Shown here: piece after piece, positions 1-64,000 of the stretch
Layout of the letters: each line of letters opens with the position of its first letter
Numbering within the stretch: position 1 is the first letter of the stretch
Assembly: GCF_001968985.1 (NCBI RefSeq)
Contig: NZ_MOEN01000006.1
Span: 1 to 64,000, forward strand
Source of the DNA: Desulfurobacterium indicum
GTDB taxonomy: Bacteria; Aquificota; Aquificia; Desulfurobacteriales; Desulfurobacteriaceae
Length of the DNA: 64,000 nt
Direction of reading: 5' to 3'
Notes under the pieces: generated by a model
The model's input: only the letters and a program-made list of their open reading frames with translations
Databases searched by the model: none
What the model was told of the DNA's origin: nothing
Made by a program: the position numbers and the translations under genes

Positions 1-184
1 TATCTCTTGGAATTCTCAGATTTTCAAGCTTACCGATAACAGTATCTAAGTTTCTAACGTAAAAGCCGTTCTTTGTTCCTCCATGTTCTTTAAGAAACAC
101 TTCTCTTTCAGCCGTCATGATTGACTCTAAGGTTTGCTTTACCACTTCCTTAACTAGGTCTGGTAAAATCTTCTGTAGTTCCAT
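1..184 (-). CDS. IS256-family (mutator) transposase, N-terminal fragment
   Basis: The ATG at 184-182 lies 7-8 bases after a GGAGG ribosome-binding site at 190-194. The 61 visible residues have the typical IS256 N-terminus: a helical MELQKILPDLVKEV stretch, a second helix with an MTAEREVFL core, then GFYVRNLDTVIGKLENLRIPRD, matching the family pattern of a G-x-Y-x-R-x-L-D-T-x-x-G-x-L-x-x-x-P-R-D block. The protein would cut and rejoin DNA at the element ends using a DDE catalytic core, which lies outside the window. The gene is partial only because the window starts inside it. Whether the element is intact cannot be told. Confidence 0.75.
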   Translation of the reverse strand, partial: MELQKILPDLVKEVVKQTLESIMTAEREVFLKEHGGTKNGFYVRNLDTVIGKLENLRIPRD

Positions 185-189
185 TTTTG

Positions 190-228
190 CCTCCTGGGGT
201 TGGTATTTGTGGGGTGTTCCCCAGGAGG
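190..228 (-). promoter_or_regulatory. Hairpin that can bury the IS256 transposase ribosome-binding site
   Basis: Perfect 10-base inverted repeats CCTCCTGGGG (190-199) and CCCCAGGAGG (219-228) flank a 19-base loop. In the minus-strand transcript the arm nearest the gene contains the GGAGG of the transposase. The fold would block translation from transcripts that enter the element from outside, a strategy known from IS10 and IS50. A transcript starting inside the loop would lack the first arm. Function is inferred from position. Confidence 0.6.
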
Positions 229-265
229 TTATCCCATTTCTCAAGCTTACACAAAATATCGTACA

Positions 266-817
266 CTACCAAAACCGTTTCCCATTCTTGCTACTTTTTG
301 TAGAATAAACCTTAGCAAACCTTATTCTCGTAAACTTATCTATCGCTGTGAACTGGTAAAAGGTTTTTCCGCACCAGTAGAGGTATTTGACGTCTATCAG
401 GACGGTTCCGGGTTTGTCTGCTTTTAGTCCTCTTCTGGTGCGGTTCTTTTTTCCTCTTTCCTTCCTTTTCCTGTAGTTGTTTCTTTTCTTTCTGGTTCTC
501 TCTATGAGCTTATGTCTTTTGAGAATTCTGTAAATTGTTGATGGTGAAATCTCTATTTGAAGGTGTTCTCTCATGAAGACTGAGATTTTTTCTTTGCTCC
601 AGGTGAGGAATTTTGTCCTTATTGTGATTATGAGGTCTTCTATCTCTGGTGGTGTCTCAGGTTGTCTTACTCTGTGGGGCCTTCTATTTCTGTCTCTTAG
701 TCCTTTTATTCCGTATCTTTTGTATCTGTTGAGCCATTTTTCAGGGTTTTTTTTGAATGTCGTATTTGTGTCTGATGTATGGAGGTATGTTACTTTGTAT
801 CTTTTTAACTGTTTCAT
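266..817 (-). pseudogene. IS481-like transposase, truncated in the catalytic domain
   Basis: Start ATG at 817 follows a GGAGG. The first ~120 residues are helix-turn-helix DNA-binding domains, with a WLNRYKRYGIKGLRDRNRRP block typical of IS481/IS3-type proteins and a second HTH around ISPSTIYRILKRH. An integrase core starts at about residue 140 (GTVLIDVKYL, first catalytic Asp) and continues through the TAIDKFTR motif, but ends at about residue 183. The second Asp and the Glu of the DDE triad are absent. The last few codons come from the abutting IS256-type end. The protein should be inactive. Confidence 0.75.
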
Positions 818-888
818 CGGTGGACACCTCCTTCTTGTGGTGTTCAAATGTTATTGTAAGGTGTCCACCTTCTTTCTGAACTTCAACA
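271..888 (-). mobile_element. IS481-like element remnant, interrupted at its 3' side
   Basis: The remnant holds an IS481-like transposase gene whose catalytic domain stops abruptly where the IS256-type end begins (about 270). Its upstream end is probably near 881-888, where the minus strand reads TGTTGAAG, just past the stop codon of the next gene at 892. IS481-family elements usually begin with TGT. The boundary is an estimate within about 10-20 bases. Confidence 0.5.
819..869 (-). promoter_or_regulatory. Hairpin over the IS481-like transposase ribosome-binding site
   Basis: Perfect 10-base inverted repeats GGTGGACACC (819-828) and GGTGTCCACC (860-869) are separated by 31 bases. On the minus transcript the gene-proximal arm overlaps the ribosome-binding site (GGAGGTGTCC) just before the ATG at 817. 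As with the neighbouring IS256-type element, this can hide the start site in transcripts entering from outside. The outer arm may also be part of the element's terminal repeat. Confidence 0.5.
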
Positions 889-891
889 CTT

Positions 892-1215
892 TTAAAACTC
901 GTCTTTAACGTCTTCATACTCTTTGTAGCTTTCGTCGGTTATTATGGAGTCTATAAACCGGTCGATGTCGTCTCTGTCAAGGAAAGTGGCTGTTAAAAGT
1001 CTCCCTGTAAACTTGCCGTTTTTGATTTCCCAGAACATATAAAAGTCTGGATATGCTTTTTTAAGTTCTTTGTATGCAACTCCGTATTTTGAGGGTTTTA
1101 GTGGATTCTGTTCAAGGTAAAAAAGAGAAGGAGAAACTATGATTCTGTAAAGTTCGGCTCCGGTTTTGGTTACTACTTTTTGCAGTCTTATCTCTTTTGA
1201 TTCTTTAACTTTCAT
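892..1215 (-). CDS. Hypothetical protein (107 aa)
   Basis: I do not recognise this protein. It is charged, has no signal peptide, membrane segment or metal motif, and ends in an acidic tail (YKEYEDVKDEF). The start ATG at 1215 has a plausible GAGG-type ribosome-binding site a few bases upstream. It lies 9 bases after the FetB-like gene on the same strand, so it is likely the last gene of that transcript, with the IS481-like element lying just past its stop codon. Confidence 0.6.
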   Translation of the reverse strand: MKVKESKEIRLQKVVTKTGAELYRIIVSPSLFYLEQNPLKPSKYGVAYKELKKAYPDFYMFWEIKNGKFTGRLLTATFLDRDDIDRFIDSIITDESYKEYEDVKDEF

Positions 1216-1224
1216 AATTCCTCC

Positions 1225-1998
1225 CTATTCTGTTTCTAACTTTAATCCAAAAATTTTTATCCACAAAAGCATGAACATTGTTGGTACAAGTGCATACTCA
1301 AACAGCATTGACGATAAAACGGTAAATTGAATAATTGCAGCTTTAAGTGGGAATGTTCCTGCCATTAAGAGACCTACCATTATGCCGGGAATGTGAACAA
1401 TTCCCGCTGCTTTCATCATGTCTCTCATAGGAATGGTTGCATTTCTTAGAATTTCCTTAAATATAATACCGAATATTTTCATATCAGAGGCACCGATGGC
1501 TGCCAACGATACTATGAAATCTTCCATGTCTTTCAATCTTGCCTTGTAAAAATTGAAGGATAAAGAAAGTGCTCTCATTCCTCCGGCGACAATGATTCCG
1601 CACATAGGAATGATTTTTGTAGGTTTGAAGGTTACAAAACCTACTCCGAGGAGCGGACCGATAACGGTTAAAGTGACAAATAAAATGGTTATGAATATCA
1701 AAAAGAAGATCTTTTTCTTGTCGTAAGATTTGAGTTTAAAACGGCTTAACGCTATCCACGAAGCGTTGAATATCATAACGATGATAATAGAAAAGGTCAT
1801 TAATCTGGAGTTGAATTTTAAAAGAAAAATTAAGACAGCTCCTATTCCTATTAGCTGGATTAGAGAGAGAATTGAATTGACGGCAAGCTCTTTCCACAGT
1901 CCTATTTCCATTTTTCTGTCAAAGATAATTACAAGCAAAACAAATGTGTAGGAAAGAGCCAGAAATTTTAGTATGTCGGTTTCCACTATCATCAACAT
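1225..1998 (-). CDS. fetB: FetB/YbbM-like (UPF0014) ABC transporter permease
   Basis: A 257-residue integral membrane protein with about six or seven hydrophobic helices. The central GGMRALSLSFNFYKARLKDMEDFIVSLAAIGAS region and the downstream AGIVHIPGIMVGLLMAGTFP stretch match the UPF0014 family, which includes E. coli FetB. FetAB exports iron and relieves oxidative stress in E. coli (known from the family). No ATPase partner (FetA) is next to it in the window, so it may work with a distant ATPase. The start codon overlaps the 3' end of hypE (TGATGA-type arrangement near 1992-1998), so the two genes are translationally coupled. Confidence 0.8.
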   Translation of the reverse strand: MLMIVETDILKFLALSYTFVLLVIIFDRKMEIGLWKELAVNSILSLIQLIGIGAVLIFLLKFNSRLMTFSIIIVMIFNASWIALSRFKLKSYDKKKIFFLIFITILFVTLTVIGPLLGVGFVTFKPTKIIPMCGIIVAGGMRALSLSFNFYKARLKDMEDFIVSLAAIGASDMKIFGIIFKEILRNATIPMRDMMKAAGIVHIPGIMVGLLMAGTFPLKAAIIQFTVLSSMLFEYALVPTMFMLLWIKIFGLKLETE

Positions 1999-2984
1999 AT
2001 CCTTGGAAGGGGATCGTCTTCGAGAAGGTCAAGAAGCCTTTCACCGCCGATTCTGGTTTTTAACCTGACTCCTTTGAAACTATCAGTTACTTCTCCGATG
2101 ATTGCGCTGTCTTTCCCCAACGGGTGTTCTTTTAGAATATTGAGAGTGCTTTCGGCGTCTTTTCTATCAACTACTATCAGTGCTTTACCTTCATTGGCAA
2201 GATATAGCGGGTCGTATCCTAACATGTCGCAGACAAATTTTACTTCTTCTCGAACAGGGATTTTATCCTCAAACAGTTTTATACCGTAACCGCTCATTTC
2301 TGAAAGTTCAACCGTAACGGTTGCCACACCCCCCCTGGTCGGATCTCTCATCCACTTGAGTCCAGAAATGTCAAACAGAGGAGTAAGAAGTGTATTTAAA
2401 GGGGCACAGTCGCTTTTTACGGGGATTTCCATGTCAAATTCTTCACGAGCCAGAGATATTGCTATTCCGTGGTCGCCGATATAGCCAGTTACGATAACAA
2501 CGTCTCCCGGTTTTACAAATTTTGGGGAGAGTTCTTTTTTTATTTCTCCTATACCTGCTGTGTTTATATATATGCCGTCACATTTTCCCGATTCAACTAC
2601 TTTTGTATCCCCCGTAGCTATTACTATCCCGGCTTCTTTTGCCGTTTTAGCTATTGTGGAGATTATGTCTTCCAGTTCTTTAAGAGAGAATCCTTCTTCT
2701 ATTATAAGTCCCAGCGATAGGTATTTTGGTATTGCTCCGCTCACGGTGAGGTCGTTTATTGTTCCGCACACCGAGAGTTTGCCTGTGTTTCCGCCGGGAA
2801 ATTTAAAAGGCTTTACAACGTATGAATCTGTCGTCATGGCGATATTTGGTGATGAAAGTTTCAGGTAGGATGCATCTTGAAGCGATTTTAGTTCTTCAAA
2901 ATCAAGGTATTTTAAGAATAGATTTTCTATTAGTTCTCTTGTTAATTTTCCGCCGCTTCCGTGAGCTATTTCTATCTTTTCCAT
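1992..2984 (-). CDS. hypE: Hydrogenase maturation protein HypE
   Basis: HypE dehydrates the carbamoyl group received from HypF on its C-terminal Cys to a cyanide ligand, which passes to the HypC-HypD complex for the [NiFe] active site. The 330-residue protein has the AIR-synthase-like fold signals (HGSGGKLTRELI at the N-terminus, GGNTGKLSVCGTINDL, DPTRGGVATVTVEL) and the diagnostic C-terminal PRIC with the acceptor Cys as last residue. A GGAGG lies upstream of ATG 2984. It sits about 31 kb from the hydrogenase and hypCAB genes. hypD and hypF are not in the window. Confidence 0.95.
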   Translation of the reverse strand: MEKIEIAHGSGGKLTRELIENLFLKYLDFEELKSLQDASYLKLSSPNIAMTTDSYVVKPFKFPGGNTGKLSVCGTINDLTVSGAIPKYLSLGLIIEEGFSLKELEDIISTIAKTAKEAGIVIATGDTKVVESGKCDGIYINTAGIGEIKKELSPKFVKPGDVVIVTGYIGDHGIAISLAREEFDMEIPVKSDCAPLNTLLTPLFDISGLKWMRDPTRGGVATVTVELSEMSGYGIKLFEDKIPVREEVKFVCDMLGYDPLYLANEGKALIVVDRKDAESTLNILKEHPLGKDSAIIGEVTDSFKGVRLKTRIGGERLLDLLEDDPLPRIC

Positions 2985-3024
2985 CTGTCTTCCTCCCGTT
3001 AAAAGTTAGACAGACATTTTAACA

Positions 3025-3786
3025 TTAAAATAGCCTTATGCCACTGTTTAAGAACATTAGGAGAAATGGAGCAACGGCTATGGAGCTGTCCAGTCTGTCA
3101 AGCACGCCTCCATGTCCCGGAATAGTGTTTCCGGAGTCTTTCACATCGAAATATCGTTTAAGATAGCTTTCAAATAGATCACCGATCTGGGAGATGATCG
3201 TTAAAGCAAAAAGAATTCCTACAGTGGTTGCAGAATAGTTGATAATTCCCAGTCTGGTTCCGACTATCAAAGATATTATTGTTCCTCCTATACTTCCACC
3301 TACTGAGCCTTCTACAGTTTTTTTAGGGCTTATGGCGGGGGCAAGCTTATGTTTCCCGAAATAGCGTCCTGTCAGGTATGCCAGAGTATCTACAGACCAG
3401 ACTATTGAAATGAGAAATACCAGAAGTTTCCAGTTAAAAGTTGCGATACTTCCTATACCGATGGTTATGTATGTGAATGTTAGCGTAAAAGGAAAGAAAG
3501 TTTTGCTCTCGATATTTTCAATTATTGTGAGGTAAAAGAAAAGCGATAGGATTGTGAGCGGTACGATGATTTCTCTATGGTGGAGATGGCTGAACAGAAC
3601 AATTGAGAAAGTAAATATTACAAAAGGCACAAATCTGTATTCTGATAGTCCAGTTATGTCAAGTAATTCGCCGATGATTTGAAGTCCCAGGAAGAGAACC
3701 AGAAACAAATAAAAGGCACCGGTCGCCTTTAGCATAATAAGAGCGTAGGCAATAACTATCAAGGCTCCAATTATTCTATCACTCAC
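3025..3786 (-). CDS. cdsA: Phosphatidate cytidylyltransferase
   Basis: Makes CDP-diacylglycerol from phosphatidic acid and CTP in the inner membrane, the entry to phospholipid head-group synthesis. The 253-residue protein has seven or so hydrophobic segments and the C-terminal CdsA signature (PGHGGVLDRLDSS, about residues 223-235), preceded by SPKKTVEGSVGG. The start is GTG at 3786, overlapping the last codons of uppS by 8 bases, so the pair is coupled. uppS-cdsA adjacency is very common in bacteria. Confidence 0.93.
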   Translation of the reverse strand: MSDRIIGALIVIAYALIMLKATGAFYLFLVLFLGLQIIGELLDITGLSEYRFVPFVIFTFSIVLFSHLHHREIIVPLTILSLFFYLTIIENIESKTFFPFTLTFTYITIGIGSIATFNWKLLVFLISIVWSVDTLAYLTGRYFGKHKLAPAISPKKTVEGSVGGSIGGTIISLIVGTRLGIINYSATTVGILFALTIISQIGDLFESYLKRYFDVKDSGNTIPGHGGVLDRLDSSIAVAPFLLMFLNSGIRLF

Positions 3787-4471
3787 TTTTGATGCCTCCG
3801 AATCTCCTTTCCCTTCTGCCGTATTCTTCTATTGCTTTCTTGAATTCTTCTGGTGTGAAATCAGGCCATAGTGTTTTTGTAAACCAGAGTTCTGTGTATG
3901 CAGACTGCCAGAGGAGGAAGTTTGATATACGCATTTCGCCGCTTGTTCTTATGAGAAGATCAAGATCGGGAAGTTCCGGCATGTAAAGGTTTCGTCTTAT
4001 GGTTTCTACTGTTATCTTTTTTGCTCCTTCTTTCAGTGCTTTGTTAACGGCATCTATTATCTCCTGTCTGCCGCCGTAGTTTACCGTAAATACAGCTTTC
4101 ATTGTTTTACAGTGGGCTGTTTTTTCTTCGATTTCTTTAAAGCCTTCTTTTAAGTAGTCTGGTAACTGCCAAAGCCTTCCGATGGTTCTAAATTGGACGT
4201 CTTCTTCCAGAAAGAGAGGAAGTTTTGATTTTACGTATTCATACATAAGGTTAAATAAGAACTCTACTTCTTTTTTTGGTCTTTTCCAGTTTTCTGTGGA
4301 GAAAGCGTATAGAGATAAATATTTTATTCCAAGCCTTTTGGCTGCTTTAACAATTTCAACGGTGACGTTTGCTCCCACTCTGTGGCCCTCTATCCTGGGC
4401 AGACCTCTTTTTTGTGCCCATCGGCCGTTGCCGTCCATTATTACGCCTACGTGAACGGGTATCTTGTCCAT
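3779..4471 (-). CDS. uppS: Undecaprenyl diphosphate synthase
   Basis: A cytoplasmic cis-prenyltransferase that extends farnesyl diphosphate to the C55 lipid carrier used for peptidoglycan and surface polysaccharides. The N-terminal catalytic MDGNGRWAQKRG (Asp about residue 13) is present, as are SLYAFSTENW with the usual Asn/Trp, and the C-terminal DLLIRTSGEMRISNFLLWQSAYTE signature. The 230-residue length is normal. It is followed by cdsA with an 8-base overlap. Confidence 0.95.
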   Translation of the reverse strand: MDKIPVHVGVIMDGNGRWAQKRGLPRIEGHRVGANVTVEIVKAAKRLGIKYLSLYAFSTENWKRPKKEVEFLFNLMYEYVKSKLPLFLEEDVQFRTIGRLWQLPDYLKEGFKEIEEKTAHCKTMKAVFTVNYGGRQEIIDAVNKALKEGAKKITVETIRRNLYMPELPDLDLLIRTSGEMRISNFLLWQSAYTELWFTKTLWPDFTPEEFKKAIEEYGRRERRFGGIKSE

Positions 4472-4496
4472 AAATCTGACTCCGTAAAATTTGTAA

Positions 4497-5384
4497 TTAA
4501 AATTTGTGGTTATATGGACTTTCGTTTTTCAAGTAATCTATAAATTTCGCAAGTTCATAGGTTTTTCCGACAAGCATGAAATGTATGCCCCTGCCGAATT
4601 CGGCTATGCCGTGGGCGATTTCAAGGGTATATTCCCAGCCGTATGTGTGAGGGTCTTTTGCACTTGCCAGTTTTTCGATAAATTTGTCGGGGACTGATTT
4701 GGGGTTAAGTTTTTTTATGAAGTTTGCCATTTTTAATGATTTTATAGGCAGTAATCCTATAATAGGTATTGCCCCTGTCTCTTTGATAATTTCATGTGTT
4801 CTTTTAGCGGTTTCTATGTCATAAACAGGTTGAGTTTGTATAAATTTTGCTCCTAATTCTACCTTCTTTCTGAGTTTTTCAATCTGTAGTTTTTCAGGTC
4901 CTGCAAAAGGATTGAAAACGGCTCCTACGTTAAATGAGGGCTTCCCCTTTAGCTCTTTCCCGTTTATTAGGTGTCCTTCTTCGAGGGTTTTAACTATTTT
5001 TAACATTAGTAGAGAATCAACGTCAAATACCGGTTTTGCTCCTTTTTCATCGCCTAAAGTTGTGAAATCACCGGTCATTAAACAGATATTTTTGATACCG
5101 AGTATGTAAGCTCCTAAAAGATCCGATTGGAGAGCTATACGGTTTCTATCTCTTGCGGTGAACTGACAGATCGGTTCGAAGCCGTTTTCAAGAAGCACTC
5201 TGGACATGGCAATAGATGAGGCTCTTACCATTGATCGCTGGTTGTCCGTTACATTGAACCCGTCAACGTAGCCTTTCAGTGGTTTAATACCTTCTATTAT
5301 TGTTTGATAGTATGTTCCTCTTGGTGGTGCCACTTCTGCTGTTATTATGAATTTGCCGTTGTTTATCTTTTCGCTAAAGCTCAT
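4497..5384 (-). CDS. metF: Methylenetetrahydrofolate reductase (short MetF type)
   Basis: An FAD-dependent TIM-barrel enzyme reducing 5,10-methylene-THF to 5-methyl-THF. The N-terminal ITAEVAPPRG holds the family Glu, TDNQRSMVRAS lies in the flavin region, and QFTARDRNR and GAKFIQTQPVYD follow in order. At 295 residues it is catalytic-domain size. The start ATG overlaps the end of the metV-like gene (ATGAG), so the two are co-translated. In acetogens MetF often partners with MetV, and this tight pair suggests a MetVF complex supplying methyl groups for methionine or a C1 pathway. Confidence 0.9.
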   Translation of the reverse strand: MSFSEKINNGKFIITAEVAPPRGTYYQTIIEGIKPLKGYVDGFNVTDNQRSMVRASSIAMSRVLLENGFEPICQFTARDRNRIALQSDLLGAYILGIKNICLMTGDFTTLGDEKGAKPVFDVDSLLMLKIVKTLEEGHLINGKELKGKPSFNVGAVFNPFAGPEKLQIEKLRKKVELGAKFIQTQPVYDIETAKRTHEIIKETGAIPIIGLLPIKSLKMANFIKKLNPKSVPDKFIEKLASAKDPHTYGWEYTLEIAHGIAEFGRGIHFMLVGKTYELAKFIDYLKNESPYNHKF

Positions 5385-6000
5385 TTTTAAACCGCCTCGG
5401 ATGGTTTGATCTGGAGAAATCTATAAAGGTTGGTTCTCCTATTCTAAATGGTTGTTTCAGTTTTTTGAGTTTTCTTTCTATAGTGAACCATACACATTCA
5501 GTATCGTTGTTTACTTCACACATTCCGTTTATTGCACCGCCGCAGGGGCTGTTCTTGAGTGATTTCGGACATCTTGCTATGGGACATATACCTGCGGTTT
5601 CAGATATTATGCAGTCTCCACAGGCAATGCAGTATTCATAGAATACTTCTCTGTGGCAGTCAGCACCTATGAATAGTGTTGATACGCCTGTTACAACCGG
5701 TATCTCTGTTTCTTCTGCTACTACCTGTGTTCCTGCTCCGCAGGCGAGAGAGATGATGACGTCGGTTTCTTTGAATTCAAGTTTTCTTACCTTTTCTATA
5801 AGGCATGTTCCGCCTATCGTTAAAACTTCTGTTATCTCTTTCCCGTTATTTTCTAAAAATTGAGCGATTTCTTTCGCCTCTCTCAAGCCACCTTGCATGC
5901 ACCTTCCTGAGCCTATTTCACATCCCAGAACAGTCACTTTTTTGTACGGTGATATCAGTTTAAGGATTTCATTGAATGGTTTAAGTTCAACAACTACCAT
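5374..6000 (-). CDS. metV: MetV-like methylenetetrahydrofolate reductase partner (MTHFR_C domain)
   Basis: A 208-residue cysteine-rich protein with no signal peptide. It holds a Rossmann-like N-terminal half (KVTVLGCEIGSGRCMQGG) and a C-terminal Cys cluster (FYEYCIACGDCIISETAGICPIARC, then SPCGGAINGMCEV), matching the MTHFR C-terminal/MetV family. In acetogens MetV binds MetF and is thought to bring Zn/FeS centres for electron delivery. It directly precedes metF with an overlap. Its electron donor here is unknown. A role in C1 reduction beyond methionine synthesis is inference. Confidence 0.8.
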   Translation of the reverse strand: MVVVELKPFNEILKLISPYKKVTVLGCEIGSGRCMQGGLREAKEIAQFLENNGKEITEVLTIGGTCLIEKVRKLEFKETDVIISLACGAGTQVVAEETEIPVVTGVSTLFIGADCHREVFYEYCIACGDCIISETAGICPIARCPKSLKNSPCGGAINGMCEVNNDTECVWFTIERKLKKLKQPFRIGEPTFIDFSRSNHPRRFKNEL

Positions 6001-6011
6001 CTAATTTATCC

Positions 6012-6851
6012 TCACGGTTTGAAATATTCTATGTGGGCAGTTGATCTTAATTTTTCTACGAGGGATTTTAGGGCTTTTGCGTATTCTTTCTTCAGGAGTT
6101 TTTCTTTAATCTTTTCCGTGTTGCATGATGCTTGTTTTTCTCCTTTAACGTAAATGACGTAGATTTTTCCGTTGATAGTAACTGTCTGAGGCACTCCTAT
6201 TTTTGAGCTCCAGACTATTTTATCTATGGGTTGAAGGAGCATACCTCTCTTTACGTTTCCGATGAATCCGCTTTTGCAGTTGTTTTCTTGAGTGCATATT
6301 TTGGTTGCGTTTTTAAAGGGTAGTCCTTCTTTTAGATAGGATTTTATCTCTTCTGCCAGTGTGCTGTTATCGGTTACCACGTAGTACACTTCTCTTGCTT
6401 TTGTTCCCTCTGCTTTGCAGACCTTTTCTATCTCTCCGTCGGATATTTTAAGGTTTCTCTTTATCTTTAAGGCAATTAGTTTTTGTATCAGCAGTTGTTC
6501 TTCCAGTTTTTTCTTAAGATCTTTCCATTGGATTCCTTCCTTTTCAACGGCTTTCCTGAATTCTTCTACGTTTTTAAACCCATTTGCCTTTGCAAGATTT
6601 TCAAGTGCCGTTTCAAAGGTCTTATTGTCTATGGACAAACCTTCCTTTCTGGCTTCCGATAGGAGAAGAGCTTTGTTAATTAGCTCTTTTGCCGCGCTTT
6701 TTTCATCTACATTGTTTTCGGAAGCATACTTCTCGATTTCGCTGTGGAGAATCGGGATGTTGTTAACTGTAATTTCCACATAATCCAGAATTTTTGCGTC
6801 GGCGTAAAATGTCAATGTGATAAAAAGAAAAAGGGAGAAGAGCCACCTCAT
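6012..6851 (-). CDS. SurA-like periplasmic chaperone / parvulin-type peptidylprolyl isomerase
   Basis: Has a clear signal peptide (MRWLFSLFLFITLTFYADA), then a SurA N-terminal-type chaperone domain (VEITVNNIPILHSEIEKYA, EARKEGLSIDN). A C-terminal half resembles a degenerate parvulin domain (REVYYVVTD, KSGFIGNVKRGMLLQPID). It should assist folding of outer-membrane proteins in the periplasm. Isomerase activity is uncertain because the parvulin part is divergent and has two Cys. The start codon overlaps the upstream paralogue by 4 bases. Confidence 0.7.
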   Translation of the reverse strand: MRWLFSLFLFITLTFYADAKILDYVEITVNNIPILHSEIEKYASENNVDEKSAAKELINKALLLSEARKEGLSIDNKTFETALENLAKANGFKNVEEFRKAVEKEGIQWKDLKKKLEEQLLIQKLIALKIKRNLKISDGEIEKVCKAEGTKAREVYYVVTDNSTLAEEIKSYLKEGLPFKNATKICTQENNCKSGFIGNVKRGMLLQPIDKIVWSSKIGVPQTVTINGKIYVIYVKGEKQASCNTEKIKEKLLKKEYAKALKSLVEKLRSTAHIEYFKP

Positions 6852-7387
6852 TTCCCTTCTCCTATTATTTCAATTTTGTGATTTTTCTTGATTGAGTTTA
6901 TGTATTCTTCGACAGCTTGCTGTTGCTTTTGTTTGATAAGTTGTGCTTTCAGGAAATTCTTGATTTGGTCAAAGGGAACTGGCTTTCCGTCAAGACCTTT
7001 AAGTTCATTTTTGTGTTTTTCGTAGAAAGCTTTAAGTTCTTTATCTGTAACTTTTATTTTGCTTTCTGGAATTTTCTTGTTCAAAAGGGCGGTTGCCAGT
7101 ATCTGCTTTATGGTGTTTTCTATCTGCTTTTTAACTTTTGGATCTTTGTCAATTCCTTCTCTCCTGGCTTCCTGAACTAAAATTTCCTGATCTATCAGGA
7201 ATTTTATCAGCTCTTTTCTCACTTTTGGGTCGTTTTTATCATATTGGGTCGGTAGAGAGTCTAAGAGATTGTTAAGGTCCTGCTGCGTAATTGTTACGTT
7301 GTCTACTTTTGCAATGATTTTTGACTTTGCCATTACTGGGGTGGTAGCAACTGTTATAATTGTTAGAGCGGTTAAGAGTTTCTTCAT
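6848..7387 (-). CDS. SurA N-terminal-domain periplasmic protein
   Basis: A signal peptide (MKKLLTALTIITVATTPVMA) is followed by a SurA_N-type helical domain (KIIAKVDNVTITQQDLNNLLD, LIDQEILVQEARREGID, KVTDKELKAFYEKH). No parvulin domain follows, so it is probably a chaperone only. Three in-frame ATGs start at 7393, 7390 and 7387. The GGAGG is best spaced for 7387, which I chose. It is the first gene of the pair with the SurA-like gene that follows. Confidence 0.7.
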   Translation of the reverse strand: MKKLLTALTIITVATTPVMAKSKIIAKVDNVTITQQDLNNLLDSLPTQYDKNDPKVRKELIKFLIDQEILVQEARREGIDKDPKVKKQIENTIKQILATALLNKKIPESKIKVTDKELKAFYEKHKNELKGLDGKPVPFDQIKNFLKAQLIKQKQQQAVEEYINSIKKNHKIEIIGEGK

Positions 7388-7544
7388 CATCATGTCCTCC
7401 GGTTTAAAGTTGTTTAACTAAAAGTATTAAATTTTTCGTTAGGGTCAATTGCATTCTCAGGTTAGAAAGCATAACTTTACCTCTCGTAATTTTGTTATCA
7501 TACCACAGACTAATTATTTAATCTTCTGTTCGGGTGGTTCGGCC

Positions 7545-8051
7545 ATGAAGCGTTATGTTAATTTAAGAGAGATTACGGTAAAAGAACCTTTGAAAGTTGA
7601 TACTGAATTTAGTGAAAAGGTTCTGGAACTTCCTGAAGATGAAGTGGTAAAGTCAACGCCGTTTTCTCTGCATGTTGAGATATATAAAAGAGCTGTAGGT
7701 TATAATGTCAGAGGTCATATAAAGGGCAATGTAATTTTAAGGTGTAGCCGTTGTGATAAAGAGTATGAGGAAAAGATAGATCGAGATTTTTCCTTTGATC
7801 TTATGCCTACATCCGAAATAACAGAAGGCCAGATAAAACACGGAGAACTGGATGTTAAGTTTTCCGATGAAGATGTGATGGATCTTTCAGAGGTTGTAAG
7901 GGAGCAGATTTTTCTGAATCTTCCTGTTAAACCTCTTTGTGGTAGAGAGTGTAAGGTGGTTGATTATCGAGAATGGGATGAAGAGACGAAAGATGGTCGC
8001 TGGGATAAACTTAAAGAATTGAAAGAAAAACTTGATAGAAAGGAGAAGTGA
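7545..8051 (+). CDS. YceD/DUF177 family protein
   Basis: A 168-residue protein with a [10 protein letters not shown] zinc-finger-like knuckle (about residue 66) and a C-terminal [15 protein letters not shown] segment, both typical of DUF177 (E. coli YceD). The family is almost always encoded before rpmF. It is linked to 23S rRNA processing or ribosome assembly in some organisms, without a defined biochemical role. The start ATG 7545 begins the conserved region ([10 protein letters not shown]). An upstream in-frame extension to 7449 lacks homology and a ribosome-binding site. The gene ends 1 base before rpmF. Confidence 0.85.
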
Positions 8052-8052
8052 G

Positions 8053-8232
8053 ATGGCTGTTCCAAAGAGAAGAGTGTCAAGCACGAGAAGAGATAAAAGA
8101 AGAACACACTGGAAAGCTGCGAAGCCTGCTATTTCAGTATGTCCTAACTGTTATCAGCCAAAGCTTCCTCACAGAGTTTGCAAGCACTGCGGCTACTATA
8201 ACGGTAAGCAGGTAATTGAGGTAGAAGAGTAA
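8053..8232 (+). CDS. rpmF: 50S ribosomal protein L32
   Basis: A 59-residue basic protein starting [17 protein letters not shown], with a zinc ribbon of four Cys (CPNC near residue 30 and CKHC near residue 47). Length and order are standard for L32, a component of the large ribosomal subunit. ATG 8053 has GGAGA a few bases upstream. It lies in the conserved yceD-rpmF-plsX-fabH order. Confidence 0.97.
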
Positions 8233-8233
8233 T

Positions 8234-9250
8234 ATGAGGGTTATCCTTGACGCCATGGGGGGTGATAACGCCCCCTATGTTCCCGTTTTGGGAGCCGTGC
8301 AGGCGGTAAAGGAGTTTGGTTATAAGGTTTTTCTTGTTGGAAGAGAAGAAGCTATTAAAAAAGAGCTTGATAAGTATTCCTTTCCTGTATCTTCCATAGA
8401 AATTGTTAATGCGGAAGATGTTGTTTCTATGGAGGACCAGCCTTCTGAAATTTTGAAAAAAAAGAGGAACTCCTCCCTCCATGTAGGGGCAAAGCTTTTA
8501 AAAAGCGGGGAAGGTGATGTTTTTGTCAGTGCTGGTAATACTGGTGCTGTTATGGCCGTTTCCCTATTTACTCTTGGAAGGATAAAAGGGATTGATAGAC
8601 CGGCTATTTCTGCGATATTGCCAAACCTTAAAAGTCAAACTTTCCTGCTTGATGTTGGTGCCAATGTTGATTGCAAACCTGTTCATCTTTTCCAGTTTGC
8701 GATAATGGGAGAGGCATACGCAAGGTATGTTTTAAAAGAAGAAAATCCACGGATAGGTCTTTTAAGTATTGGTGAGGAAGATACTAAAGGGAATGAGCTC
8801 ACAAAAGGAACCTTTAAACTTCTTGCAAAAGCGAGGGAAAAAGGCCTTAATTTTGTAGGGAATGCGGAAGGCAGAGACATCTATAACGGCAATTTTGATG
8901 TTATAGTTTGTGACGGTTTTGTCGGTAATGTTTGTCTTAAACTCAGTGAAAGTGTTGCTAAAATCCTTGCAAAAATTCTTAAGGAAGAGATAGAGAAGCA
9001 TTTTATTTCAAGGCTTGGTGCGTTAACGCTTCTTCCTGCCATAAAGGGTTTTAAAAAACGTATTGACTATGCAGAATGGGGAGGAGCACCTCTACTTGGG
9101 CTTAAAAAGCCTGTTATAATAGCTCATGGTAGTTCTAATGCTAAAGCTATAAAAAATGCCCTTCGTGTCGGCGTTGAGTTTGCCGAAACGAAAGTCGTTG
9201 AACATATAGAAGAAAATATGGAAAAATACGGGAAGATAGATGGGAATTAA
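8234..9250 (+). CDS. plsX: Phosphate acyltransferase PlsX
   Basis: Converts acyl-ACP to acyl-phosphate for phosphatidic acid synthesis at the membrane. The N-terminal MRVILDAMGGDNAP motif is diagnostic, and conserved blocks such as SAGNTGAVMA and DGFVGNVCLK are present. 338 residues is normal. The gene begins 1 base after rpmF and overlaps fabH by 11 bases, so lipid and ribosome genes here form one operon. Confidence 0.96.
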   Translation: MRVILDAMGGDNAPYVPVLGAVQAVKEFGYKVFLVGREEAIKKELDKYSFPVSSIEIVNAEDVVSMEDQPSEILKKKRNSSLHVGAKLLKSGEGDVFVSAGNTGAVMAVSLFTLGRIKGIDRPAISAILPNLKSQTFLLDVGANVDCKPVHLFQFAIMGEAYARYVLKEENPRIGLLSIGEEDTKGNELTKGTFKLLAKAREKGLNFVGNAEGRDIYNGNFDVIVCDGFVGNVCLKLSESVAKILAKILKEEIEKHFISRLGALTLLPAIKGFKKRIDYAEWGGAPLLGLKKPVIIAHGSSNAKAIKNALRVGVEFAETKVVEHIEENMEKYGKIDGN

Positions 9251-10181
9251 GATTGTTGCGACGGGTTCTTATGTTCCGAATAAGGTGCTTACCAATTTTG
9301 ATCTTGAAAAGATGGTAGAGACTTCTGACGAGTGGATAACTACAAGAACCGGTATAAAGGAGAGACGGATTGCCGAGAGCGAAACGACGTCCGAGATGGC
9401 AACCAAAGCAGTTTTAAATGCTCTTTCTGGTAAATCGGCAGAAGATATTGAATTATTCCTGACGGCTACCGCCACTCCAGATATGTTTTTCCCTTCAACA
9501 GCCTGTATCGTTCAATCAAATCTAAAAAATAAAAAGGCACTTGCTTTTGACATATCTGCAGCGTGCACAGGATTTATATATGGTCTTTATGTTGCGGACT
9601 CTATTATGCGTTCCAAAGATATAAAAAAAAGCATTGTTATTGGAGCGGAGAGATTTTCAAAGATTCTAAACTGGGAAGACAGAACAACTTGCATTCTATT
9701 TGGTGACGGTGCCGGAGCGGTTGTTTTGGAACAGTCGGAAGAAGAGGGGATTTTAGGTTTTGACATAGGTGCTGATGGTTCTTATGGAGATCTTCTTTAT
9801 GTTGAAAGTGTCGGTTCAAACAGTGAGCCACCCCATTATCTTTATATGAAGGGAAATGAAGTATTCAAAGTAGCGGTTAGAACAATGACAGACTCTGCAA
9901 AAAGGGTTCTTGAAAAGACAGGTATTTCTGCAGATGAGATAAGTATGCTTGTTCCTCATCAGGCTAACGTCAGGATTATAGATGCCGTGGCGAAAAGGCT
10001 AGGTATTAAAAATGATAAAATATTTATTAATTTGAATCGTTACGGCAATACAAGTGCAGCTTCTATTCCGATAGCCCTTGATGAGGCTGTTCGTGAAGGA
10101 AAGGTTAAGAAAGGAGATCTCGTTTTAATGGTTGCATTCGGTGGTGGTTTTACGTGGGGTTCTTGTATAGTTAGACTTTAG
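9240..10181 (+). CDS. fabH: 3-oxoacyl-ACP synthase III
   Basis: Starts fatty-acid synthesis by condensing acetyl-CoA with malonyl-ACP. The Cys-His-Asn catalytic triad is visible: AACTGFIYG (Cys about residue 112), VPHQANVRI (His) and NRYGNTSAAS (Asn). 313 residues. It overlaps the plsX 3' end and is followed by fabK after 9 bases. Confidence 0.96.
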   Translation: MGIKIVATGSYVPNKVLTNFDLEKMVETSDEWITTRTGIKERRIAESETTSEMATKAVLNALSGKSAEDIELFLTATATPDMFFPSTACIVQSNLKNKKALAFDISAACTGFIYGLYVADSIMRSKDIKKSIVIGAERFSKILNWEDRTTCILFGDGAGAVVLEQSEEEGILGFDIGADGSYGDLLYVESVGSNSEPPHYLYMKGNEVFKVAVRTMTDSAKRVLEKTGISADEISMLVPHQANVRIIDAVAKRLGIKNDKIFINLNRYGNTSAASIPIALDEAVREGKVKKGDLVLMVAFGGGFTWGSCIVRL

Positions 10182-10190
10182 GAGGGTGGC

Positions 10191-11138
10191 ATGATAAAAA
10201 CGAAGATATGTGAGCTGCTGGGTATTGAATATCCTGTTCTGCAGGGCGGGATGGCTTGGATAGCTGACGGTGAACTTGCAGCTGCTGTTTCAAATGCTGG
10301 AGGTCTTGGAATTATAGCCGGTGGAAATAGAAGTGCCGATGAGTTGAGAAAAGAAATTAGAAAGTGTAAGGATTTAACTGACAAGCCTTTTGGCGTTAAT
10401 ATAATGTTAATGATGCCTAATGCTGAAGAGATCATTCAGGTTTGCCTTGACGAGAAGGTGCCTGTTGTTACGACAGGAGCAGGTAATCCGGGAAAATATA
10501 TTCCTGCTTTTAAAGAGAAAGGTATAAAGGTTATACCCGTTGTTGCAAGTGATGCTCTTGCTAAAAGAATGGAAAGGATAGGATGTGATGCAGTTATAGC
10601 GGAAGGTATGGAAGCCGGAGGTCATATAGGTAAACTCACAACAATGGTTCTTATTCCGGCTATTGTTAAAGCCGTTTCAATACCGGTTATTGCAGCTGGT
10701 GGTATAGCTCTTGGAGAACAAGCTGCTGCCGCATTTGCTCTCGGTGCTGAAGGTATTCAGATGGGAACCCGTTTTCTTGCTGCTAAAGAGTGTAACGTTC
10801 ATCCTAAGTATAAAGAGAAAATCCTTAAAGCAAGGTTTAATCAGGTTACTGTAACAGGTCTTACAACGGGACATCCAGTTAGGCTTATAGAAAATAAGCT
10901 GACAAAGAAATTTGAAGAGCTTGAATTTTCCGGTGCTCCGAAAGAACAACTTGAAGAGCTTGGAAGGGGAAGATTGAGGCTTGCTGCAGAGCAGGGAGAT
11001 ATAGAGTGGGGTTCCGTTATGGTAGGTCAGGTAGTTGGCTATGTTAATAAAGAAGAGACCGTAGAAGAAATAATAAAAGATATAATGGAAGGTGCTGAAA
11101 GAACCTTGAAGGCACTGTGTGATAGATTTGGAAAATAA
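10191..11138 (+). CDS. fabK: Enoyl-ACP reductase II (FMN-dependent)
   Basis: Reduces enoyl-ACP in the last step of the elongation cycle. It is a nitronate monooxygenase-like TIM barrel with [22 protein letters not shown] at the N-terminus, MEAGGHIG in the flavin region and the [28 protein letters not shown] phosphate-binding stretch. 315 residues. The GGAGGG ribosome-binding site precedes ATG 10191. Its position after fabH supports FabK rather than nitronate monooxygenase. Confidence 0.92.
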
Positions 11139-11154
11139 CTACTCTTGATATTTT

Positions 11155-11173
11155 GAGAGGGTTTTGCCCTCTC
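11155..11173 (+). terminator. Weak hairpin after fabK
   Basis: GAGAGGG (11155-11161) and CCCTCTC (11167-11173) can form a 7-base-pair stem with a 5-base loop. No U-run follows, so it may pause or protect RNA ends rather than terminate. A TATAAT at 11181-11186 just downstream could be the -10 element for ribH, but no good -35 is seen. Confidence 0.35.
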
Positions 11174-11215
11174 CCTCTGATATAATCAATCAAAACCTTT
11201 AAAAAGGAAATTATA

Positions 11216-11668
11216 ATGAGAGTTTACGAAGGGAATCTAAATGCTAAAGGTTTAAAGTTTGCAATTATTGTCAGCAGGTTTAACGCATTCATAACCGACA
11301 GGCTTTTGGAAGGTGCCGTGGATTGCATAGTCAGGCACGGGGGAAGTGAAGAAAACATTGATATTTATAAAGTCCCCGGTGCTTTTGAACTTCCGCTTGC
11401 AGTGAAAAAAGTCGGTAAAAAAGATTACGATGCTGTTATAGCCCTTGGAGCAGTTATAAGAGGGGAAACACCTCATTTTGATTATGTTGCAGCGGAAGTC
11501 AGCAAGGGAATAGCAAGTGTTTCCCTTTTACTTGAAAAACCGGTGGCTTTTGGAGTGCTTACAACCGATACGGTTGAGCAGGCAATAGACAGGGCCGGGA
11601 CAAAGGCGGGCAATAAAGGTTGGGAAGCAGCACTTTCAGCGATAGAGATGGTTAATCTATTTAGATAA
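11216..11668 (+). CDS. ribH: 6,7-dimethyl-8-ribityllumazine synthase
   Basis: Joins the pyrimidine and four-carbon precursors in riboflavin synthesis and forms icosahedral or pentameric shells. The family blocks are all visible: [41 protein letters not shown] with catalytic His, and [12 protein letters not shown]. 150 residues. It begins a new block (ribH-nusB-lpxI) after a 77-base gap, and ribH-nusB linkage is common. Confidence 0.97.
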
Positions 11669-11681
11669 ACGAGGATTAATA

Positions 11682-12104
11682 ATGCCACTTTCGAATAAAG
11701 ATAAAAGAAGAGCAAGAGAGCATGCAATTTTGATGCTCTATCAGTATGATGTTGGACATTTCGAGCCTGAAGAGGTTAAGTCATTCTACAGAGAGGAGAC
11801 GGAAGGAGAATCTTCGGAAGTTCTATCTCTGGCAGAGAGTCTTTTTGATGCAGTTGTGTCTAACAAGGAAGAAGTAGATACTGTTATATCAAAGTTTATA
11901 AAAAAGGGATGGAGCTTGGACAGACTTCTCCCTGTTGATAGGGCTATTTTGCGCCTTGCAACAACAGAAATTCTTAAAGGTTCTTTCTCTCCGGTTCCTG
12001 CAATAATAAATGATGCTATTGAAATAGCGAAAGAATACGGTGAGGACGAAAAGTCACCTAAATTCATAAATGCCATTCTTGACAGGATTGCAAAAGAAAG
12101 ATGA
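11682..12104 (+). CDS. nusB: Transcription antitermination factor NusB
   Basis: An all-helical RNA-binding protein that acts with NusE at boxA during rRNA transcription. The ARE-HAILMLYQYDV start and the C-terminal RLLPVDRAILRLATTEIL and INDAIEIAKEYGEDEKSPKFINAILDRI blocks are typical. 140 residues. It overlaps lpxI by 4 bases (ATGA). Confidence 0.96.
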   Translation: MPLSNKDKRRAREHAILMLYQYDVGHFEPEEVKSFYREETEGESSEVLSLAESLFDAVVSNKEEVDTVISKFIKKGWSLDRLLPVDRAILRLATTEILKGSFSPVPAIINDAIEIAKEYGEDEKSPKFINAILDRIAKER

Positions 12105-12895
12105 AGATAGGACTTCTTGCTGGAAGCGGTAAACTGCCTCTTGAATTTCTAAAAAGTGCTTCTAAACAAGGATATGAAACCGTTCTTTTTGCTATTAAGG
12201 GGATAACTGATCCTGGAATTTACGGATCTGCCGATAGGGTTTATGAAATAGAACCGTTTAAGCTGGGTAGATTTTTATCATTTGTTAAAAAAGAGCGTCC
12301 AGATAAGATGGCAATTCTCGGAAAGGTTGAACACTCGGAGGCTCTGTCTTTTAAAAATCTTGATTTTAAAGCCGTTACTTTTCTTTTTTCTTTAAAGGAT
12401 AAAAGGGCTGAAGCGATAATAGGTGGTATCATAAGAGAGATAGGAAAGCTTGGTATTGAAGTTGTTGATCCTACACCTTTCCTTTCCCATCTTCTTCCTG
12501 CTCAAGGTGTTCTTATTGGTAAACTCACCAGAGATATTGAGAAAGATGTGGAGTTTGGATTTAGAATTGCAAAAGAGATTGCCACTCTTGATATTGGCCA
12601 AACAGTTGTTGTTAAAAAAGGTGTTGTTGTGGCTGTGGAAGGTATAGAAGGAACGGATAGATGTATTGAAAGGGCTGCCGAACTTGCAGGAAAAGGTTTT
12701 GTCGTTTGCAAGGCAGCAAGAAAGAATCAGGATATGAGGATTGATGTTCCTACCATAGGTGTTAATACTATTGAAAAGATAGGTTCTTTAGGTGGTAAAG
12801 CTCTTTGCATTGAGGCAGATAAGACATTTATAATTGATAAGGATGAAGTTATCAGGAAAGCGAAAAATTTTGGTGTTATGGTTATCGCTGTTTAA
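12101..12895 (+). CDS. lpxI: UDP-2,3-diacylglucosamine pyrophosphatase LpxI
   Basis: Hydrolyses UDP-2,3-diacylglucosamine to lipid X in lipid A synthesis, replacing LpxH in many bacteria. The 264-residue protein matches the LpxI/DUF1009 layout: MKIGLLAGSGKLPLEF at the start, LLPAQGVLIGKLT midway and the C-terminal TDRCIERAAELAGKGFVVCKAARKNQDMRIDVPTIGVNT signature. It supports a lipopolysaccharide outer membrane. It faces the convergent MBL gene, with a 14-base overlap of 3' ends. Confidence 0.92.
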   Translation: MKIGLLAGSGKLPLEFLKSASKQGYETVLFAIKGITDPGIYGSADRVYEIEPFKLGRFLSFVKKERPDKMAILGKVEHSEALSFKNLDFKAVTFLFSLKDKRAEAIIGGIIREIGKLGIEVVDPTPFLSHLLPAQGVLIGKLTRDIEKDVEFGFRIAKEIATLDIGQTVVVKKGVVVAVEGIEGTDRCIERAAELAGKGFVVCKAARKNQDMRIDVPTIGVNTIEKIGSLGGKALCIEADKTFIIDKDEVIRKAKNFGVMVIAV

Positions 12896-13691
12896 CAGGT
12901 TTTAACGTTTCAAGGTCGAATATCATGTTATCCCATGCTGCTATTGTTCTGATACCTGTTTCATCTGTTAAATTTTCTGCTATCTCCCATGGTTTTGCAT
13001 AGACCATTGTTCTTCCGAAATGGGTCATTATGGCAACTTCCGGTTTTATCCCTTCGATTAGCATTTTTGCATCAACCGTTGAAAGGTGAGGAATATTTGG
13101 TCTTGGATCTTTTAGCGTTACGTTCATTATAAGAACTTTAACGTTTGAGTAAGCTTTTATCAGTTTCTCGAAAAACTTTGTATCGGTTATATAGCCTACG
13201 GAAGTAGTGTTTGACTTATTTCTTATGATGGTTCCGTATGTTTCTACACCATGAACATGCTTTATGGGGAATGATACATTTGCGTTCTCTATTTCTTTAG
13301 ATAATCTCTCCTTTATGATAACAATTTCTTGAAGATTGTTTCTTGTAAATTTGAGAACGACAGGGTCTTCGGATATGGCGTCTTCAGGGCACAGAAGAAT
13401 TCCCTTTTTTCTTTTTCCTCCGAGAGTTATCGTTTCAATGACGTGATTTACGTCGGCACAGTGGTCAAGATGCCTGTGGGAGACGATTATTGCTGACAGC
13501 CAGTGAGGATTCAGCCCTTTTTTGTGAGTATATATGAATGCGCCTGGTCCAGGGTCTATGTGAAGGTTTGTCCCTTCAATGTTAATCCACATTCCGCCGG
13601 CCTGCCTTATCAATCCAAAAGCGGCGTAGCGGGCGCCGGCTGTTCCCAGAAATACTATTTTGTTCTTTACTGCTTCTTCTGTAAGCTTCAA
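12882..13691 (-). CDS. Metallo-beta-lactamase fold hydrolase
   Basis: A 269-residue protein with the metal-binding SHRHLDHCAD motif (HxHxDH, about residues 71-77), an upstream LHIDPGPGAF block and later His/Asp ligands (TDTK, IMTHFGRTM). It resembles RNase Z- or PhnP-like hydrolases, but the substrate cannot be named. It is cytoplasmic, with no signal. It overlaps coaD by 4 bases and probably shares its transcript. Confidence 0.75.
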   Translation of the reverse strand: MKLTEEAVKNKIVFLGTAGARYAAFGLIRQAGGMWINIEGTNLHIDPGPGAFIYTHKKGLNPHWLSAIIVSHRHLDHCADVNHVIETITLGGKRKKGILLCPEDAISEDPVVLKFTRNNLQEIVIIKERLSKEIENANVSFPIKHVHGVETYGTIIRNKSNTTSVGYITDTKFFEKLIKAYSNVKVLIMNVTLKDPRPNIPHLSTVDAKMLIEGIKPEVAIMTHFGRTMVYAKPWEIAENLTDETGIRTIAAWDNMIFDLETLKPVKQR

Positions 13692-14185
13692 TCTTTTCTT
13701 CCCATTTTCTCGAGAAGTTTCTGTTTTACGAAAGGTGTTACAAATTGTTCTACATCGCCGCCATAAAATGCCAGCTCTCTAACAACGGAAGAAGAAAGGT
13801 AAGCGTAATCATCGGATGGCATAAGAAAGACAGTTTCTATTTCTGGATAGAGTTTTCTGTTTATTGACGCCATAGTAAATTCGTGGTCCATATCAGAGAT
13901 GATTCTAATTCCTCTTATTATTGCTATAGCTTCTTCCTGTTTTGCAAACTCAACCAGGAGAGAGTTAAACGTCTTTACTTTTACTCTTCCGTTTATTCCT
14001 ATCTCCTTCAGGCTTTCTATGAACATCTCTTTTCTTTCTTCTATTGAAAAGAGCGGTTTTTTCCTTGGATTTTCGGCTATTCCTATGACTAGTTCGGGGA
14101 ATATTTCAAGACCTCTTTTAACAATGTCAAGGTGTCCGAGCGTCACCGGGTCAAAAGTTCCGGGATATATTGCCCTTCTAATCAT
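13688..14185 (-). CDS. coaD: Pantetheine-phosphate adenylyltransferase
   Basis: Transfers AMP to 4'-phosphopantetheine in CoA synthesis. The nucleotidyltransferase motif YPGTFDPVTLGHLDIVKR (T/HxGH) is at the N-terminus, and AIIRGIRIISDMDHEFTMASINRKL and the C-terminal YLSSSVVRELAFYGGDV (ISSSxxR-type) motif follow. 165 residues. It starts 1 base after gpmI. Confidence 0.96.
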   Translation of the reverse strand: MIRRAIYPGTFDPVTLGHLDIVKRGLEIFPELVIGIAENPRKKPLFSIEERKEMFIESLKEIGINGRVKVKTFNSLLVEFAKQEEAIAIIRGIRIISDMDHEFTMASINRKLYPEIETVFLMPSDDYAYLSSSVVRELAFYGGDVEQFVTPFVKQKLLEKMGRKD

Positions 14186-14186
14186 T

Positions 14187-15761
14187 TTATTCCTCTATAA
14201 CGAGATTTTCGCCTGTCATCTCTTCCGGTTTTTCTTCGCCGAGCAGTGAAAGAACTGTTGGTGCTATGTCGGCGAGGATACCTGCTATTTTAACACCTCC
14301 AAAGTCCTCTGGGATTTCTACTTCCTTGCTTTTTCTTCTGCCTATTTTGTAGGTTCTGCATGTATTTCTTACGACAACAAAAGGTACGGGGTTGGTTGTA
14401 TGTGCGGTTTGCGGTTGCCCCGTTTCTTTGTTGATCATCTGTTCAACGTTTCCGTGGTCTGCCGTTATTATGCATGCTCCGCCTTTTGAAAGGACTGCCT
14501 TTACGACTTTTGAAAGACAGATGTCAACCGTTTCCACAGCTTTTATTGCAGCTTCCATTATTCCTGTGTGACCGACCATGTCAGGATTTGCAAAGTTAAG
14601 GACTAAAAGCTTGTAATCGTTGTTTTCTAGTTTTTCTATGAATTTTTCTGTCACTTCAAATGCACTCATTTCCGGTTTAAGGTCGTAAGTGGCCACTTTT
14701 GGTGACGGTATTAAAGCTCTGTCTTCGCCGGGGAAGGGTTCTTCTCTTCCACCGTTGAAGAAGTAGGTTACGTGGGCGTATTTTTCTGTTTCTGCTATTC
14801 TCAGTTGTTTGTATCCTTTTTTTGAAATGACTTCACCGAGAACGTTTGTAAGCTTCTGTGGCGGGAATGCAACATCAAACGGGAAACTTTTTTCATAAAG
14901 TGTCATTGTCCCTATCAGGGGTTTTACAACTTTTTTTCTTTTGAAACCATCAAAGTTATCAAATCCAAGGGCTGATACTATCTGTCTCATCCTGTCCGCT
15001 CGGAAGTTGAAGAAGAATACAGAATCTCCATCTTTTACGATTCCGTTTTTATCAAGGACAAAAGGTGTGACAAATTCATCGTTTTCACCGTTTTTGTAAG
15101 CTTCATGAAGTGCTTCAATAGGACCTTTTGCCGTTTTTCCTTCTCCCAATACCATTGCGTTATATGCTTTTTCTGTTCTGTCCCACCTTTTGTCTCTATC
15201 CATGTAATAGTATCTTCCACCTAAAGTTGCTATTTTACCTATCCCGAGTTCTTTTGTCTTTTCTAAAAGCCTTTTTAGATATTTTTCCGCGGATCTTGGT
15301 GGTGTGTCTCTTCCATCAAGGATTGCATGAATGTAAAGTTCTTTTACCCCTTCCTTTCTAGCCATTTCAAGAAGGGCAAATAGGTGTTTTATATGGCTGT
15401 GAACACCGCCGTCTGATAGCAGTCCTACAAGGTGGAGCCTTTTATTTTTTGCGTTTCTCATAAGTTTTTTAAGAGTGTCATTTTCGAAAAAACTTCTGTC
15501 TTTTATGGCTTTCGTTATTCTTACAATGTCCTGATATACGATCCTTCCTGCACCTATGTTCATGTGTCCGACTTCTGAATTTCCCATCTGACCTTCAGGA
15601 AGTCCAACCGCTTCTCCAGAAGCTATGAGAAGAGCTTTGGGGTATGTTGACCATAGATAGTCCCAGAAGGGGGTGTTTGCCTGTGCAATTGCGTTTCCTT
15701 CTTTTTCCGGACTGTATCCGAAGCCGTCTAATATTATCAAAGCCACAAATTTCTCGTTCAT
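14187..15761 (-). CDS. gpmI: 2,3-bisphosphoglycerate-independent phosphoglycerate mutase
   Basis: Interconverts 3- and 2-phosphoglycerate through a phosphoserine intermediate, using Mn. The LDGFGYS metal motif is at the start, [14 protein letters not shown] has the nucleophilic Ser (about residue 62), [14 protein letters not shown] lies midway, and [12 protein letters not shown] and [10 protein letters not shown] are towards the C-terminus. 524 residues. GGAG precedes ATG 15761. Confidence 0.96.
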
Positions 15762-15861
15762 ATCTTCTCCTTATTGAGAACAATTTGCAATTTAAATTTA
15801 AAAGGATAATACACGATTTTCAACCGTGCAGGAAGGATTATATAGAAAACCGCTGATGTTT

Positions 15862-17547
15862 TCACTCAAAAGTGATGTACTGGACAACCTTTTCAAGTCC
15901 CGAGAAAAGTTTTAAGAATTCTTCTTTGTTTTTAAAGGGTCGTTTCAGGATTATGTCTGAAGCTGTTCTCTTTGATATCCCTGGTAAGAAAGAGATAAGT
16001 TTTAACGATACTTTGTTTATGTTAAGCGGATAGGGTAGCCCGATAACAGAGCGTTCTCTGTGCCCTACAACAGTTATGTCTATCATCATGTTTAAAGGCA
16101 GTTTGTCAGGGATTCTGATGAGTATCGGATACGTTGCAAGTTGCCTTCCCAAGGTGTGGCCGCCGTCGTAGGCTTCGAGAAGAACATCTTTTATTAGCGT
16201 GCCTGTTGGAAACACCTTTTTTATCATGGGAAGTTCTATTTCTTCCTTTACAAACTGCTTGAACTTTTCAAATTCTCGTTTGTATCTAGTTTTTGGGTTT
16301 TTGACCATATCTGCTATGTCTGTTCCTTCAAAAACCATGACCTGTCTTATATTAATTCTTCTTAAAAGAAGCCCTCTGTCTAAAATTTTTTTCAGGAAAT
16401 CTTTGTTTTTTTCAAAGGTTTTCTTTGTTTCTCCTGGAAGTCCGACCAGAAAATTTATTCCAGGTAATAGTTTGTATAGTCCGTTTTCTCTCTCTTTGAA
16501 TCCACCGACACGGTTGACTATTTCTATTGCTTTTTCTATTCCTTCCGGAGTTACTTTGAGGTTGTTTTTTGCTATTACTGTCTCATCGGCACTTTCAAGT
16601 CCAAAGGCGGCAACATCACCTTCTGTATCGTAAGTGGCTATGCACTTTAGAGCCTTTTCCGATTCTTCGGGAAAGACAGCGATTGTTCCTGCGTTTACGT
16701 TGTCTATATGTAATGTTTTTATGTTTCCGATTTCTTTTATCTTTTTAAAAAGAGTGCAGATGGTTTCTGAAGATGGCTTTGTGAAATCCCCTTCTGTAGG
16801 TTTTCCCATAAAACCTAAAATGTTTGGTTGCCTTCCAATTCTGAAAAACTTGACGCCGTGATTAAAGAGTTCTCGAACTTCTTTTTCTATTCCTTTAATG
16901 GTTCTGAATTCAGGATTTCCGTAGAACTTTTCGGTGCAGTAGGAACAGTGCCTTTTTCTTTCACATCCTCTATATGTTTCTATTTCACATATTATGTGAG
17001 GAAAATTAGGGTGCTCATTTACTATGAAAGCACCAAGAGGAGCTATTAAATCGACTTCCCGGGGAGTTATTTTGAATTCAAGGTTGCCTTCCGGTAAGCT
17101 TTTCCCTTCTAAGAGACTTTTTCCGATAATCAGAGCTGCTTTTTCTATATCTCCTTTTACTATAAGGTTGTAACCGGAAAGGTCTAACCTTTTTGCCAGT
17201 GTTCCGCCTCTCATGGAGAAGCCAAACTGCATGGGGCCGCCGACGATGGTGAACATCGGGAATTTTCCTATCTCTTCAAGTTCTTTTGCCGTTATCGGAG
17301 TTCCTCCTAAATATCTGCCGGGAACGGTAAGTCCTGCAATGACGAATACAATGTCAGCTGTAACTATTTTTTCCTTTTCTTTCACATTTTTTCTGAATGC
17401 ATCAATAGTTGTATAAGTGATACTCTCTTCTGGGAGACCGCTCTTTATCAAAGCACCGGCGACATATCTTGGATATGTTGATAGATAAGGGGGGACGCCG
17501 AGACAGGTTGGTTCGTCAACATATCCGTCAAGAATCGCTACTTTCAA
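15862..17547 (-). CDS. Radical SAM protein with C-terminal helix-hairpin-helix (COG1031-like), unknown function
   Basis: A 561-residue protein. The cluster motif is unusual: ETYRGCERKRHCSYCTE (about residues 190-205) spaces the Cys as C-x5-C-x2-C instead of C-x3-C-x2-C. The TIM-barrel region contains LESADETVIAKNNLKV and NFLVGLPGETKKTFEKN, both typical of B12/radical SAM proteins. A helix-hairpin-helix (FLPGISKRTASDIILKRPF, about residues 520-540) at the end suggests nucleic acid binding. This layout is known to me as COG1031, mostly archaeal and uncharacterised. The start is TTG 17547, overlapping the antiporter gene, with only a weak ribosome-binding site. Confidence 0.75.
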   Translation of the reverse strand: MKVAILDGYVDEPTCLGVPPYLSTYPRYVAGALIKSGLPEESITYTTIDAFRKNVKEKEKIVTADIVFVIAGLTVPGRYLGGTPITAKELEEIGKFPMFTIVGGPMQFGFSMRGGTLAKRLDLSGYNLIVKGDIEKAALIIGKSLLEGKSLPEGNLEFKITPREVDLIAPLGAFIVNEHPNFPHIICEIETYRGCERKRHCSYCTEKFYGNPEFRTIKGIEKEVRELFNHGVKFFRIGRQPNILGFMGKPTEGDFTKPSSETICTLFKKIKEIGNIKTLHIDNVNAGTIAVFPEESEKALKCIATYDTEGDVAAFGLESADETVIAKNNLKVTPEGIEKAIEIVNRVGGFKERENGLYKLLPGINFLVGLPGETKKTFEKNKDFLKKILDRGLLLRRINIRQVMVFEGTDIADMVKNPKTRYKREFEKFKQFVKEEIELPMIKKVFPTGTLIKDVLLEAYDGGHTLGRQLATYPILIRIPDKLPLNMMIDITVVGHRERSVIGLPYPLNINKVSLKLISFLPGISKRTASDIILKRPFKNKEEFLKLFSGLEKVVQYITFE

Positions 17548-18700
17548 CTTTGTTTTCCTTGTTAAGTATGTTGAAGAAGACAGGTGATATTACGCCCGTA
17601 ATTATAGCAAGCAGAATAAGGGCTGCTTCCTGATGATGGTCTATAAGGTTCATTGCTCTTCCCATTTCTGCTGTAACGATTACAAGGGTTAAAGGAGCAG
17701 AAAGGAGAAATCCTGCTGATACTGCCTTTTTGAGGTCGATTCCGGTAACCGTGAGAAGAAGAGAAGGTAGTATTTTGGCAATGTAACTTCCTACTGTTAA
17801 AAGTCCTAAAAGAATAAGCAGATGTTCGTTGATGTGAGGCATCTGGAATTTTATACCTACGTATATGAAGAATACAGGAATTAAGAATCCAAAGGATATT
17901 CCGGAAAGTTTTTCTTCTATCTTTTCGGTATTTGGGAAGACCGTTGAAAAGATCATACCGGCGATGAACGCTCCCAATATTGGTTCAACATCGATTAGTG
18001 TTGCAAGAGCGGACAAAGCGAACATTATTGCAAGGCTTATCCGTGCCCCTATTTCTGTTGGGTTCTTTTCAAAATATATTTTAATTTCTTTCGGATACCA
18101 CCACATTAAACTTTTTAAGATTAAAAGGATGATTCTGGCTACCGTAAAGAAAGCAATTAGCTGAGCTATCTTTATAAAGAAGAGAAGCCCGAATCCGAAT
18201 TTAACTATTATTGAATAAATTGTTAGAACAAAAATACTAAGAAATTCTCCGACAGTTCCTGTTAGAAAGAGAATTTTCCCGTAATGTGTTGAAAGGATAC
18301 CTTTCTCCCTAAGGACAGATACTACAATTCCTACAGAGACAGCTCCTATGGCTATAGAAACGATTGTTTTAAGGTGGAAGAAACCTCCGAATATAAAGGC
18401 AACGATAAAAATCAGGATAGGGACAAAAAACACTGTAAGTTTTTCTTTAAGTGTCAATTCTTTTATTTCTGTGAGTTTTACCTCAAGTCCTGCCATGAAC
18501 ATTAAAACCAGGAATCCAAAGTTGGATAGAAAATCAAGCCATTGAGATTGATGAATTAAATGGAGGAAAGAATTGCCCAATATAATTCCGTATATAACTT
18601 CCCCGACAGCTACGGGTATTCTCAACATATTACTGGCAAAAGGTGCCAGAAATATTCCTGAAGTTAGAAGAACAATAGAAACTACAAGGTGTTTATCCAT
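17528..18700 (-). CDS. CPA2-family cation/proton antiporter (KefB/NapA-like)
   Basis: A 390-residue inner-membrane protein with about 11-12 hydrophobic helices. Conserved features are the FLVLMFMAGLEVKLTEIK loop and the LATLIDVEPILGAFIAGMIFS segment typical of monovalent cation:proton antiporters. It lacks its own TrkA-N domain, but the gene begins within the stop codon of the TrkA/Usp gene upstream (TAATG), so that protein is probably its gating subunit. K+ or Na+ specificity is unknown. Confidence 0.85.
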   Translation of the reverse strand: MDKHLVVSIVLLTSGIFLAPFASNMLRIPVAVGEVIYGIILGNSFLHLIHQSQWLDFLSNFGFLVLMFMAGLEVKLTEIKELTLKEKLTVFFVPILIFIVAFIFGGFFHLKTIVSIAIGAVSVGIVVSVLREKGILSTHYGKILFLTGTVGEFLSIFVLTIYSIIVKFGFGLLFFIKIAQLIAFFTVARIILLILKSLMWWYPKEIKIYFEKNPTEIGARISLAIMFALSALATLIDVEPILGAFIAGMIFSTVFPNTEKIEEKLSGISFGFLIPVFFIYVGIKFQMPHINEHLLILLGLLTVGSYIAKILPSLLLTVTGIDLKKAVSAGFLLSAPLTLVIVTAEMGRAMNLIDHHQEAALILLAIITGVISPVFFNILNKENKVESSDS

Positions 18701-20124
18701 TATTCACCTACGCAGGTAAGTAGAGTTGAGCACTTCGTTCTATGTAGCATATGGTAAGGTGGATAAGGGTTAAACCAGTTTGTCTTTTTACCTTTTCTTG
18801 CACCAAGTATAACCAGATCGAATTTTTTGCTGAGTTTGGCAACTTCGGAAATCGGATTTCCTTCTTTTACAATCAAATCTATCTCCTGTTTATATAAGCT
18901 TGAAAACTTTGTAATTTTATCTTGTATTATTTTTATCTTTTCTTCTTCTGTTGATGCATCTGTTGTAACGTAAACCGCAGAGATTTCTGCCTCAATCTGG
19001 AGGGCTATCTCTATTCCTATTTCCAGAGCTCTGTAACCGTTGAAAGAACCAGAAACAGGAACCAGAATTTTTTTGTAAGGTGTAGTTCCCCTTCCTATTA
19101 GCACAGGGGAGAGAGTATCTTCAGCTATCTCTACTGGAAGTGTTTTGATTCCAAAGTAAAGGGGCCATTCTTTGTAAAGGTCAGGCATTATGATTATTCC
19201 TATGTCGTCATCTTTTACTTTTTCTGCGAAATCTTTTTCACACAGTTTCAACTGTTCCGTTTTTATCGTTTGATCCGGAGCTTCTGTTTCGAAAATATGT
19301 TTTATGTTGGAAGAGTCTGGGAAACAGGTAAAAATAGATACTGAATTTATTTTTGTATTCTTTGCCATGAAAGTGCCGTCTTTAACAGCTCTCATATTTA
19401 TGTGATCATTGGATTTGACCAGTAAAGCCTCTTCTGAACCAAACTGAACCGGAAACTGAGCTTCTCCTGAACGTATAAGTCCTACTATGTGCTTTAGGAT
19501 TTTTGGTTCACCTACGATCAGAACTTTGTCTCCAGGTTTTATTATTGTTTTCTTTGTGGGAAGAAGAAGCTTGTTATTTCTAAATATTGCAACTATTCTC
19601 CACCTTCTTGAAGTAAACTTACTTACAGGATAACCTACAAGCATGGAAGTTGGCAGTATTGTTACTTCAACGATCTCTCCTTTTCCTAAACCTATGTTTG
19701 TTGCCGTAACGACGCCGGAAGAGATTCTCCTCTCAAGTAAAGAGGCTGTTGCGACTGCTTTATTAACACATTCTATTCCTTCTCTCTCAAACCATTCGTC
19801 ATGGTCTATATGGTTGGATACTGCGTATATTGATGGGACGTTATGTTCTTTGGCTATTCTGCACGCTTCAAGGTTTGCTTCATCGTCTCCCGTGCATGCG
19901 ACGAAGACTTTTGCGTCTTCAAGTCCCGCCCTTTTAAGAATGAGTTTACTTGTTCCGTCTCCCTGGATTAAAACAGTTCTGCTTAAAGCTCCGCTGTCTA
20001 AAAATTCAACAATTTGCTTCAGTTTGTTTTCGTCGTTGTCGATTATTGTTAGATGCCACTCTTTCTTTACCCTTTTTATTAATTCTTTCCCGACCTGACC
20101 GGCGCCGACAATGATGATTTTCAC
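18700..20124 (-). CDS. TrkA-N/TrkA-C protein with C-terminal universal stress (Usp) domain
   Basis: A 474-residue cytoplasmic protein. The N-terminal Rossmann (RCK) domain begins KIIIVGAGQVGKELIKR. VFVACTGDDEANLEACRIAKE follows, then a TrkA-C domain at about residues 140-225 (GEIVEVTILPTSMLVGYPVSKF...PGDKVLIVGEP). The last ~130 residues are Usp-like (KKILVPVSGSFNGYRALEIGIEIA, DLVILGARKG). The start is GTG 20124 after a GGAGAAAAC, where homology begins. It likely senses NAD(H)/nucleotides and controls the coupled antiporter. Confidence 0.85.
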   Translation of the reverse strand: MKIIIVGAGQVGKELIKRVKKEWHLTIIDNDENKLKQIVEFLDSGALSRTVLIQGDGTSKLILKRAGLEDAKVFVACTGDDEANLEACRIAKEHNVPSIYAVSNHIDHDEWFEREGIECVNKAVATASLLERRISSGVVTATNIGLGKGEIVEVTILPTSMLVGYPVSKFTSRRWRIVAIFRNNKLLLPTKKTIIKPGDKVLIVGEPKILKHIVGLIRSGEAQFPVQFGSEEALLVKSNDHINMRAVKDGTFMAKNTKINSVSIFTCFPDSSNIKHIFETEAPDQTIKTEQLKLCEKDFAEKVKDDDIGIIIMPDLYKEWPLYFGIKTLPVEIAEDTLSPVLIGRGTTPYKKILVPVSGSFNGYRALEIGIEIALQIEAEISAVYVTTDASTEEEKIKIIQDKITKFSSLYKQEIDLIVKEGNPISEVAKLSKKFDLVILGARKGKKTNWFNPYPPYHMLHRTKCSTLLTCVGE

Positions 20125-20294
20125 GTTTTCTCCTGTTCTTTTGTTATAACAATAATTTATCATAACTTAAGGACAATGGGGAGGGTTTCGGAGTTAAAGT
20201 TTAATAGTAATTATTATCAATAATGTGCTGAAAAAGCTTGACATATTAGTATGTTTTAATAAATTCAAAGTGGAAACCAGAGGGAGGTAGATTG

Positions 20295-21041
20295 ATGGAA
20301 CTACCGATTCTTACGCTTAACGATGTGAAACTTGAAATAGAAGGAAAGCCGATTTTGAGAGGGGTTAACCTTAAGATTAATAAAGGAGAGATCCATTCTA
20401 TTTTGGGTCCTAACGGTGCTGGAAAGTCAACTTTAGCTTCTCTAATAATGGGAATAAATGGTCTTAAATCTCCGACATCCGGAGAAATAATTTTTGAGAA
20501 TAAGATAATTAACGGCCTTTCAATATATGAAAGGGCAAAACTTGGGATTACACTTGCATGGCAGGAACCTGCAAGGTTTGAAGGATTAACCGTTGAAGAA
20601 TATCTAAGAATTTCCGGAAGACACAATCCAGAACTTGATGTTGAGAAATGTCTTCTTGCTGTGGGTTTAGAACCTAAACTTTACCTTAAAAGATTTGTAG
20701 ATGCTTCTCTTTCAGGTGGAGAAAGAAAAAGGGTTGAGCTTGCTTCAGTTCTTGCTATGAGGCCTAAGCTTGCGATTCTTGATGAGCCTGATTCCGGTAT
20801 AGATTTTGCTTCAATGGAGGATATTGCAGGAATGATAAGAGCTTTGAGGGATAATGGGGCGACTGTTCTGATGATTACGCACAGGGAAGAGATAGCAGAA
20901 ATTTCAGATAGAGCTTCCCTTATGTGTGAAGGACGTATAGTTCAGACAGGAGAGCCTGGAGAGATAGGAGAAAAGTTTAAAAGCGCCTGTCTTAAATGTG
21001 AGATAAGAAACCCAGAGCTTTTCGGAGGAAAAGATGAATAA
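20295..21041 (+). CDS. sufC: FeS-assembly ATPase SufC/SmsC
   Basis: ABC-type ATPase of the scaffold for Fe-S clusters. It has Walker A GPNGAGKST (about residues 36-44), signature LSGGERKRVELASVLAM, Walker B LAILDEPDSGID and the switch His in MITHREE. 248 residues. GGGAGG precedes ATG 20295. It overlaps the SufB-like gene by 8 bases. The locus has only these two suf genes, with no sufS, sufU, sufD or second sufB, which matches the two-component SmsCB arrangement described for ancient minimal systems. Confidence 0.93.
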   Translation: MELPILTLNDVKLEIEGKPILRGVNLKINKGEIHSILGPNGAGKSTLASLIMGINGLKSPTSGEIIFENKIINGLSIYERAKLGITLAWQEPARFEGLTVEEYLRISGRHNPELDVEKCLLAVGLEPKLYLKRFVDASLSGGERKRVELASVLAMRPKLAILDEPDSGIDFASMEDIAGMIRALRDNGATVLMITHREEIAEISDRASLMCEGRIVQTGEPGEIGEKFKSACLKCEIRNPELFGGKDE

Positions 21042-21975
21042 AAACATTTTAAATACACTTGCCATTAAGTTTAAACAGATAGGTTTTCCTGCTGAGATTA
21101 TAGAGCAGAAAAGACTCGGTCTTCTGGTGGAAAGGAACAAAGTTCTTGTCAGGGAACCTGCACCGGGTATAAGACTTGAAGCGAAAGAAACAGATAATGG
21201 TGCTGAAATCAAAGTTTACATAGAACCCGGGACGAAAATTAAAGAACCGGTAAATATCTGTTTTACAATGGGGGAGTTAAGCGGTGACCAGGAGATATCA
21301 ACAGAGATCCTTGTAGGTGAAGATGCTGATATTACGTTTAAGGTTTACGGCGTTGTTGCGGATGGTTTGACAGTAAATCACAGAGCAAGAACAAAGGTTG
21401 TTGTTAAGAAAAATGCAAAATTTATTTACGAAGATGAACATTACTACGGAGAAAACTCTTCTATTGTTCTGCGGAATTATACTGAAGCGGAGATAGAAGA
21501 GGGAGCTTACTATATGTCTTCTTTCAAAAGGGCAAAAGGTAGAGTTGGAGATGCGGAAATAACCTTAAAAGCTACTGTTGGTGATAGGGCAACTGCTGTT
21601 TTTGAAACTAAACTTTTAGGTAAGAAGGATGATAAGATAAAGGTAACGGATATTATTAATCTTGAAGGTGAAGAAGCAAGGGGAATTTCAAAAAGCCGTA
21701 TCATAGCGCTTGATAAAACTTATGCAGAATTTATAGGTGAGACTTACGGAAATGGTTCTTACAGCAGGGGACACATAGACTGTTCAGAAGTGATAAGAGG
21801 TAAGGATGTCATTTTGAAAGCAGTTCCAATTGTTGTTGTTAATAATGAGACTGCAAAGGTTACCCATGAAGCAGCAATAGGAAGTCTTGATAAGAAGCAG
21901 CTTGAAACCCTAATGGCAAGAGGACTTTCAGAAGATGAAGCTGTTGACGTGATTGTCCAGGGTATGCTCAGATAA
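21034..21975 (+). CDS. SufB/SufD-family FeS scaffold protein (SmsB-like)
   Basis: A 313-residue protein with the right-handed beta-helix of the SufBD family (KFIYEDEHYYGENSSIVLRNYTEAEIEEGAYY) and the C-terminal signature (SRGHIDCSEVIRGKDVILKAVP, THEAAIGSLDKKQLETLMARGLSEDEAVDVIVQGML) with conserved Cys, His and Glu. It is shorter than typical SufB (~470). It would form a homodimer on SufC and carry the nascent cluster. No sulfur donor enzyme is next to it. Confidence 0.88.
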   Translation: MNKNILNTLAIKFKQIGFPAEIIEQKRLGLLVERNKVLVREPAPGIRLEAKETDNGAEIKVYIEPGTKIKEPVNICFTMGELSGDQEISTEILVGEDADITFKVYGVVADGLTVNHRARTKVVVKKNAKFIYEDEHYYGENSSIVLRNYTEAEIEEGAYYMSSFKRAKGRVGDAEITLKATVGDRATAVFETKLLGKKDDKIKVTDIINLEGEEARGISKSRIIALDKTYAEFIGETYGNGSYSRGHIDCSEVIRGKDVILKAVPIVVVNNETAKVTHEAAIGSLDKKQLETLMARGLSEDEAVDVIVQGMLR

Positions 21976-21986
21976 ATGAAAATCAG

Positions 21987-22014
21987 TTGCAATTAATTTA
22001 ATTTGGTATATATT
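21987..22014 (+). promoter_or_regulatory. Probable promoter of superoxide reductase gene
   Basis: TTGCAA (21987-21992) and TATATT (22009-22014) are spaced by 16 bases, about 40 bases upstream of ATG 22054. This allows expression of the gene apart from the suf genes. The match to the sigma-70 consensus is moderate. Confidence 0.5.
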
Positions 22015-22053
22015 TTAAATAACAGATTAAAACAGCAATTTAAGGAGGGAAAG

Positions 22054-22389
22054 ATGAAGGTTTTTGGTCCAGAACCGGAAGGAAAAAGGAAGCATACCCC
22101 TGTAATAGAAGCACCTGCGAAAGTAAAGAAAGGTGAATGGTTTGATGTTAAGGTTGTAGTTGGAAAGGATATTGCTCATCCGAACACAAAAGAGCACTGG
22201 ATTCAGTTTATCTCTCTCTGGGCTGATAACTTCATAGTAGGAAGAGCTACTCTTGAACCTGAAGTTGCCGCATCAGAGGTTACCTTTAAAGTAAAGCTTG
22301 AAAAAGATGCAGTTTTAACGGCTCAGGCTTACTGTAACCTTCACGGTCTCTGGCACAGCGAAGAGGTAAAGGTAGAAGTTGAAGAATGA
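22054..22389 (+). CDS. sor: Superoxide reductase (neelaredoxin/desulfoferrodoxin class)
   Basis: Reduces superoxide to hydrogen peroxide without making O2, a hallmark of anaerobes. The 111-residue one-iron form has the ligand set of the Fe(His)4Cys centre: KHTPVIE (His), HPNTKEHWI (two His) and the C-terminal CNLHGLW (Cys and His). No N-terminal rubredoxin-like domain is present. It is cytoplasmic. A GGAGGG is well placed before ATG 22054. It follows the FeS-assembly genes, consistent with repair and protection of clusters. Confidence 0.95.
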   Translation: MKVFGPEPEGKRKHTPVIEAPAKVKKGEWFDVKVVVGKDIAHPNTKEHWIQFISLWADNFIVGRATLEPEVAASEVTFKVKLEKDAVLTAQAYCNLHGLWHSEEVKVEVEE

Positions 22390-22393
22390 TTGA

Positions 22394-22418
22394 GCGGGGA
22401 ATTTCCCCGCTTTTATTT
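22394..22418 (+). terminator. Intrinsic terminator after superoxide reductase
   Basis: GCGGGGAA (22394-22401) pairs with TTCCCCGC (22403-22410), followed by TTTTATTT. It lies just after the stop codon and abuts the stop of the convergent NifX-like gene. Confidence 0.85.
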
Positions 22419-22770
22419 AAAAGTGGGAATAGGATATTTTAATTTTTCCTTTAATAAAAAGTTCCACCGCTTCTTCTATTGTATTTACCTCTGGAGGTAT
22501 TCTATAGACTGTGATCTTCTTCATTAAAAGTTTTATGAAGGGTGATTCTGCTATTTCTTTCGTAAGTAATCCTTCTACTCCATTTTCATACAGCAGATCC
22601 GCTGTATTTTTACCTTCCGTACATCCACTACTGCATCCACCACATGCATAGATATTTCTAATAATTTCCTTTTCTCCTGTTTCAGTGTTGATCTTCAAAA
22701 ATGCTGGGGATGTTCCAAAAGTTGTTAGAAGCTTTTCTCCAGGAATATCTGTAGGTATTGCTATTATCAT
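22417..22770 (-). CDS. NifX/NifB-like (dinitrogenase Fe-Mo cofactor family) protein
   Basis: A 117-residue protein of the small metal-cluster-carrier family: the MIIAIPTD start, GTSPAFLKINTETGE, a Cys-rich IYACGGCSSGCTEGKNTADLL loop (about residues 41-53) and LLTKEIAESPF. Family members carry FeMo-cofactor precursors or other FeS/Mo species, but nitrogenase genes are not seen here. The four-Cys CGGCSSGC-type insert is notable. It is divergent from the CstR-like repressor, so the operator at 22903-22920 may also act on it. Confidence 0.75.
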   Translation of the reverse strand: MIIAIPTDIPGEKLLTTFGTSPAFLKINTETGEKEIIRNIYACGGCSSGCTEGKNTADLLYENGVEGLLTKEIAESPFIKLLMKKITVYRIPPEVNTIEEAVELFIKGKIKISYSHF

Positions 22771-22874
22771 TCTTTTCTCCTTTGAAAAAAATTTTTCATA
22801 AAAAATAGAGAGAAAAAGTGTTAACTTCCTTGACTTTAATCAAACATTCAAAGTTGATTATTGTCTTTATATAC

Positions 22875-22920
22875 TTGACATTTTATTTAGCCGTCATTAT
22901 ACTATACCCCGTAGGGTATA
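22875..22920 (+). promoter_or_regulatory. Sigma-70 promoter with overlapping CsoR/CstR-type operator
   Basis: TTGACA (22875-22880) and TATACT (22898-22903) are spaced by 17 bases, a near-consensus promoter. The 18-base TATACCCCGTAGGGTATA (22903-22920) is a perfect dyad with 7-base arms and a 4-base spacer. It starts at the last base of the -10 and covers the expected start site. C/G tracts flanked by AT-TA ends are typical of CsoR-family operators, so the CstR-like gene just downstream probably represses itself and the operon. Confidence 0.85.
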
Positions 22921-22937
22921 TAAGTCGGAGGAAAAGT

Positions 22938-23216
22938 ATGATAGAGTCTGACATAAAGGAAGAAAAGAAAAAAGTAATCCAACGATTAAAAAGAATAGAA
23001 GGACAGATCAGGGGACTTCAAAGGATGATAGAAGAGGGGGAGCACTGCGAGGATGTACTTATTCAACTTTCAGCTGTTAAAAGTGCCATAGAATCTCTTT
23101 CTGTTGCCGTTATGGGGTCCTATTTGAAACACTGTTTTGTTAAAGAAGGCATTATACATCCTGGAAAAAAACGGGAGCTTGAAGAAGCTCTTAAGGTTTT
23201 AAAACGCTTAAAGTAA
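22938..23216 (+). CDS. CsoR-family repressor, CstR-like (persulfide-sensor type)
   Basis: An all-helical 92-residue tetrameric repressor with VIQRLKRIEGQIRGLQRMIEEG and the sensing Cys37 (EHCEDVL) and Cys66 (YLKHCF). In copper-sensing CsoR the third ligand is a His four residues before the second Cys. Here that place is Tyr62. Loss of this His is a mark of CstR, which senses persulfides through its two Cys. I therefore favour a sulfur sensor over copper. ATG 22938 has GGAGG at 22927. An in-frame extension to 22818 would run across the promoter and is rejected. The gene is followed by the FAD/FeS oxidoreductase after 13 bases. Confidence 0.8.
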   Translation: MIESDIKEEKKKVIQRLKRIEGQIRGLQRMIEEGEHCEDVLIQLSAVKSAIESLSVAVMGSYLKHCFVKEGIIHPGKKRELEEALKVLKRLK

Positions 23217-23229
23217 AAAGGAGGAAGAG

Positions 23230-26200
23230 ATGAGTTACATCTCAGTTTTGAAGGAGACCTTCAAGGAAAACTTCACGAATGACAAATTAAATAAGATTGC
23301 TTATGGCCATGATCTTGGTGAGTTTCCCCCGCCGGTAAAGAAAATGATGGGTATAAGGGAGCCTGATGCCATTGTGAGGATTCTTTCAGAGGATGATGCT
23401 AAAAAGCTGATAGAACTTTCTAAGAAATATGGTTTTCATATTGTTCCGAGAGCCAAAGCTTCATCAGGTTATGGTGGTGTTTTGCCGGTTACGGAAGATA
23501 CGGTCGTTGCCGACCTTGCCTGGATGAAAGAGATAATAAACATTGATAAAGAAAACCTGACTGCTACTGTTCAGCCTGCGGTTGTCTGGAAGGACCTTGA
23601 TGAGGAACTTAAGGCGAGAGGTTTAACATTAAGACTCTACCCTTCAAGTTACCCGTCTTCAACAGTTGGTGGATGGCTTGCTCAAGGTGGAGCAGGTATA
23701 GGAAGTTACGAGTATGGATGGTTTAAAGAGAATGTTGTATCTGCGAAAGTGGTCCTTCCCAATGGAGAGGTAAGGGTTTTTCAAGGGCAGGAACTTCTTG
23801 ATTATATTGCCGATGCTGAAGGTATTACAGGGATTATTACGGAAGTTACGATTAAGGTTAGACCACTTGAAGAAGAAAAGATAAAAATAGTTGCTTTCGA
23901 TGATGAAGACGGTATAGGTAGCGCCATTAATTTCCTGTTTGATAATAATGTTCCTGTATGGAGTGTTTCTTTTATAAATCCTGAAGCGTGCCACGTTAAA
24001 AATATCTTCCCACCGCCAGCTCCTCACGGACATCCAGAGCCGGAACACAGACCAACTCTTCCTGAGAAATATATGTTGATACTTGCTTATCCAGCTTCAA
24101 GAGAGAAAGAGGTAGAAGCGGCAGTTGATTATATGGTTAAAAACTTTAAAGGAGAAGTTCAGTCTGAAGAGATAGCCGAGCATGAGTGGGAAGAAAGGTT
24201 TAAGCCGATGAAGGTTAAAAGACTTGGTCCTACCGTTGTTCCAGCTGAGGTTGTTCTTCCTGCTAAAAATGTTGCTGAATTTCTTAAAAGAATAAAAAAA
24301 GAGATTAAACACCCTGTTGTTTTTGAAGGATTTACGGTTAAGGGGGGAACGGTTATTCTTCTCGGTTTCATTCCTCACGATATGAGAAAAAAAGATTTTC
24401 AATTCGTTTCAAGTCTCGGAGTTACCGTTTCCAAGATAGGTAAGTCTTTAGGCGGTAGAGCTATTACTCCCGGTTATTACTTTGCCCATGAAGCCGAGCA
24501 AATTTTTGGTAAGGAGAGGATTCAGAAATTAAGGAAATTTAAGAAGCAGGTTGATCCAAAGTCCCTGATGAACCCTTATAAAGTTGTTCAAGCAGGTAAG
24601 CCTGCAAAGATAATGGCACTTGCAAATGCAACAGAACCTATTACAAAGATTCTCGCAAACATGTCAAGTAAATGTGATTTAAAAGAACATTTTGAAGATA
24701 AGAAAGGATTTCCCGGAGATATTCTCTGGTATGCTTACTCATGTACCCAGTGCGGTTACTGTGTTGATAGCTGTACCCAGTATGGGGGGTATAAATGGGA
24801 AGCTACTACTCCAAGAAGTAAATGGATATTCTTAAGAGAGCTTGTTGAAGGAAGGCTTGAAGAGAGTCAGGAGCTTGTTGACATTTTCCTCGGTTGTACT
24901 TTGTGTAACTTCTGTGATATTGAATGTCAGATAGACCTCCCCATACTCCATGCATGGGATAGGTTGAGGGGAAAGTTTGTCCTTAAAGATAAGTTTTCTG
25001 CTTTTCCAGCCCTTGAAGTTATGGCAGCAGGTTTAAAACAGCAAAACAACATCTGGGCAGGACCTTCAAAAGATAGAGATAAATGGATTCCAGATGATTT
25101 AAAAGAGTATATGGAAGAGAATAAAGGGAAGACGGATATTCTCTACTTTGCAGGTTGTACTGCTGCTTTTGTTGAAAATGATGTTGGTATAGGTGCTATG
25201 CGCCTTATGAAGGATGCCGGTATTAAGTTTACAAATTTTGGTAAGCAGGAAGCGTGCTGTGGTATTCCTATGGTTGTTGCAGGAAGGACGGATCTTGTTG
25301 AAAGAATGTTTGACCACCATACAAAGCTTGCAAAAGAGATGGGAATTAAAACGATTGTTACTTCCTGTCCTTCCTGTTATAAAACATGGAAGATTTACTA
25401 CCAGGAGATAGCCGAGAAAAAAGGTGTTGATTATCCGTTTGAAATAAAACACTTTACAGAACTTCTTGCCGATGCTGTTAAAGATGGAAGACTTACATTT
25501 GAAAATAAGCCAGAGGGAGTTGATACTATCACTTATCACGATACTTGTAAACTTGGAAGAAGTGTTCCGGTTACAGAACCACCAAGGGAGCTTTTGAAAG
25601 CCGTTCCGGGAATTAAGCTTGTTGAAATGAAACATAATAGGGATAAAACTCTCTGTTGTGGTGGTGCTGGAACGCTTGTTAAAAATCCTGAAGTTGCCCA
25701 TAAAATTGGTCTTAAAAAACTTAAAGAGGCAACCGATGCTGGAGCGGATACTCTGACAACTATATGTCCATGTTGTGAATTTAAGATGAGAGTTGATAGA
25801 GATTATCTTGTTGAAAAAGGAAAGCTTCCAGATCTTCAGATAAAAGACCTTGCTTATATTCTCGCAGAAGCGAAAGGTTATAAGCTAAAAGATCCCGAGC
25901 CATGGGTAAGAGAGCTCTGGGGAACCTTTGAGGCTATGATAGCGATAATGGATCCTCCTGGTATGGCAAGATTCATGGCTGATTATCTTCCTGAGATGAT
26001 AGATGCGATGCCTGAGCCATATAGAGGTATGATGAAGTTTATGATGTCTGCTCCAATGCCTGTAAGGAAGGCGATGTTTGCAGCAATGAAACCGATGATG
26101 CCAAAGCTCTTTCCGTCAATGCTTGATGAGATGATGCCAAAACTTCTGCCGATATTCCTTAAAGGTATGGAAGAGAGAATACCGATGCCTGACTTTTTGA

Positions 26201-26322
26201 AAGAGCAGATGCCAGATTTAATGCCAGAAGTGATGAAAAACTATATGTCAGGCTATTTGCCACAGATTATTAAATACTTTATGCCTTACATGGAAAGATA
26301 CGTAATGACAGGTAAAGCTTAA
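23230..26322 (+). CDS. FAD-linked oxidase / 4Fe-4S / CCG-domain oxidoreductase with methionine-rich tail
   Basis: A 1030-residue fusion. Residues ~50-210 are a FAD-binding (PCMH) domain (ADLAWMKEIINID, YPSSYPSSTVGGWLAQGGAGIGS), and residues ~220-470 are the FAD-oxidase C-terminal cap. Two 4Fe-4S motifs follow (CTQCGYCVDSC about 505-515, CTLCNFCDIEC about 555-565). Two CCG (HdrB/GlpC-type) domains contain ACCGIPM, TSCPSCYKTW, LCCGGAGT and TICPCCEFK (about 640-850). This resembles D-lactate/glycolate dehydrogenases fused to their FeS partner. The last ~125 residues are an unusual Met/Pro-rich amphipathic tail with more than 25 Met. There is no signal peptide. The substrate is unknown. It is controlled with the CstR-like repressor and followed by a FadL-type porin. 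Confidence 0.85.
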   Translation: MSYISVLKETFKENFTNDKLNKIAYGHDLGEFPPPVKKMMGIREPDAIVRILSEDDAKKLIELSKKYGFHIVPRAKASSGYGGVLPVTEDTVVADLAWMKEIINIDKENLTATVQPAVVWKDLDEELKARGLTLRLYPSSYPSSTVGGWLAQGGAGIGSYEYGWFKENVVSAKVVLPNGEVRVFQGQELLDYIADAEGITGIITEVTIKVRPLEEEKIKIVAFDDEDGIGSAINFLFDNNVPVWSVSFINPEACHVKNIFPPPAPHGHPEPEHRPTLPEKYMLILAYPASREKEVEAAVDYMVKNFKGEVQSEEIAEHEWEERFKPMKVKRLGPTVVPAEVVLPAKNVAEFLKRIKKEIKHPVVFEGFTVKGGTVILLGFIPHDMRKKDFQFVSSLGVTVSKIGKSLGGRAITPGYYFAHEAEQIFGKERIQKLRKFKKQVDPKSLMNPYKVVQAGKPAKIMALANATEPITKILANMSSKCDLKEHFEDKKGFPGDILWYAYSCTQCGYCVDSCTQYGGYKWEATTPRSKWIFLRELVEGRLEESQELVDIFLGCTLCNFCDIECQIDLPILHAWDRLRGKFVLKDKFSAFPALEVMAAGLKQQNNIWAGPSKDRDKWIPDDLKEYMEENKGKTDILYFAGCTAAFVENDVGIGAMRLMKDAGIKFTNFGKQEACCGIPMVVAGRTDLVERMFDHHTKLAKEMGIKTIVTSCPSCYKTWKIYYQEIAEKKGVDYPFEIKHFTELLADAVKDGRLTFENKPEGVDTITYHDTCKLGRSVPVTEPPRELLKAVPGIKLVEMKHNRDKTLCCGGAGTLVKNPEVAHKIGLKKLKEATDAGADTLTTICPCCEFKMRVDRDYLVEKGKLPDLQIKDLAYILAEAKGYKLKDPEPWVRELWGTFEAMIAIMDPPGMARFMADYLPEMIDAMPEPYRGMMKFMMSAPMPVRKAMFAAMKPMMPKLFPSMLDEMMPKLLPIFLKGMEERIPMPDFLKEQMPDLMPEVMKNYMSGYLPQIIKYFMPYMERYVMTGKA

Positions 26323-26373
26323 TAAATGTCCCCCTATTGGGGGACTTTAAAACTTAACTTTCTGGAGGGAAAC

Positions 26374-27585
26374 ATGAGAAAAAAACTTCTAACACTGCTT
26401 GCAGTAGCTGTAGTAGCGGGGGGAATGTCCCAAAAGGCATTTGCTACTAACGGTGATGACATGATTGGAGTGTCACCTGTATCAAGGGCGATGGGTGGTA
26501 TCGGTGTAGGTATGCCGATATGTGCTACAGATGCTCTCTACAGAAACCCTGCATGGATGTCAAAATCTAAAAATTTTGAAGTTAGCTTTGGTTCAACACT
26601 TTTTCTGCCTGATGTGAAAGCTTCTGCAACTACACCTCTTGGGACAGTTGAAGCAACAAGTAAAGCCGATACATTTGTTATTCCTGAGTTTTCAATTACT
26701 CAGCGTCTAAATGAGAAAGTTGTTGTGGGTCTTGGAGCTTTTGGAGTTTCCGGTATGGGAACAGATTATAGAAATGCAGATTCTACCGGGATGCTTATGA
26801 ATATGAATACAAACTTTTCATTCATGAGAATGATGCCTGCAGTTTCCTATAAAATTAGTGACAATCTTTCTATGGGTGCTGCTCTTCACTTGACGTGGGG
26901 CTCTCTTGATATGGGAGATGGATATTCTCAAGACTTTGGTATTGGTGGAAATATAGGTTTAGCTTATGAAACGGACATGTTAAGTTTAGGTTTTTCTTAC
27001 ATGAGTCCTGTAAGTATGACTTATAAGAGAGTTTACGATTCAAATGGAGATGGCGTTTATGAAGATATGAAGCTTGAACAACCTCAGGAAGTGGCAGCTG
27101 GTGTTGGTGTTAAGCCTATAGATGGATTAAAAGTTGGTTTTGATGTTAGATGGATTAACTGGGCTGATGCTGACGGATACAAACAGTTTGGCTGGAACAA
27201 TCAGATTGTTTATGCTTTAGGTGCTGAGTATAAGGCTACAGAGGCTTTAACTTTAAGAGCCGGTTTTAATTATGCTAAAAGTCCTTTAGATGATGTTTCT
27301 GCTGCTTCAAATGATGCTCCAACTATAACAGTTCCAGATTTAGCTGCTCCCTTTAATGAATATTTTATTGGAGTTATGAACGCTCTTGGATTCCCGGTAA
27401 TCACAGAAACGCATATTACCATTGGTGCAGGTTATAAAGTTAGTGAACACTTTACGATTAACGTAGCTTACGTTCATGCATTTGAAGGTGACTTTAAAGT
27501 TGAAGATACATCAAATGCATACCCAACTTATGAAGCTAAAAATGCTCAAAATAGCATTTCCATGGGTCTCCACTGGAACTTTTAA
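26374..27585 (+). CDS. OmpP1/FadL-family outer-membrane channel
   Basis: A 403-residue beta-barrel protein with a signal peptide (MRKKLLTLLAVAVVAGGMSQKAFA). The N-terminal SPVSRAMGGIGVGMPICATDALYRNPA block is typical of OmpP1/FadL hatch regions, amphipathic strands follow, and the protein ends in a C-terminal Phe (SISMGLHWNF). The family carries hydrophobic molecules across the outer membrane. ATG 26374 has GGAGGG upstream, so an in-frame ORF starting at 26326 is not the true start. A short hairpin-like CCCCCTATTGGGGG lies between the oxidoreductase gene and this one (26329-26342). Its ligand may be the oxidoreductase substrate (inference). Confidence 0.88.
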   Translation: MRKKLLTLLAVAVVAGGMSQKAFATNGDDMIGVSPVSRAMGGIGVGMPICATDALYRNPAWMSKSKNFEVSFGSTLFLPDVKASATTPLGTVEATSKADTFVIPEFSITQRLNEKVVVGLGAFGVSGMGTDYRNADSTGMLMNMNTNFSFMRMMPAVSYKISDNLSMGAALHLTWGSLDMGDGYSQDFGIGGNIGLAYETDMLSLGFSYMSPVSMTYKRVYDSNGDGVYEDMKLEQPQEVAAGVGVKPIDGLKVGFDVRWINWADADGYKQFGWNNQIVYALGAEYKATEALTLRAGFNYAKSPLDDVSAASNDAPTITVPDLAAPFNEYFIGVMNALGFPVITETHITIGAGYKVSEHFTINVAYVHAFEGDFKVEDTSNAYPTYEAKNAQNSISMGLHWNF

Positions 27586-27617
27586 TCCTGCGGAACCTCC
27601 CTCCTTTTCTTCTGGAA

Positions 27618-27650
27618 CCCTCCCTTCGGGGAGGGCTTTTTATTTTTCTT
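27618..27650. terminator. Intrinsic terminator with UUCG tetraloop
   Basis: CCCTCCC (27618-27624) pairs with GGGAGGG (27629-27635) around a TTCG loop, followed by CTTTTTATTTTTC. It ends the FadL-type transcript and overlaps the 3' end of the convergent bcp gene. Confidence 0.9.
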
Positions 27651-28110
27651 TTAATTTCTTTAATGTTTCTAAAACTTTATCAACGTGTCCTTTAACTCTA
27701 ACATTCTTCCACACATGTGCCACTTTTCCTTCAGGGTCTATTAAATAAGTTGTCCTTACAACTCCGTAGTATTCTTTACCAAATCTTTTTTTCAGCTTCC
27801 ATGCATCATAAGCTTTTATAATTTCCTTTTCAGGGTCACTCAAAAGAGTGACTTTTAAATTTTTCTTTTCTTTAAATTTTTTGTGACTTTCAACAGAATC
27901 TGGGCTTACTCCAATTACTACTGCATTAAGCTTTTCAAACTCTTTTAGTTTTTCTGTGAAATCTTCTGCCTCTTTGGTGCATCCTGGGGTGTTATCTTTA
28001 GGATAAAAGTAAAGAACTATCCATTTTCCTTTAAAATCTTTAAGGCATACTTCTTTCCCTTCATCATTTTTAAGGCAGAAATCCAGAGCAGTTTTTCCGA
28101 TGTCAACCAT
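27640..28110 (-). CDS. bcp: Bcp-type thioredoxin-dependent peroxiredoxin
   Basis: A 156-residue atypical 2-Cys peroxiredoxin reducing H2O2 and organic peroxides in the cytoplasm. Peroxidatic Cys is in FYPKDNTPGCTKEAEDF (about residue 44). WKLKKRFGKEYYGVVRTTYLIDPEGKVAHVW follows. The usual nearby resolving Cys of the BcpA type (C-x4-C) is absent, so it may act as a 1-Cys form. Four Cys in total are present. Confidence 0.92.
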   Translation of the reverse strand: MVDIGKTALDFCLKNDEGKEVCLKDFKGKWIVLYFYPKDNTPGCTKEAEDFTEKLKEFEKLNAVVIGVSPDSVESHKKFKEKKNLKVTLLSDPEKEIIKAYDAWKLKKRFGKEYYGVVRTTYLIDPEGKVAHVWKNVRVKGHVDKVLETLKKLKEK

Positions 28111-28190
28111 TTTATTCCTCCAGTTTGTATTTTTCCGTTTTTGATTAAATATATGAAAATTTGAGATAAAAGTTGACTGTTTCGTTTGAA

Positions 28191-28215
28191 AGTGGGGAGA
28201 TTTTCTCTCCCCACT
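28191..28215 (-). terminator. Hairpin terminator after octaheme cytochrome gene
   Basis: AGTGGGGAGA (28191-28200) and TCTCCCCACT (28206-28215) form a perfect 10-base-pair stem. It lies 20 bases past the minus-strand stop codon at 28235, with only a short T stretch on the minus strand. Confidence 0.7.
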
Positions 28216-28234
28216 TGAAAATCAGAAAGGTTGT

Positions 28235-29428
28235 TTAACTCTTTTTCTTCCTGTATATGTAATAGGCACCACCGGCAAGAATTATAGGTGTAAATATCAT
28301 TCCTAGTCCGAATGCTATTGCGGGGAAGTGGCCGTAACCAAGCTCTACAAGTGGTAGTCTGTGTTCTGACCACCACGGACCGTGACAGTCAAGACAATGT
28401 AAAGCTTTTTCTTTAGGTAGGACTCCATGATTAAGCTGGAAGTATCTTGAAATTTCAACAAAGCTTTTGCCGTCCCAGTAAAGTCCTGCCGCTTTTGCTC
28501 CTGCTTTTATCGCTTTGTCCCTATCTCCTGTTGCAAAGATAATCCCTACTTTTATAGGTATGGGGACGTTGTGTTTTGTATCATATGGAACAATGGCGTA
28601 GTGATATTTAAATGGGTAAATTTTCCCGTCTTCCATGTTACCTACAGGTTCTGTGAAAGTAATTTTGCCTAATACACCTTCGACACCTTCGTCAGGTTTT
28701 TCAAGTTTTGCCTGGTTAAGTTTTCCATCTATAGCCGGAAGATAAAGTTTTCTTTTTCCGTTCCACCATCTGTATGCAGGGATTATGTTCTCTTTAATCT
28801 CCCTCTCTTCTCCCCATTTAACGCCCTCAAACTCAATTTTTCTCCAGTCTCTATGGAGTTCGCTTTTATGTATCACGGGTATATGGCATGTTTGACAGGC
28901 GATATGTTTTGTGTGGAAATGTTCTATAAACCAGCCTGTTAAACCTTTGTGGGGATGCTTGTGGCAGTCAGTACATGAAACCGGTTTTGCTTCTCTTGAA
29001 AAAGTGTCAACACCGACAGTTCCCACTTTATGATTTCGAAAAGCGTGACAGTCAACACAGTCCATACCTGCTGCCATATGGACATCGATATCTTTTGTTA
29101 CTTTCTTTGTGAATAGAGCAGAAGAAAGGTTTGGACGTTTGACGCCGTCACCGCCTCCGGAAAAGGCGTGACACAAGAGGCATACATCTTTAGAAGGTTT
29201 TGCCTGTATTTTTGATGCGATTTCCTGAAGGTTAATTTTTGCTTCATAATGCCATGTGCCATTTTCGTTGACGGGAACTTTCAAGCCGGTTTTGACACCT
29301 TTTCCGCCTCCGTATCCTGCAAGGTGACAGACGAGACAATCAATATCGGCTGCTGCTTCTTCAAACGTCATATCAGGTCTACTCGGTTTCCCCATGCTTA
29401 CGCCGTGGCACATGGAGCAACCGCTCAT
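28235..29428 (-). CDS. Octaheme c-type cytochrome (tetrathionate-reductase family), C-terminal part after in-frame TAA
   Basis: The 397 residues carry seven CxxCH haem-binding motifs (CSMCH, CLVCH, CLLCH, CVDCH, CTDCH, CQTCH, CLDCH) and a C-terminal membrane anchor (FGLGMIFTPIILAGGAYYIY). The FSGGGDGVK and DIDVHMAAGMDCVDCH blocks resemble the octaheme tetrathionate reductase family, whose members reduce S or N oxyanions in the periplasm. No signal peptide or ribosome-binding site precedes ATG 29428. The reading frame is continuous with the upstream fragment except for one TAA at 29476-29474, so this is the rest of that gene. Homology continues upstream of 29428 (KAPPGYEDKINGKLL). Confidence 0.75.
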   Translation of the reverse strand: MSGCSMCHGVSMGKPSRPDMTFEEAAADIDCLVCHLAGYGGGKGVKTGLKVPVNENGTWHYEAKINLQEIASKIQAKPSKDVCLLCHAFSGGGDGVKRPNLSSALFTKKVTKDIDVHMAAGMDCVDCHAFRNHKVGTVGVDTFSREAKPVSCTDCHKHPHKGLTGWFIEHFHTKHIACQTCHIPVIHKSELHRDWRKIEFEGVKWGEEREIKENIIPAYRWWNGKRKLYLPAIDGKLNQAKLEKPDEGVEGVLGKITFTEPVGNMEDGKIYPFKYHYAIVPYDTKHNVPIPIKVGIIFATGDRDKAIKAGAKAAGLYWDGKSFVEISRYFQLNHGVLPKEKALHCLDCHGPWWSEHRLPLVELGYGHFPAIAFGLGMIFTPIILAGGAYYIYRKKKS

Positions 29429-29473
29429 GAGTAATTTTCCGTTTATTTTGTCTTCATATCCAGGAGGTGCTTT

Positions 29474-29839
29474 TTAAAGCATTACTTTTCCGATCCAGTT
29501 GACTGTATGACCATTGAAAAATATGGACATACAGTAGTCGTTATAGTTGTGTTTTCCACCCCCTTTCGGGTTTTTCAGATTTACGACATCGTTTTCAACG
29601 TTGCTCATCTGAAAGTGATATGAATGGAATACATCTTCAACCTCTTTTTTGTGACAGGGAAGACAGCTTTTAGCACCTTCGTATTTTGTTCTTCCCAGCA
29701 TTTTAAATACTTCGGTGTGGTCTGCATACCTGTTTTCTGCATCGGAAAACAGGCTTCTTCTAACAGCTGCATGCCCGGCACCCGCAATTAATATAAAGCC
29801 GGCAGTAACAAGGGTGCACGTCTTTAGGGCCCTTCTCAT
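29474..29839 (-). CDS. Octaheme c-type cytochrome, N-terminal part ending at an in-frame TAA
   Basis: 121 residues with a signal peptide (LKTCTLVTAGFILIAGAGHA) and the first haem site CLPCH (about residue 59), then HSYHFQMSN and HNYNDYCMS. It stops at TAA 29476-29474 right after NWIGKVML. The same frame then continues with seven more haem motifs, giving eight in total, as in octaheme cytochromes. A good GGAGG precedes ATG 29839 and a strong promoter lies upstream, so the gene looks expressed. It may be a fresh pseudogene, a sequencing error or a read-through case. It is divergent from the [NiFe] hydrogenase operon. Confidence 0.75.
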   Translation of the reverse strand: MRRALKTCTLVTAGFILIAGAGHAAVRRSLFSDAENRYADHTEVFKMLGRTKYEGAKSCLPCHKKEVEDVFHSYHFQMSNVENDVVNLKNPKGGGKHNYNDYCMSIFFNGHTVNWIGKVML

Positions 29840-29882
29840 ATCGACCTCCCTTTTATTTGTTTAGACGAATATCTTAATAAGT

Positions 29883-29911
29883 AGTATATATTCTGTATCA
29901 GCACATGTCAA
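29883..29911 (-). promoter_or_regulatory. Promoter of octaheme cytochrome gene
   Basis: On the minus strand TTGACA (29911-29906) and TATACT (29888-29883) are spaced by exactly 17 bases, about 44 bases before ATG 29839. The match to sigma-70 consensus is strong. Confidence 0.8.
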
Positions 29912-30064
29912 TTAGTTTAATTTTCAATATAAGGTTTGCTGAATAAAACACTAATCAATAAATCAATAAAAAAAGAGATTAAGAAAAAGATGTAACTTTC
30001 TTAAGTGAAAGTAAAACTGGAGTAGCACCAAATCTATATTAGATACCACTTATATAAGAAAGTA

Positions 30065-30093
30065 TTGACTTGCCCGAAAGAGACTTTTATAAT
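30065..30093 (+). promoter_or_regulatory. Promoter of [NiFe] hydrogenase operon
   Basis: TTGACT (30065-30070) and TATAAT (30088-30093) are spaced by 17 bases, 43 bases before ATG 30137. A 13-base dyad ATCTATATTAGAT lies upstream at 30032-30044 and could bind a regulator. The rest of the divergent region (29912-30031) is AT-rich, with no gene seen. Confidence 0.85.
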
Positions 30094-30136
30094 CACATTA
30101 TAGTAATGTCCAATCCAAGAAAAGGAGGGTTTAAAC

Positions 30137-31216
30137 ATGGACAGAAACATGTTCACGGGGGGATTCCCAGGAACGATCTCCCGTCGTGGTTTCTTGCGTG
30201 CTTGTGCTATAGCCACAGCGGCTATGGGGCTTCCAATGGAAATGGTATCAAAGGTAGCTGAGGCTGCAGAAGATCCGAAAAGACCGAGAGTTGTTTGGCT
30301 TCATTTTCAGGAGTGTACAGGATGTTCTGAGTCTCTTTTGAGAGCTTCTCACCCTGACCTTGCTGCCTTAATACTTGACCTTATCGATCTTCAGTATCAT
30401 GAAACACTTATGGCAGGTGCTGGACCTCAGGCAGAAGAAGCTTTTGAAAAAGCTATCGAAGAGCCAAACTACATTCTTGTGGTTGAAGGTTCTATACCGA
30501 CAGGTGACTACGAAGATTTTTGTATGATCGGTGGTCATTCTGCTATGCATAATCTTAAGAGAGCTGCTAAAAATGCTCTTGCTATTATCAACATAGGAAC
30601 GTGTTCTGCTTACGGTGGTATTCCGGCTGCAAGGCCAAATCCTACAAAAGCAGTTGGTACCGGTGATATTATTAAGGATAAGCCTATTGTGAATGTTCCA
30701 GGTTGTCCTCCAAACCCATATAACTTCCTTTCAACGGTTCTCTACTTCCTTACGTTTAAGAAGCTTCCACCAACAGATATTTACGGAAGGCCACTCTTTG
30801 GTTATGGAAGGAGAATTCACGACCAGTGTGAAAGAAGACCTCACTTTGACGAAGGAAGATATGTTGAGCAGTTTGGTGATGAGGGACACAGGCTTGGTTA
30901 CTGTCTCTATAAGATGGGATGTAAAGCTCCAGAAACATTTTCTAACTGTTCAATAATCAGATTTAACGATGTTGAAGTATGGCCTGTTTCTGTTGGTAAC
31001 GGTTGTTACGGATGTACAGAACCGAACTTCTGGGATACTATGACACCGTTCCATGAGAGACTCCCAGGTATCAGTTTGCCTGTTAATGGTGGAATAATTG
31101 CAAATGCTACAGATATTGGTAAGAAAGCTCTTGGTATTACGGCAGCAGCTCTTGCTATTCATGCTGGTATCGGTGTAGCTAAAAGCCTTGCGAAAGGTAA
31201 AAAAGAGGAAGAATAA
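30137..31216 (+). CDS. hyaA: [NiFe] hydrogenase small subunit (Tat-exported)
   Basis: Electron-transfer subunit of a membrane-bound uptake hydrogenase. The twin-arginine signal SRRGFLRA (Arg16-Arg17) is followed by a hydrophobic stretch. The mature part begins near RPRVVWLHFQECTGCSESLLR, with the first Cys ligands of the proximal cluster. GTCSAYGGIPAA and NVPGCPPNP supply the other proximal Cys. IHDQCERR, EGHRLGYCLYKMGCKAP and NGCYGCTEPNFWD hold the distal and medial cluster ligands. The C-terminal hydrophobic helix (KALGITAAALAIHAGIGVA) can anchor it. 359 residues. GGAGGG precedes the ATG. The order small-large-cytochrome b is that of group 1 enzymes. Confidence 0.96.
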   Translation: MDRNMFTGGFPGTISRRGFLRACAIATAAMGLPMEMVSKVAEAAEDPKRPRVVWLHFQECTGCSESLLRASHPDLAALILDLIDLQYHETLMAGAGPQAEEAFEKAIEEPNYILVVEGSIPTGDYEDFCMIGGHSAMHNLKRAAKNALAIINIGTCSAYGGIPAARPNPTKAVGTGDIIKDKPIVNVPGCPPNPYNFLSTVLYFLTFKKLPPTDIYGRPLFGYGRRIHDQCERRPHFDEGRYVEQFGDEGHRLGYCLYKMGCKAPETFSNCSIIRFNDVEVWPVSVGNGCYGCTEPNFWDTMTPFHERLPGISLPVNGGIIANATDIGKKALGITAAALAIHAGIGVAKSLAKGKKEEE

Positions 31217-31251
31217 TTTTCAATAACAAAACCCCAGACGGAGGTTAAACT

Positions 31252-32976
31252 ATGGCGAAGAGAGTAGTTGTTGACCCTATTACGAGAATTGAGGGTCACT
31301 TACGTATAGAGGTTGAGGTGGAAAATGGCAGAATTAAAGATGCCGTTTCTTCTGCTCAGATGTGGAGAGGTCTTGAAAATATTATTATCGGAAGAAAGGC
31401 AGATGATGCCTGGATGTTTGCTCAAAGGACATGTGGTGTTTGTACAACAGTTCACGCTATTGCATCTGTGAGGTCTGTTGAAAATGCTCTTAAGCTTGAA
31501 ATTCCTTACAACGCTCAGATGGTAAGGAACCTTATTATTGCTTCTCACGCACTTCAGGATCATATCGTTCACTTTTATCATCTTTCTGCTCTTGACTGGG
31601 TTGATATTGTTTCAGCTCTCAAAGCAGACCCTAAAAAAGCTGCAGCAATAGCAGACAGCTATCAGAACTGGAAGCTTAACGGTGATTCTGTATTTAGGGC
31701 AGTTCAGGAGAAACTCAAGAAATTTGTAGCTTCAGGGCAACTCGGTATATTTGCTACAGGTTATTGGGGACATCCAGCAATGATTCTTCCACCGGAAGTA
31801 AACCTCATTGCGGTTACTCACTATCTCCAGGCTCTTGACTTCCAGAGAAAGGCATGTCAGGCAATTGCTATTCTCGGTGGTAAGAACCCACACATCCAGA
31901 ACCTTGCTGTTGGAGGTGTATCTACTGCTATTAATCCTGATAACGTTGCTACACTTAACATGGAGAGACTTGAATATATTAAGACACTTCTTGATGATGT
32001 TAGAGACTTTGTTCAAAATTGTTACCTTCCTGATGTTATTGCTATTGCGTCTTTCTACAAAGACTGGCTCGCTTACGGTAAGACAGGTGAGTACTACCTT
32101 GCTGTTCCTGAGCTTCCTCAGGATACGAAAGGTGAGACATTCGATCTTCCAGGTGGAACAGTAATTAACAATAAGGTTACACCTATTAAGAGTTTCTACG
32201 ATCCATACTTCATTAACAATGTTTATGAGAACATTACTCACGCCTGGTATGACGGTGACTGGACAAGGCATCCATGGGAAGAAGAGACAGTTCCTAAGTA
32301 CACAGGTCTTAAGCCTGACGGAACTGTTGATGAAAATGGTAAATATTCATGGTCAAAAGCTCCAAGATTCAAAGTTAACGGCGAATATGTTCCTATGGAA
32401 GTTGGTCCTCTTTCTCAGGTTCTTGCAGGATATCTTCAGGGACACAAGCTTACCAGGAAATGGGCTGACTACGCACTGAATCAGCTCAGCAGCATGGCTG
32501 GAACAAAGGTTACTATCGAAAACCTCAAGTCAACGCCAGGCCGTCACCTTGCAAGAGCGATCAGAGCTGCAATGATGGCAGATCTTGCCATGAAGCAGTG
32601 GGAGCAGCTTGTTGACAACATTGGAAGGGGCGATCTTGAGATCTTCAATCCACCATCCTATCCGCAGGGAGAAATAAGAGGTTGCGGTTTCCATGAAGCA
32701 CCACGTGGAGTTCTTTCTCACTGGTCTGTTGTTCACAATGGCGGAATAATGAAGAACTATCAGGAAGTTGTTCCTTCTACCTGGAATGCTGGTCCAAGAG
32801 ACAGCAAAGGGCAGAGAGGTCCTTATGAAACTGCTCTTATCGGTAATCCAGTTGTTGAACCAGAGAAGCCGCTTGAAGTTTTAAGAACTGTTCACTCATT
32901 TGACCCATGTATTGCATGTGCTGTTCACATGATTGATCCTGAAGGTAAGGAAATCGTTAAAGTTAAAGCTCTGTAA
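31252..32976 (+). CDS. hyaB: [NiFe] hydrogenase large subunit
   Basis: Catalytic subunit that splits H2 at a Ni-Fe site. The four Cys ligands are visible: RTCGVC (Cys61, Cys64) and DPCIACAVH (Cys553, Cys556). All are Cys, not selenocysteine. The 15-residue tail after His559 (MIDPEGKEIVKVKAL) is the part removed by the endopeptidase encoded downstream. 574 residues. It has no signal of its own and is carried across the membrane with the small subunit. GGAGG precedes ATG 31252. Confidence 0.97.
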   Translation: MAKRVVVDPITRIEGHLRIEVEVENGRIKDAVSSAQMWRGLENIIIGRKADDAWMFAQRTCGVCTTVHAIASVRSVENALKLEIPYNAQMVRNLIIASHALQDHIVHFYHLSALDWVDIVSALKADPKKAAAIADSYQNWKLNGDSVFRAVQEKLKKFVASGQLGIFATGYWGHPAMILPPEVNLIAVTHYLQALDFQRKACQAIAILGGKNPHIQNLAVGGVSTAINPDNVATLNMERLEYIKTLLDDVRDFVQNCYLPDVIAIASFYKDWLAYGKTGEYYLAVPELPQDTKGETFDLPGGTVINNKVTPIKSFYDPYFINNVYENITHAWYDGDWTRHPWEEETVPKYTGLKPDGTVDENGKYSWSKAPRFKVNGEYVPMEVGPLSQVLAGYLQGHKLTRKWADYALNQLSSMAGTKVTIENLKSTPGRHLARAIRAAMMADLAMKQWEQLVDNIGRGDLEIFNPPSYPQGEIRGCGFHEAPRGVLSHWSVVHNGGIMKNYQEVVPSTWNAGPRDSKGQRGPYETALIGNPVVEPEKPLEVLRTVHSFDPCIACAVHMIDPEGKEIVKVKAL

Positions 32977-32981
32977 TGTTT

Positions 32982-32998
32982 GGGGGCTTTAAGCCCCC
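32982..32998 (+). terminator. Palindromic hairpin between hydrogenase large subunit and cytochrome b
   Basis: GGGGGCTT-T-AAGCCCCC forms a tight stem right after the large-subunit stop. Only TTAATTT follows, so it is more likely to reduce or stabilise transcripts than to stop them fully. This would set more structural subunit than cytochrome. Confidence 0.6.
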
Positions 32999-33022
32999 TT
33001 AATTTCCTCAAGGAGGGAACTA

Positions 33023-33682
33023 ATGGCAGGTCACGGAAAAGATTATGAAAAAGTCTATGTCTGGAGCGTCCTGCTCAGGGTTTACCACTGGGTGTTTGCT
33101 CTTTCCATCTTTGTTCTTATTGCCACAGGCCTTTACATTGACTGGCCCTGGACAAATACATGGATGGAAGGGAGCCATCAGTGGACAATGGCTCTGATGA
33201 GGTATATCCACTATGTTGCAGGAATGCTCTTTACAATGGCTGTTATTACAAGAATTTACCTGTGGTTCTTTGGCAATAAAAACGAAAAAGTTTGGGATTT
33301 TGCTCCAATTACGCCAAGGAATATTAAAAACATGTTTACAACTGCTTTTTACTACGCTTATCTTACTGACAGCCACGAACACAGAACAGGCCATAACGCT
33401 ATGGCAGGTATGTCATACGTTATGACTATTCTTCTTGCTGTTGTTCAGTTTATTACAGGTTTCTATCTGCTTTATCCTGAAAGCAGTTTCTTCGTGAGCC
33501 TTGGTTCAATTTTTGGAACTCAGCAGACGGCAAGATTTATCCATCATATTCTCAACTGGTATTTCGCGATCTTTGCACTTGTTCACATCTACATTGCTTC
33601 CTGGAACGATATCAGGAATCCTGAAGGGCTTATTTCTTCTATCTTCTCAGGATATAAGTTTTTCCCGAAGGATCATCACTGA
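33023..33682 (+). CDS. hyaC: Hydrogenase cytochrome b subunit
   Basis: A 219-residue membrane protein with four hydrophobic helices and haem-ligand His: LLRVYHWVFALSIF (about residue 18), MRYIHYVAGMLF, FIHHILNWYFAIFALVHIYIAS. It passes electrons from the periplasmic hydrogenase to the quinone pool. It also has the LLYPESSFFVSLGSIFG loop of HyaC-like proteins. AAGGAGGG precedes the ATG. It is the last gene before a strong terminator. Confidence 0.93.
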   Translation: MAGHGKDYEKVYVWSVLLRVYHWVFALSIFVLIATGLYIDWPWTNTWMEGSHQWTMALMRYIHYVAGMLFTMAVITRIYLWFFGNKNEKVWDFAPITPRNIKNMFTTAFYYAYLTDSHEHRTGHNAMAGMSYVMTILLAVVQFITGFYLLYPESSFFVSLGSIFGTQQTARFIHHILNWYFAIFALVHIYIASWNDIRNPEGLISSIFSGYKFFPKDHH

Positions 33683-33700
33683 TTACTAAAAGTGGTATAT

Positions 33701-33734
33701 AATAAGGGGGAGATTTTCTCCCCCTTATTTTTTT
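33701..33734 (+). terminator. Strong intrinsic terminator after hydrogenase structural genes
   Basis: AATAAGGGGGAG (33701-33712) pairs with CTCCCCCTTATT (33718-33729), followed by a T run to 33734. It separates structural genes from the maturation genes. Confidence 0.9.
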
Positions 33735-33798
33735 ATGGTGATTTTACCAGAGGATCAGAAGGTCTTTTGGTGAGATTATCAGTATGAAAGGAGAGGTT

Positions 33799-34332
33799 AT
33801 GGAAAAAATAGGTATAATGGGTGTAGGAAATATACTTCTTGGTGATGAGGGGTTTGGTGTTCATTTCATAGAGTATTTTAAAAGGCGGTATGATGTTCCA
33901 GAGAATGTTGAACTTATAGACGGTGGGACGGCTGGGATTTTTCTTTCACCTTTGATAGATTACATAAAAAAACTCATAATAATTGATGTTGTTGCCGTTG
34001 ATGCAGAACCTGGTTCCATCTATACTTATGATAAGGAGGATTTTTACATAGATAATCTTCCTCTTAAACTTTCACCTCATCAGATAGGATTGCAGGAAGT
34101 TCTACTTTTAAACGATATAAAGGGCTCATGTCCTGAGTATGTTAAGCTTATTGGCATTGTTCCTGCATCTCTTGATCCTGATACAGAGCTTTCACCTATT
34201 TTAAAAGAGAAACTTAAAGATGTTGAGAAGTTGGTGATAGAAGAACTTAAAGCTCTTGGAGTAGAAGTAAAGCCTAAAAAGTTAGATAGTGAAGAAAAGA
34301 TATGGTGGGAAAGGGATAAGAAGGAGGTTTAG
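33799..34332 (+). CDS. hyaD: Hydrogenase maturation endopeptidase
   Basis: Removes the C-terminal tail of the large subunit after Ni insertion. The IGIMGVGNILLGDEGFGVHFIEYF start holds the Glu ligand, DGGTAG the Asp, and SPHQIGLQEVL the His of the Ni-sensing site. 177 residues from ATG 33799, which has a GGAGAGG directly upstream. An earlier ATG at 33784 would overlap that site and is less likely. It is followed 1 base later by hypC. Confidence 0.93.
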   Translation: MEKIGIMGVGNILLGDEGFGVHFIEYFKRRYDVPENVELIDGGTAGIFLSPLIDYIKKLIIIDVVAVDAEPGSIYTYDKEDFYIDNLPLKLSPHQIGLQEVLLLNDIKGSCPEYVKLIGIVPASLDPDTELSPILKEKLKDVEKLVIEELKALGVEVKPKKLDSEEKIWWERDKKEV

Positions 34333-34333
34333 T

Positions 34334-34573
34334 ATGTGTGTAGGTGTTCCTATGAGGATAGTGGAAATAAACTATCCTATGGCAGTTGCAGAGGCAAAAG
34401 GTGTTAAGAGAAACATAAACTTGATGCTTATACCTGAAGAAGATGTTAAAGTTGGTGATTATGTGATGGTTCATGTTGGTAGTGCCATTGAAGTTATTAG
34501 TGAAGAGGCGGCTAATGATATATGGGAGGCGTTAGACGAGCTTCTTGAATTTATGGATCAGGAGTCTGGATAA
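34334..34573 (+). CDS. hypC: Hydrogenase maturation chaperone HypC
   Basis: A 79-residue protein beginning MCVGVPMRI, where Cys2 binds the Fe(CN)2CO unit in complex with HypD and then the large subunit. The VGDYVMVHVGSAIEVI block is typical. It has AAGGAGG upstream, starts 1 base after the protease gene and overlaps hypA by 1 base. Confidence 0.96.
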   Translation: MCVGVPMRIVEINYPMAVAEAKGVKRNINLMLIPEEDVKVGDYVMVHVGSAIEVISEEAANDIWEALDELLEFMDQESG

Positions 34574-34923
34574 TGCATGAAACCTCACTTGTAATGGGAA
34601 TGTTTGATAATATCGTGAAGGTTGCAGAAAAAGAGAATGCGAAAAAAGTTCTTAAAGTTAGAGTAAAAATAGGGAAGCTGGCAGGCGTTGTGATAGATTC
34701 TTTTGTTTTTGCTTTTGATTCTCTCAAAAGTGAATATCCTTATATGAAAGACGCAGTTCTGGAAATAGTGGAAGTTCCTGCTATTTACAGATGTTTTGAT
34801 TGCGGAGAGGAGTTTGAAGTTGATAATGCTTATTTTCCTGAGTGTCCAAAGTGCGGTTCTCTAAATGTTATGATGCTTTCAGGTGAAGAGTTGGAAGTTG
34901 TTGATATAGAGATTGATGTTTAG
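34573..34923 (+). CDS. hypA: Nickel metallochaperone HypA
   Basis: Delivers Ni to the hydrogenase large subunit with HypB. The N-terminal MHE (His2) is the Ni ligand. The zinc site is CFDC (Cys74, Cys77) and CPKC (Cys91, Cys94). 116 residues. It overlaps hypC by one base and is followed by hypB after 9 bases. Confidence 0.96.
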   Translation: MHETSLVMGMFDNIVKVAEKENAKKVLKVRVKIGKLAGVVIDSFVFAFDSLKSEYPYMKDAVLEIVEVPAIYRCFDCGEEFEVDNAYFPECPKCGSLNVMMLSGEELEVVDIEIDV

Positions 34924-34932
34924 GAGGTTATT

Positions 34933-35679
34933 ATGTGTGATGTTTGTGGATGCGGCACACCGTCTCATGAACATGATCATGAACATACGCATGAACATGA
35001 AAATGTTAAGACTGTAAAGCTTGAAGAGAGTCTTTTTAAACAGAATGATAAGTATGCGGAAGAAAATAGAAAGCATTTTGATGAGAAAAATCTTCTTGCC
35101 ATTAACCTTATAAGTTCTCCGGGTTCAGGAAAAACGACACTCCTTGAAAAGACAATAGAAAAGTTGAAAGATGAATTTACAATAGGTGTTCTTGAAGGAG
35201 ATATTGAAACAGAGAGAGATGCCGAGAGAGTAAGAGCTAAAGGGGCTTATGCTGTTCAGCTTACTACCGGTGGTGCCTGCCATCTTGAAGCTCCTCTTGT
35301 TCATAAGGGGTTTCACGCTCTTGAACATCAACTTGAAGGGAAAGAGCTTGATGTTCTTTTTATAGAGAATGTCGGTAACCTTGTTTGTCCAAGCTCTTTT
35401 GACCTTGGCGAGCATGTGAGAGTTGTTCTGGTATCTGTTCCGGAAGGTCCTGACAAACCGGCGAAGTATCCGAAAGCTTTTACCACGTCTGACGTTTTTA
35501 TCATTACGAAAATAGATCTTCTTCCCCATTTTGATTTTGATGTTGAAAAGGTGAAAAAGGAAGCTCTTTCTCTTAATCCAAAACTTAAAATTTTCACAAT
35601 TTCAACGGTAACAGGCGAAGGGCTTGGCGAATGGATTAACTATTTGAAAGAACTTATAAAGAATAAGAAGGGCGTTTAA
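34933..35679 (+). CDS. hypB: Nickel-inserting GTPase HypB
   Basis: A 248-residue GTPase that powers Ni transfer. The N-terminus has the CDVCGCG metal motif and a short His-rich stretch (HEHDHEHTHEHEN) that can store Ni. The P-loop is SSPGSGKTTLLEK (about residues 58-66). ITKIDLLPHF gives guanine specificity. GGAGG precedes ATG 34933. It is the last gene before a terminator, and hypD/E/F are elsewhere (hypE at 2-3 kb). Confidence 0.96.
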   Translation: MCDVCGCGTPSHEHDHEHTHEHENVKTVKLEESLFKQNDKYAEENRKHFDEKNLLAINLISSPGSGKTTLLEKTIEKLKDEFTIGVLEGDIETERDAERVRAKGAYAVQLTTGGACHLEAPLVHKGFHALEHQLEGKELDVLFIENVGNLVCPSSFDLGEHVRVVLVSVPEGPDKPAKYPKAFTTSDVFIITKIDLLPHFDFDVEKVKKEALSLNPKLKIFTISTVTGEGLGEWINYLKELIKNKKGV

Positions 35680-35683
35680 GGTA

Positions 35684-35708
35684 AAGGGGTTTTCCCCTTG
35701 CCTTTTTA
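35684..35708 (+). terminator. Intrinsic terminator after hypB
   Basis: AAGGGG (35684-35689), TTTT loop, CCCCTT (35694-35699), then GCCTTTTTAC. It closes the maturation operon just upstream of the tRNA gene. Confidence 0.8.
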
Positions 35709-35743
35709 CCATTCAATCATATATTTTTCCCTATGATTTTTCT

Positions 35744-35820
35744 GCCCACGTGGCTCAGGAGGTTAGAGCGCACCCTTGGTAAGGGTGAGGTCGGCGGTTC
35801 AACTCCGCCCGTGGGCACCA
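35744..35820 (+). tRNA. tRNA-Thr (anticodon GGT)
   Basis: A 77-base cloverleaf with acceptor stem GCCCACG/CGTGGGC and an encoded CCA end. The anticodon arm is CACCC-TTGGTAA-GGGTG with anticodon GGT, and the T loop is GGCGG-TTCAACT-CCGCC. It stands alone between hypB and ugpQ. Confidence 0.96.
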
Positions 35821-35839
35821 TTTCGGGGAAGAGGGAAAA

Positions 35840-37692
<1,853 letters not shown>

Positions 37693-37724
37693 TTATGAAG
37701 TTTTTAGCTGATATAATATATGAT

Positions 37725-39404
37725 ATGAAAAGGTTTTCTGTAATTATACTTCTATTTTTTCTCTTTTTTTCTTCTTTGGTGTCAGCCATGACAAGGGAAG
37801 AGGTCGAAGATTTTTCCCGACTTAATTTCTCCTCTCCGGTTTCTTATCTTGTATTTCTTCAGAAATATCCAGATTCTCCGTTTAAGAGAACTGTTAAAGA
37901 GATGTTTATCGATTCTATTAGTGAAACCGGTAACTATTCCGATTTTGCCGATGTTGGATTTTCTGAAATTTCTGATTATTATAAGGTTAAGCTTGCAGAG
38001 ATTTATAGAAAACGTGGATTGGAGATAAAGGCACGAGAACTTTATAAAAAGGTTTTTTCCAGAACAAACAGTTACGATGAGCAGATTATCGTTGCTAACG
38101 CTGGTGACACTACTTTCCTAACAGAAAATCAGACTATAATTGCAAATAAAATTTGGTTTGCAATGAAAAACAGGAACTTTGACATTGCGAAATTTTATTT
38201 ATCTTTGCTTCCTCCGGAAAATAAATTTTACCTTTATTTTAAAGGTGTAATTCTGTATAAAACGGGAAGGCGTAAAGAAGCACTTTTCTGTTTTAAAAAT
38301 TCTTCCATTCCTGAGGCACTGTTTTTCCGTCTTATTCTTGAAAAGGATCCCTTTGTGAAAATCGAACTGTTGCAGGAACTTTTGGATTCTAATGCGAGGA
38401 GAAGTTTTAAATTTTCCGGTGCGAGAATTACGCTTAACAAACTGCTTGTTTCCAATCTTTCTCTTTTTAAACTTGCTCTGGATAGCGTTAAAAGTTTTGA
38501 TGCTGTTTTATATAAAGAGTATCTTGCCAAATATTACGTTAATGTAGGTCAGTTCAAAAATGCTCTGTCTATCTTAAACAGTATGCACACACCTTCTGCT
38601 GAAGGTTTAGCTGCGGCTATAGAATTAGCCGTTTTCGATAAGCGAGTGAACTTGAATGGAAATAATTTCTACTCCTTTGTTTTGACCGGTAGAAAGCCGA
38701 AAGTGACCTTCTTAAAACCTTCTATTTCAATGGTAAATGACGAGGGGTTAAGATTTATTTTAAAAAGAAGAAGATATTTTTTGTTGAATTTTGTGGATTT
38801 TTCCCGGTTTTCTCCTTTTGATGCTGCTGTTGCGTGTTATCTTGCAAAAAGATATAAAGACGCCATAAGGTTTGCTTCAAAAACGCTGGGTGGCAGAATA
38901 TCCAAAAGGCAAAAAGCTGTTCTTTACACGATTCTTTATCCGTCCCCTTCGGTTTTTAAAGGTGATATTGTTTCTCTTTCTATTGCACGGCAGGAGAGTC
39001 TGTTCGATCCGGGGGCTTTTTCAAGAAGCGGTGCTATAGGTTATATGCAGATAATGCCTTTTACGGGAAGGCATATAGCGTTTATAAAAGGTGATAACTT
39101 TAATGTTTCTAATCTATACGATATTAAAACTAATATTTCTTATGGAACTTTCTACATAAAGAAATTAATAAGGCAGTTTGGTTCGCTTCCGCTTGCAGCA
39201 GCTGCTTACAATGCAGGTCCAGGTCGGATCAGGAGGCTTCTAAAGCTTTACGGCGGTGTTGATTCTAATACTGATCTTGTGTTGTTTGTTGATACATTTC
39301 TGCCTCTTGATGAAACAAGGAATTATGTTAAGAAAGTGGTTTCCAATTGCTTCTTTTACTCTAAAAAATTCGGTGTAAGTGATAAGATCTGCCGGGTAAA
39401 GTGA
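37725..39404 (+). CDS. Soluble lytic murein transglycosylase (Slt-like)
   Basis: A 559-residue periplasmic enzyme with a signal peptide (MKRFSVIILLFFLFFSSLVSA). A long helical repeat region, like the Slt superhelix, precedes a C-terminal SLT domain: IARQESLFDPGAFSRSGAIG with catalytic Glu (about residue 425), YMQIMPFTGRHIA and AAAYNAGPGRIRR. It cleaves peptidoglycan to 1,6-anhydro products. ATG 37725 follows directly on a TATAAT at 37712, so the transcript may have almost no leader. ATG 37695 is an alternative start with no better ribosome-binding site. Confidence 0.9.
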   Translation: MKRFSVIILLFFLFFSSLVSAMTREEVEDFSRLNFSSPVSYLVFLQKYPDSPFKRTVKEMFIDSISETGNYSDFADVGFSEISDYYKVKLAEIYRKRGLEIKARELYKKVFSRTNSYDEQIIVANAGDTTFLTENQTIIANKIWFAMKNRNFDIAKFYLSLLPPENKFYLYFKGVILYKTGRRKEALFCFKNSSIPEALFFRLILEKDPFVKIELLQELLDSNARRSFKFSGARITLNKLLVSNLSLFKLALDSVKSFDAVLYKEYLAKYYVNVGQFKNALSILNSMHTPSAEGLAAAIELAVFDKRVNLNGNNFYSFVLTGRKPKVTFLKPSISMVNDEGLRFILKRRRYFLLNFVDFSRFSPFDAAVACYLAKRYKDAIRFASKTLGGRISKRQKAVLYTILYPSPSVFKGDIVSLSIARQESLFDPGAFSRSGAIGYMQIMPFTGRHIAFIKGDNFNVSNLYDIKTNISYGTFYIKKLIRQFGSLPLAAAAYNAGPGRIRRLLKLYGGVDSNTDLVLFVDTFLPLDETRNYVKKVVSNCFFYSKKFGVSDKICRVK

Positions 39405-39413
39405 CCCGGCAGA
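39388..39413. terminator. Shared hairpin between convergent slt and RND permease genes
   Basis: TCTGCCGGGT (39388-39397) and ACCCGGCAGA (39404-39413) form a 10-base-pair stem that overlaps the slt stop codon. U-runs are weak on both strands, so efficiency is uncertain. Confidence 0.6.
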
Positions 39414-39419
39414 ATTGAG

Positions 39420-42400
39420 TTATTCTGATTGTTTTGTATTCCCATAAGTATAGACAAATAGAAGAGGAATAAACACAAGTGTAAGAAATGTTCCTACTAT
39501 AAGTCCTCCGATTGCAACGGCGCCAAGTGGTGCAAGTCTTTCAAGTCCTATTGCATTTCCCATTGCGACAGGAAGCATTCCTGCGGTTGTTGCAAAAGCG
39601 GTCATAAGCACAGGTCTTGTTCTGATTTTTATACTTTCAAGGATCGCCTCTTTCGGACTCATTCCATTTTTGATGCCGTTAAGTGCAAAGTCTATGAGCA
39701 GTATAGCGTTGTTAACAATAATACCACTTAACAGGACAAATCCCATCATTGCAGGCATTGATATGTGGTAGTCAAAGATAAGCAGTGACCATGCAGCTCC
39801 AATAAGCGTAAGAGGGATAGAGACAATAATGAGCAGAGGAGCTTTTACAGAGTTGAACATGGGAACAAGGACAAAGAATATAAGTAGAACAGCAAAACCT
39901 ATGGCTTTAAGCATTCTTTTGGCAGAATCTGTAAACTGTTTTATATCGCCTGTTTGCTCCATTCTTACATCAGGCGGAAGTTTTTTTCCTTTGAATGCTT
40001 TTTCGAAACTTGCCATTATGTGGGTTATTGCTGCTTTTTTTCTGAATCCGTAAACATCGAGGGTGTACTGGAGTCCTTCTCTTGTTATTACGTTAGGTTC
40101 GTAAACGTAACTTATCTTTGTAACGGTGGAAAGAGGAATTTTACCCAGTTTGCTGTTTATCAGGGTGTTTTCAAGTGTTTTAATAGAGTCTCTGTCTGTT
40201 TTTTCGAGCCATACTCTTATTGTAAAGTCTTTTGCATTCACTACGGGAAAAGAGGCTGCTTTTATACCTCTTAGAACTGTTGTTAGTTGCGTGGCTATGT
40301 CTTCAGGTGTTAAACCATATGCTGCTGCTTTCTTTTCATCTACATTTAGGACGTAAACTTTTTTGTTTTTGTTCCATGTTTTAGCGACACAGGTTATGCC
40401 TTTTGTCTTATATATAGCTTGTTCTACGATTTTCCCTGCTTTTTCCAGAGAATCAAAATTTGATGAGTAAAGTGTAACGTCAATGTTTCCTCTGATACTT
40501 GAGAGAGCGGTCGCACCGTAGTCTGAAACGGTAAATTGTTCTATGTTAGGTATTTTGGCTATTTTCTTTCTTAACTCGTCTTCTATCTGCCAGATTGATT
40601 TTTTCCTTTCAAATCGGTTTACGTAAGTTGCTGTGATGCTAATGGAGTCTATACCTCCTCCGCTTCCTATAGATAAGACTCCAGGTTCGCTTCCGATAGA
40701 TGATGAAACTCTCAGAACTTTGCCGCTCGAGTATATTGCTTTTATGGTTTTTTTAAGCACTTCTTCACTGTCTTTTATCTTCAGATTAGGGTCCACGGTG
40801 ATTCCGATTTTCACGATGCCGGTGTCCATGGGTGGCATAAGTTCTTTTCCGACAATAGGCATAAGCCCTTTTACACTCATCACGAAAAGGAATACCAGGA
40901 ATAAAACGTATCCTGCTGCAACCTTTTTATTTTCTAGTCCCTTTTTGACAAGATTGTGGAAAAACATTCTGAAAACGTTGTTTATTCTGGAGATTATGCT
41001 TTCAAATATCTCTTCTGCTTTTAGTATGAGCGGATTTTTTATTGCGAGGAGTCTGAGTGACAGCAGAGGAACGGCTGTTATGGATATCGCGTAGGAAGCT
41101 GCAAGAGCAAGGAGTAGTGTTCCTGCAAGAGGCCTGAATATTGTTTGTGGATAGTCTCCCACAAACATAATCGGGAATAGAGCAGCCATTGTTGTGATTG
41201 TTCCTGCAAGATCTGAGAACATTATCTCTTCAGTCCCTTCTATTACAGCTTTCTTTATTGGTTTTTTAAGCTCTCTATAGTGCCTTTCTATGTTTTCCAT
41301 TACGACGACGGCGTCGTCAAGAAGGAGTCCAAGAGCCAGGATTATGGCTGTAAGAGTTACAACGTTAAATTCTATTCCGGTTAGCCACATAAGGGCTACT
41401 GTTGTTGCATAAACCAGAGGAATTGTAAACAGGACGACAAGCACCTGCCTGAAGCTTGCAAGGAAGAAAAATACCACGATAGTGGACATGACTATCGCGT
41501 CTCTTAAAGATTCAAACATGTTAGTGGTGCTTTGAAGAATCGTATCTTTTTGTGTGTCTGTTATGTGGAAGTTGAGCGTCGGGTATTTTTTCTTTATGAC
41601 CTTGAGAATTTTTTCGACTTTGTCTATTGTCTTTATGACATCTGCGTTTGTTTCTCTCTGAACGGCAAGTGCTATTGCAGGTTCTTCGTCGCCGTAATAG
41701 AGAGCGCTGTTTTCATAATGTCCAAAGTAAACCTTTGCTATATCACCTATTGTTACATCTTTTATTATTGGGATATTCTTGATTTTATCAAGAATGTCTC
41801 TTTTCCCTTTTATTTTCAAAAGAACTTTGCTGTAGTTTCCCGTTATTGAACCTATGGCAAAGTCTCTATCGTGTTTTGAGAGTGCGGCGATAACCATGGC
41901 GGGAGACAATCCATATTTGTCCAGTTTTTTCTTGTCAGGTATGACCATTACTTCTTTTTTGTATCCACCGAAAATATCCACATTAGCAACGCCGTCGATT
42001 TTAAGCAGAGTATCTTTTATGTCATTTTCGGCGATTTCTCTCACATCAGTAAGGGGAAGTTTCTTAGATGATACCGAGATAACTACGATCGGCTCTAGTG
42101 TATCATCTATTTTGTAAACCTGAGGTTCTCTGATATCAGGCGGAAGGTCGTTTTTAATTTTTGACAAAGCCTGTGTGACTTCTGTTGTTGCAGCGTCTAT
42201 GTTTTTTCCGTAGTTGAATTCGGCATGTATTACGGTAACTTCGTCAATTGTTGTTGAGTATACTCGTCTTATGCGATCAAGGGTGTAAAGCTCTCTTTCG
42301 ACCGGAACTACAACGTTAGATGCGATTTCCTTTGCCGAGGCTCCCGGTTCTACTATTACGACGGCTACTTCTGGTCTGTTTGAGTTGGGGAAAAGCTTTC

Positions 42401-42494
42401 TGTTTATGTTGTTGTAACCAAATATTCCCAGAAACAGGAATATTGCCAGAAATGAATAGATAAAGTAAGGTCTTTTTAGTAAGCTCTTGATCAT
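39420..42494 (-). CDS. RND-family efflux permease (AcrB/MdtB-like)
   Basis: A 1024-residue inner-membrane pump with twelve expected helices and two large periplasmic loops. Family landmarks are PEVAVVIVEPGASAKEIASNVVVPVERELYT, the helix-4 LILALGLLLDDAVVVMENIERH with the proton-relay Asp pair and the repeat VLLSGIIVNNAILLIDF near the C-terminus. It extrudes drugs, metals or metabolites with proton import. The LDD pair is like HAE1/HME types. The substrate cannot be named. It overlaps the adaptor gene by 4 bases. Confidence 0.92.
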   Translation of the reverse strand: MIKSLLKRPYFIYSFLAIFLFLGIFGYNNINRKLFPNSNRPEVAVVIVEPGASAKEIASNVVVPVERELYTLDRIRRVYSTTIDEVTVIHAEFNYGKNIDAATTEVTQALSKIKNDLPPDIREPQVYKIDDTLEPIVVISVSSKKLPLTDVREIAENDIKDTLLKIDGVANVDIFGGYKKEVMVIPDKKKLDKYGLSPAMVIAALSKHDRDFAIGSITGNYSKVLLKIKGKRDILDKIKNIPIIKDVTIGDIAKVYFGHYENSALYYGDEEPAIALAVQRETNADVIKTIDKVEKILKVIKKKYPTLNFHITDTQKDTILQSTTNMFESLRDAIVMSTIVVFFFLASFRQVLVVLFTIPLVYATTVALMWLTGIEFNVVTLTAIILALGLLLDDAVVVMENIERHYRELKKPIKKAVIEGTEEIMFSDLAGTITTMAALFPIMFVGDYPQTIFRPLAGTLLLALAASYAISITAVPLLSLRLLAIKNPLILKAEEIFESIISRINNVFRMFFHNLVKKGLENKKVAAGYVLFLVFLFVMSVKGLMPIVGKELMPPMDTGIVKIGITVDPNLKIKDSEEVLKKTIKAIYSSGKVLRVSSSIGSEPGVLSIGSGGGIDSISITATYVNRFERKKSIWQIEDELRKKIAKIPNIEQFTVSDYGATALSSIRGNIDVTLYSSNFDSLEKAGKIVEQAIYKTKGITCVAKTWNKNKKVYVLNVDEKKAAAYGLTPEDIATQLTTVLRGIKAASFPVVNAKDFTIRVWLEKTDRDSIKTLENTLINSKLGKIPLSTVTKISYVYEPNVITREGLQYTLDVYGFRKKAAITHIMASFEKAFKGKKLPPDVRMEQTGDIKQFTDSAKRMLKAIGFAVLLIFFVLVPMFNSVKAPLLIIVSIPLTLIGAAWSLLIFDYHISMPAMMGFVLLSGIIVNNAILLIDFALNGIKNGMSPKEAILESIKIRTRPVLMTAFATTAGMLPVAMGNAIGLERLAPLGAVAIGGLIVGTFLTLVFIPLLFVYTYGNTKQSE

Positions 42495-43615
42495 TCCTCA
42501 CCACCTGCCACGATTCTTATTAGTTTTGATTCACTACCAACGGCAACGGGTTCGTTTATGGAAGGTTTTATAACGGCTTTTTTGTCATCTTCAGCTACAA
42601 CTGTTACTTTTTTGAGTCTGGATTGTCCGTTTTCTTTGACGACGACGAAGGTTCCGTTATCTCTGTGAACTAACGCGTTTAACGGAACAGTTGTTCCTTG
42701 TGCTTTTTTAAGGATAACTTTTACGTTAATAAGACTGCCCTGGGGGATTTCTTTTCCGTTTTCAAGTACCGCTTCGGCGGTGGGTAATCCGTTTTCTGCT
42801 TCCGGATAGATCTTTGTTACTTTTCCGGTTCCGTATTTTGGTATCGTTACTGGTTGTCCCGGCTTTAGGTGAATATCGTCCGGGAATGTGAATACTATTT
42901 TTTCGTAACCTGTAAGTATTGAAAGTATAGGCTTACCCGGAACTGCAAGGTTGCCTTCCCTGATGAAGACCCTTCCCACAATTCCGTTAACCGGAGATGT
43001 TATGGTTGTGTAATTTAACAGACTCTCTTTCCCTTTTATAGCTTCTTTTAATCCTGATATTTCGTTATGTTTTGCTTCAATCGCTTTTTGGGCACTTTCC
43101 ACTTTTATGGTTTTAAGTTTTAGTTCTGTTTCGGCTCCTTCAAGCTGTTCTTTTGATGCTCCTCCGGCTTTGTATAGTGCTTTTATTCTTTTGTATTTGT
43201 CCTCTGCAAATTTCTTTTCTGTTTGAGCGGCTTTCAGAGATAGTTTGAGCGCTTCCAGTGATTTTTCTGCGGCTTTCAGGTTTTCTCTTAGTTGCTTTAT
43301 ACTGCTTTCAATTTCACTTCCGTCTATTTTTGCCAGCAGCATTCCTTTATGGACTTTCTGGTTCTCAGAGACGTAAACTTTGTCTATGTATCCAGAAAGT
43401 TTTGTCGAAACGAGAACGGTATTTTCTCTCAAAGCTTTTCCTGTGAATAGGGCAGTTTCAGTTACGTTTCCTTTTTCTGGAAGGACAGTTTTAACGATAA
43501 TTGAAGGAATAGTCGGTAGAGAGGCTGCTTCCATTTCAGCCTTTCTTTTTTTTACCAGTCTTATTCCTGCAAATACGACTGCTGCCACTACAGCAATGGT
43601 TAAGATTTTTCTCAT
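42491..43615 (-). CDS. RND efflux membrane-fusion (adaptor) protein
   Basis: A 374-residue adaptor with an N-terminal membrane anchor (KILTIAVVAAVVFAGIRLV). A lipoyl half (STKLSGYIDKVYVSENQKVHKGMLLAKIDG) is followed by a long coiled-coil hairpin (about residues 100-200, rich in Glu/Lys/Ala heptads) and the second lipoyl half (YTTITSPVNGIVGRVFIREGNLAVPGKPILSI). It links the permease to the outer-membrane channel. It overlaps the TolC-like gene stop and the permease start. Confidence 0.92.
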   Translation of the reverse strand: MRKILTIAVVAAVVFAGIRLVKKRKAEMEAASLPTIPSIIVKTVLPEKGNVTETALFTGKALRENTVLVSTKLSGYIDKVYVSENQKVHKGMLLAKIDGSEIESSIKQLRENLKAAEKSLEALKLSLKAAQTEKKFAEDKYKRIKALYKAGGASKEQLEGAETELKLKTIKVESAQKAIEAKHNEISGLKEAIKGKESLLNYTTITSPVNGIVGRVFIREGNLAVPGKPILSILTGYEKIVFTFPDDIHLKPGQPVTIPKYGTGKVTKIYPEAENGLPTAEAVLENGKEIPQGSLINVKVILKKAQGTTVPLNALVHRDNGTFVVVKENGQSRLKKVTVVAEDDKKAVIKPSINEPVAVGSESKLIRIVAGGEE

Positions 43616-44859
43616 TATTTCACCTCGCCTTTGACGAACTTCAGATAATATATTGCGTCAATTAGATCATATTTTGCCGATATCAGACGGCTTTTTGCAC
43701 TTTCAAATCTTGCTTCTGCATTTAAGAGATCGTATATCGTTCCGGCTCCCGTGTCATACCTTACTTTTTCTATTTCTTTAACTTTTCTGGCAAGTTCCAG
43801 CTCTTTTTCTGTTCCTCTTATTTTCTCTTTTGCCGTTTCTATTTTTGCCAGTGCTTCTGTTAAATTTTTCTGTAGAAATAGTTTCTCTTTTTCTATTTCG
43901 ATTTTTGATGAGAGCACTCCTTCTTTTGCCATTTCCAGCTTTGCTTCTCTGCTGCCGAAATCGAATAGTAGCCAGTTGAAGCTTATTCCTACCTGCCAGA
44001 GTTCGGCACTTTCTCCTGCTCCGTAGTTTCTACCGTAGTAAGCGTCGAGATTAACTGATGGGAAGTAAGAAGATTTTAGTTTTTTTGTAAGTTTTTTACT
44101 CTTTTCCATCTGGAGACGGGCTATTTTTACTCTGATGTTTTCAGATAGATTTGTGTCGGGAGTCTCTTTGGGTTCGCCATTAATCGGTTCAAGTTCTCCT
44201 ATATTTTTTTTGCCCATTAAAAAGGCAAGTGCAGAACGTAAGGTTTTGATGTTTCCGTTTATAGTCTCTATTTCAGTATTGATTTTTTCTATCTCTGTTT
44301 CGACTTTTAATAGGTCTATTTCAGGTCTCTTTCCTGTTTTTATACCTACCTGTATCTCTTTTTTTAAAGTATTGAGAGCATTTATATATGATGATAGGGC
44401 GTTCCTGTTTTCTTTTAAGGATAGAATTTTCAGGTATATTGAGCGAACGTTGTAAGCAATCTGAGATTTTGAGAGCTGAAGGTAATCTTCTGCAAGTTTC
44501 TTCTCGAGGTTTGCTATTTTGACATCTTCAATTTTTGAGAATCCGGAGAATATATTTACCGTATAGGCTATTCCAAGGCTTCCTATGTCTCTGTCCGAAG
44601 GCACCGGAGACAGAATAGGGGGAACTATAGGAGTGAGAGTTCTCGGTATGTTGTATCTTGTGTAGCTTCCTTTCAGTATGAATTTTCCGAAATTTCCTCT
44701 TTTTTTGCTTTTAACGTTCAATTTGGCAGAACGGATCTTTGTTTGTGTGATAAGAATGTCAGGGTTATTTTTGAGTGCGGTGTTCACCGCTTCTTCCATT
44801 GTCAGTCCGTATGCTGTTATTGGAAGCAATACGGCAATGACCGGTAAAAGCTTTTTCAA
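43615..44859 (-). CDS. TolC-family outer-membrane efflux protein
   Basis: A 414-residue channel protein. I place the start at TTG 44859, directly after GGAGGAAACG, giving a signal peptide KKLLPVIAVLLPITAYG. The ORF is open further upstream to 44997 without a signal or ribosome-binding site. Two repeats of the outer-membrane efflux domain have the usual TMEEAVNTALKNNPDI and KEIEKVRYDTGAGTIYDLLNAEARFESAKSRLISAKYDLIDA blocks. It is the first gene of the three-part pump operon. Confidence 0.88.
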   Translation of the reverse strand: MKKLLPVIAVLLPITAYGLTMEEAVNTALKNNPDILITQTKIRSAKLNVKSKKRGNFGKFILKGSYTRYNIPRTLTPIVPPILSPVPSDRDIGSLGIAYTVNIFSGFSKIEDVKIANLEKKLAEDYLQLSKSQIAYNVRSIYLKILSLKENRNALSSYINALNTLKKEIQVGIKTGKRPEIDLLKVETEIEKINTEIETINGNIKTLRSALAFLMGKKNIGELEPINGEPKETPDTNLSENIRVKIARLQMEKSKKLTKKLKSSYFPSVNLDAYYGRNYGAGESAELWQVGISFNWLLFDFGSREAKLEMAKEGVLSSKIEIEKEKLFLQKNLTEALAKIETAKEKIRGTEKELELARKVKEIEKVRYDTGAGTIYDLLNAEARFESAKSRLISAKYDLIDAIYYLKFVKGEVK

Positions 44860-45010
44860 CGTTTCCTCCGGGTAACGTGGTCTGTGTTTAAAGATACTTA
44901 CTATTTTTCCTCTTTCATTGATGTTTGTCAAAAATTTGTAGTTAATTTTCTTGACAGAGTTTCTTTTAAGAGTTATGCTAATGATAATCTTTTTCAAAAA
45001 AGAGGTGAAA

Positions 45011-46207
45011 GTGAGGAAACTTCTTAGTATTACTGCAATTTTATTGATTTTTACAACCGGAAGTTATGGGGCTGTTTCTAACCTTGAGATTTACAGGGGC
45101 ATGTTTTTAAGAGAAACTGCTCATTTAAGGAAAACACCTCTGCATGAAGCGGTGTTGAGAAACGATTTTAATGAAGTAAAGAAGCTTGTTTCAAGTGGTT
45201 TTGATGTAAATGTTCGTGATGCTAAGGGAATGACGCCACTTGATTATGCGGTGGCTCTTGATGAGTCAAGAATCGTTCGATTTTTGTTGGATCACGGAGC
45301 AGATCTTAATCTTAGGGATTCACAAGGTTACCTTCCTATCCATTTTGCTGCAGAAAACGATGCCATTGATTCTTTGAAAATTATTGTAGAAAAAGGTGCT
45401 GATGTAAATAGCCGTGATCGTCTTGGATTTACACCGCTTCATAGAGCGGTTTTGAACGGTAATTTTGATGTTGTTAAGTACCTCATAAAAAAGGGGGCTG
45501 ATGTTAATTGTAAAAACTCAGGTGGTTATCAACCGATTCATTATGCTTCTATAAAGGATTATCCTGAAATTTTAAATTTCCTGATTTCTGCTGGAGCCAA
45601 TGTAAATGCTAAGAATTTTATGGGCTTTACACCTCTCCATTTTGCTGTTTATAAGGGAAACTTTGATGTTGTTAAGATTCTTGTAAATCATGGAGCTAAC
45701 GTGAACGAGAAAGATGTTCATGGCTGGACTCCACTTTTGAAAGCTATAATGAAGCACAGAGGCAAGATAGCTGTATTTCTTATTGATAACGGGGCTAATA
45801 TTTTTCTTGGAACCGCTCTTGGTGAAAAGCCGATCCATTTTGCTGCTGGAGAGGGAGAAATAAGTATTGTTAAGCTTCTTTTACAAAAAGGGGCAGATAT
45901 TAATGTTAGAAATAAAGCAGGCAACACGCCGTTACATTATGCTGTCTATATGAACAAGGTTAACATGGTTAAATTTTTATTGTCAAATGGTGCCGATGTG
46001 AATGTTCAGAATAAAGCAGGAGAGACGCCTCTTTACCTTGCGGCTAAAAATGGTAGTTACAGGATTGTGAAATTGTTGCTTGAATCGGGAGCCGATGCTA
46101 ATCTTAAAACGAAAAAGGGTCTTACTCCTCTTTCCATTGCTGCGATGAAAGGATATATTAATATAGTGAAGCTTCTTGAAAATCATGATAGAGCGGGGAA
46201 TATTTAA
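45011..46207 (+). CDS. Secreted ankyrin-repeat protein (11 repeats)
   Basis: A 398-residue protein starting at GTG 45011 (GAGGTG just upstream), with a signal peptide (RKLLSITAILLIFTTGSYG). Eleven 33-residue ankyrin repeats follow, each built on xTPLHxAVxxGxxxVVKxLxxxGADVNxK. They run from KTPLHEAVL to LTPLSIAAMKG with no other domain. It likely acts as a periplasmic binding scaffold. Bacterial ankyrin proteins next to peroxidase/catalase genes are known (AnkB/AnkA near katB), which fits the peroxiredoxin gene that follows. The partner is unknown. Confidence 0.85.
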   Translation: MRKLLSITAILLIFTTGSYGAVSNLEIYRGMFLRETAHLRKTPLHEAVLRNDFNEVKKLVSSGFDVNVRDAKGMTPLDYAVALDESRIVRFLLDHGADLNLRDSQGYLPIHFAAENDAIDSLKIIVEKGADVNSRDRLGFTPLHRAVLNGNFDVVKYLIKKGADVNCKNSGGYQPIHYASIKDYPEILNFLISAGANVNAKNFMGFTPLHFAVYKGNFDVVKILVNHGANVNEKDVHGWTPLLKAIMKHRGKIAVFLIDNGANIFLGTALGEKPIHFAAGEGEISIVKLLLQKGADINVRNKAGNTPLHYAVYMNKVNMVKFLLSNGADVNVQNKAGETPLYLAAKNGSYRIVKLLLESGADANLKTKKGLTPLSIAAMKGYINIVKLLENHDRAGNI

Positions 46208-46279
46208 AATAATTTTAAAGAAGGGGTTATGAAAAGGGGATTTGGAATTTTTTGGGAAGTAAAAATGTTGAAAAGTATA

Positions 46280-46331
46280 TTGACATTGATTTGCTCTTTT
46301 ACTAATATTTCTATTGCAAATAATTCTTATT
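46280..46331 (+). promoter_or_regulatory. Promoter of Sec-peroxiredoxin gene with A/T dyad
   Basis: TTGACA (46280-46285) and TAATAT (46303-46308) are spaced by 17 bases. AATAATTCTTATT (46319-46331) just downstream is an inverted repeat (AATAA/TTATT), loosely like a PerR box, and could make the gene peroxide-responsive. The promoter is well supported, the regulator is a guess. Confidence 0.7.
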
Positions 46332-46350
46332 ACCAATAAGGAGGTGGAGT

Positions 46351-46968
46351 ATGGCTCTGGTAGGACAGAAAGCTCCTGAGTTTGAGCTTCAGGCGTATGA
46401 CCCAACAACAGACAGCTACACATCAGTAAAGCTTGCCGATTATGTTCCTAACAATGATGGTAAGTTTCTGATTGTATGCTTCTATCCGGCAGATTTCACA
46501 TTTGTCTGACCAACGGAATTGGCTGCGGTCGCAGCTATGCACGAAGAGATTAAGAAGCGTGGTGCTGAAGTAATCGCAATCTCAACAGATACGGTGTTTA
46601 GTCACCAGATTTTCTGCAAGGTAGAGCCTCTTATGAAAGATGTTAAGTTTCTTCTTGCTGCTGATCCGACAGGAGAAACAGCAAGAAAGTATGGCGTTTA
46701 CATGGAAGATGCAGGTATTGCAAGAAGGGGAAGATTTATCATCAATCCTGACGGGGTGATTGTTGCCGAAGAGGTTCTCAATCCACCGGTTGGTAGGAGC
46801 GTTAAGGAACTTCTCAGACAGCTTGATGCATGGAAGTATGTTTATGAACATCCTGATGAAGCTTGTCCTGCAAACTGGAGACCTGGCAAGACGACACTCA
46901 AGCCCGGTCCGGACATTGCGGGTAATGTTGGAAGTGTGGTAACCATCGATGAAATTCTTTCAGAGTAA
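46351..46968 (+). CDS. Selenocysteine-containing 2-Cys peroxiredoxin (UGA at codon 53)
   Basis: Reads as a 205-residue AhpC/Prx1-type peroxiredoxin if the in-frame TGA at 46507-46509 is read as selenocysteine. The TGA sits exactly at the peroxidatic Cys: CFYPADFTFV-U-PTELAA, where the family has FTFVCPTE. Before the TGA lies MALVGQKAPEFELQAYD. After it come VIAISTDTVFSHQIF and the resolving Cys in EACPANWRPG (residue 172). A strong ribosome-binding site (AAGGAGGTGG) precedes ATG 46351. A hairpin with a GGTC loop follows the TGA at the distance known from bacterial SECIS elements. It should reduce peroxides rapidly. Standard gene callers will start it wrongly at 46519. The selenocysteine machinery genes are not in the window. 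Confidence 0.9.
46507..46540 (+). promoter_or_regulatory. Bacterial SECIS element with UGA-Sec codon
   Basis: After TGA (46507-46509), 12 bases lead to stem GCTGC (46522-46526), loop GGTC (46527-46530) and stem GCAGC (46531-46535), with possible extension by flanking bases. The apical GGUC lies 17 bases past the UGA. In E. coli fdhF, recalled from memory, an AGGUCU loop sits at nearly the same distance. SelB would bind this loop to deliver Sec-tRNA. Confidence 0.85.
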
Positions 46969-46989
46969 AAGGTTATTAGAACTTAATAA

Positions 46990-47023
46990 AGAGAGATGGG
47001 AACTAAACTCCCATCTCTCTTTG
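46990..47023 (+). terminator. Intrinsic terminator after Sec-peroxiredoxin
   Basis: AGAGAGATGGGA (46990-47001) pairs with TCCCATCTCTCT (47009-47020), a 12-base-pair stem with a 7-base loop, followed by TTG. It separates the peroxiredoxin from cydAB. Confidence 0.85.
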
Positions 47024-47072
47024 CTTTAAAGAGCAAAAAATTGAGATTACAACAAACTCCAAGGAGGATAAG

Positions 47073-48446
47073 ATGGACTTTCTCCTGACGCTATCCCGTC
47101 TGCAGTTTGCGATGACAGCCTTTTTTCACTTTATTTTTGTCCCTCTTACGCTTGGTCTTTCAACGCTTATTGCGATTATGCTCACCATTTATTACAAAAC
47201 GGGAAATGAAACTTACAAAGAGATGGCGAAATTCTGGACAAAACTTTTTGCCATTAACTTTGCTATCGGTGTGGCAACAGGTATTGTCCACGAATTTGAA
47301 TTTGGTATGAACTGGTCTGTCTATTCCCGTTTTGTAGGTGACATTTTCGGTGCTCCGCTTGCTTTTGAAGGATTGATGGCATTTTTCTTGGAATCAACTT
47401 TCATAGGTATTCTTATCTTTGGATGGGATAGAGTACCCCAAAAAGTTCACCTATTAGCTGCGTGGCTTACAGCTATCGGTAGTAACATATCTGCTTTCTG
47501 GATTCTTGTTGCGAACGGCTGGATGCAGCATCCTGTTGGTTCAAAACTTGTTGAAGGTCTTGCAGGGAAAAAAGCCGTTCTTACAAATTTTGCAAGCATC
47601 GTTTTAAATCCAGTTGCCGATACAAAGTTTATGCATACGATAACGGCTGGGTTTATCCTTTCTGCAATTTTTGTTTTGAGCATTAGTGCTTATCACCTTC
47701 TCAAAGGAAACAATATCGATCTCTTTAAAAAGTCAGCTTTTATCGCTATCGTGTTTGGTTTAATGGCTTCTGTTGCAGAGATGGGTATAGGACACGTTCA
47801 TACAATAGAAGTTGCAAAAGTTCAGCCCACAAAAATAGCAGCTGCCGAAGCTCTGTGGGAGACGAAGAAAGGTCCTGCCATTGCGATTGCTGCCTGGGCA
47901 GATCAGAAAGGTCAGCGCAACGTTTTTGAAATTCCTTCAATTCCGGGATCACTCAGTATGATGCTATACAATTCGCCATCTGCTGAGGTGAAGGGTCTTA
48001 AAGATCTTCAAAAGGAGTTTGAAAAAGTTTGGGGTCCTGGCAACTACATTCCTCCTGTAAACATTACTTTCTGGTCATTCCACCTCATGATATATCTCGG
48101 GATGTTCTTTGTTCTTCTCTTTGCTGTTGGACTTTTAAAGTTTAAGAATCTGGAAAACAGCAAGACATATCTTAAAATTGCTTTGTTCTCTTTGCCGCTG
48201 CCCTACATAGCAAACTGGCTTGGTTGGGCTATGGCAGAGGTAGGAAGACAACCGTGGATAGTCTATCCTCTTAACTGGAAGGACAATACTTCAGTGGCAC
48301 TTAAAACGGCAGAAGCCGTTTCAAAAATTACTAACTTTGAGATTCTCACAAGTTATGTGATTTTCCTCGTGATATTTACAGGTCTTGCGATTGCAGACTT
48401 TTACCTCCTTGCAAAATATGCTTCAAAAGCACCTGAAAATCATTAA
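47073..48446 (+). CDS. cydA: Cytochrome bd oxidase subunit I
   Basis: Quinol-oxidising, oxygen-reducing subunit of a high-affinity oxidase. The LSRLQFAMTAFFHFIFVPLTLGLS start includes the haem b595 His. GIVHEFEFGMNW, MGIGHVHTIEVAKVQPTKIAAAEALWE and the diagnostic GRQPWIVYPL follow. 457 residues, about nine helices, with a short Q-loop. GGAGG precedes ATG 47073. The oxidase protects an anaerobe from traces of O2 or supports microaerobic respiration. Confidence 0.96.
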   Translation: MDFLLTLSRLQFAMTAFFHFIFVPLTLGLSTLIAIMLTIYYKTGNETYKEMAKFWTKLFAINFAIGVATGIVHEFEFGMNWSVYSRFVGDIFGAPLAFEGLMAFFLESTFIGILIFGWDRVPQKVHLLAAWLTAIGSNISAFWILVANGWMQHPVGSKLVEGLAGKKAVLTNFASIVLNPVADTKFMHTITAGFILSAIFVLSISAYHLLKGNNIDLFKKSAFIAIVFGLMASVAEMGIGHVHTIEVAKVQPTKIAAAEALWETKKGPAIAIAAWADQKGQRNVFEIPSIPGSLSMMLYNSPSAEVKGLKDLQKEFEKVWGPGNYIPPVNITFWSFHLMIYLGMFFVLLFAVGLLKFKNLENSKTYLKIALFSLPLPYIANWLGWAMAEVGRQPWIVYPLNWKDNTSVALKTAEAVSKITNFEILTSYVIFLVIFTGLAIADFYLLAKYASKAPENH

Positions 48447-48464
48447 TCTGGCGGAGGTGTAGCT

Positions 48465-49670
48465 ATGAATTTTGATTTACAATCAATCTGGTTTTTACTT
48501 GTAGGGGTGCTTATTATCGCCTACCTTGTAACAGACGGTTTCGATTTTGGGGTTGGTATTTTGCATCCGTTTATTGCGAAAAATGACGTTGAAAGAAGAA
48601 CAATGCTTAACTCTATTGGTCCTGTATGGGACGGAAATGAGGTGTGGCTCATTACTGCAGGTGCGGCAGTTTTTGCTGCGTTTCCGGAACTTTATGCTGC
48701 ACTGTTTAGTTCTTTATACATAGCACTTTTTGTTGTTCTTGTTGCGCTGATAATGAGGGCGTGTGCTTTTGAATTTAGAAGTAAAGAGGAAAATCCATCA
48801 TGGAGAAACTTCTGGGATTGGATGGTGTTTTTTGGAAGTGCAGCTCCTGCTCTTTTGGTGGGGGTTGCAATTGGTAATGTTCTCGCCGGACTGCCAATAA
48901 TTAACAGTTTAACAAGAGGTGATTCACTTTCTGGTTTTGTGTACGCTGAAAAGTTCCCTGTTAGCTTTCTGAATCTTATCAATCCGTTTACAACTCACGG
49001 CCTTTACGGACTAATTGTTGGTGTAACGACATTCCTTTTCTTTACGCTTCACGGTGTTTCATGGCTTCTCTGGAAAACAGAAGGGACTATAACGGAAAGA
49101 GCAAAGTCAGTGGCTACAAAGCTCTGGTTTGCTTTTGTCGTTTTCTACGTTCTTTGTCTTGGTTTCGGTTATACGATATCTTTCAAAATTGGCGATGCTT
49201 CAAAACTTTCATTTTTAGGACTTCCTCAAAATCTTGTAGAGGCTATAAAACCTCACATAAACAATGGAGTTATAGAGCATGCACTTTTCAGAAGCATGCC
49301 ACTTGAGATTCTTATGATTATTGCAGCAGTTGTTTGTGCAGTTCTTTATTTCTTTTTCGTTCAGAAGTCTGACGGGAAAAGGGCTTTTCTATTCTCTGCT
49401 TTAACGGTTGCTTTTGCAACACTTGGTGCTGCTATTGGTGCTTATCCGTTTATGGTTCCGTCATCTCTTGGTGTTGAAAACAGCATTACCGTTTACAACG
49501 CTGCTTCAAGCACTTTGACTCTCACTGTTATGCTTATAGCAGCGCTCATTTTTGTTCCTATCGTTATTGCCTATCAGGTTTGGGCTTATAGAATCTTCCT
49601 CTTTAAGATTTCTCCGGAAAGCCTTGAAAGAGAGCTTAAGGCCGAAGGTGAAGAAGCAGAACTTTATTAA
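48465..49670 (+). CDS. cydB: Cytochrome bd oxidase subunit II
   Basis: A 401-residue structural membrane subunit. It begins LQSIWFLLVGVLIIAYLVTDGFDFGVGILHPF, with the conserved DGFDxGxG, then RRTMLNSIGPVWDGNEVWLI. It is about eight helices long. It has GGAGG upstream and lies 18 bases after cydA. Confidence 0.96.
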   Translation: MNFDLQSIWFLLVGVLIIAYLVTDGFDFGVGILHPFIAKNDVERRTMLNSIGPVWDGNEVWLITAGAAVFAAFPELYAALFSSLYIALFVVLVALIMRACAFEFRSKEENPSWRNFWDWMVFFGSAAPALLVGVAIGNVLAGLPIINSLTRGDSLSGFVYAEKFPVSFLNLINPFTTHGLYGLIVGVTTFLFFTLHGVSWLLWKTEGTITERAKSVATKLWFAFVVFYVLCLGFGYTISFKIGDASKLSFLGLPQNLVEAIKPHINNGVIEHALFRSMPLEILMIIAAVVCAVLYFFFVQKSDGKRAFLFSALTVAFATLGAAIGAYPFMVPSSLGVENSITVYNAASSTLTLTVMLIAALIFVPIVIAYQVWAYRIFLFKISPESLERELKAEGEEAELY

Positions 49671-49684
49671 TACCGGAGGTAACT

Positions 49685-49768
49685 ATGTGGTTTGTTCTTG
49701 CTATTATCTGGTATGTAGTGCTCACTATGGCAACGATTAAAATAGCTCAGGCGAAGTTAGAGGGGTAA
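49685..49768 (+). CDS. cydX: CydX-like small subunit of cytochrome bd (27 aa)
   Basis: A single-helix peptide (MWFVLAIIWYVVLTMATIKI...) beginning MW, as in CydX proteins (E. coli MWYFAW). It lies 14 bases after cydB with a GGAGG ribosome-binding site, and its stop is inside the following terminator. CydX stabilises the haems of CydAB in other bacteria. It is shorter than most (about 37 residues) and too short for usual gene callers. Confidence 0.8.
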   Translation: MWFVLAIIWYVVLTMATIKIAQAKLEG

Positions 49769-49779
49769 CCCTCTAACTT
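49754..49779 (+). terminator. Intrinsic hairpin after cydX
   Basis: AAGTTAGAGGG (49754-49764), GTAA loop and CCCTCTAACTT (49769-49779) form a perfect 11-base-pair stem overlapping the cydX stop codon. The U-run is weak, so genes downstream may be read partly. Confidence 0.7.
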
Positions 49780-49803
49780 CCACTTAACCTTTTGAGGTTG
49801 TGT

Positions 49804-50169
49804 ATGAAAGGGCTGAATAGAGATATAGAGGAGCTTTTGGATCAGGGATTGTCATTTAAAGATGTCCGGAAGCATCTGGAAAAGAAATATAAGAAAGAGC
49901 TTTCATTTACGGCCATTTCTTACTTTACTTACTTTTTTATTTTTGGATTTCCGGTTTTGATAGTTGCGGCTGTTTTTCTCAAGTTTGGAAACCTTACAGG
50001 AACTGCTTACTACATTGACAGGTTAATTCTTCTACTTGGTGCAATGGCAACCTTGAAAGGTTTTGTTGGACATTTTGTTTCTGTGTTTTTAAGAAGAGAG
50101 AAGTTTGAAGAGGAGTTCAAGAAAGTAAGACGTTTAAGGGAGGCAGATTATGGAAAAAGTTCAGGATAA
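49804..50169 (+). CDS. Hypothetical two-helix membrane protein
   Basis: A 121-residue protein from ATG 49804, which has a GAGG upstream. A short soluble N-terminus with a DQGLSFKDVRKHLEKK helix is followed by two membrane helices (ISYFTYFFIFGFPVLIVAAVFL and ILLLGAMATLKGFVGHFVSVFL) and a charged C-terminus (REKFEEEFKKVRRLRE). I do not recognise the family. It lies between cydX and a 32-residue membrane peptide, all on one strand, so it may serve the oxidase. Confidence 0.6.
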   Translation: MKGLNRDIEELLDQGLSFKDVRKHLEKKYKKELSFTAISYFTYFFIFGFPVLIVAAVFLKFGNLTGTAYYIDRLILLLGAMATLKGFVGHFVSVFLRREKFEEEFKKVRRLREADYGKSSG

Positions 50170-50248
50170 TACTTTAAGAAATCTTTTCTTTGCGATTTTC
50201 GGTGTTTATCTTCTTGTTCTTTTCTTAACTTCCATTTCAATGCTTTGA
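50150..50248 (+). CDS. Small single-helix membrane peptide (32 aa)
   Basis: MEKVQDNTLRNLFFAIF... has one hydrophobic helix and ends in SISML. The start ATG 50150 overlaps the gene before it and has GGGAGG about 8 bases upstream. A hairpin terminator follows at once. It may be an accessory subunit of the oxidase or of the preceding protein. I know of no family match. Confidence 0.55.
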   Translation: MEKVQDNTLRNLFFAIFGVYLLVLFLTSISML

Positions 50249-50276
50249 TTATGTGGGGGGCAACCCCCTTACATAA
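50249..50276. terminator. Bidirectional terminator between cyd-region peptide and serS
   Basis: TTATGT-GGGGGG and CCCCC-TT-ACATAA form an interrupted stem around a CAA loop. It lies 1 base before the serS stop codon on the opposite strand. Confidence 0.75.
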
Positions 50277-53979
<3,703 letters not shown>

Positions 53980-54046
53980 TTTTTGAATTGCCTCCTGAAT
54001 TAAAACGTAAGGAAAGTTTGCAGATACTTATTTTATCACAGAAACT

Positions 54047-55690
54047 TCAGCTTAATTTACACACCTTGTTTCGTCCCGATTCTTTCGCCATGTATAGAGC
54101 TTTATCTGCTCTTGCCAGGAGAGTATCTACGGTGTCTCCGTATTTATACTCTGCCACTCCAAGAGATATTGTTATTTTTCTGTCTATTGGGAATGTGTGA
54201 TTTTCTATTAGTTTTCTCAATTTTTCAGCAAATTTTACACCGCCTGTTATGTCTGTTTCTGGAAGAATAATTAAAAATTCTTCACCCCCGTATCTCCCGA
54301 AGATGTCTGGTCTTCTTATATTCTTCTTAATTATTTGAACTATTTCTCTTAGAATTTTATCTCCCATTAGATGTCCGTATGTATCATTTACTTCTTTGAA
54401 AAGATCTACATCAAAAATAATTACGGAGAGGGGATTGCCGTATCTTTGTGTTCTAATTATCTCTTTTTCCAGTTCTTCTAAGATTTTCCTTCTGTTGTAT
54501 ATGCCGGTTAGACCGTCTGTATCAGCCAGTTTTTTGATTTCTCTGTTTTTCTTTTCCAGCTCTTTCATAACAGTGTTGGCAAGGTGGATGAGCATTTCTA
54601 TTATCACATGTTGAATATCACTTTCTGTTTTCTGGTGATATAGACAGAATTTTTTAAAGTTTCTGCCTTTTCTTTTTTCATCTTTGTATTTTATTCCTAT
54701 GGCTGTTAGGGTGTGGTTCAATAGTATCGGTTTTTTTCTTCCAAATATTTCTCCGAATACAAATCCGCCGGTTGTTTCTCCTATGGATTCAAATGGAGAT
54801 ATTTCTATAAGTGTTTTTCTTCCGAGAAAGCTTTTTCTGCCAAGACATGAAAAAAGTATTACTTTATCAGGAGAGAATTTTGTCATTTGCCACCATAGGT
54901 TCCGTGATGCAAGGAGAATTTTTCTTTCGCCTCCCACTCCGAAATAGGCATATTCGCCTTCACGGAAATTTCCGGTGTAAGACATTGATTCGTCCTCGTT
55001 TATTCTTATACAGGCTCTTGCAACAAGGGTGCCCATTCTCCTTACCATAAGGGGAAAACATAGTGTAACAGCTTCGAGATTTTTTAAGAACATGTCTCCC
55101 AGATAGTGACGGTAGAATTCTATGACTGGTTTATCTTCTATTTCATAGATTCTGTTTTTGAAAGCTTTTGTTATTTTAAACTTTTTTTCAAGGTGTTTCC
55201 ATCCGAATGCATAGTCTCTGAAGGTTTCAATGCTTTCTCCTTTTATTGCCAGGAATACGATTCCTTCGGATATGACACGGTTCTTCGTGAAGACGAATGT
55301 ATTTACAAAGCCTTTTGGGTTGGAAGCTACACCACCTACCATCGGAGCTTCTGGGTATATTCTGCCAAATTGATTTAGATATTCTTCAATATTTCCATCA
55401 AGATCGCTGACCAGTGTTATTATTGCTTTTGGTTTGAAGCTTTTAAGTTTTGTTGCTGTTTTTGTTGCATGTTCTTTTGATAGGTTGTTCTCTTCTATAA
55501 GTAGATATTCGAGGCTTTTAAGAGGAAAAACCGATTTTACCGATTCATTTAGTATAGTACTGCCCTCTATTGAAGCGGCAGTTGTCATGCCGCATATAAA
55601 ATCGTAGTTATCAAGTTTTGATATAAGATTTTTTATTTCTTCTTTTGAGTATTTGTTAGCAAAAACGAGGATACCTTTACCGTTGCTCAT
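54047..55690 (-). CDS. FIST sensor domain – GGDEF diguanylate cyclase
   Basis: A 547-residue cytoplasmic protein. The first ~370 residues match FIST_N/FIST_C (GKGILVFANKYS..., YPEAPMVGGVASNPKGF, GFVFGEIFGRKKPILLNHTLT), a putative small-molecule sensor. A coiled linker (HLANTVMKELEKKNREIKKLAD) leads to a GGDEF domain (TDGLTGIYNRRKILEELEKE, DVDLFKEVNDTYGH, RYGGEEFLIIL) with an intact GG-E-E-F active site. It should make cyclic di-GMP in response to a ligand, possibly an amino acid. No EAL domain. Confidence 0.88.
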   Translation of the reverse strand: MSNGKGILVFANKYSKEEIKNLISKLDNYDFICGMTTAASIEGSTILNESVKSVFPLKSLEYLLIEENNLSKEHATKTATKLKSFKPKAIITLVSDLDGNIEEYLNQFGRIYPEAPMVGGVASNPKGFVNTFVFTKNRVISEGIVFLAIKGESIETFRDYAFGWKHLEKKFKITKAFKNRIYEIEDKPVIEFYRHYLGDMFLKNLEAVTLCFPLMVRRMGTLVARACIRINEDESMSYTGNFREGEYAYFGVGGERKILLASRNLWWQMTKFSPDKVILFSCLGRKSFLGRKTLIEISPFESIGETTGGFVFGEIFGRKKPILLNHTLTAIGIKYKDEKRKGRNFKKFCLYHQKTESDIQHVIIEMLIHLANTVMKELEKKNREIKKLADTDGLTGIYNRRKILEELEKEIIRTQRYGNPLSVIIFDVDLFKEVNDTYGHLMGDKILREIVQIIKKNIRRPDIFGRYGGEEFLIILPETDITGGVKFAEKLRKLIENHTFPIDRKITISLGVAEYKYGDTVDTLLARADKALYMAKESGRNKVCKLS

Positions 55691-55802
55691 TTTTCTCTCT
55701 CAGTTTTAAAATTCTATTTTATTATTTTAAAAGCTTTAGATGAAAAATCCAGAATCTCCTTTATTCGCACTTGTATATATCAATATCAATTATAATTATA
55801 TA

Positions 55803-56747
55803 TCATCTCTCCTTTTTTGCATAGTCGAGAATTTTTTTCATTCCTTCAGGTAGATCAATTTCAAACTCCATTCTTTTTTTAGTTGATGGATGATCAAATG
55901 CAAGGTAGTATGCGCATAGAGCATGCATATTCATTTCTTTTATATGTTTTCTAAGTGTTTCATCTTTTATCCTTGATAGTTTAAACCCGTAGATTTCGTC
56001 ACCCAGGAGCGGGTGTCCGAGATGAGACATGTGAACTCTTATCTGATGAGTTCTTCCTGTTTCTAACTTGCACCTTATGTCTGTAAAGTTAAGTTTTTCA
56101 AATTTGTTGATTACCTGATAGTTGGTTATGGCCTCTTTTGGCGAGGTTGTATTTGGGGAGAACTTCTTTCGGTTAAATTTATCTCTTCCTATTGGTAGAA
56201 CGATTCTTTCTTTATCTTTTTTTACTATTCCGTGTACGAAAGCTCTGTAAAATCTTCCGACACTTCTCCTTTTAAACTGTTCTATCAGGCTGTTTAGGGC
56301 ATTGTCGTTTTTTGCAATTACTAAGAGACCGGCCGTGTCTTTGTCTATTCTGTGGACTATTCCTGGTCTGATTGTTCCATTTATACCTTGAAGATCTTTA
56401 CAATGATATAGGATAGCATTAACAAGGGTTCCTGTATAGTGTCCCGGTGCAGGGTGAACTACCATGCCCGCCGGTTTGTTGACAACTACAACGTCTTTAT
56501 CTTCGTAAACGATTTCAACAGGTATGTTTTCAGGTTCTACGTTTAACGGCACCGGTTCTGGTATTTCGAAATTTACAATATCGTCCTCTTTAACCTTGTA
56601 TGAAGGTTTTTTTATGATTTTTCCGTTTACACTTACTTCTCCATCTTCTATAAGAAGTTTTGCCTGGTTTCGTGAGATATCTGCGATGTTGGAAAGAAAA
56701 ACATCGAGTCTCTTTTTATTGTGTTCATTTGTGACTTTTACTTCCAT
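55803..56747 (-). CDS. rluD: RluD-family 23S rRNA pseudouridine synthase
   Basis: A 314-residue enzyme with an N-terminal S4 RNA-binding domain (KRLDVFLSNIADISRNQAKLLIEDGEVSVNG) and the catalytic RIDKDTAGLLVIAKND motif with Asp. ETGRTHQIRVHMSHLGHPLLGDEIYG follows. It modifies uridines in helix 69 of 23S rRNA in E. coli, but exact targets here are inferred. It starts 3 bases after mutS. Confidence 0.92.
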   Translation of the reverse strand: MEVKVTNEHNKKRLDVFLSNIADISRNQAKLLIEDGEVSVNGKIIKKPSYKVKEDDIVNFEIPEPVPLNVEPENIPVEIVYEDKDVVVVNKPAGMVVHPAPGHYTGTLVNAILYHCKDLQGINGTIRPGIVHRIDKDTAGLLVIAKNDNALNSLIEQFKRRSVGRFYRAFVHGIVKKDKERIVLPIGRDKFNRKKFSPNTTSPKEAITNYQVINKFEKLNFTDIRCKLETGRTHQIRVHMSHLGHPLLGDEIYGFKLSRIKDETLRKHIKEMNMHALCAYYLAFDHPSTKKRMEFEIDLPEGMKKILDYAKKER

Positions 56748-56750
56748 TCT

Positions 56751-59297
56751 TTAAACCTTTTTTATCATCTTTTTAAGCCTTGCAAGTATCATTAAAGCGT
56801 CAAGTGGAGTTGTGGTTGATATATCTATGCTTTCAAGTTCTTTAATCAGTTCACTTTCTGATTCTGTAATAGTTTGTTCTATTTTTCTCTTTTCTTCCTT
56901 TTGTATATTAAATATCGGAAGTTCCAGTTCTTTTAATTGATTTTTTTCTTCGATAGATATCAAAATTTCCCTGGCTCTTTCTATGACAGATTCCGGTAGT
57001 CCTGCCAGTTCTGCAACATGAATTCCGTATGATTTTTCAGAAATTCCGGGCAGAACTTTATGAGTGAATACAATTTTTCCGTTTATCTCTTTCACGCTGA
57101 CGTGTAAATTAAATACGCTGTCTATCTCTTTTTCAAGTTCTGTAAGTTCGTGGTAGTGGGTGGCAAAGAGGGTCTTTGCGCCTATTTTCGCAGTTATGTA
57201 TTCAACGACGGCTCTTGCTATACTCATGCCGTCGTATGTGCTTGTACCCCTTCCGATTTCATCTAAAATAAGAAGGCTTTTTTCCGTGGCATTGTGAAGG
57301 ATGTTTGCTGTTTCCACCATTTCCATCATAAACGTTGAAAGACCTCTGCTTAAATTGTCTGAAGCGCCGACGCGGGAAAAGATTCTATCTACAACTCCGA
57401 TTTTTGCTTTTTTGGCTGGAACAAATGAGCCTATTTGTGCCATTAGTGTTATTAGAGCGGTCTGTCTTAAAAATACCGATTTACCGCCCATGTTTGGCCC
57501 TGTTACAATGGCAAAGGATTTGTCTTTGGTGAGGTTAACGGAATTCGAGATAAAGTCTTCTTCCAAAAATTTTTCTAAAACAGGGTGTTTCCCTTCTTCT
57601 ATTTTCAGGTTATAACTATTGTCTATCTCTGGTTTTGTGTATCCTCTCTCAACTGCCACTTTTGCAAGAGATAGTAAAAAGTCAATTTTGCCGATTATTT
57701 CTGCCGTATGCTGAATTCTTTCTGTATTTTGGGTTATAAACTTTCTTATGTTTACAAATATTGTATATTCCAGCTTTTCTACCTTCTCTTTCGCCGATAG
57801 GATTTTTTCTTCAAACTCTTTTAGTTCGGGTGTTATGAATCGTTCAGCGTTTACGAGGGTCTGTCTTCGCATGTAGTCGTCAGGGACAAGATGGAGATTT
57901 GCTTTTGAAACCTCTATGTAATAGCCAAAAACATTGTTGAATTTGATTTTTAGACTTGAAATGCCTGTTCTTTTCTTTTCCCGCTCTTCAATTTTTTTAA
58001 TTATCTCCTCACCTTCTTCAAGAATGGTTTTTAGTTCATCTAATTCTTTATTAACACCTCTTTTTATTATTCCGCCTTCTCTGGATGAAAAAGGTGGATT
58101 TTCCACTATTGTTCTTTCAAGTTCGCAATAGATGTCTTCTAATGTATCTAAATCTTTTCCAAGGCTTTTTAAAAGTTTTGATGACATGGATAGGAGGTGT
58201 TTTTTTAGTTCTGGAAGGTCTTTAATAGAGCGGCGAAGGGCTGCTAAATCTTTTGGTGAGGCGACTCCAGAAGTTATTTTAGAAAGCAGTCTTTCTATGT
58301 CATATACATTTTTCAGAATATCGCCTATTGATTCAGCTATGAGAAACGAGTTCATTAACTCTTCTACGCTATCGAGTCTTGCCTCTATCTCTTCCTTTTC
58401 TTTTAAGGGATGAAGTAAAGAGAATTTTAAGAATCTTCTTCCCATTCCTGTTAGTGTTTTGTCAAGGATGCCAAATAGTGAGTATTCTTTTCTGCTATTA
58501 TTCATTGATTCAACAATTTCAAGACTTCTGCAGGTGTGGGGATCAATGTACATAAATGAATCTTCGGAGTATCTCTTTGGTCGTTTGAGCTTTGGTATGA
58601 ATTCAATTTGTGTTTCTTCTATGAATTTTTTAAGTGCAGAAAGACTTTTTACTTCTCCTTTGCGTTCCGTAATTATTGTTTCTTCATCTTTGAAATAGGA
58701 TTCTTCTTTTGTTTGGAAAAATGTTTCAGGAGATAGACTTTTTACCTCTTTGAAAAGCGCTTTAAGTTTCTCTGGAACGATGAGCTCTTTAGGTTTAAAT
58801 TTGCTTATTATATTAAGAAGACCATCTTTGTCTGTTGTCGTAAAAAATAGGTCTCCGGTGGAAAGCTCAGTCCATGAGATGCCAAAGTTCTTTCCTTCAG
58901 GATAAATTGCCATGAGAAAACGGTCTTCTTTTTCATCTTCAAAGTACGTTCCGGGTGTAACAATTCTTACAACTTCTCTTTTTACGACTTTTTTACCCGG
59001 TTTTGGTTCTTCCATCTGTTCACAAATAGCAACTTTGTATCCTTTTCTTACCAGTTTTTCTATGTATGGTTCGACACTGTGATAAGGGACACCACACATG
59101 GGAACTTTTTCGGCAGACTTTCCGAAACCTCGTGATGTTAACGTTATTTCAAGTTCTTTAGCAGCTATTTTGGCATCTTCAAAGAAAAGTTCGTAGAAAT
59201 CTCCCATACGGAACATTAAAAGAGTATTTTTGTATTGCTCTTTAATTTCAAGGTATTGTTTAAGAGCAGGTGTTAATTTTCTTTTGGACTTATCCAT
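56751..59297 (-). CDS. mutS: DNA mismatch repair protein MutS
   Basis: An 848-residue ATPase that recognises mismatches. The mismatch-binding FRMGDFYELFFEDA (Phe-x-Glu) is at residues ~29-42, the connector and lever domains are in the middle, the ATPase has Walker A GPNMGGKSVFLRQ (about residue 600) and DEIGRGTSTYDGMSIARA, and the C-terminal TALFATHYHELTELE block follows. Residue count and domain order are those of MutS1, not MutS2. Confidence 0.96.
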   Translation of the reverse strand: MDKSKRKLTPALKQYLEIKEQYKNTLLMFRMGDFYELFFEDAKIAAKELEITLTSRGFGKSAEKVPMCGVPYHSVEPYIEKLVRKGYKVAICEQMEEPKPGKKVVKREVVRIVTPGTYFEDEKEDRFLMAIYPEGKNFGISWTELSTGDLFFTTTDKDGLLNIISKFKPKELIVPEKLKALFKEVKSLSPETFFQTKEESYFKDEETIITERKGEVKSLSALKKFIEETQIEFIPKLKRPKRYSEDSFMYIDPHTCRSLEIVESMNNSRKEYSLFGILDKTLTGMGRRFLKFSLLHPLKEKEEIEARLDSVEELMNSFLIAESIGDILKNVYDIERLLSKITSGVASPKDLAALRRSIKDLPELKKHLLSMSSKLLKSLGKDLDTLEDIYCELERTIVENPPFSSREGGIIKRGVNKELDELKTILEEGEEIIKKIEEREKKRTGISSLKIKFNNVFGYYIEVSKANLHLVPDDYMRRQTLVNAERFITPELKEFEEKILSAKEKVEKLEYTIFVNIRKFITQNTERIQHTAEIIGKIDFLLSLAKVAVERGYTKPEIDNSYNLKIEEGKHPVLEKFLEEDFISNSVNLTKDKSFAIVTGPNMGGKSVFLRQTALITLMAQIGSFVPAKKAKIGVVDRIFSRVGASDNLSRGLSTFMMEMVETANILHNATEKSLLILDEIGRGTSTYDGMSIARAVVEYITAKIGAKTLFATHYHELTELEKEIDSVFNLHVSVKEINGKIVFTHKVLPGISEKSYGIHVAELAGLPESVIERAREILISIEEKNQLKELELPIFNIQKEEKRKIEQTITESESELIKELESIDISTTTPLDALMILARLKKMIKKV

Positions 59298-59458
59298 TGT
59301 TGTCTCTTTTAACCTATGGTATGACTTTATATTTTAAGTAAAAACGTTGTTTCAGTCCAGTTCGAAAAAATTTTCACATTCATTTGCTAATAAAAATTAT
59401 TTTACATAAGTTTCTTTTTTTATCTAGTAGTGTTAATATTCTACGTAATTTTTATGCT

Positions 59459-59475
59459 GTATTTGCTGCAAATAC
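59459..59475 (+). promoter_or_regulatory. 17-base palindrome upstream of [FeFe] hydrogenase promoter
   Basis: GTATTTGCTGCAAATAC is a perfect dyad (8-base arms, one-base centre) ending 3 bases before the -35 element. Its centre lies about 47 bases before the expected start site, a place where activators of the CRP/FNR kind bind. The half-site is not the usual FNR one (TTGAT), so the protein is unknown. The remaining 59298-59458 stretch is AT-rich and holds no gene that I can see. Confidence 0.65.
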
Positions 59476-59478
59476 CTC

Positions 59479-59507
59479 TTGACATCACAATTTAATTTTA
59501 CTAAACT
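59479..59507 (+). promoter_or_regulatory. Promoter of [FeFe] hydrogenase operon
   Basis: TTGACA (59479-59484) and TAAACT (59502-59507) are spaced by 17 bases, 41 bases before ATG 59549. Confidence 0.8.
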
Positions 59508-59548
59508 ACATCTCGGTAATACTAACCTATAATAGGGAGGTAAAAGGG

Positions 59549-60967
59549 ATGTCTTTATTTGGTACGAAGAAAATAAGAACCTTCGCCCCGCCGAAAGATG
59601 CCAGAAAGGGGGGAGGAACATACCTTCCGGGAGAGCTGAAAGGTATCATCAAAATTAATACTGACAGGTGTGTGGCATGTGATACCTGTAGGCCTCACTG
59701 TCCAGCTGACGCCATCAATGGAAAGCTTGGAGAACCTCATTCTATTGATGTTGACCGCTGTATAGCCTGTGGTCAGTGCCTTGTTAACTGTCCTTTTCAG
59801 GCTATTGAGCAGATGTCTCAAATTGATGAGGTTTCTGCCAGGTTAAAAGATCCAAACACAGTAGTTGTTTTTGCACCTGCCCCGGCAGTGAGGGTGGCTC
59901 TCGCAGAAGAGTTTGGTGGTAAAACAGGAGAGCTTACTGTGGGTAGAATGTACAATGCCTTTAAAAAGCTTGGAAACAACGTAAAAATCTATGATATCAA
60001 CCTTGCTGCTGACCAGACAATCTGGGAAGAAGGAATGGAGTTTATCTGTAAGGTTCTTTATCATGTTGTTGGTTTGAAAAAGTGGGAAATTGATGAAGAA
60101 ATGGCAAAGGCTCTTGGGATTGAGCCAGTAACGATTAATCTCGAATGGTGTGAACACCATCCTCTTCCACACTTTACAAGCTGTTGCCCGGGATGGATAA
60201 GGTGGATGGAACTTTATGCACCTGCCGTTCGTCCTCATGTTTCAGGAACTAAATCTCCGCAGCAAATTTTTGGTCCATCTGCCAAAACCTGGGCTGCATT
60301 AGATGTATGGAAAGTTGATCCGAGAAAAGTCTATAACGTTACAGTAATGCCTTGTACATCAAAGATTTTTGAGGCTTCAAGGCCCGAGTTTAAGTCTGCT
60401 TATGAGTACCTGAAAGAAAACGGTAAGATTCCGGAAGATACACCTCCGTTTCCTGATGTTGATGCTGTTCTTACGACAAGGGATATGGCAGAGCTTCTCA
60501 GAAGAAACGGTATTAATCCTCTTGAAATGCCTGAAAAGATTGAAAATCCTGAGCCTACTGAAATATATACCGGTGGTGGAACAATTTTTGGAACATCTGG
60601 TGGTGTTACAGAAGCGGCTCTTCGTATGGCTTACTTTGTTCTTTCAGGTGAAGAGCCTCCAAAGTGGGATATCTATCCTGTTCGTGGTTATACAACAGGT
60701 ATTAGAGAGGCTGTTATTCCTATTCCTGTTAAGTTACTTGGAGGAAAAACTTTTGATCTTCAAGTTTGTGTTGTGAATGGAAACAGAAATCATCTTCCGC
60801 AGATAGTAAAAGAAGTTCTTGATGGAAGCTCCAAATATCACTGGATAGAGGTTATGAACTGTCCAGGTGGATGTGTTGACGGAGGAGGACAACCTGTTAA
60901 TGGTATGGGAACAGGCTGGATTGATGGGCTTTTCCCAATTCCAAAAGAAGTAGGAAATAGTATTTAA
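59549..60967 (+). CDS. hydA: [FeFe] hydrogenase catalytic subunit (HydA, Desulfovibrio-like)
   Basis: A 472-residue H2-splitting subunit. Two 4Fe-4S ferredoxin motifs are at Cys41-51 (CVACDTCRPHC) and Cys71-81 (CIACGQCLVNC). The H-cluster motifs are complete: TSCCPGW (Cys212 proton-transfer, Cys213 ligand), MPCTSKIFE (Cys269, Lys272, Glu275) and NCPGGCVDGGGQP (Cys438, Cys442). There is no Tat signal of its own. The Tat-bearing small subunit follows, so the pair should be exported together as in Desulfovibrio HydAB. GGGAGG precedes the ATG. Presence in a genome like this, together with a [NiFe] uptake enzyme, is unusual. Confidence 0.95.
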   Translation: MSLFGTKKIRTFAPPKDARKGGGTYLPGELKGIIKINTDRCVACDTCRPHCPADAINGKLGEPHSIDVDRCIACGQCLVNCPFQAIEQMSQIDEVSARLKDPNTVVVFAPAPAVRVALAEEFGGKTGELTVGRMYNAFKKLGNNVKIYDINLAADQTIWEEGMEFICKVLYHVVGLKKWEIDEEMAKALGIEPVTINLEWCEHHPLPHFTSCCPGWIRWMELYAPAVRPHVSGTKSPQQIFGPSAKTWAALDVWKVDPRKVYNVTVMPCTSKIFEASRPEFKSAYEYLKENGKIPEDTPPFPDVDAVLTTRDMAELLRRNGINPLEMPEKIENPEPTEIYTGGGTIFGTSGGVTEAALRMAYFVLSGEEPPKWDIYPVRGYTTGIREAVIPIPVKLLGGKTFDLQVCVVNGNRNHLPQIVKEVLDGSSKYHWIEVMNCPGGCVDGGGQPVNGMGTGWIDGLFPIPKEVGNSI

Positions 60968-60988
60968 ATTTGAGGGAGGTAAGAAAGA

Positions 60989-61351
60989 ATGAAGAGGTTA
61001 CCTTACAAGTATGAAGAAGGTCCCGCTTCTATGGTTGTTTCCAGAAGGGGATTTTTAAAGGTAACAGGTATCCTTGCTGCGTTTGTGGCTTTTGGAAAAG
61101 CGGTTATAGGTTACTTTTACGGTAAAAGGCATGACTATATTACATCAAGGCAAGATGGTCTTTACGAAGATGATAAGATTCACCAAAGAGAAGGACTTGC
61201 CGCTTCTCAAGAGAACCCGACAGTTAAAAAGTATTACGAAGAGTTTGGAGAATATCCGTTAAGTGAGAAATCCCATCACCTTCTCCATACGCATCATTAT
61301 TATGAAAGATGGCAATTAGCCAAAGCAAAAGGGGAGGTGTATCATGGCTAA
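60989..61351 (+). CDS. hydB: [FeFe] hydrogenase small subunit with Tat signal
   Basis: A 120-residue subunit. The twin-arginine motif SRRGFLKVTG (Arg19-Arg20) is followed by a hydrophobic core (ILAAFVAFGKAVIGYFYG). The C-terminal Fe-hydrogenase small-subunit domain has YITSRQDGLYEDDKIHQRE, ENPTVKKYYEEFGEYPLSEKSHHLLHTHHY. In Desulfovibrio the same domain is the end of the small subunit that wraps the catalytic one. The gene overlaps the cytochrome b gene by 8 bases. GGGAGG lies upstream of the start. Confidence 0.92.
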   Translation: MKRLPYKYEEGPASMVVSRRGFLKVTGILAAFVAFGKAVIGYFYGKRHDYITSRQDGLYEDDKIHQREGLAASQENPTVKKYYEEFGEYPLSEKSHHLLHTHHYYERWQLAKAKGEVYHG

Positions 61352-62042
61352 TGATTACATGAATAAAGTTCTAAAGTTTCCTCTTCCGAATAAGATTTTT
61401 CACAACGTTAACGCTGTAACCTGGTATATTCTTCTTATCACAGGTTTAATAGCTTACTTTAAGCTTGCTTCTCCGCAGACTATGGCTCTAATGATGAAGA
61501 TTCACATCTATACGGCTGTCATTTTTACGCTTAACTTCATAGCTTTTGTATTTATTACCCCTCATAGATTCTATATGATGCTTGATAGACTATTTACATG
61601 GGACAAGGATACGTTTGCCTGGTTTAAGAACTTTGGCGGTTATCCGAGGATGCTTGGAATTCCTTTTGGTCCTGAAGAGGTAGCACCTCAAGGTAAGTAC
61701 AACGCAGGTCAGAAGTTAAGTTATCCCATGTTTGTGTTCTTTGTTGCGATTCTTATCGTAACAGGATGGGGACTCTTTCTCTTTAAACATGCTCTTGGGA
61801 AAGGTTTATTTACCGTTATGTTTTATGTTCACGTTTGGGGTTCTATTCTTGTCAGTGCAATGGCAACATTCGGTCACGTTCCCCTTGCTCTTATTCACCC
61901 TGATGATGTTAAGGCAATGTTTAGATTTGGTCCTGGAACCGTACCTATAGAAGTTGCAGCTCATCACAACCCTAAGTGGGTTAAAAATGAAATTGTTGAA
62001 ATAGACCTTCCAAAAGATATTCCGGAGGGACATCACCACTAA
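61344..62042 (+). CDS. Di-haem-type cytochrome b subunit for [FeFe] hydrogenase
   Basis: A 232-residue membrane protein with four helices, resembling formate dehydrogenase gamma/HydC-like cytochromes. Candidate haem ligands are His in FHNVNAVTW (helix 1), KIHIYTAVIF (helix 2) and YVHVWGSILV with FGHVPLAL (helix 4). It probably passes electrons from the hydrogenase to menaquinone. GGGGAGG precedes ATG 61344. It ends in TAATG shared with the next start. Desulfovibrio HydAB instead uses soluble cytochrome c3, so a dedicated cytochrome b is notable. Confidence 0.88.
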   Translation: MANDYMNKVLKFPLPNKIFHNVNAVTWYILLITGLIAYFKLASPQTMALMMKIHIYTAVIFTLNFIAFVFITPHRFYMMLDRLFTWDKDTFAWFKNFGGYPRMLGIPFGPEEVAPQGKYNAGQKLSYPMFVFFVAILIVTGWGLFLFKHALGKGLFTVMFYVHVWGSILVSAMATFGHVPLALIHPDDVKAMFRFGPGTVPIEVAAHHNPKWVKNEIVEIDLPKDIPEGHHH

Positions 62043-63451
62043 TGAAATTTCGCATTGAAAGAGACTTTTTGGGAGAGGTATCTATCCCCGCTGACCGGTA
62101 TTATGGTGCTCACACCGCCCGGGCGGCGGGGAATTTTCCTATTTCAGGATATAAAGTTCCTTTTGAGCTTATACAGGGGTTTGCTTTCGTTAAAAAAGCT
62201 GCTGCTATTGTAAACGGAAGACTTGGCTATTTAGAAGAAGAGATTGTTAATGCAATAGTTAAATCGTGTGATGAAGTTCTTGAAGGTAAATTCAAAGAGG
62301 ATTTTATAGTTGATGCCTTTCAAGGTGGTGCAGGCACTTCTACAAACATGAACGTAAATGAAGTTATAGCTAACAGGGCAAATGAAATTTTGGGCAGTGA
62401 AAAGGGAAAATATTTTCCCGTTCATCCCCTTGAACATGTAAATCTTCATCAATCGACAAATGATACGTATCCAACGGCCCTTAAGATTGCTTCTCTCTTT
62501 CTTTTGAAGGAACTCAGTGAAAAGGTTGCTGAGTTTCAGGGGAGCCTTCAAAAGAAAGAGAAGGAGTTTGCTTCTATTGTAAAAATAGGCAGGACAGAGC
62601 TTCAGGAAGCTGTTCCCATAACGCTTGGCAGAGAGTTTTCCGGGTATGCTGACGCTATTTCCAGGGATAGATGGCGTATATGGAAGGCTATGGAGAGAAT
62701 AAGGATACTTAATATCGGTGGGACTGCCATTGGTACCGGTTTGGCAGCTCCAAGAGATTATATTTTTGAAATTATAGAAGTTTTGAGAGAGCTTACAGGT
62801 TTGAATATATCAAGGCATGAAAATCCTGTTTCTGTCACCGCTTTTGCTGACGACTTTGTAGAAGTAGCAGGAATTCTTGATGCATATGCATCAAACGTTT
62901 TTAAGATAGCAAACGATTTGAGACTCATGAATATGTTGAAAGAGATAAAGTTAAAACCTGTTCAGCCAGGTTCTTCCATAATGCCGGGAAAAGTTAATCC
63001 GGTTATCATGGAAGCTGCAACGCAGGTTGCAATTAGAGTTAAAGCCAATTTTTCAACGGTTAGAGAGTGTGCATCTCATGCCTCTTTTGAAATAGTGGAG
63101 TTTATGCCTCTGCTTGCTTTTTCTTTAATAGAAGCTTTAAAGCTTCTTATTAATATTTCTGAAATTCTCTCCAAGCACGTTGCTGAAATAAAGCCTATTT
63201 CCGAAAAGTGCCAGGAGTACTTTGAAAAAAGCTTTTCCCTTGTTACGGTTATGTTGCCTCTTATAGGTTATGAAAATGCGACAGAGATAGTTAAGGAGAT
63301 AAAAGAGAAGGGCGTGAAAAACATCAGGGATTATCTGACACAGAGGTTTGGGATGGAAGTTGTTGAAAAACTTCTGTCACCGGAATACCTTAATGCTCTT
63401 GGTTATGATGAAGAGGAATTAGAGGAGCTTTTAGATGAATTCAACACCTAA
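62042..63451 (+). CDS. aspA: Aspartate ammonia-lyase-like protein in hydrogenase operon
   Basis: A 469-residue member of the fumarase/aspartase superfamily: HQSTNDTYPTALKIA, GRTELQEAVPITLG and the signature GSSIMPGKVNPV. It should release ammonia from aspartate, giving fumarate. It overlaps the cytochrome b stop by one base and hydF by 17 bases. Aspartase-like genes recur beside hydE/F/G in other bacteria, recalled from memory. A link to ammonia supply for the bridging amine of the H-cluster is suggested by position but unproven. Confidence 0.88.
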   Translation: MKFRIERDFLGEVSIPADRYYGAHTARAAGNFPISGYKVPFELIQGFAFVKKAAAIVNGRLGYLEEEIVNAIVKSCDEVLEGKFKEDFIVDAFQGGAGTSTNMNVNEVIANRANEILGSEKGKYFPVHPLEHVNLHQSTNDTYPTALKIASLFLLKELSEKVAEFQGSLQKKEKEFASIVKIGRTELQEAVPITLGREFSGYADAISRDRWRIWKAMERIRILNIGGTAIGTGLAAPRDYIFEIIEVLRELTGLNISRHENPVSVTAFADDFVEVAGILDAYASNVFKIANDLRLMNMLKEIKLKPVQPGSSIMPGKVNPVIMEAATQVAIRVKANFSTVRECASHASFEIVEFMPLLAFSLIEALKLLINISEILSKHVAEIKPISEKCQEYFEKSFSLVTVMLPLIGYENATEIVKEIKEKGVKNIRDYLTQRFGMEVVEKLLSPEYLNALGYDEEELEELLDEFNT

Positions 63452-64000
63452 AGGACTGAGGCTTCACATAGGCGTTTTCGGCAGGACAAATGTAGGTAAG
63501 TCAAGTCTTATAAACCTTCTAACCGGTCAGGAGGTTTCTATAGTTTCCGAGATTCCAGGTACCACAACAGATGTTGTTGAGAAGGCGATGGAGATTCTCC
63601 CTATAGGCCCTGTTCTTTTTCTTGATACTGCCGGTGTAGATGACGAGTCTCTACTTGGGAAAGAGAGAATAAGAAAGGCAATGGAGATACTCAAACGTTG
63701 TGATGTAGCCGTTTTAGTTGTTGAACCTGATAGATTTACCGATTTCGAAGAACAGTTGATTGAAAGATTTGAAGAGAAAAAGATTCCTTTTGCCTTTGTT
63801 ATCAATAAAGTGGATTTTTCAAAACCGTCTGAAAGTTTTATTAAGAAGCTTGAAGAGAAAGCGCCTGTTATTCAAATTTCTGCAAAGAGCGATTCAAGGG
63901 AAGAAGCACTTTCAAAATTCAAAGAGATTTTACTTAAGGTTGTTCCTTCAGAGTTTTTAAAAGAACCGCAACTTATAGGTGACCTTGTTCCTCCCGGCGG
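63435..64000 (+). CDS. hydF: [FeFe] hydrogenase maturation GTPase HydF, N-terminal part
   Basis: The 188 visible residues begin MNSTPKGLRLHIGVFGRTNVGKSSL, with the P-loop GRTNVGKS. IPGTTTD (G2), DTAG (G3) and NKVD (G4) follow. The end reaches LVPPGG, the start of the HydF dimer domain. HydF is the scaffold on which HydE and HydG products are built into the diiron unit before transfer to HydA. The gene runs off the window, so the FeS-binding C-terminal domain is not seen. It overlaps the aspartase-like gene in another frame, a strong sign of one operon. Confidence 0.93.
   Translation, partial: MNSTPKGLRLHIGVFGRTNVGKSSLINLLTGQEVSIVSEIPGTTTDVVEKAMEILPIGPVLFLDTAGVDDESLLGKERIRKAMEILKRCDVAVLVVEPDRFTDFEEQLIERFEEKKIPFAFVINKVDFSKPSESFIKKLEEKAPVIQISAKSDSREEALSKFKEILLKVVPSEFLKEPQLIGDLVPPG

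Follow-up and report, generated by a model that had tools for sequence, protein, structure and literature searches.

Selenocysteine (Sec) peroxiredoxins are enzymes of an established kind. One example is PrxU of Eubacterium (Peptoclostridium) acidaminophilum, by the account that PMC13188914 gives of Soehling et al. (2001), and the bacterial Sec-peroxiredoxin family (TxxU, PF00578) is covered by selenoproteome surveys (PMC1794560, PMC5029168, PMC13188914). A 2006 survey counted 12 Sec-peroxiredoxins, with five inferred Cys-to-Sec conversions, and credited the Aquificae with only two selenoproteins, from two families. In the 2016 survey, Sec-peroxiredoxin stood at 91 proteins in 78 organisms (PMC5029168); it is thus commoner than was assumed in the initial annotation of the present locus, which spoke of a few anaerobes. 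The bSECIS consensus comprises a small apical loop with G at the first two positions, 16-37 nt from the UGA (PMC13188914). Maintenance of the Sec trait has been ascribed to FdhA (PMC1794560).

For the Desulfurobacteriaceae, the literature searched had noted the Sec tRNA only (PMC4227106, PMC5441870). A tRNA-Sec is on record for Thermovibrio ammonificans and Desulfurobacterium thermolithotrophum (PMC4227106); among the oxidative-stress enzymes listed with the genome of T. ammonificans there is no peroxiredoxin (PMC5441870). No Sec-peroxiredoxin from the Desulfurobacteriaceae or the Aquificota lineage was found in the literature searched, the coverage of which is incomplete and does not amount to proof of absence. 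The enzyme appears to be unreported in this lineage, and the initial annotation was likewise aware of no case there.

The locus described here lies in a 64,000-nucleotide stretch of DNA (the window) on contig 6 of a 1.6 Mb Desulfurobacterium-like genome of the Aquificota, from a bacterium of the hydrothermal-vent type. Within the collections searched, this genome is nearest to Desulfurobacterium and further members of the Desulfurobacteriaceae. Sequence comparisons lead us to conclude, with high confidence, that the locus encodes a typical 2-Cys peroxiredoxin of the AhpC type with Sec at the peroxidatic position, UGA-53 being decoded via a downstream hairpin. The predicted antioxidant selenoenzyme is an addition to the Desulfurobacteriaceae, which are deep-branching anaerobic thermophiles; standard annotation would split or truncate its gene. 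The features of the region are:

46280-46308, + strand: promoter-like TTGACA-17-TAATAT upstream of the peroxiredoxin gene (consensus match only)
46338-46344, + strand: Shine-Dalgarno-like AAGGAGG 5' of the peroxiredoxin ATG (from sequence)
46351-46968, + strand: gene for the predicted Sec-containing AhpC-type 2-Cys peroxiredoxin, 205 aa with TGA read as Sec (frame, domains, conservation)
46507-46509, + strand: in-frame TGA, predicted selenocysteine 53 at the peroxidatic position (PADFTFV-U-PTE); invariant in the 19 Sec genomes, TGC/TGT in Cys paralogues
46520-46537, + strand: putative bSECIS hairpin with GGUC as its loop (46527-46530), a core stem of 46522-46526/46531-46535 and two outer pairs (conservation, covariation, geometry)
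46864-46866, + strand: codon of Cys172, the resolving cysteine (EACPANW), aligned with the C-terminal Cys of Salmonella AhpC
47073-48446, + strand: cydA, cytochrome bd subunit I; adjoins the peroxiredoxin gene in the window's genus only
48465-49670, + strand: cydB, cytochrome bd subunit II

The peroxiredoxin and its in-frame TGA

The initial annotation had described a peroxiredoxin that is intact save for a TGA at the position of the peroxidatic Cys. Our analysis bears this out, codon 53 being the sole stop within the 205 codons. The translation matches the domain profiles AhpC-TSA (PF00578, E 1.9e-35) and 1-cysPrx_C, and the TGA occupies the peroxidatic codon (T50-F-V-U53), giving the TxxU arrangement of Sec-containing peroxiredoxins. 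The catalytic residues Pro46, Thr50 and Arg126 and the resolving Cys172 are invariant in an alignment of 16 relatives; the C-terminal position of Cys172, in a CPANW-like motif, is that of the typical 2-Cys class (AhpC/Prx1 type). An AlphaFold2 model computed from the relatives' alignment (pTM 0.78, with low confidence for the C-terminal residues 174-205) points to an AhpC fold, matching Salmonella AhpC in a Foldseek search (E 3.8e-20).

With Salmonella AhpC the protein shares the fold, the PxxxTxxC/U motif, the Arg and the C-terminal resolving Cys, but it would have Sec for the peroxidatic Cys and it carries a four-residue insertion, VPNN, near residues 32-35. With the bacterial Sec-Prx family at large it has in common the TxxU motif, the PF00578 fold and a SECIS in the coding region after the UGA. 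Sec from UGA at the peroxidatic position is also the trait that links it to PrxU, and NF040737 (peroxi_PrxU) is its best NCBIfam match. However, the score of 223.5 bits is under the curated cut-off of 270, so that the protein was not filed under the PrxU equivalog; the Cys relatives match NF040737 too, and the host belongs to the Aquificota, not to the Clostridia. The score against TIGR03137 (AhpC) is also below the cut-off (178 versus 272).

An alignment search covering 136 Aquificota genomes, 22 of them from Desulfurobacteriaceae, recovered the form with the peroxidatic TGA from 19 of the 22 family genomes, spread over seven genera and falling in the same clade. Within this Sec clade the TGA is invariant and Cys never occurs at the peroxidatic codon. 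The TGA is aligned with the Cys of other peroxiredoxins: in the Cys paralogues of the family and in the outgroups the codon is TGC or TGT, and the hairpin described below is absent. Among the matches read from the 136 genomes, none outside the Desulfurobacteriaceae has TGA at this site. Three TGA-flagged peroxiredoxin matches from Aquificaceae (G036, G037 and G012) were considered as Sec cases and rejected, as they have Cys at the peroxidatic site and the TGA elsewhere. Codons on both sides of the TGA are under purifying selection, with mean pN/pS of 0.116/0.749 before it and 0.061/0.672 after it.

The hairpin and the selenocysteine machinery

A GCTGC-GGTC-GCAGC hairpin starts exactly 12 nt after the TGA, at the place given in the initial annotation (GCTGC at 46522-46526, GGTC at 46527-46530, GCAGC at 46531-46535). 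Counting two possible outer pairs, its stem has 5-7 bp. Seventeen nt separate the UGA from the GGUC loop, in agreement with the bSECIS consensus. The hairpin does not have the bulged U of the E. coli fdhF hairpin. A search of Rfam up to E 10 gave no family for the prx hairpin.

Among 17 distinct Sec sequences, 99.2% of the cells in hairpin pairs are standard pairs. The covariation score is 0.143 versus 0.057 for shuffled alignments, a value reached by none of 500 shuffles, and slid versions of the hairpin score lower. Two pairs vary on both sides, namely 15-30, where GU, GC, CG, UA and AU are seen, and 18-27, which goes from UA to CG. Since both join third codon positions (Leu57-Ala62 and Ala58-Ala61) and the changes are synonymous, the protein sequence does not account for the covariation. 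The folding energy of the single prx hairpin is not unusual (z about -0.9 to -1.4); the case for the hairpin is one of conservation and covariation.

The window's genome contains selA (617 bits), selB (374 bits, cut-off 242), selD (370 bits) and one tRNA-Sec (81 bits, cut-off 47) whose anticodon is TCA according to ARAGORN. Thus, selA, selB, selC (tRNA-Sec(UCA)) and selD occur together in the same genome. The selB model is matched by all 22 family genomes, in 20 of them above the cut-off. A full selD occurs in 21 genomes of the family, each time with one TGA, which lies at RASG-U-GAKLSP in every sequence read. The selD of the window's genome (L021, G000:C29:8804-9730, minus strand) is itself a selenoprotein gene. 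Three family members that have no Sec peroxiredoxin (G119, G132 and G134) nonetheless carry selB and a TGA-containing selD.

The selD hairpin, AGCCC-GGTC-GGGCT, has a stem sequence unlike that of prx; the 12-nt spacing, the 5-bp stem and the GGUC loop are the same. A covariance model built from selD alone missed the prx hairpin, as it is dominated by selD coding sequence, and its matches in the window were those of chance; a count based on geometry only was used instead. With the geometry taken from the selD of the same genome (TGA, 12 nt, five Watson-Crick pairs, GGTC), the prx hairpin was the sole match on both strands of the window, where first-order Markov simulations give an expectation of 0.005. 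In a mixed alignment of prx and selD, with 19 sequences, each of the six pairs tested is present throughout, five of them via two-sided changes, which mostly represent one prx/selD contrast and so comprise few independent events. A mixed prx and selD hairpin model finds both genes by construction, and its E-values are not independent evidence. AGUU replaces GGUC as the loop in the prx of G126 (L081) and in the selD of G128 (L119), one case each. This joint change of loop positions 1 and 4 (G..C to A..U) suggests that the two bases may interact.

Readings of UGA-53

A conserved, covarying hairpin, with a counterpart of like architecture in the genome's own selD, strongly supports the Sec reading first proposed in the initial annotation. 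Judging from the conserved parts, a SelB-like factor with Sec-tRNA(UCA) would bind the hairpin that lies 12 nt beyond UGA-53, and the codon would then be decoded as Sec instead of causing termination. If the enzyme follows AhpC/Prx chemistry, Sec53 would react with H2O2 or organic peroxides to give a selenenic acid, which Cys172 of the partner subunit would resolve to a selenenyl-sulfide. The latter would be reduced by a thioredoxin-like reductant, one candidate donor being the product of a thioredoxin-like frame on contig 35.

Insertion of Sec might take place only when selenium is available, UGA-53 acting as a stop otherwise, in what would be a selenium-controlled peroxiredoxin switch. Such dependence is inherent to SECIS-dependent decoding, and no close Cys paralogue that could serve as a back-up was found in the window's genus; nevertheless, neither a regulatory element nor a paralogue switch was found, and we consider a switch, which would add to Sec decoding and not replace it, to be unlikely. 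Far less probable is that UGA terminates translation and that the functional product is a short peptide from the N-terminal part, a 149-aa protein from a restart at TTG 46519, or both. A TTG-started frame is indeed open after the TGA, but its product would be devoid of the peroxidatic residue and of the first strands of the fold, while the 52 N-terminal residues of the peroxiredoxin are conserved and a hairpin with covariation at synonymous sites would be left unexplained.

The TGA is one base away from the Cys codons and might have come from TGC or TGT through a sequencing or assembly error, or through a nonsense mutation in a pseudogene. This explanation deserves hardly any credit: the same TGA is read in 19 separate genomes from seven genera, its presence in the 18 others excludes a sequencing error at 46507-46509, and purifying selection acts on both flanks; together these findings rule out both an error and gene decay. 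Decoding of UGA as Trp or Cys by a suppressor or a code change is just as implausible, since nothing specific favours it, standard Sec machinery and a SECIS-like hairpin are present, and, for both prx and selD, the only TGA found in the gene is the one at the codon of the catalytic Cys.

Cys paralogues, FdhA and gene neighbourhood

A close Cys paralogue was found in 14 of the 22 family genomes, alongside or instead of the Sec copy. In one genome the two genes stand in tandem and in the same orientation (L094, G133:C1:498569-499946), the Sec copy at C1:498569-499180 and the Cys copy at 499347-499946. The latter protein (L034) is about 82% identical to that of the window. Unlike the Sec copies, the Cys paralogues of the family have TGC/TGT, no hairpin and no VPNN, and Asn for Ala in the hairpin segment, which reads EIAAVNA as opposed to ELAAVAA in the Sec clade. 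This difference is in keeping with coding changes that may have accompanied the hairpin. In the tree of these sequences, the Sec copies are placed as a Desulfurobacteriaceae-specific clade, next to a Cys clade kept by most genomes. The simplest history would be that the gene was duplicated and that one copy then changed from Cys to Sec as the hairpin arose. The tree requires a minimum of two Sec/Cys label changes and has weak inner branches; it fixes neither a single origin of the Sec clade nor the direction of change. Coexisting Sec and Cys paralogues, once in tandem and with the hairpin in one alone, offer a clean natural comparison of what Sec contributes to a 2-Cys peroxiredoxin and of how a coding sequence can gain a SECIS. 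In the four genomes of the window's genus the Sec copy was the only member of this peroxiredoxin subfamily found. Besides it, a Cys peroxiredoxin of the Prx6 type and a Bcp/PrxQ are encoded in the window's genome.

The model for FdhA (formate dehydrogenase alpha) had no match in the four genomes of the window's genus and was matched in every other genus of Desulfurobacteriaceae. Matches interrupted by TGA occur in G123, G128, G120 and G133. A hairpin with a five-base loop, GGUCU, was seen in the TGA-interrupted FdhA genes at G123:C1:1333532 and G128:C38:17465 (L150, L149). In the window's genome only selD and prx rise above noise with the mixed hairpin model, which is blind to the FdhA-type five-base-loop hairpin; as it misses the Sec-FdhA of G123 and G128, the genome could still hold other selenoproteins. 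These searches suggest that the window's genus may keep the Sec machinery mainly for SelD and the peroxiredoxin. The stricter proposal, that the whole machinery serves the peroxiredoxin as its single enzyme client (plus SelD, itself part of the machinery), is a tentative one about which we have more doubt than confidence. If it is true, peroxide defence, and not formate metabolism, retains the 21st amino acid in this genome. Genomes in which the Sec trait persists with no detectable FdhA may thus be an exception to such a role of this enzyme (PMC1794560).

The initial annotation had assigned the gene to an oxygen-defence set with superoxide reductase, Bcp and cytochrome bd. Genes of these kinds are present in the window: cytochrome bd at 47073-49670, a Bcp/PrxQ protein at 27640-28110 (minus strand) and, by motif only, a superoxide-reductase-like frame at about 22054-22389. 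The linkage, however, is not family-wide, since adjacency to cydAB is limited to the window's genus; in other genera of the family the Sec peroxiredoxin has different surroundings and does not lie beside cydAB. A search for viral contigs gave no matches. Directly 5' of the ribosome-binding site of the peroxiredoxin gene is a short inverted repeat, CTTATT-ACC-AATAAG (46326-46340), possibly a product of chance, which is absent from the relatives' upstream sequences compared. Further upstream, positions 44951-46207 encode a large ankyrin-repeat protein.

Follow-up and report, generated by a model that had tools for sequence, protein, structure and literature searches.

The periplasmic HydAB of Desulfovibrio carries a twin-arginine (Tat) signal on its small subunit, and its operon is not known to include a cytochrome b. 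In Sporomusa ovata, HydA2 and HydB2 occur in an H2-oxidizing membrane band, and a cytochrome b partner is encoded (PMC9430772). Linkage of aspA to hydF has also been published already and accounts for the aspartase gene of the operon described here; in the model offered there, ammonium goes into the glycine-cleavage proteins (Pagnier 2024, PMC11736057). Papers of 2024-2026 derive the bridging ligand from the aminomethyl-lipoyl-H-protein, one of them stating that it is required in vivo. The hydrogenases discussed so far for the Aquificota are [NiFe] enzymes (PMC5441870). In the open-access literature, coverage of which was incomplete, no paper on a Desulfurobacterium [FeFe] hydrogenase was found.

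Desulfurobacterium indicum is a thermophile from vents. The window analyzed here, a 64-kb stretch of its DNA, holds five ORFs between 59549 and 64000, all on the + strand: hydA (59549..60967), hydB (60989..61351), hydC (61344..62042), aspA (62042..63451), and hydF, which begins at 63435 and is cut at 64000. The initial annotation had described an operon of five close or overlapping genes, and all five are present with strong Pfam or NCBIfam identities, spaced by +21 (hydA/hydB), -8 (hydB/hydC), -1 (hydC/aspA), and -17 bp (aspA/hydF). The contig (G000:C6, 67955 bp) extends beyond the window, where it completes hydF (to C6:64721) and encodes hydG (C6:64684-66150), an 88-aa ORF (C6:66192-66458), and hydE (C6:66442-67542). 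A hairpin lies between hydG and the small ORF (C6:66153-66174). An objection based on absence of hydE and hydG thus fails, because C6 encodes both no more than 3.6 kb past the window. The resulting order, hydABC-aspA-hydFG-(small ORF)-hydE, is kept in three other Desulfurobacteriaceae genomes, with proteins 52-99% identical, far above chance. Within the Aquificota the operon is patchy, being present in 5 of 22 family genomes. A promoter-like element, TTGACA-17-TAAACT (59479..59507, + strand), identified by consensus scan only, ends 41 bp 5' of hydA; it also lies upstream of hydA in genomes G125 and G124 and, in looser form, in G123.

HydA, the catalytic subunit, matches Fe_hyd_lg_C (PF02906, 1.9e-58) and, in the PDB, the D. 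desulfuricans periplasmic HydA best (5e-89); against TIGR02512 it scores 353, below the curated NCBI cut-off of 406. The H-cluster motifs of group A [FeFe] enzymes are intact (TSCCPGW, L1; MPCxxK, L2; ExMxCPGGCxxGGGQ, L3), as are two CxxCxxCxxxC ferredoxin motifs, giving two [4Fe-4S] sites plus the H-cluster domain. No signal peptide was seen on HydA. HydB (Fe_hyd_SSU, 2.1e-16) bears the Tat motif anticipated for it, SRRGFLK, a predicted export signal whose RR is kept in 83 of 84 homologues. Whether an uncleaved HydB signal might serve as a membrane anchor was the idea behind a scan for [AVS]xA, a noisy pattern test in which the motif, even in loose form, is absent from 56 of 81 HydC-linked HydB proteins and also from the HydC-less HydB of locus L069. 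As HydB has neither an Fe-S cluster motif nor a C-terminal membrane helix, the electron path from HydA to heme is assumed.

The third subunit provides the proposed link to the membrane. HydC belongs to Ni_hydr_CYTB (1.2e-16), and its model (pLDDT 89) consists of four long helices, bearing out the four-helix cytochrome b of the initial annotation. Its best fold match is FdnI of formate dehydrogenase-N (1kqf_C; E 3e-6, TM 0.72-0.77), with the Hyd-1 cytochrome b reaching only E 0.05; the best profile matches are likewise formate dehydrogenase cytochromes, and the NxGQK motif is common to HydC and FdnI. On fold and profile, a [NiFe]-type cytochrome was rejected. His-20, His-54, His-163, and His-178 are invariant in 82 of 82 homologues, as in a dihaem-type protein. 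The second H2-uptake system claimed for the window, a [NiFe] hydrogenase, is found at 30137-33682; its cytochrome b is of another kind (TIGR02125) and shares only 23% local identity with HydC. The two systems may divide their labor by H2 level, CO, or oxygen exposure, as the initial annotation suggests. Multihaem cytochrome ORFs also occur elsewhere in the window.

These features suggest that the operon very probably specifies a membrane-bound, outward-facing [FeFe] hydrogenase, equipped with its own maturation factors, that takes up H2 and reduces quinone. If the genes are expressed, HydEFG would assemble the H-cluster in the cytoplasm, AspA would probably provide ammonium for the bridging ligand, and the Tat signal of HydB would carry folded HydA out to dock on HydC. 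Electrons from H2 would then pass through the H-cluster, the two [4Fe-4S] clusters, and the two b hemes of the FdnI-like cytochrome to a menaquinone-type quinone, with the protons released outside. The H2:quinone oxidoreductase proposed at the outset is therefore retained as the best reading, one that fits the anatomy of the subunits and the complete HydEFG set. The accompanying view that such a role is mainly a [NiFe] property needs correction, because among the 80 closest HydA loci, which span several phyla, 78 have hydA, hydB, and hydC side by side (one of the two exceptions is truncated by a contig end), and a pairing of HydABC with HupSLC is known in Sporomusa ovata (PMC9430772). A further [FeFe] enzyme, of NADH type and encoded on contig C41, must depend on HydEFG as well, so that the presence of these maturases by itself proves little about HydABC.

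The same complex could chiefly act as a valve that is reversible or evolves H2, with quinol and the membrane potential as driving forces. Sequence does not reveal the direction, [FeFe] enzymes are generally reversible, and many carriers of HydABC, among them Selenomonas and Sutterellaceae, are fermenters; yet quinol has little reducing power for making H2, and H2 is the electron donor for the Desulfurobacteriaceae of a published table (PMC5441870), which makes this alternative unlikely. That HydC belongs instead to a formate dehydrogenase-like enzyme, leaving HydAB as a soluble periplasmic hydrogenase of Desulfovibrio type that reduces c-type cytochromes, would suit the formate dehydrogenase matches and the multihaem ORFs but is highly improbable, given the 8-bp overlap of hydB and hydC, their adjacency at the 78 loci, and an operon without a formate dehydrogenase gene. 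The phylogeny of HydA, for which Desulfovibrio HydAB had been named as the comparison, places D. desulfuricans HydA, on a long branch, outside the HydABC clade, whereas the Desulfurobacterium proteins share a subclade with those of Thermodesulfobacteriales, Campylobacter, Sutterellaceae, and Archaeoglobaceae, with Sporomusa HydA in another. Sequence comparison thus indicates an enzyme that is not a simple Desulfovibrio HydAB.

Alongside the uptake hydrogenase so proposed, the maturation apparatus is the unexpected part of this system and outweighs the hydrogenase itself in importance; its leads, read from sequence, are an absence of helper proteins and an altered HydG. HydE, HydF (6e-162 when complete), and HydG all exceed their NCBI cut-offs, making up a full H-cluster maturation set. 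The lyase that the initial annotation called aspartase-like scores 535.9 bits against the PRK12273 aspartate ammonia-lyase family (cut-off 510) and has the motifs GSSIMPGKVNP (SS-loop) and QSTNDTYPT, so that it is of aspartate ammonia-lyase type, with aspartase activity predicted. Two further Lyase_1 genes complete the genome's set and, by sequence, would encode argininosuccinate lyase and adenylosuccinate lyase; AspA may be the genome's fumarase, but its score above the aspartase cut-off and its QSTND motif speak against this.

Neither the T-protein nor the H-protein of glycine cleavage was found in this genome, which is 99.98% complete. PF01571 yields no candidate here and yet scores in 94 of 112 Aquificota genomes outside the order, and the sole match to PF01597 is a biotin-carrier domain with EAMKM. 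Both proteins are missing from 24 of 40 carrier genomes with HydF and HydG, this one included, and the same gap is seen in other lineages that retain hydF and hydG. HydG itself keeps the radical SAM CX3CX2C motif (CVNDCDYC), but its auxiliary-cluster motif is CX5CX19C (CTAGYRC...C) rather than the canonical CX2CX22C, with CTAGYRC aligning gap-free to CTACYRM of 4wcx. Among the 11 HydGs that carry this new cysteine, 10 are encoded directly 5' of an uncharacterized small gene, as compared with 0 of 45 canonical ones; the relocated cysteine and its linked gene form a sequence lead. Perfect pairing was dropped, as Peptoclostridium acidaminophilum breaks it. The 88-aa ORF has no known family or fold in Pfam, NCBIfam, or the PDB, and plasmid matches, also sought, were absent. 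A tie between variant HydG and the missing glycine-cleavage genes is not clean, because the L083 genome encodes both proteins.

At just short of an even chance, a large share of natural [FeFe] makers, this genus included, may build the dithiomethylamine bridge without the H- and T-proteins of glycine cleavage. Under the same reading, the HydG that carries out CO/CN chemistry in one branch (Desulfurobacterium, Archaeoglobaceae, some Syntrophales and Clostridia) would have a rearranged auxiliary cluster and, in most cases, a small protein as its dedicated partner. A realistic alternative, if one somewhat below evens, is that the bridging ligand arises by the route of current models, with undetected analogues replacing the missing proteins, or that the enzyme is inactive; very divergent proteins can escape family searches and hydrogenase activity is itself predicted, but the empty PF01571 search, the biotin-carrier nature of the PF01597 match, and recurrence of the gap across lineages count against it. 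Genomes with hydA and hydEFG but with neither H- nor T-protein are natural test cases, pointing either to a further C-N donor or to gaps in the model, and variant HydG with its linked gene offers a handle on how the auxiliary [5Fe-4S] site makes and passes on the iron synthon.

Comparison with described systems places each of these features. Pagnier 2024 (PMC11736057) likewise reports hyd operons in which aspA adjoins hydF; unlike in that model, the Desulfurobacterium genome lacks the glycine-cleavage proteins that ammonium enters. Desulfovibrio periplasmic HydAB shares the two-subunit [FeFe] core but differs in the position of D. desulfuricans HydA outside the HydABC clade. A Tat-lipoprotein [FeFe] hydrogenase with a C-tail ferredoxin and HybB-like quinol oxidase (PMC10924467) is similarly exported and joined to a quinone-reactive subunit in the membrane, and in one species hydEFG and aspA lie nearby, but there the signal is on the catalytic subunit and the partner is HybB-like rather than an FdnI-like cytochrome b. 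The Shewanella cluster hydA-hydB-cytochrome b-hydG-hydX-hydEF (loci L084 to L112) also unites HydABC with all maturases and has a gene of unknown function after hydG (hydX, PMC2991362), but its 212-aa ORF has no detectable relation to the 88-aa ORF, which was rejected as a HydX relative, its HydG is canonical CX2CX22C rather than CX5CX19C, and it lacks aspA. Sporomusa ovata HydA2B2C2 (PMC9430772), a periplasmic [FeFe] hydrogenase, has the same three subunits, with a Tat signal on HydB, a predicted dihaem-type cytochrome b as HydC, and a coexisting [NiFe] HupSLC; Desulfurobacterium differs from it in the subclade of its HydA and in an operon that includes aspA and all maturases. The enzyme is of a known type in a new place, the Aquificota, to which this operon adds a membrane [FeFe] H2 system.

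The interest of the hydABC operon of Desulfurobacterium indicum (59549-64000) lies in its maturation machinery, which involves both a glycine-cleavage conflict and a variant HydG. The five genes that the initial annotation had placed here are present at the coordinates given and tightly packed, encoding HydA, HydB, HydC, an aspartase-like lyase (AspA) and HydF. HydA carries all three H-cluster motifs together with two ferredoxin motifs of the [4Fe-4S] type, and its closest PDB relative is the periplasmic hydrogenase of Desulfovibrio desulfuricans. HydB is indeed the small subunit of an iron hydrogenase and bears a twin-arginine signal. HydC belongs to the PF01292 cytochrome b family, and its confident predicted structure of four long helices bears out the four-helix cytochrome proposed earlier. 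Structurally, this model matches best the formate dehydrogenase-N cytochrome b, FdnI, with which HydC has an NxGQK motif in common; four histidines are invariant across 82 HydC homologues. HydABC is best read as a Tat-exported [FeFe] H2:quinone oxidoreductase, a reading in which export, assembly of the complex, the quinone reaction and its direction are all inferred. Among HydC-linked HydB proteins (HydB at 60989-61351 and its homologues), the hydrophobic stretch of the Tat signal is often not followed by a clear signal-peptidase site, and the signal may be retained as a membrane anchor.

The window end truncates hydF, which is completed on the 67955-bp contig; there the sought hydG and hydE follow, with an 88-residue ORF between them, and HydE, HydF and HydG each score above NCBI cut-offs. 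The order hydABC-aspA-hydFG-ORF-hydE recurs in two genomes of the same genus and one of the same family. A G+C-rich hairpin with a T-run lies directly 3' of hydG (contig C6:66153-66174; L004:7154-7175) and is a possible attenuator ahead of the small ORF and hydE. The operon lyase scores above the cut-off of the NCBI aspartate ammonia-lyase model PRK12273 and is the only aspartase-type enzyme of the Lyase_1 family in the genome, as the remaining two members look like ArgH and PurB. Published work describes the aspA-hydF linkage and shows that AspA can, in vitro, furnish the dithiomethylamine bridge with its nitrogen (PMC11736057).

In the published bridge model the source is aminomethyl-lipoyl-H-protein, produced with T-protein; one recent abstract describes it as required for in vivo assembly, and another paper as a fourth essential component (PMC12752695, PMC13360658). 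The D. indicum genome (99.98% complete) has no GcvT candidate, and GcvH is matched there only by 44 residues of the biotin domain of a carboxylase (EAMKM). No genome among the 24 in the order Desulfurobacteriales scores for GcvT, against 94 of the 112 others in Aquificota, part of these by a weak GcvT-like match only. Among 48 carrier genomes searched, 40 have both HydF and HydG above cut-off; 24 of the 40 have neither full-length GcvH nor GcvT, three GcvH only and 13 both, with matches below 100 bits, all short and partial and taken for biotin carriers or YgfZ-like proteins, scored as absent. The 24 comprise five Desulfurobacteriaceae, two Campylobacteraceae, nine Sutterellaceae or relatives, three Archaeoglobaceae, three Selenomonas and two other Bacillota. 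Because isolates and one single-contig genome are among them, gaps in metagenome-assembled genomes (MAGs) cannot account for all 24 absences. A limited literature search found no discussion of carriers lacking the glycine cleavage system. Gene content in these genomes is at odds with the requirement stated for proteins of glycine cleavage. Five genomes, some of them isolates, have HydA and HydF and no HydG above cut-off (G142, G148, G150 and G151, Sutterellaceae; G158, Schwartzia).

In canonical HydG the auxiliary cluster is bound by a CX2CX22C motif. The D. indicum motif is CTAGYRCGRTG...C, that is, CX5CX19C, and in a gap-free alignment with structure 4wcx the middle cysteine is replaced by glycine and a new cysteine appears three residues on. 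This form is common to five Desulfurobacteriaceae, three Archaeoglobaceae, one Syntrophales and one Peptoclostridium; a Nitrospiraceae HydG carries both cysteines and is a possible intermediate. Directly 3' of hydG, an ORF of ~85 residues occurs in 10 of the 11 loci with the new cysteine (the YRC position); the exception is Peptoclostridium acidaminophilum, where hydG stands alone. Three of the ten (L117-L119) joined the comparison once the pattern had emerged, and they conform to it. No such ORF follows hydG in the 45 canonical loci examined, five plasmid-borne ones counted, two of the 45 having <200 bp of sequence past hydG. The D. indicum copy lies at C6:66192-66458 (L004:7193-7459), and the counterparts lie at L026:11588, L027:9919, L028:13726, L038:13119, L069:14295 and L083:14825, with others in L117-L119. 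The protein has no match in Pfam, NCBIfam or PDB, and its model is alpha-beta4-alpha (pLDDT 87). In a tree without the Peptoclostridium sequence, the remaining nine HydGs of the CX5C form fall into a single clade (100/99), to which Nitrospiraceae and Campylobacter sequences are sister, so that the pairing counts as evidence from one or two evolutionary events rather than ten. The small protein is a candidate partner of the variant HydG.

The main interpretation in the initial annotation is mostly right, although the enzyme is of a known kind: across 84,980 species genomes, hydA-hydB-hydC stand in a row in 78 of the 80 HydA loci nearest the query, a sample biased toward it. Of the two exceptions, one is truncated at a contig end and the other, from Nitrospiraceae, lacks hydC. 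The sampled loci, covering Sutterellaceae, Selenomonadaceae, Shewanella, Sporomusa, Campylobacteraceae, Syntrophales, Thermodesulfobacteriales and three Archaeoglobaceae MAGs, show the architecture to be widespread. A HydA tree gives strong support to a clade that unites the Desulfurobacterium enzymes with those of Thermodesulfobacteriales, Campylobacter, Sutterellaceae and Archaeoglobaceae; D. desulfuricans HydA and NADH-type enzymes lie outside it, on long branches. Since this HydA type occurs in only 5 of 136 Aquificota genomes, all among the 22 of Desulfurobacteriaceae, HydABC is an accessory trait in Aquificota, possibly horizontally moved. The three Archaeoglobaceae MAGs (L038, L045, L070, with L117 and L118) carry hydABC and maturases beside neighbors that look archaeal by eye (CDC48-like AAA, CofE-like, RrmJ-like); a 2022 review gives [FeFe] hydrogenases as absent from Archaea (PMC8924675).

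Other H2 systems accompany HydABC. Contig C41 encodes a trimeric [FeFe] hydrogenase of the NADH type, which scores 774 bits with the group A6 model (above cut-off) and lies with NuoE- and NuoF-like genes, so that HydEFG serve at least two [FeFe] enzymes and the argument for HydABC from their presence alone is weakened. At the contig edge, the 3' end of this locus (L029:1-3852) overlaps a transposase-like ORF. Two cytosolic-type [NiFe] enzymes lie on contigs C33 and C1. The [NiFe] uptake hydrogenase noted earlier is found at 30137-33682, and its own cytochrome b differs from HydC and scores above the cut-off of the [NiFe]-hydrogenase cytochrome model TIGR02125. An adjoining multihaem cytochrome c gene (28235-29839, minus strand) is seemingly split by an in-frame TAA (29474), possibly a nonsense mutation. 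In Sporomusa ovata, HydA2B2C2 has been described beside the [NiFe] enzyme HupSLC, with HydA2 and HydB2 detected in an H2-oxidizing membrane complex (PMC9430772); the D. indicum window likewise pairs a HydABC-type enzyme with a [NiFe] one.
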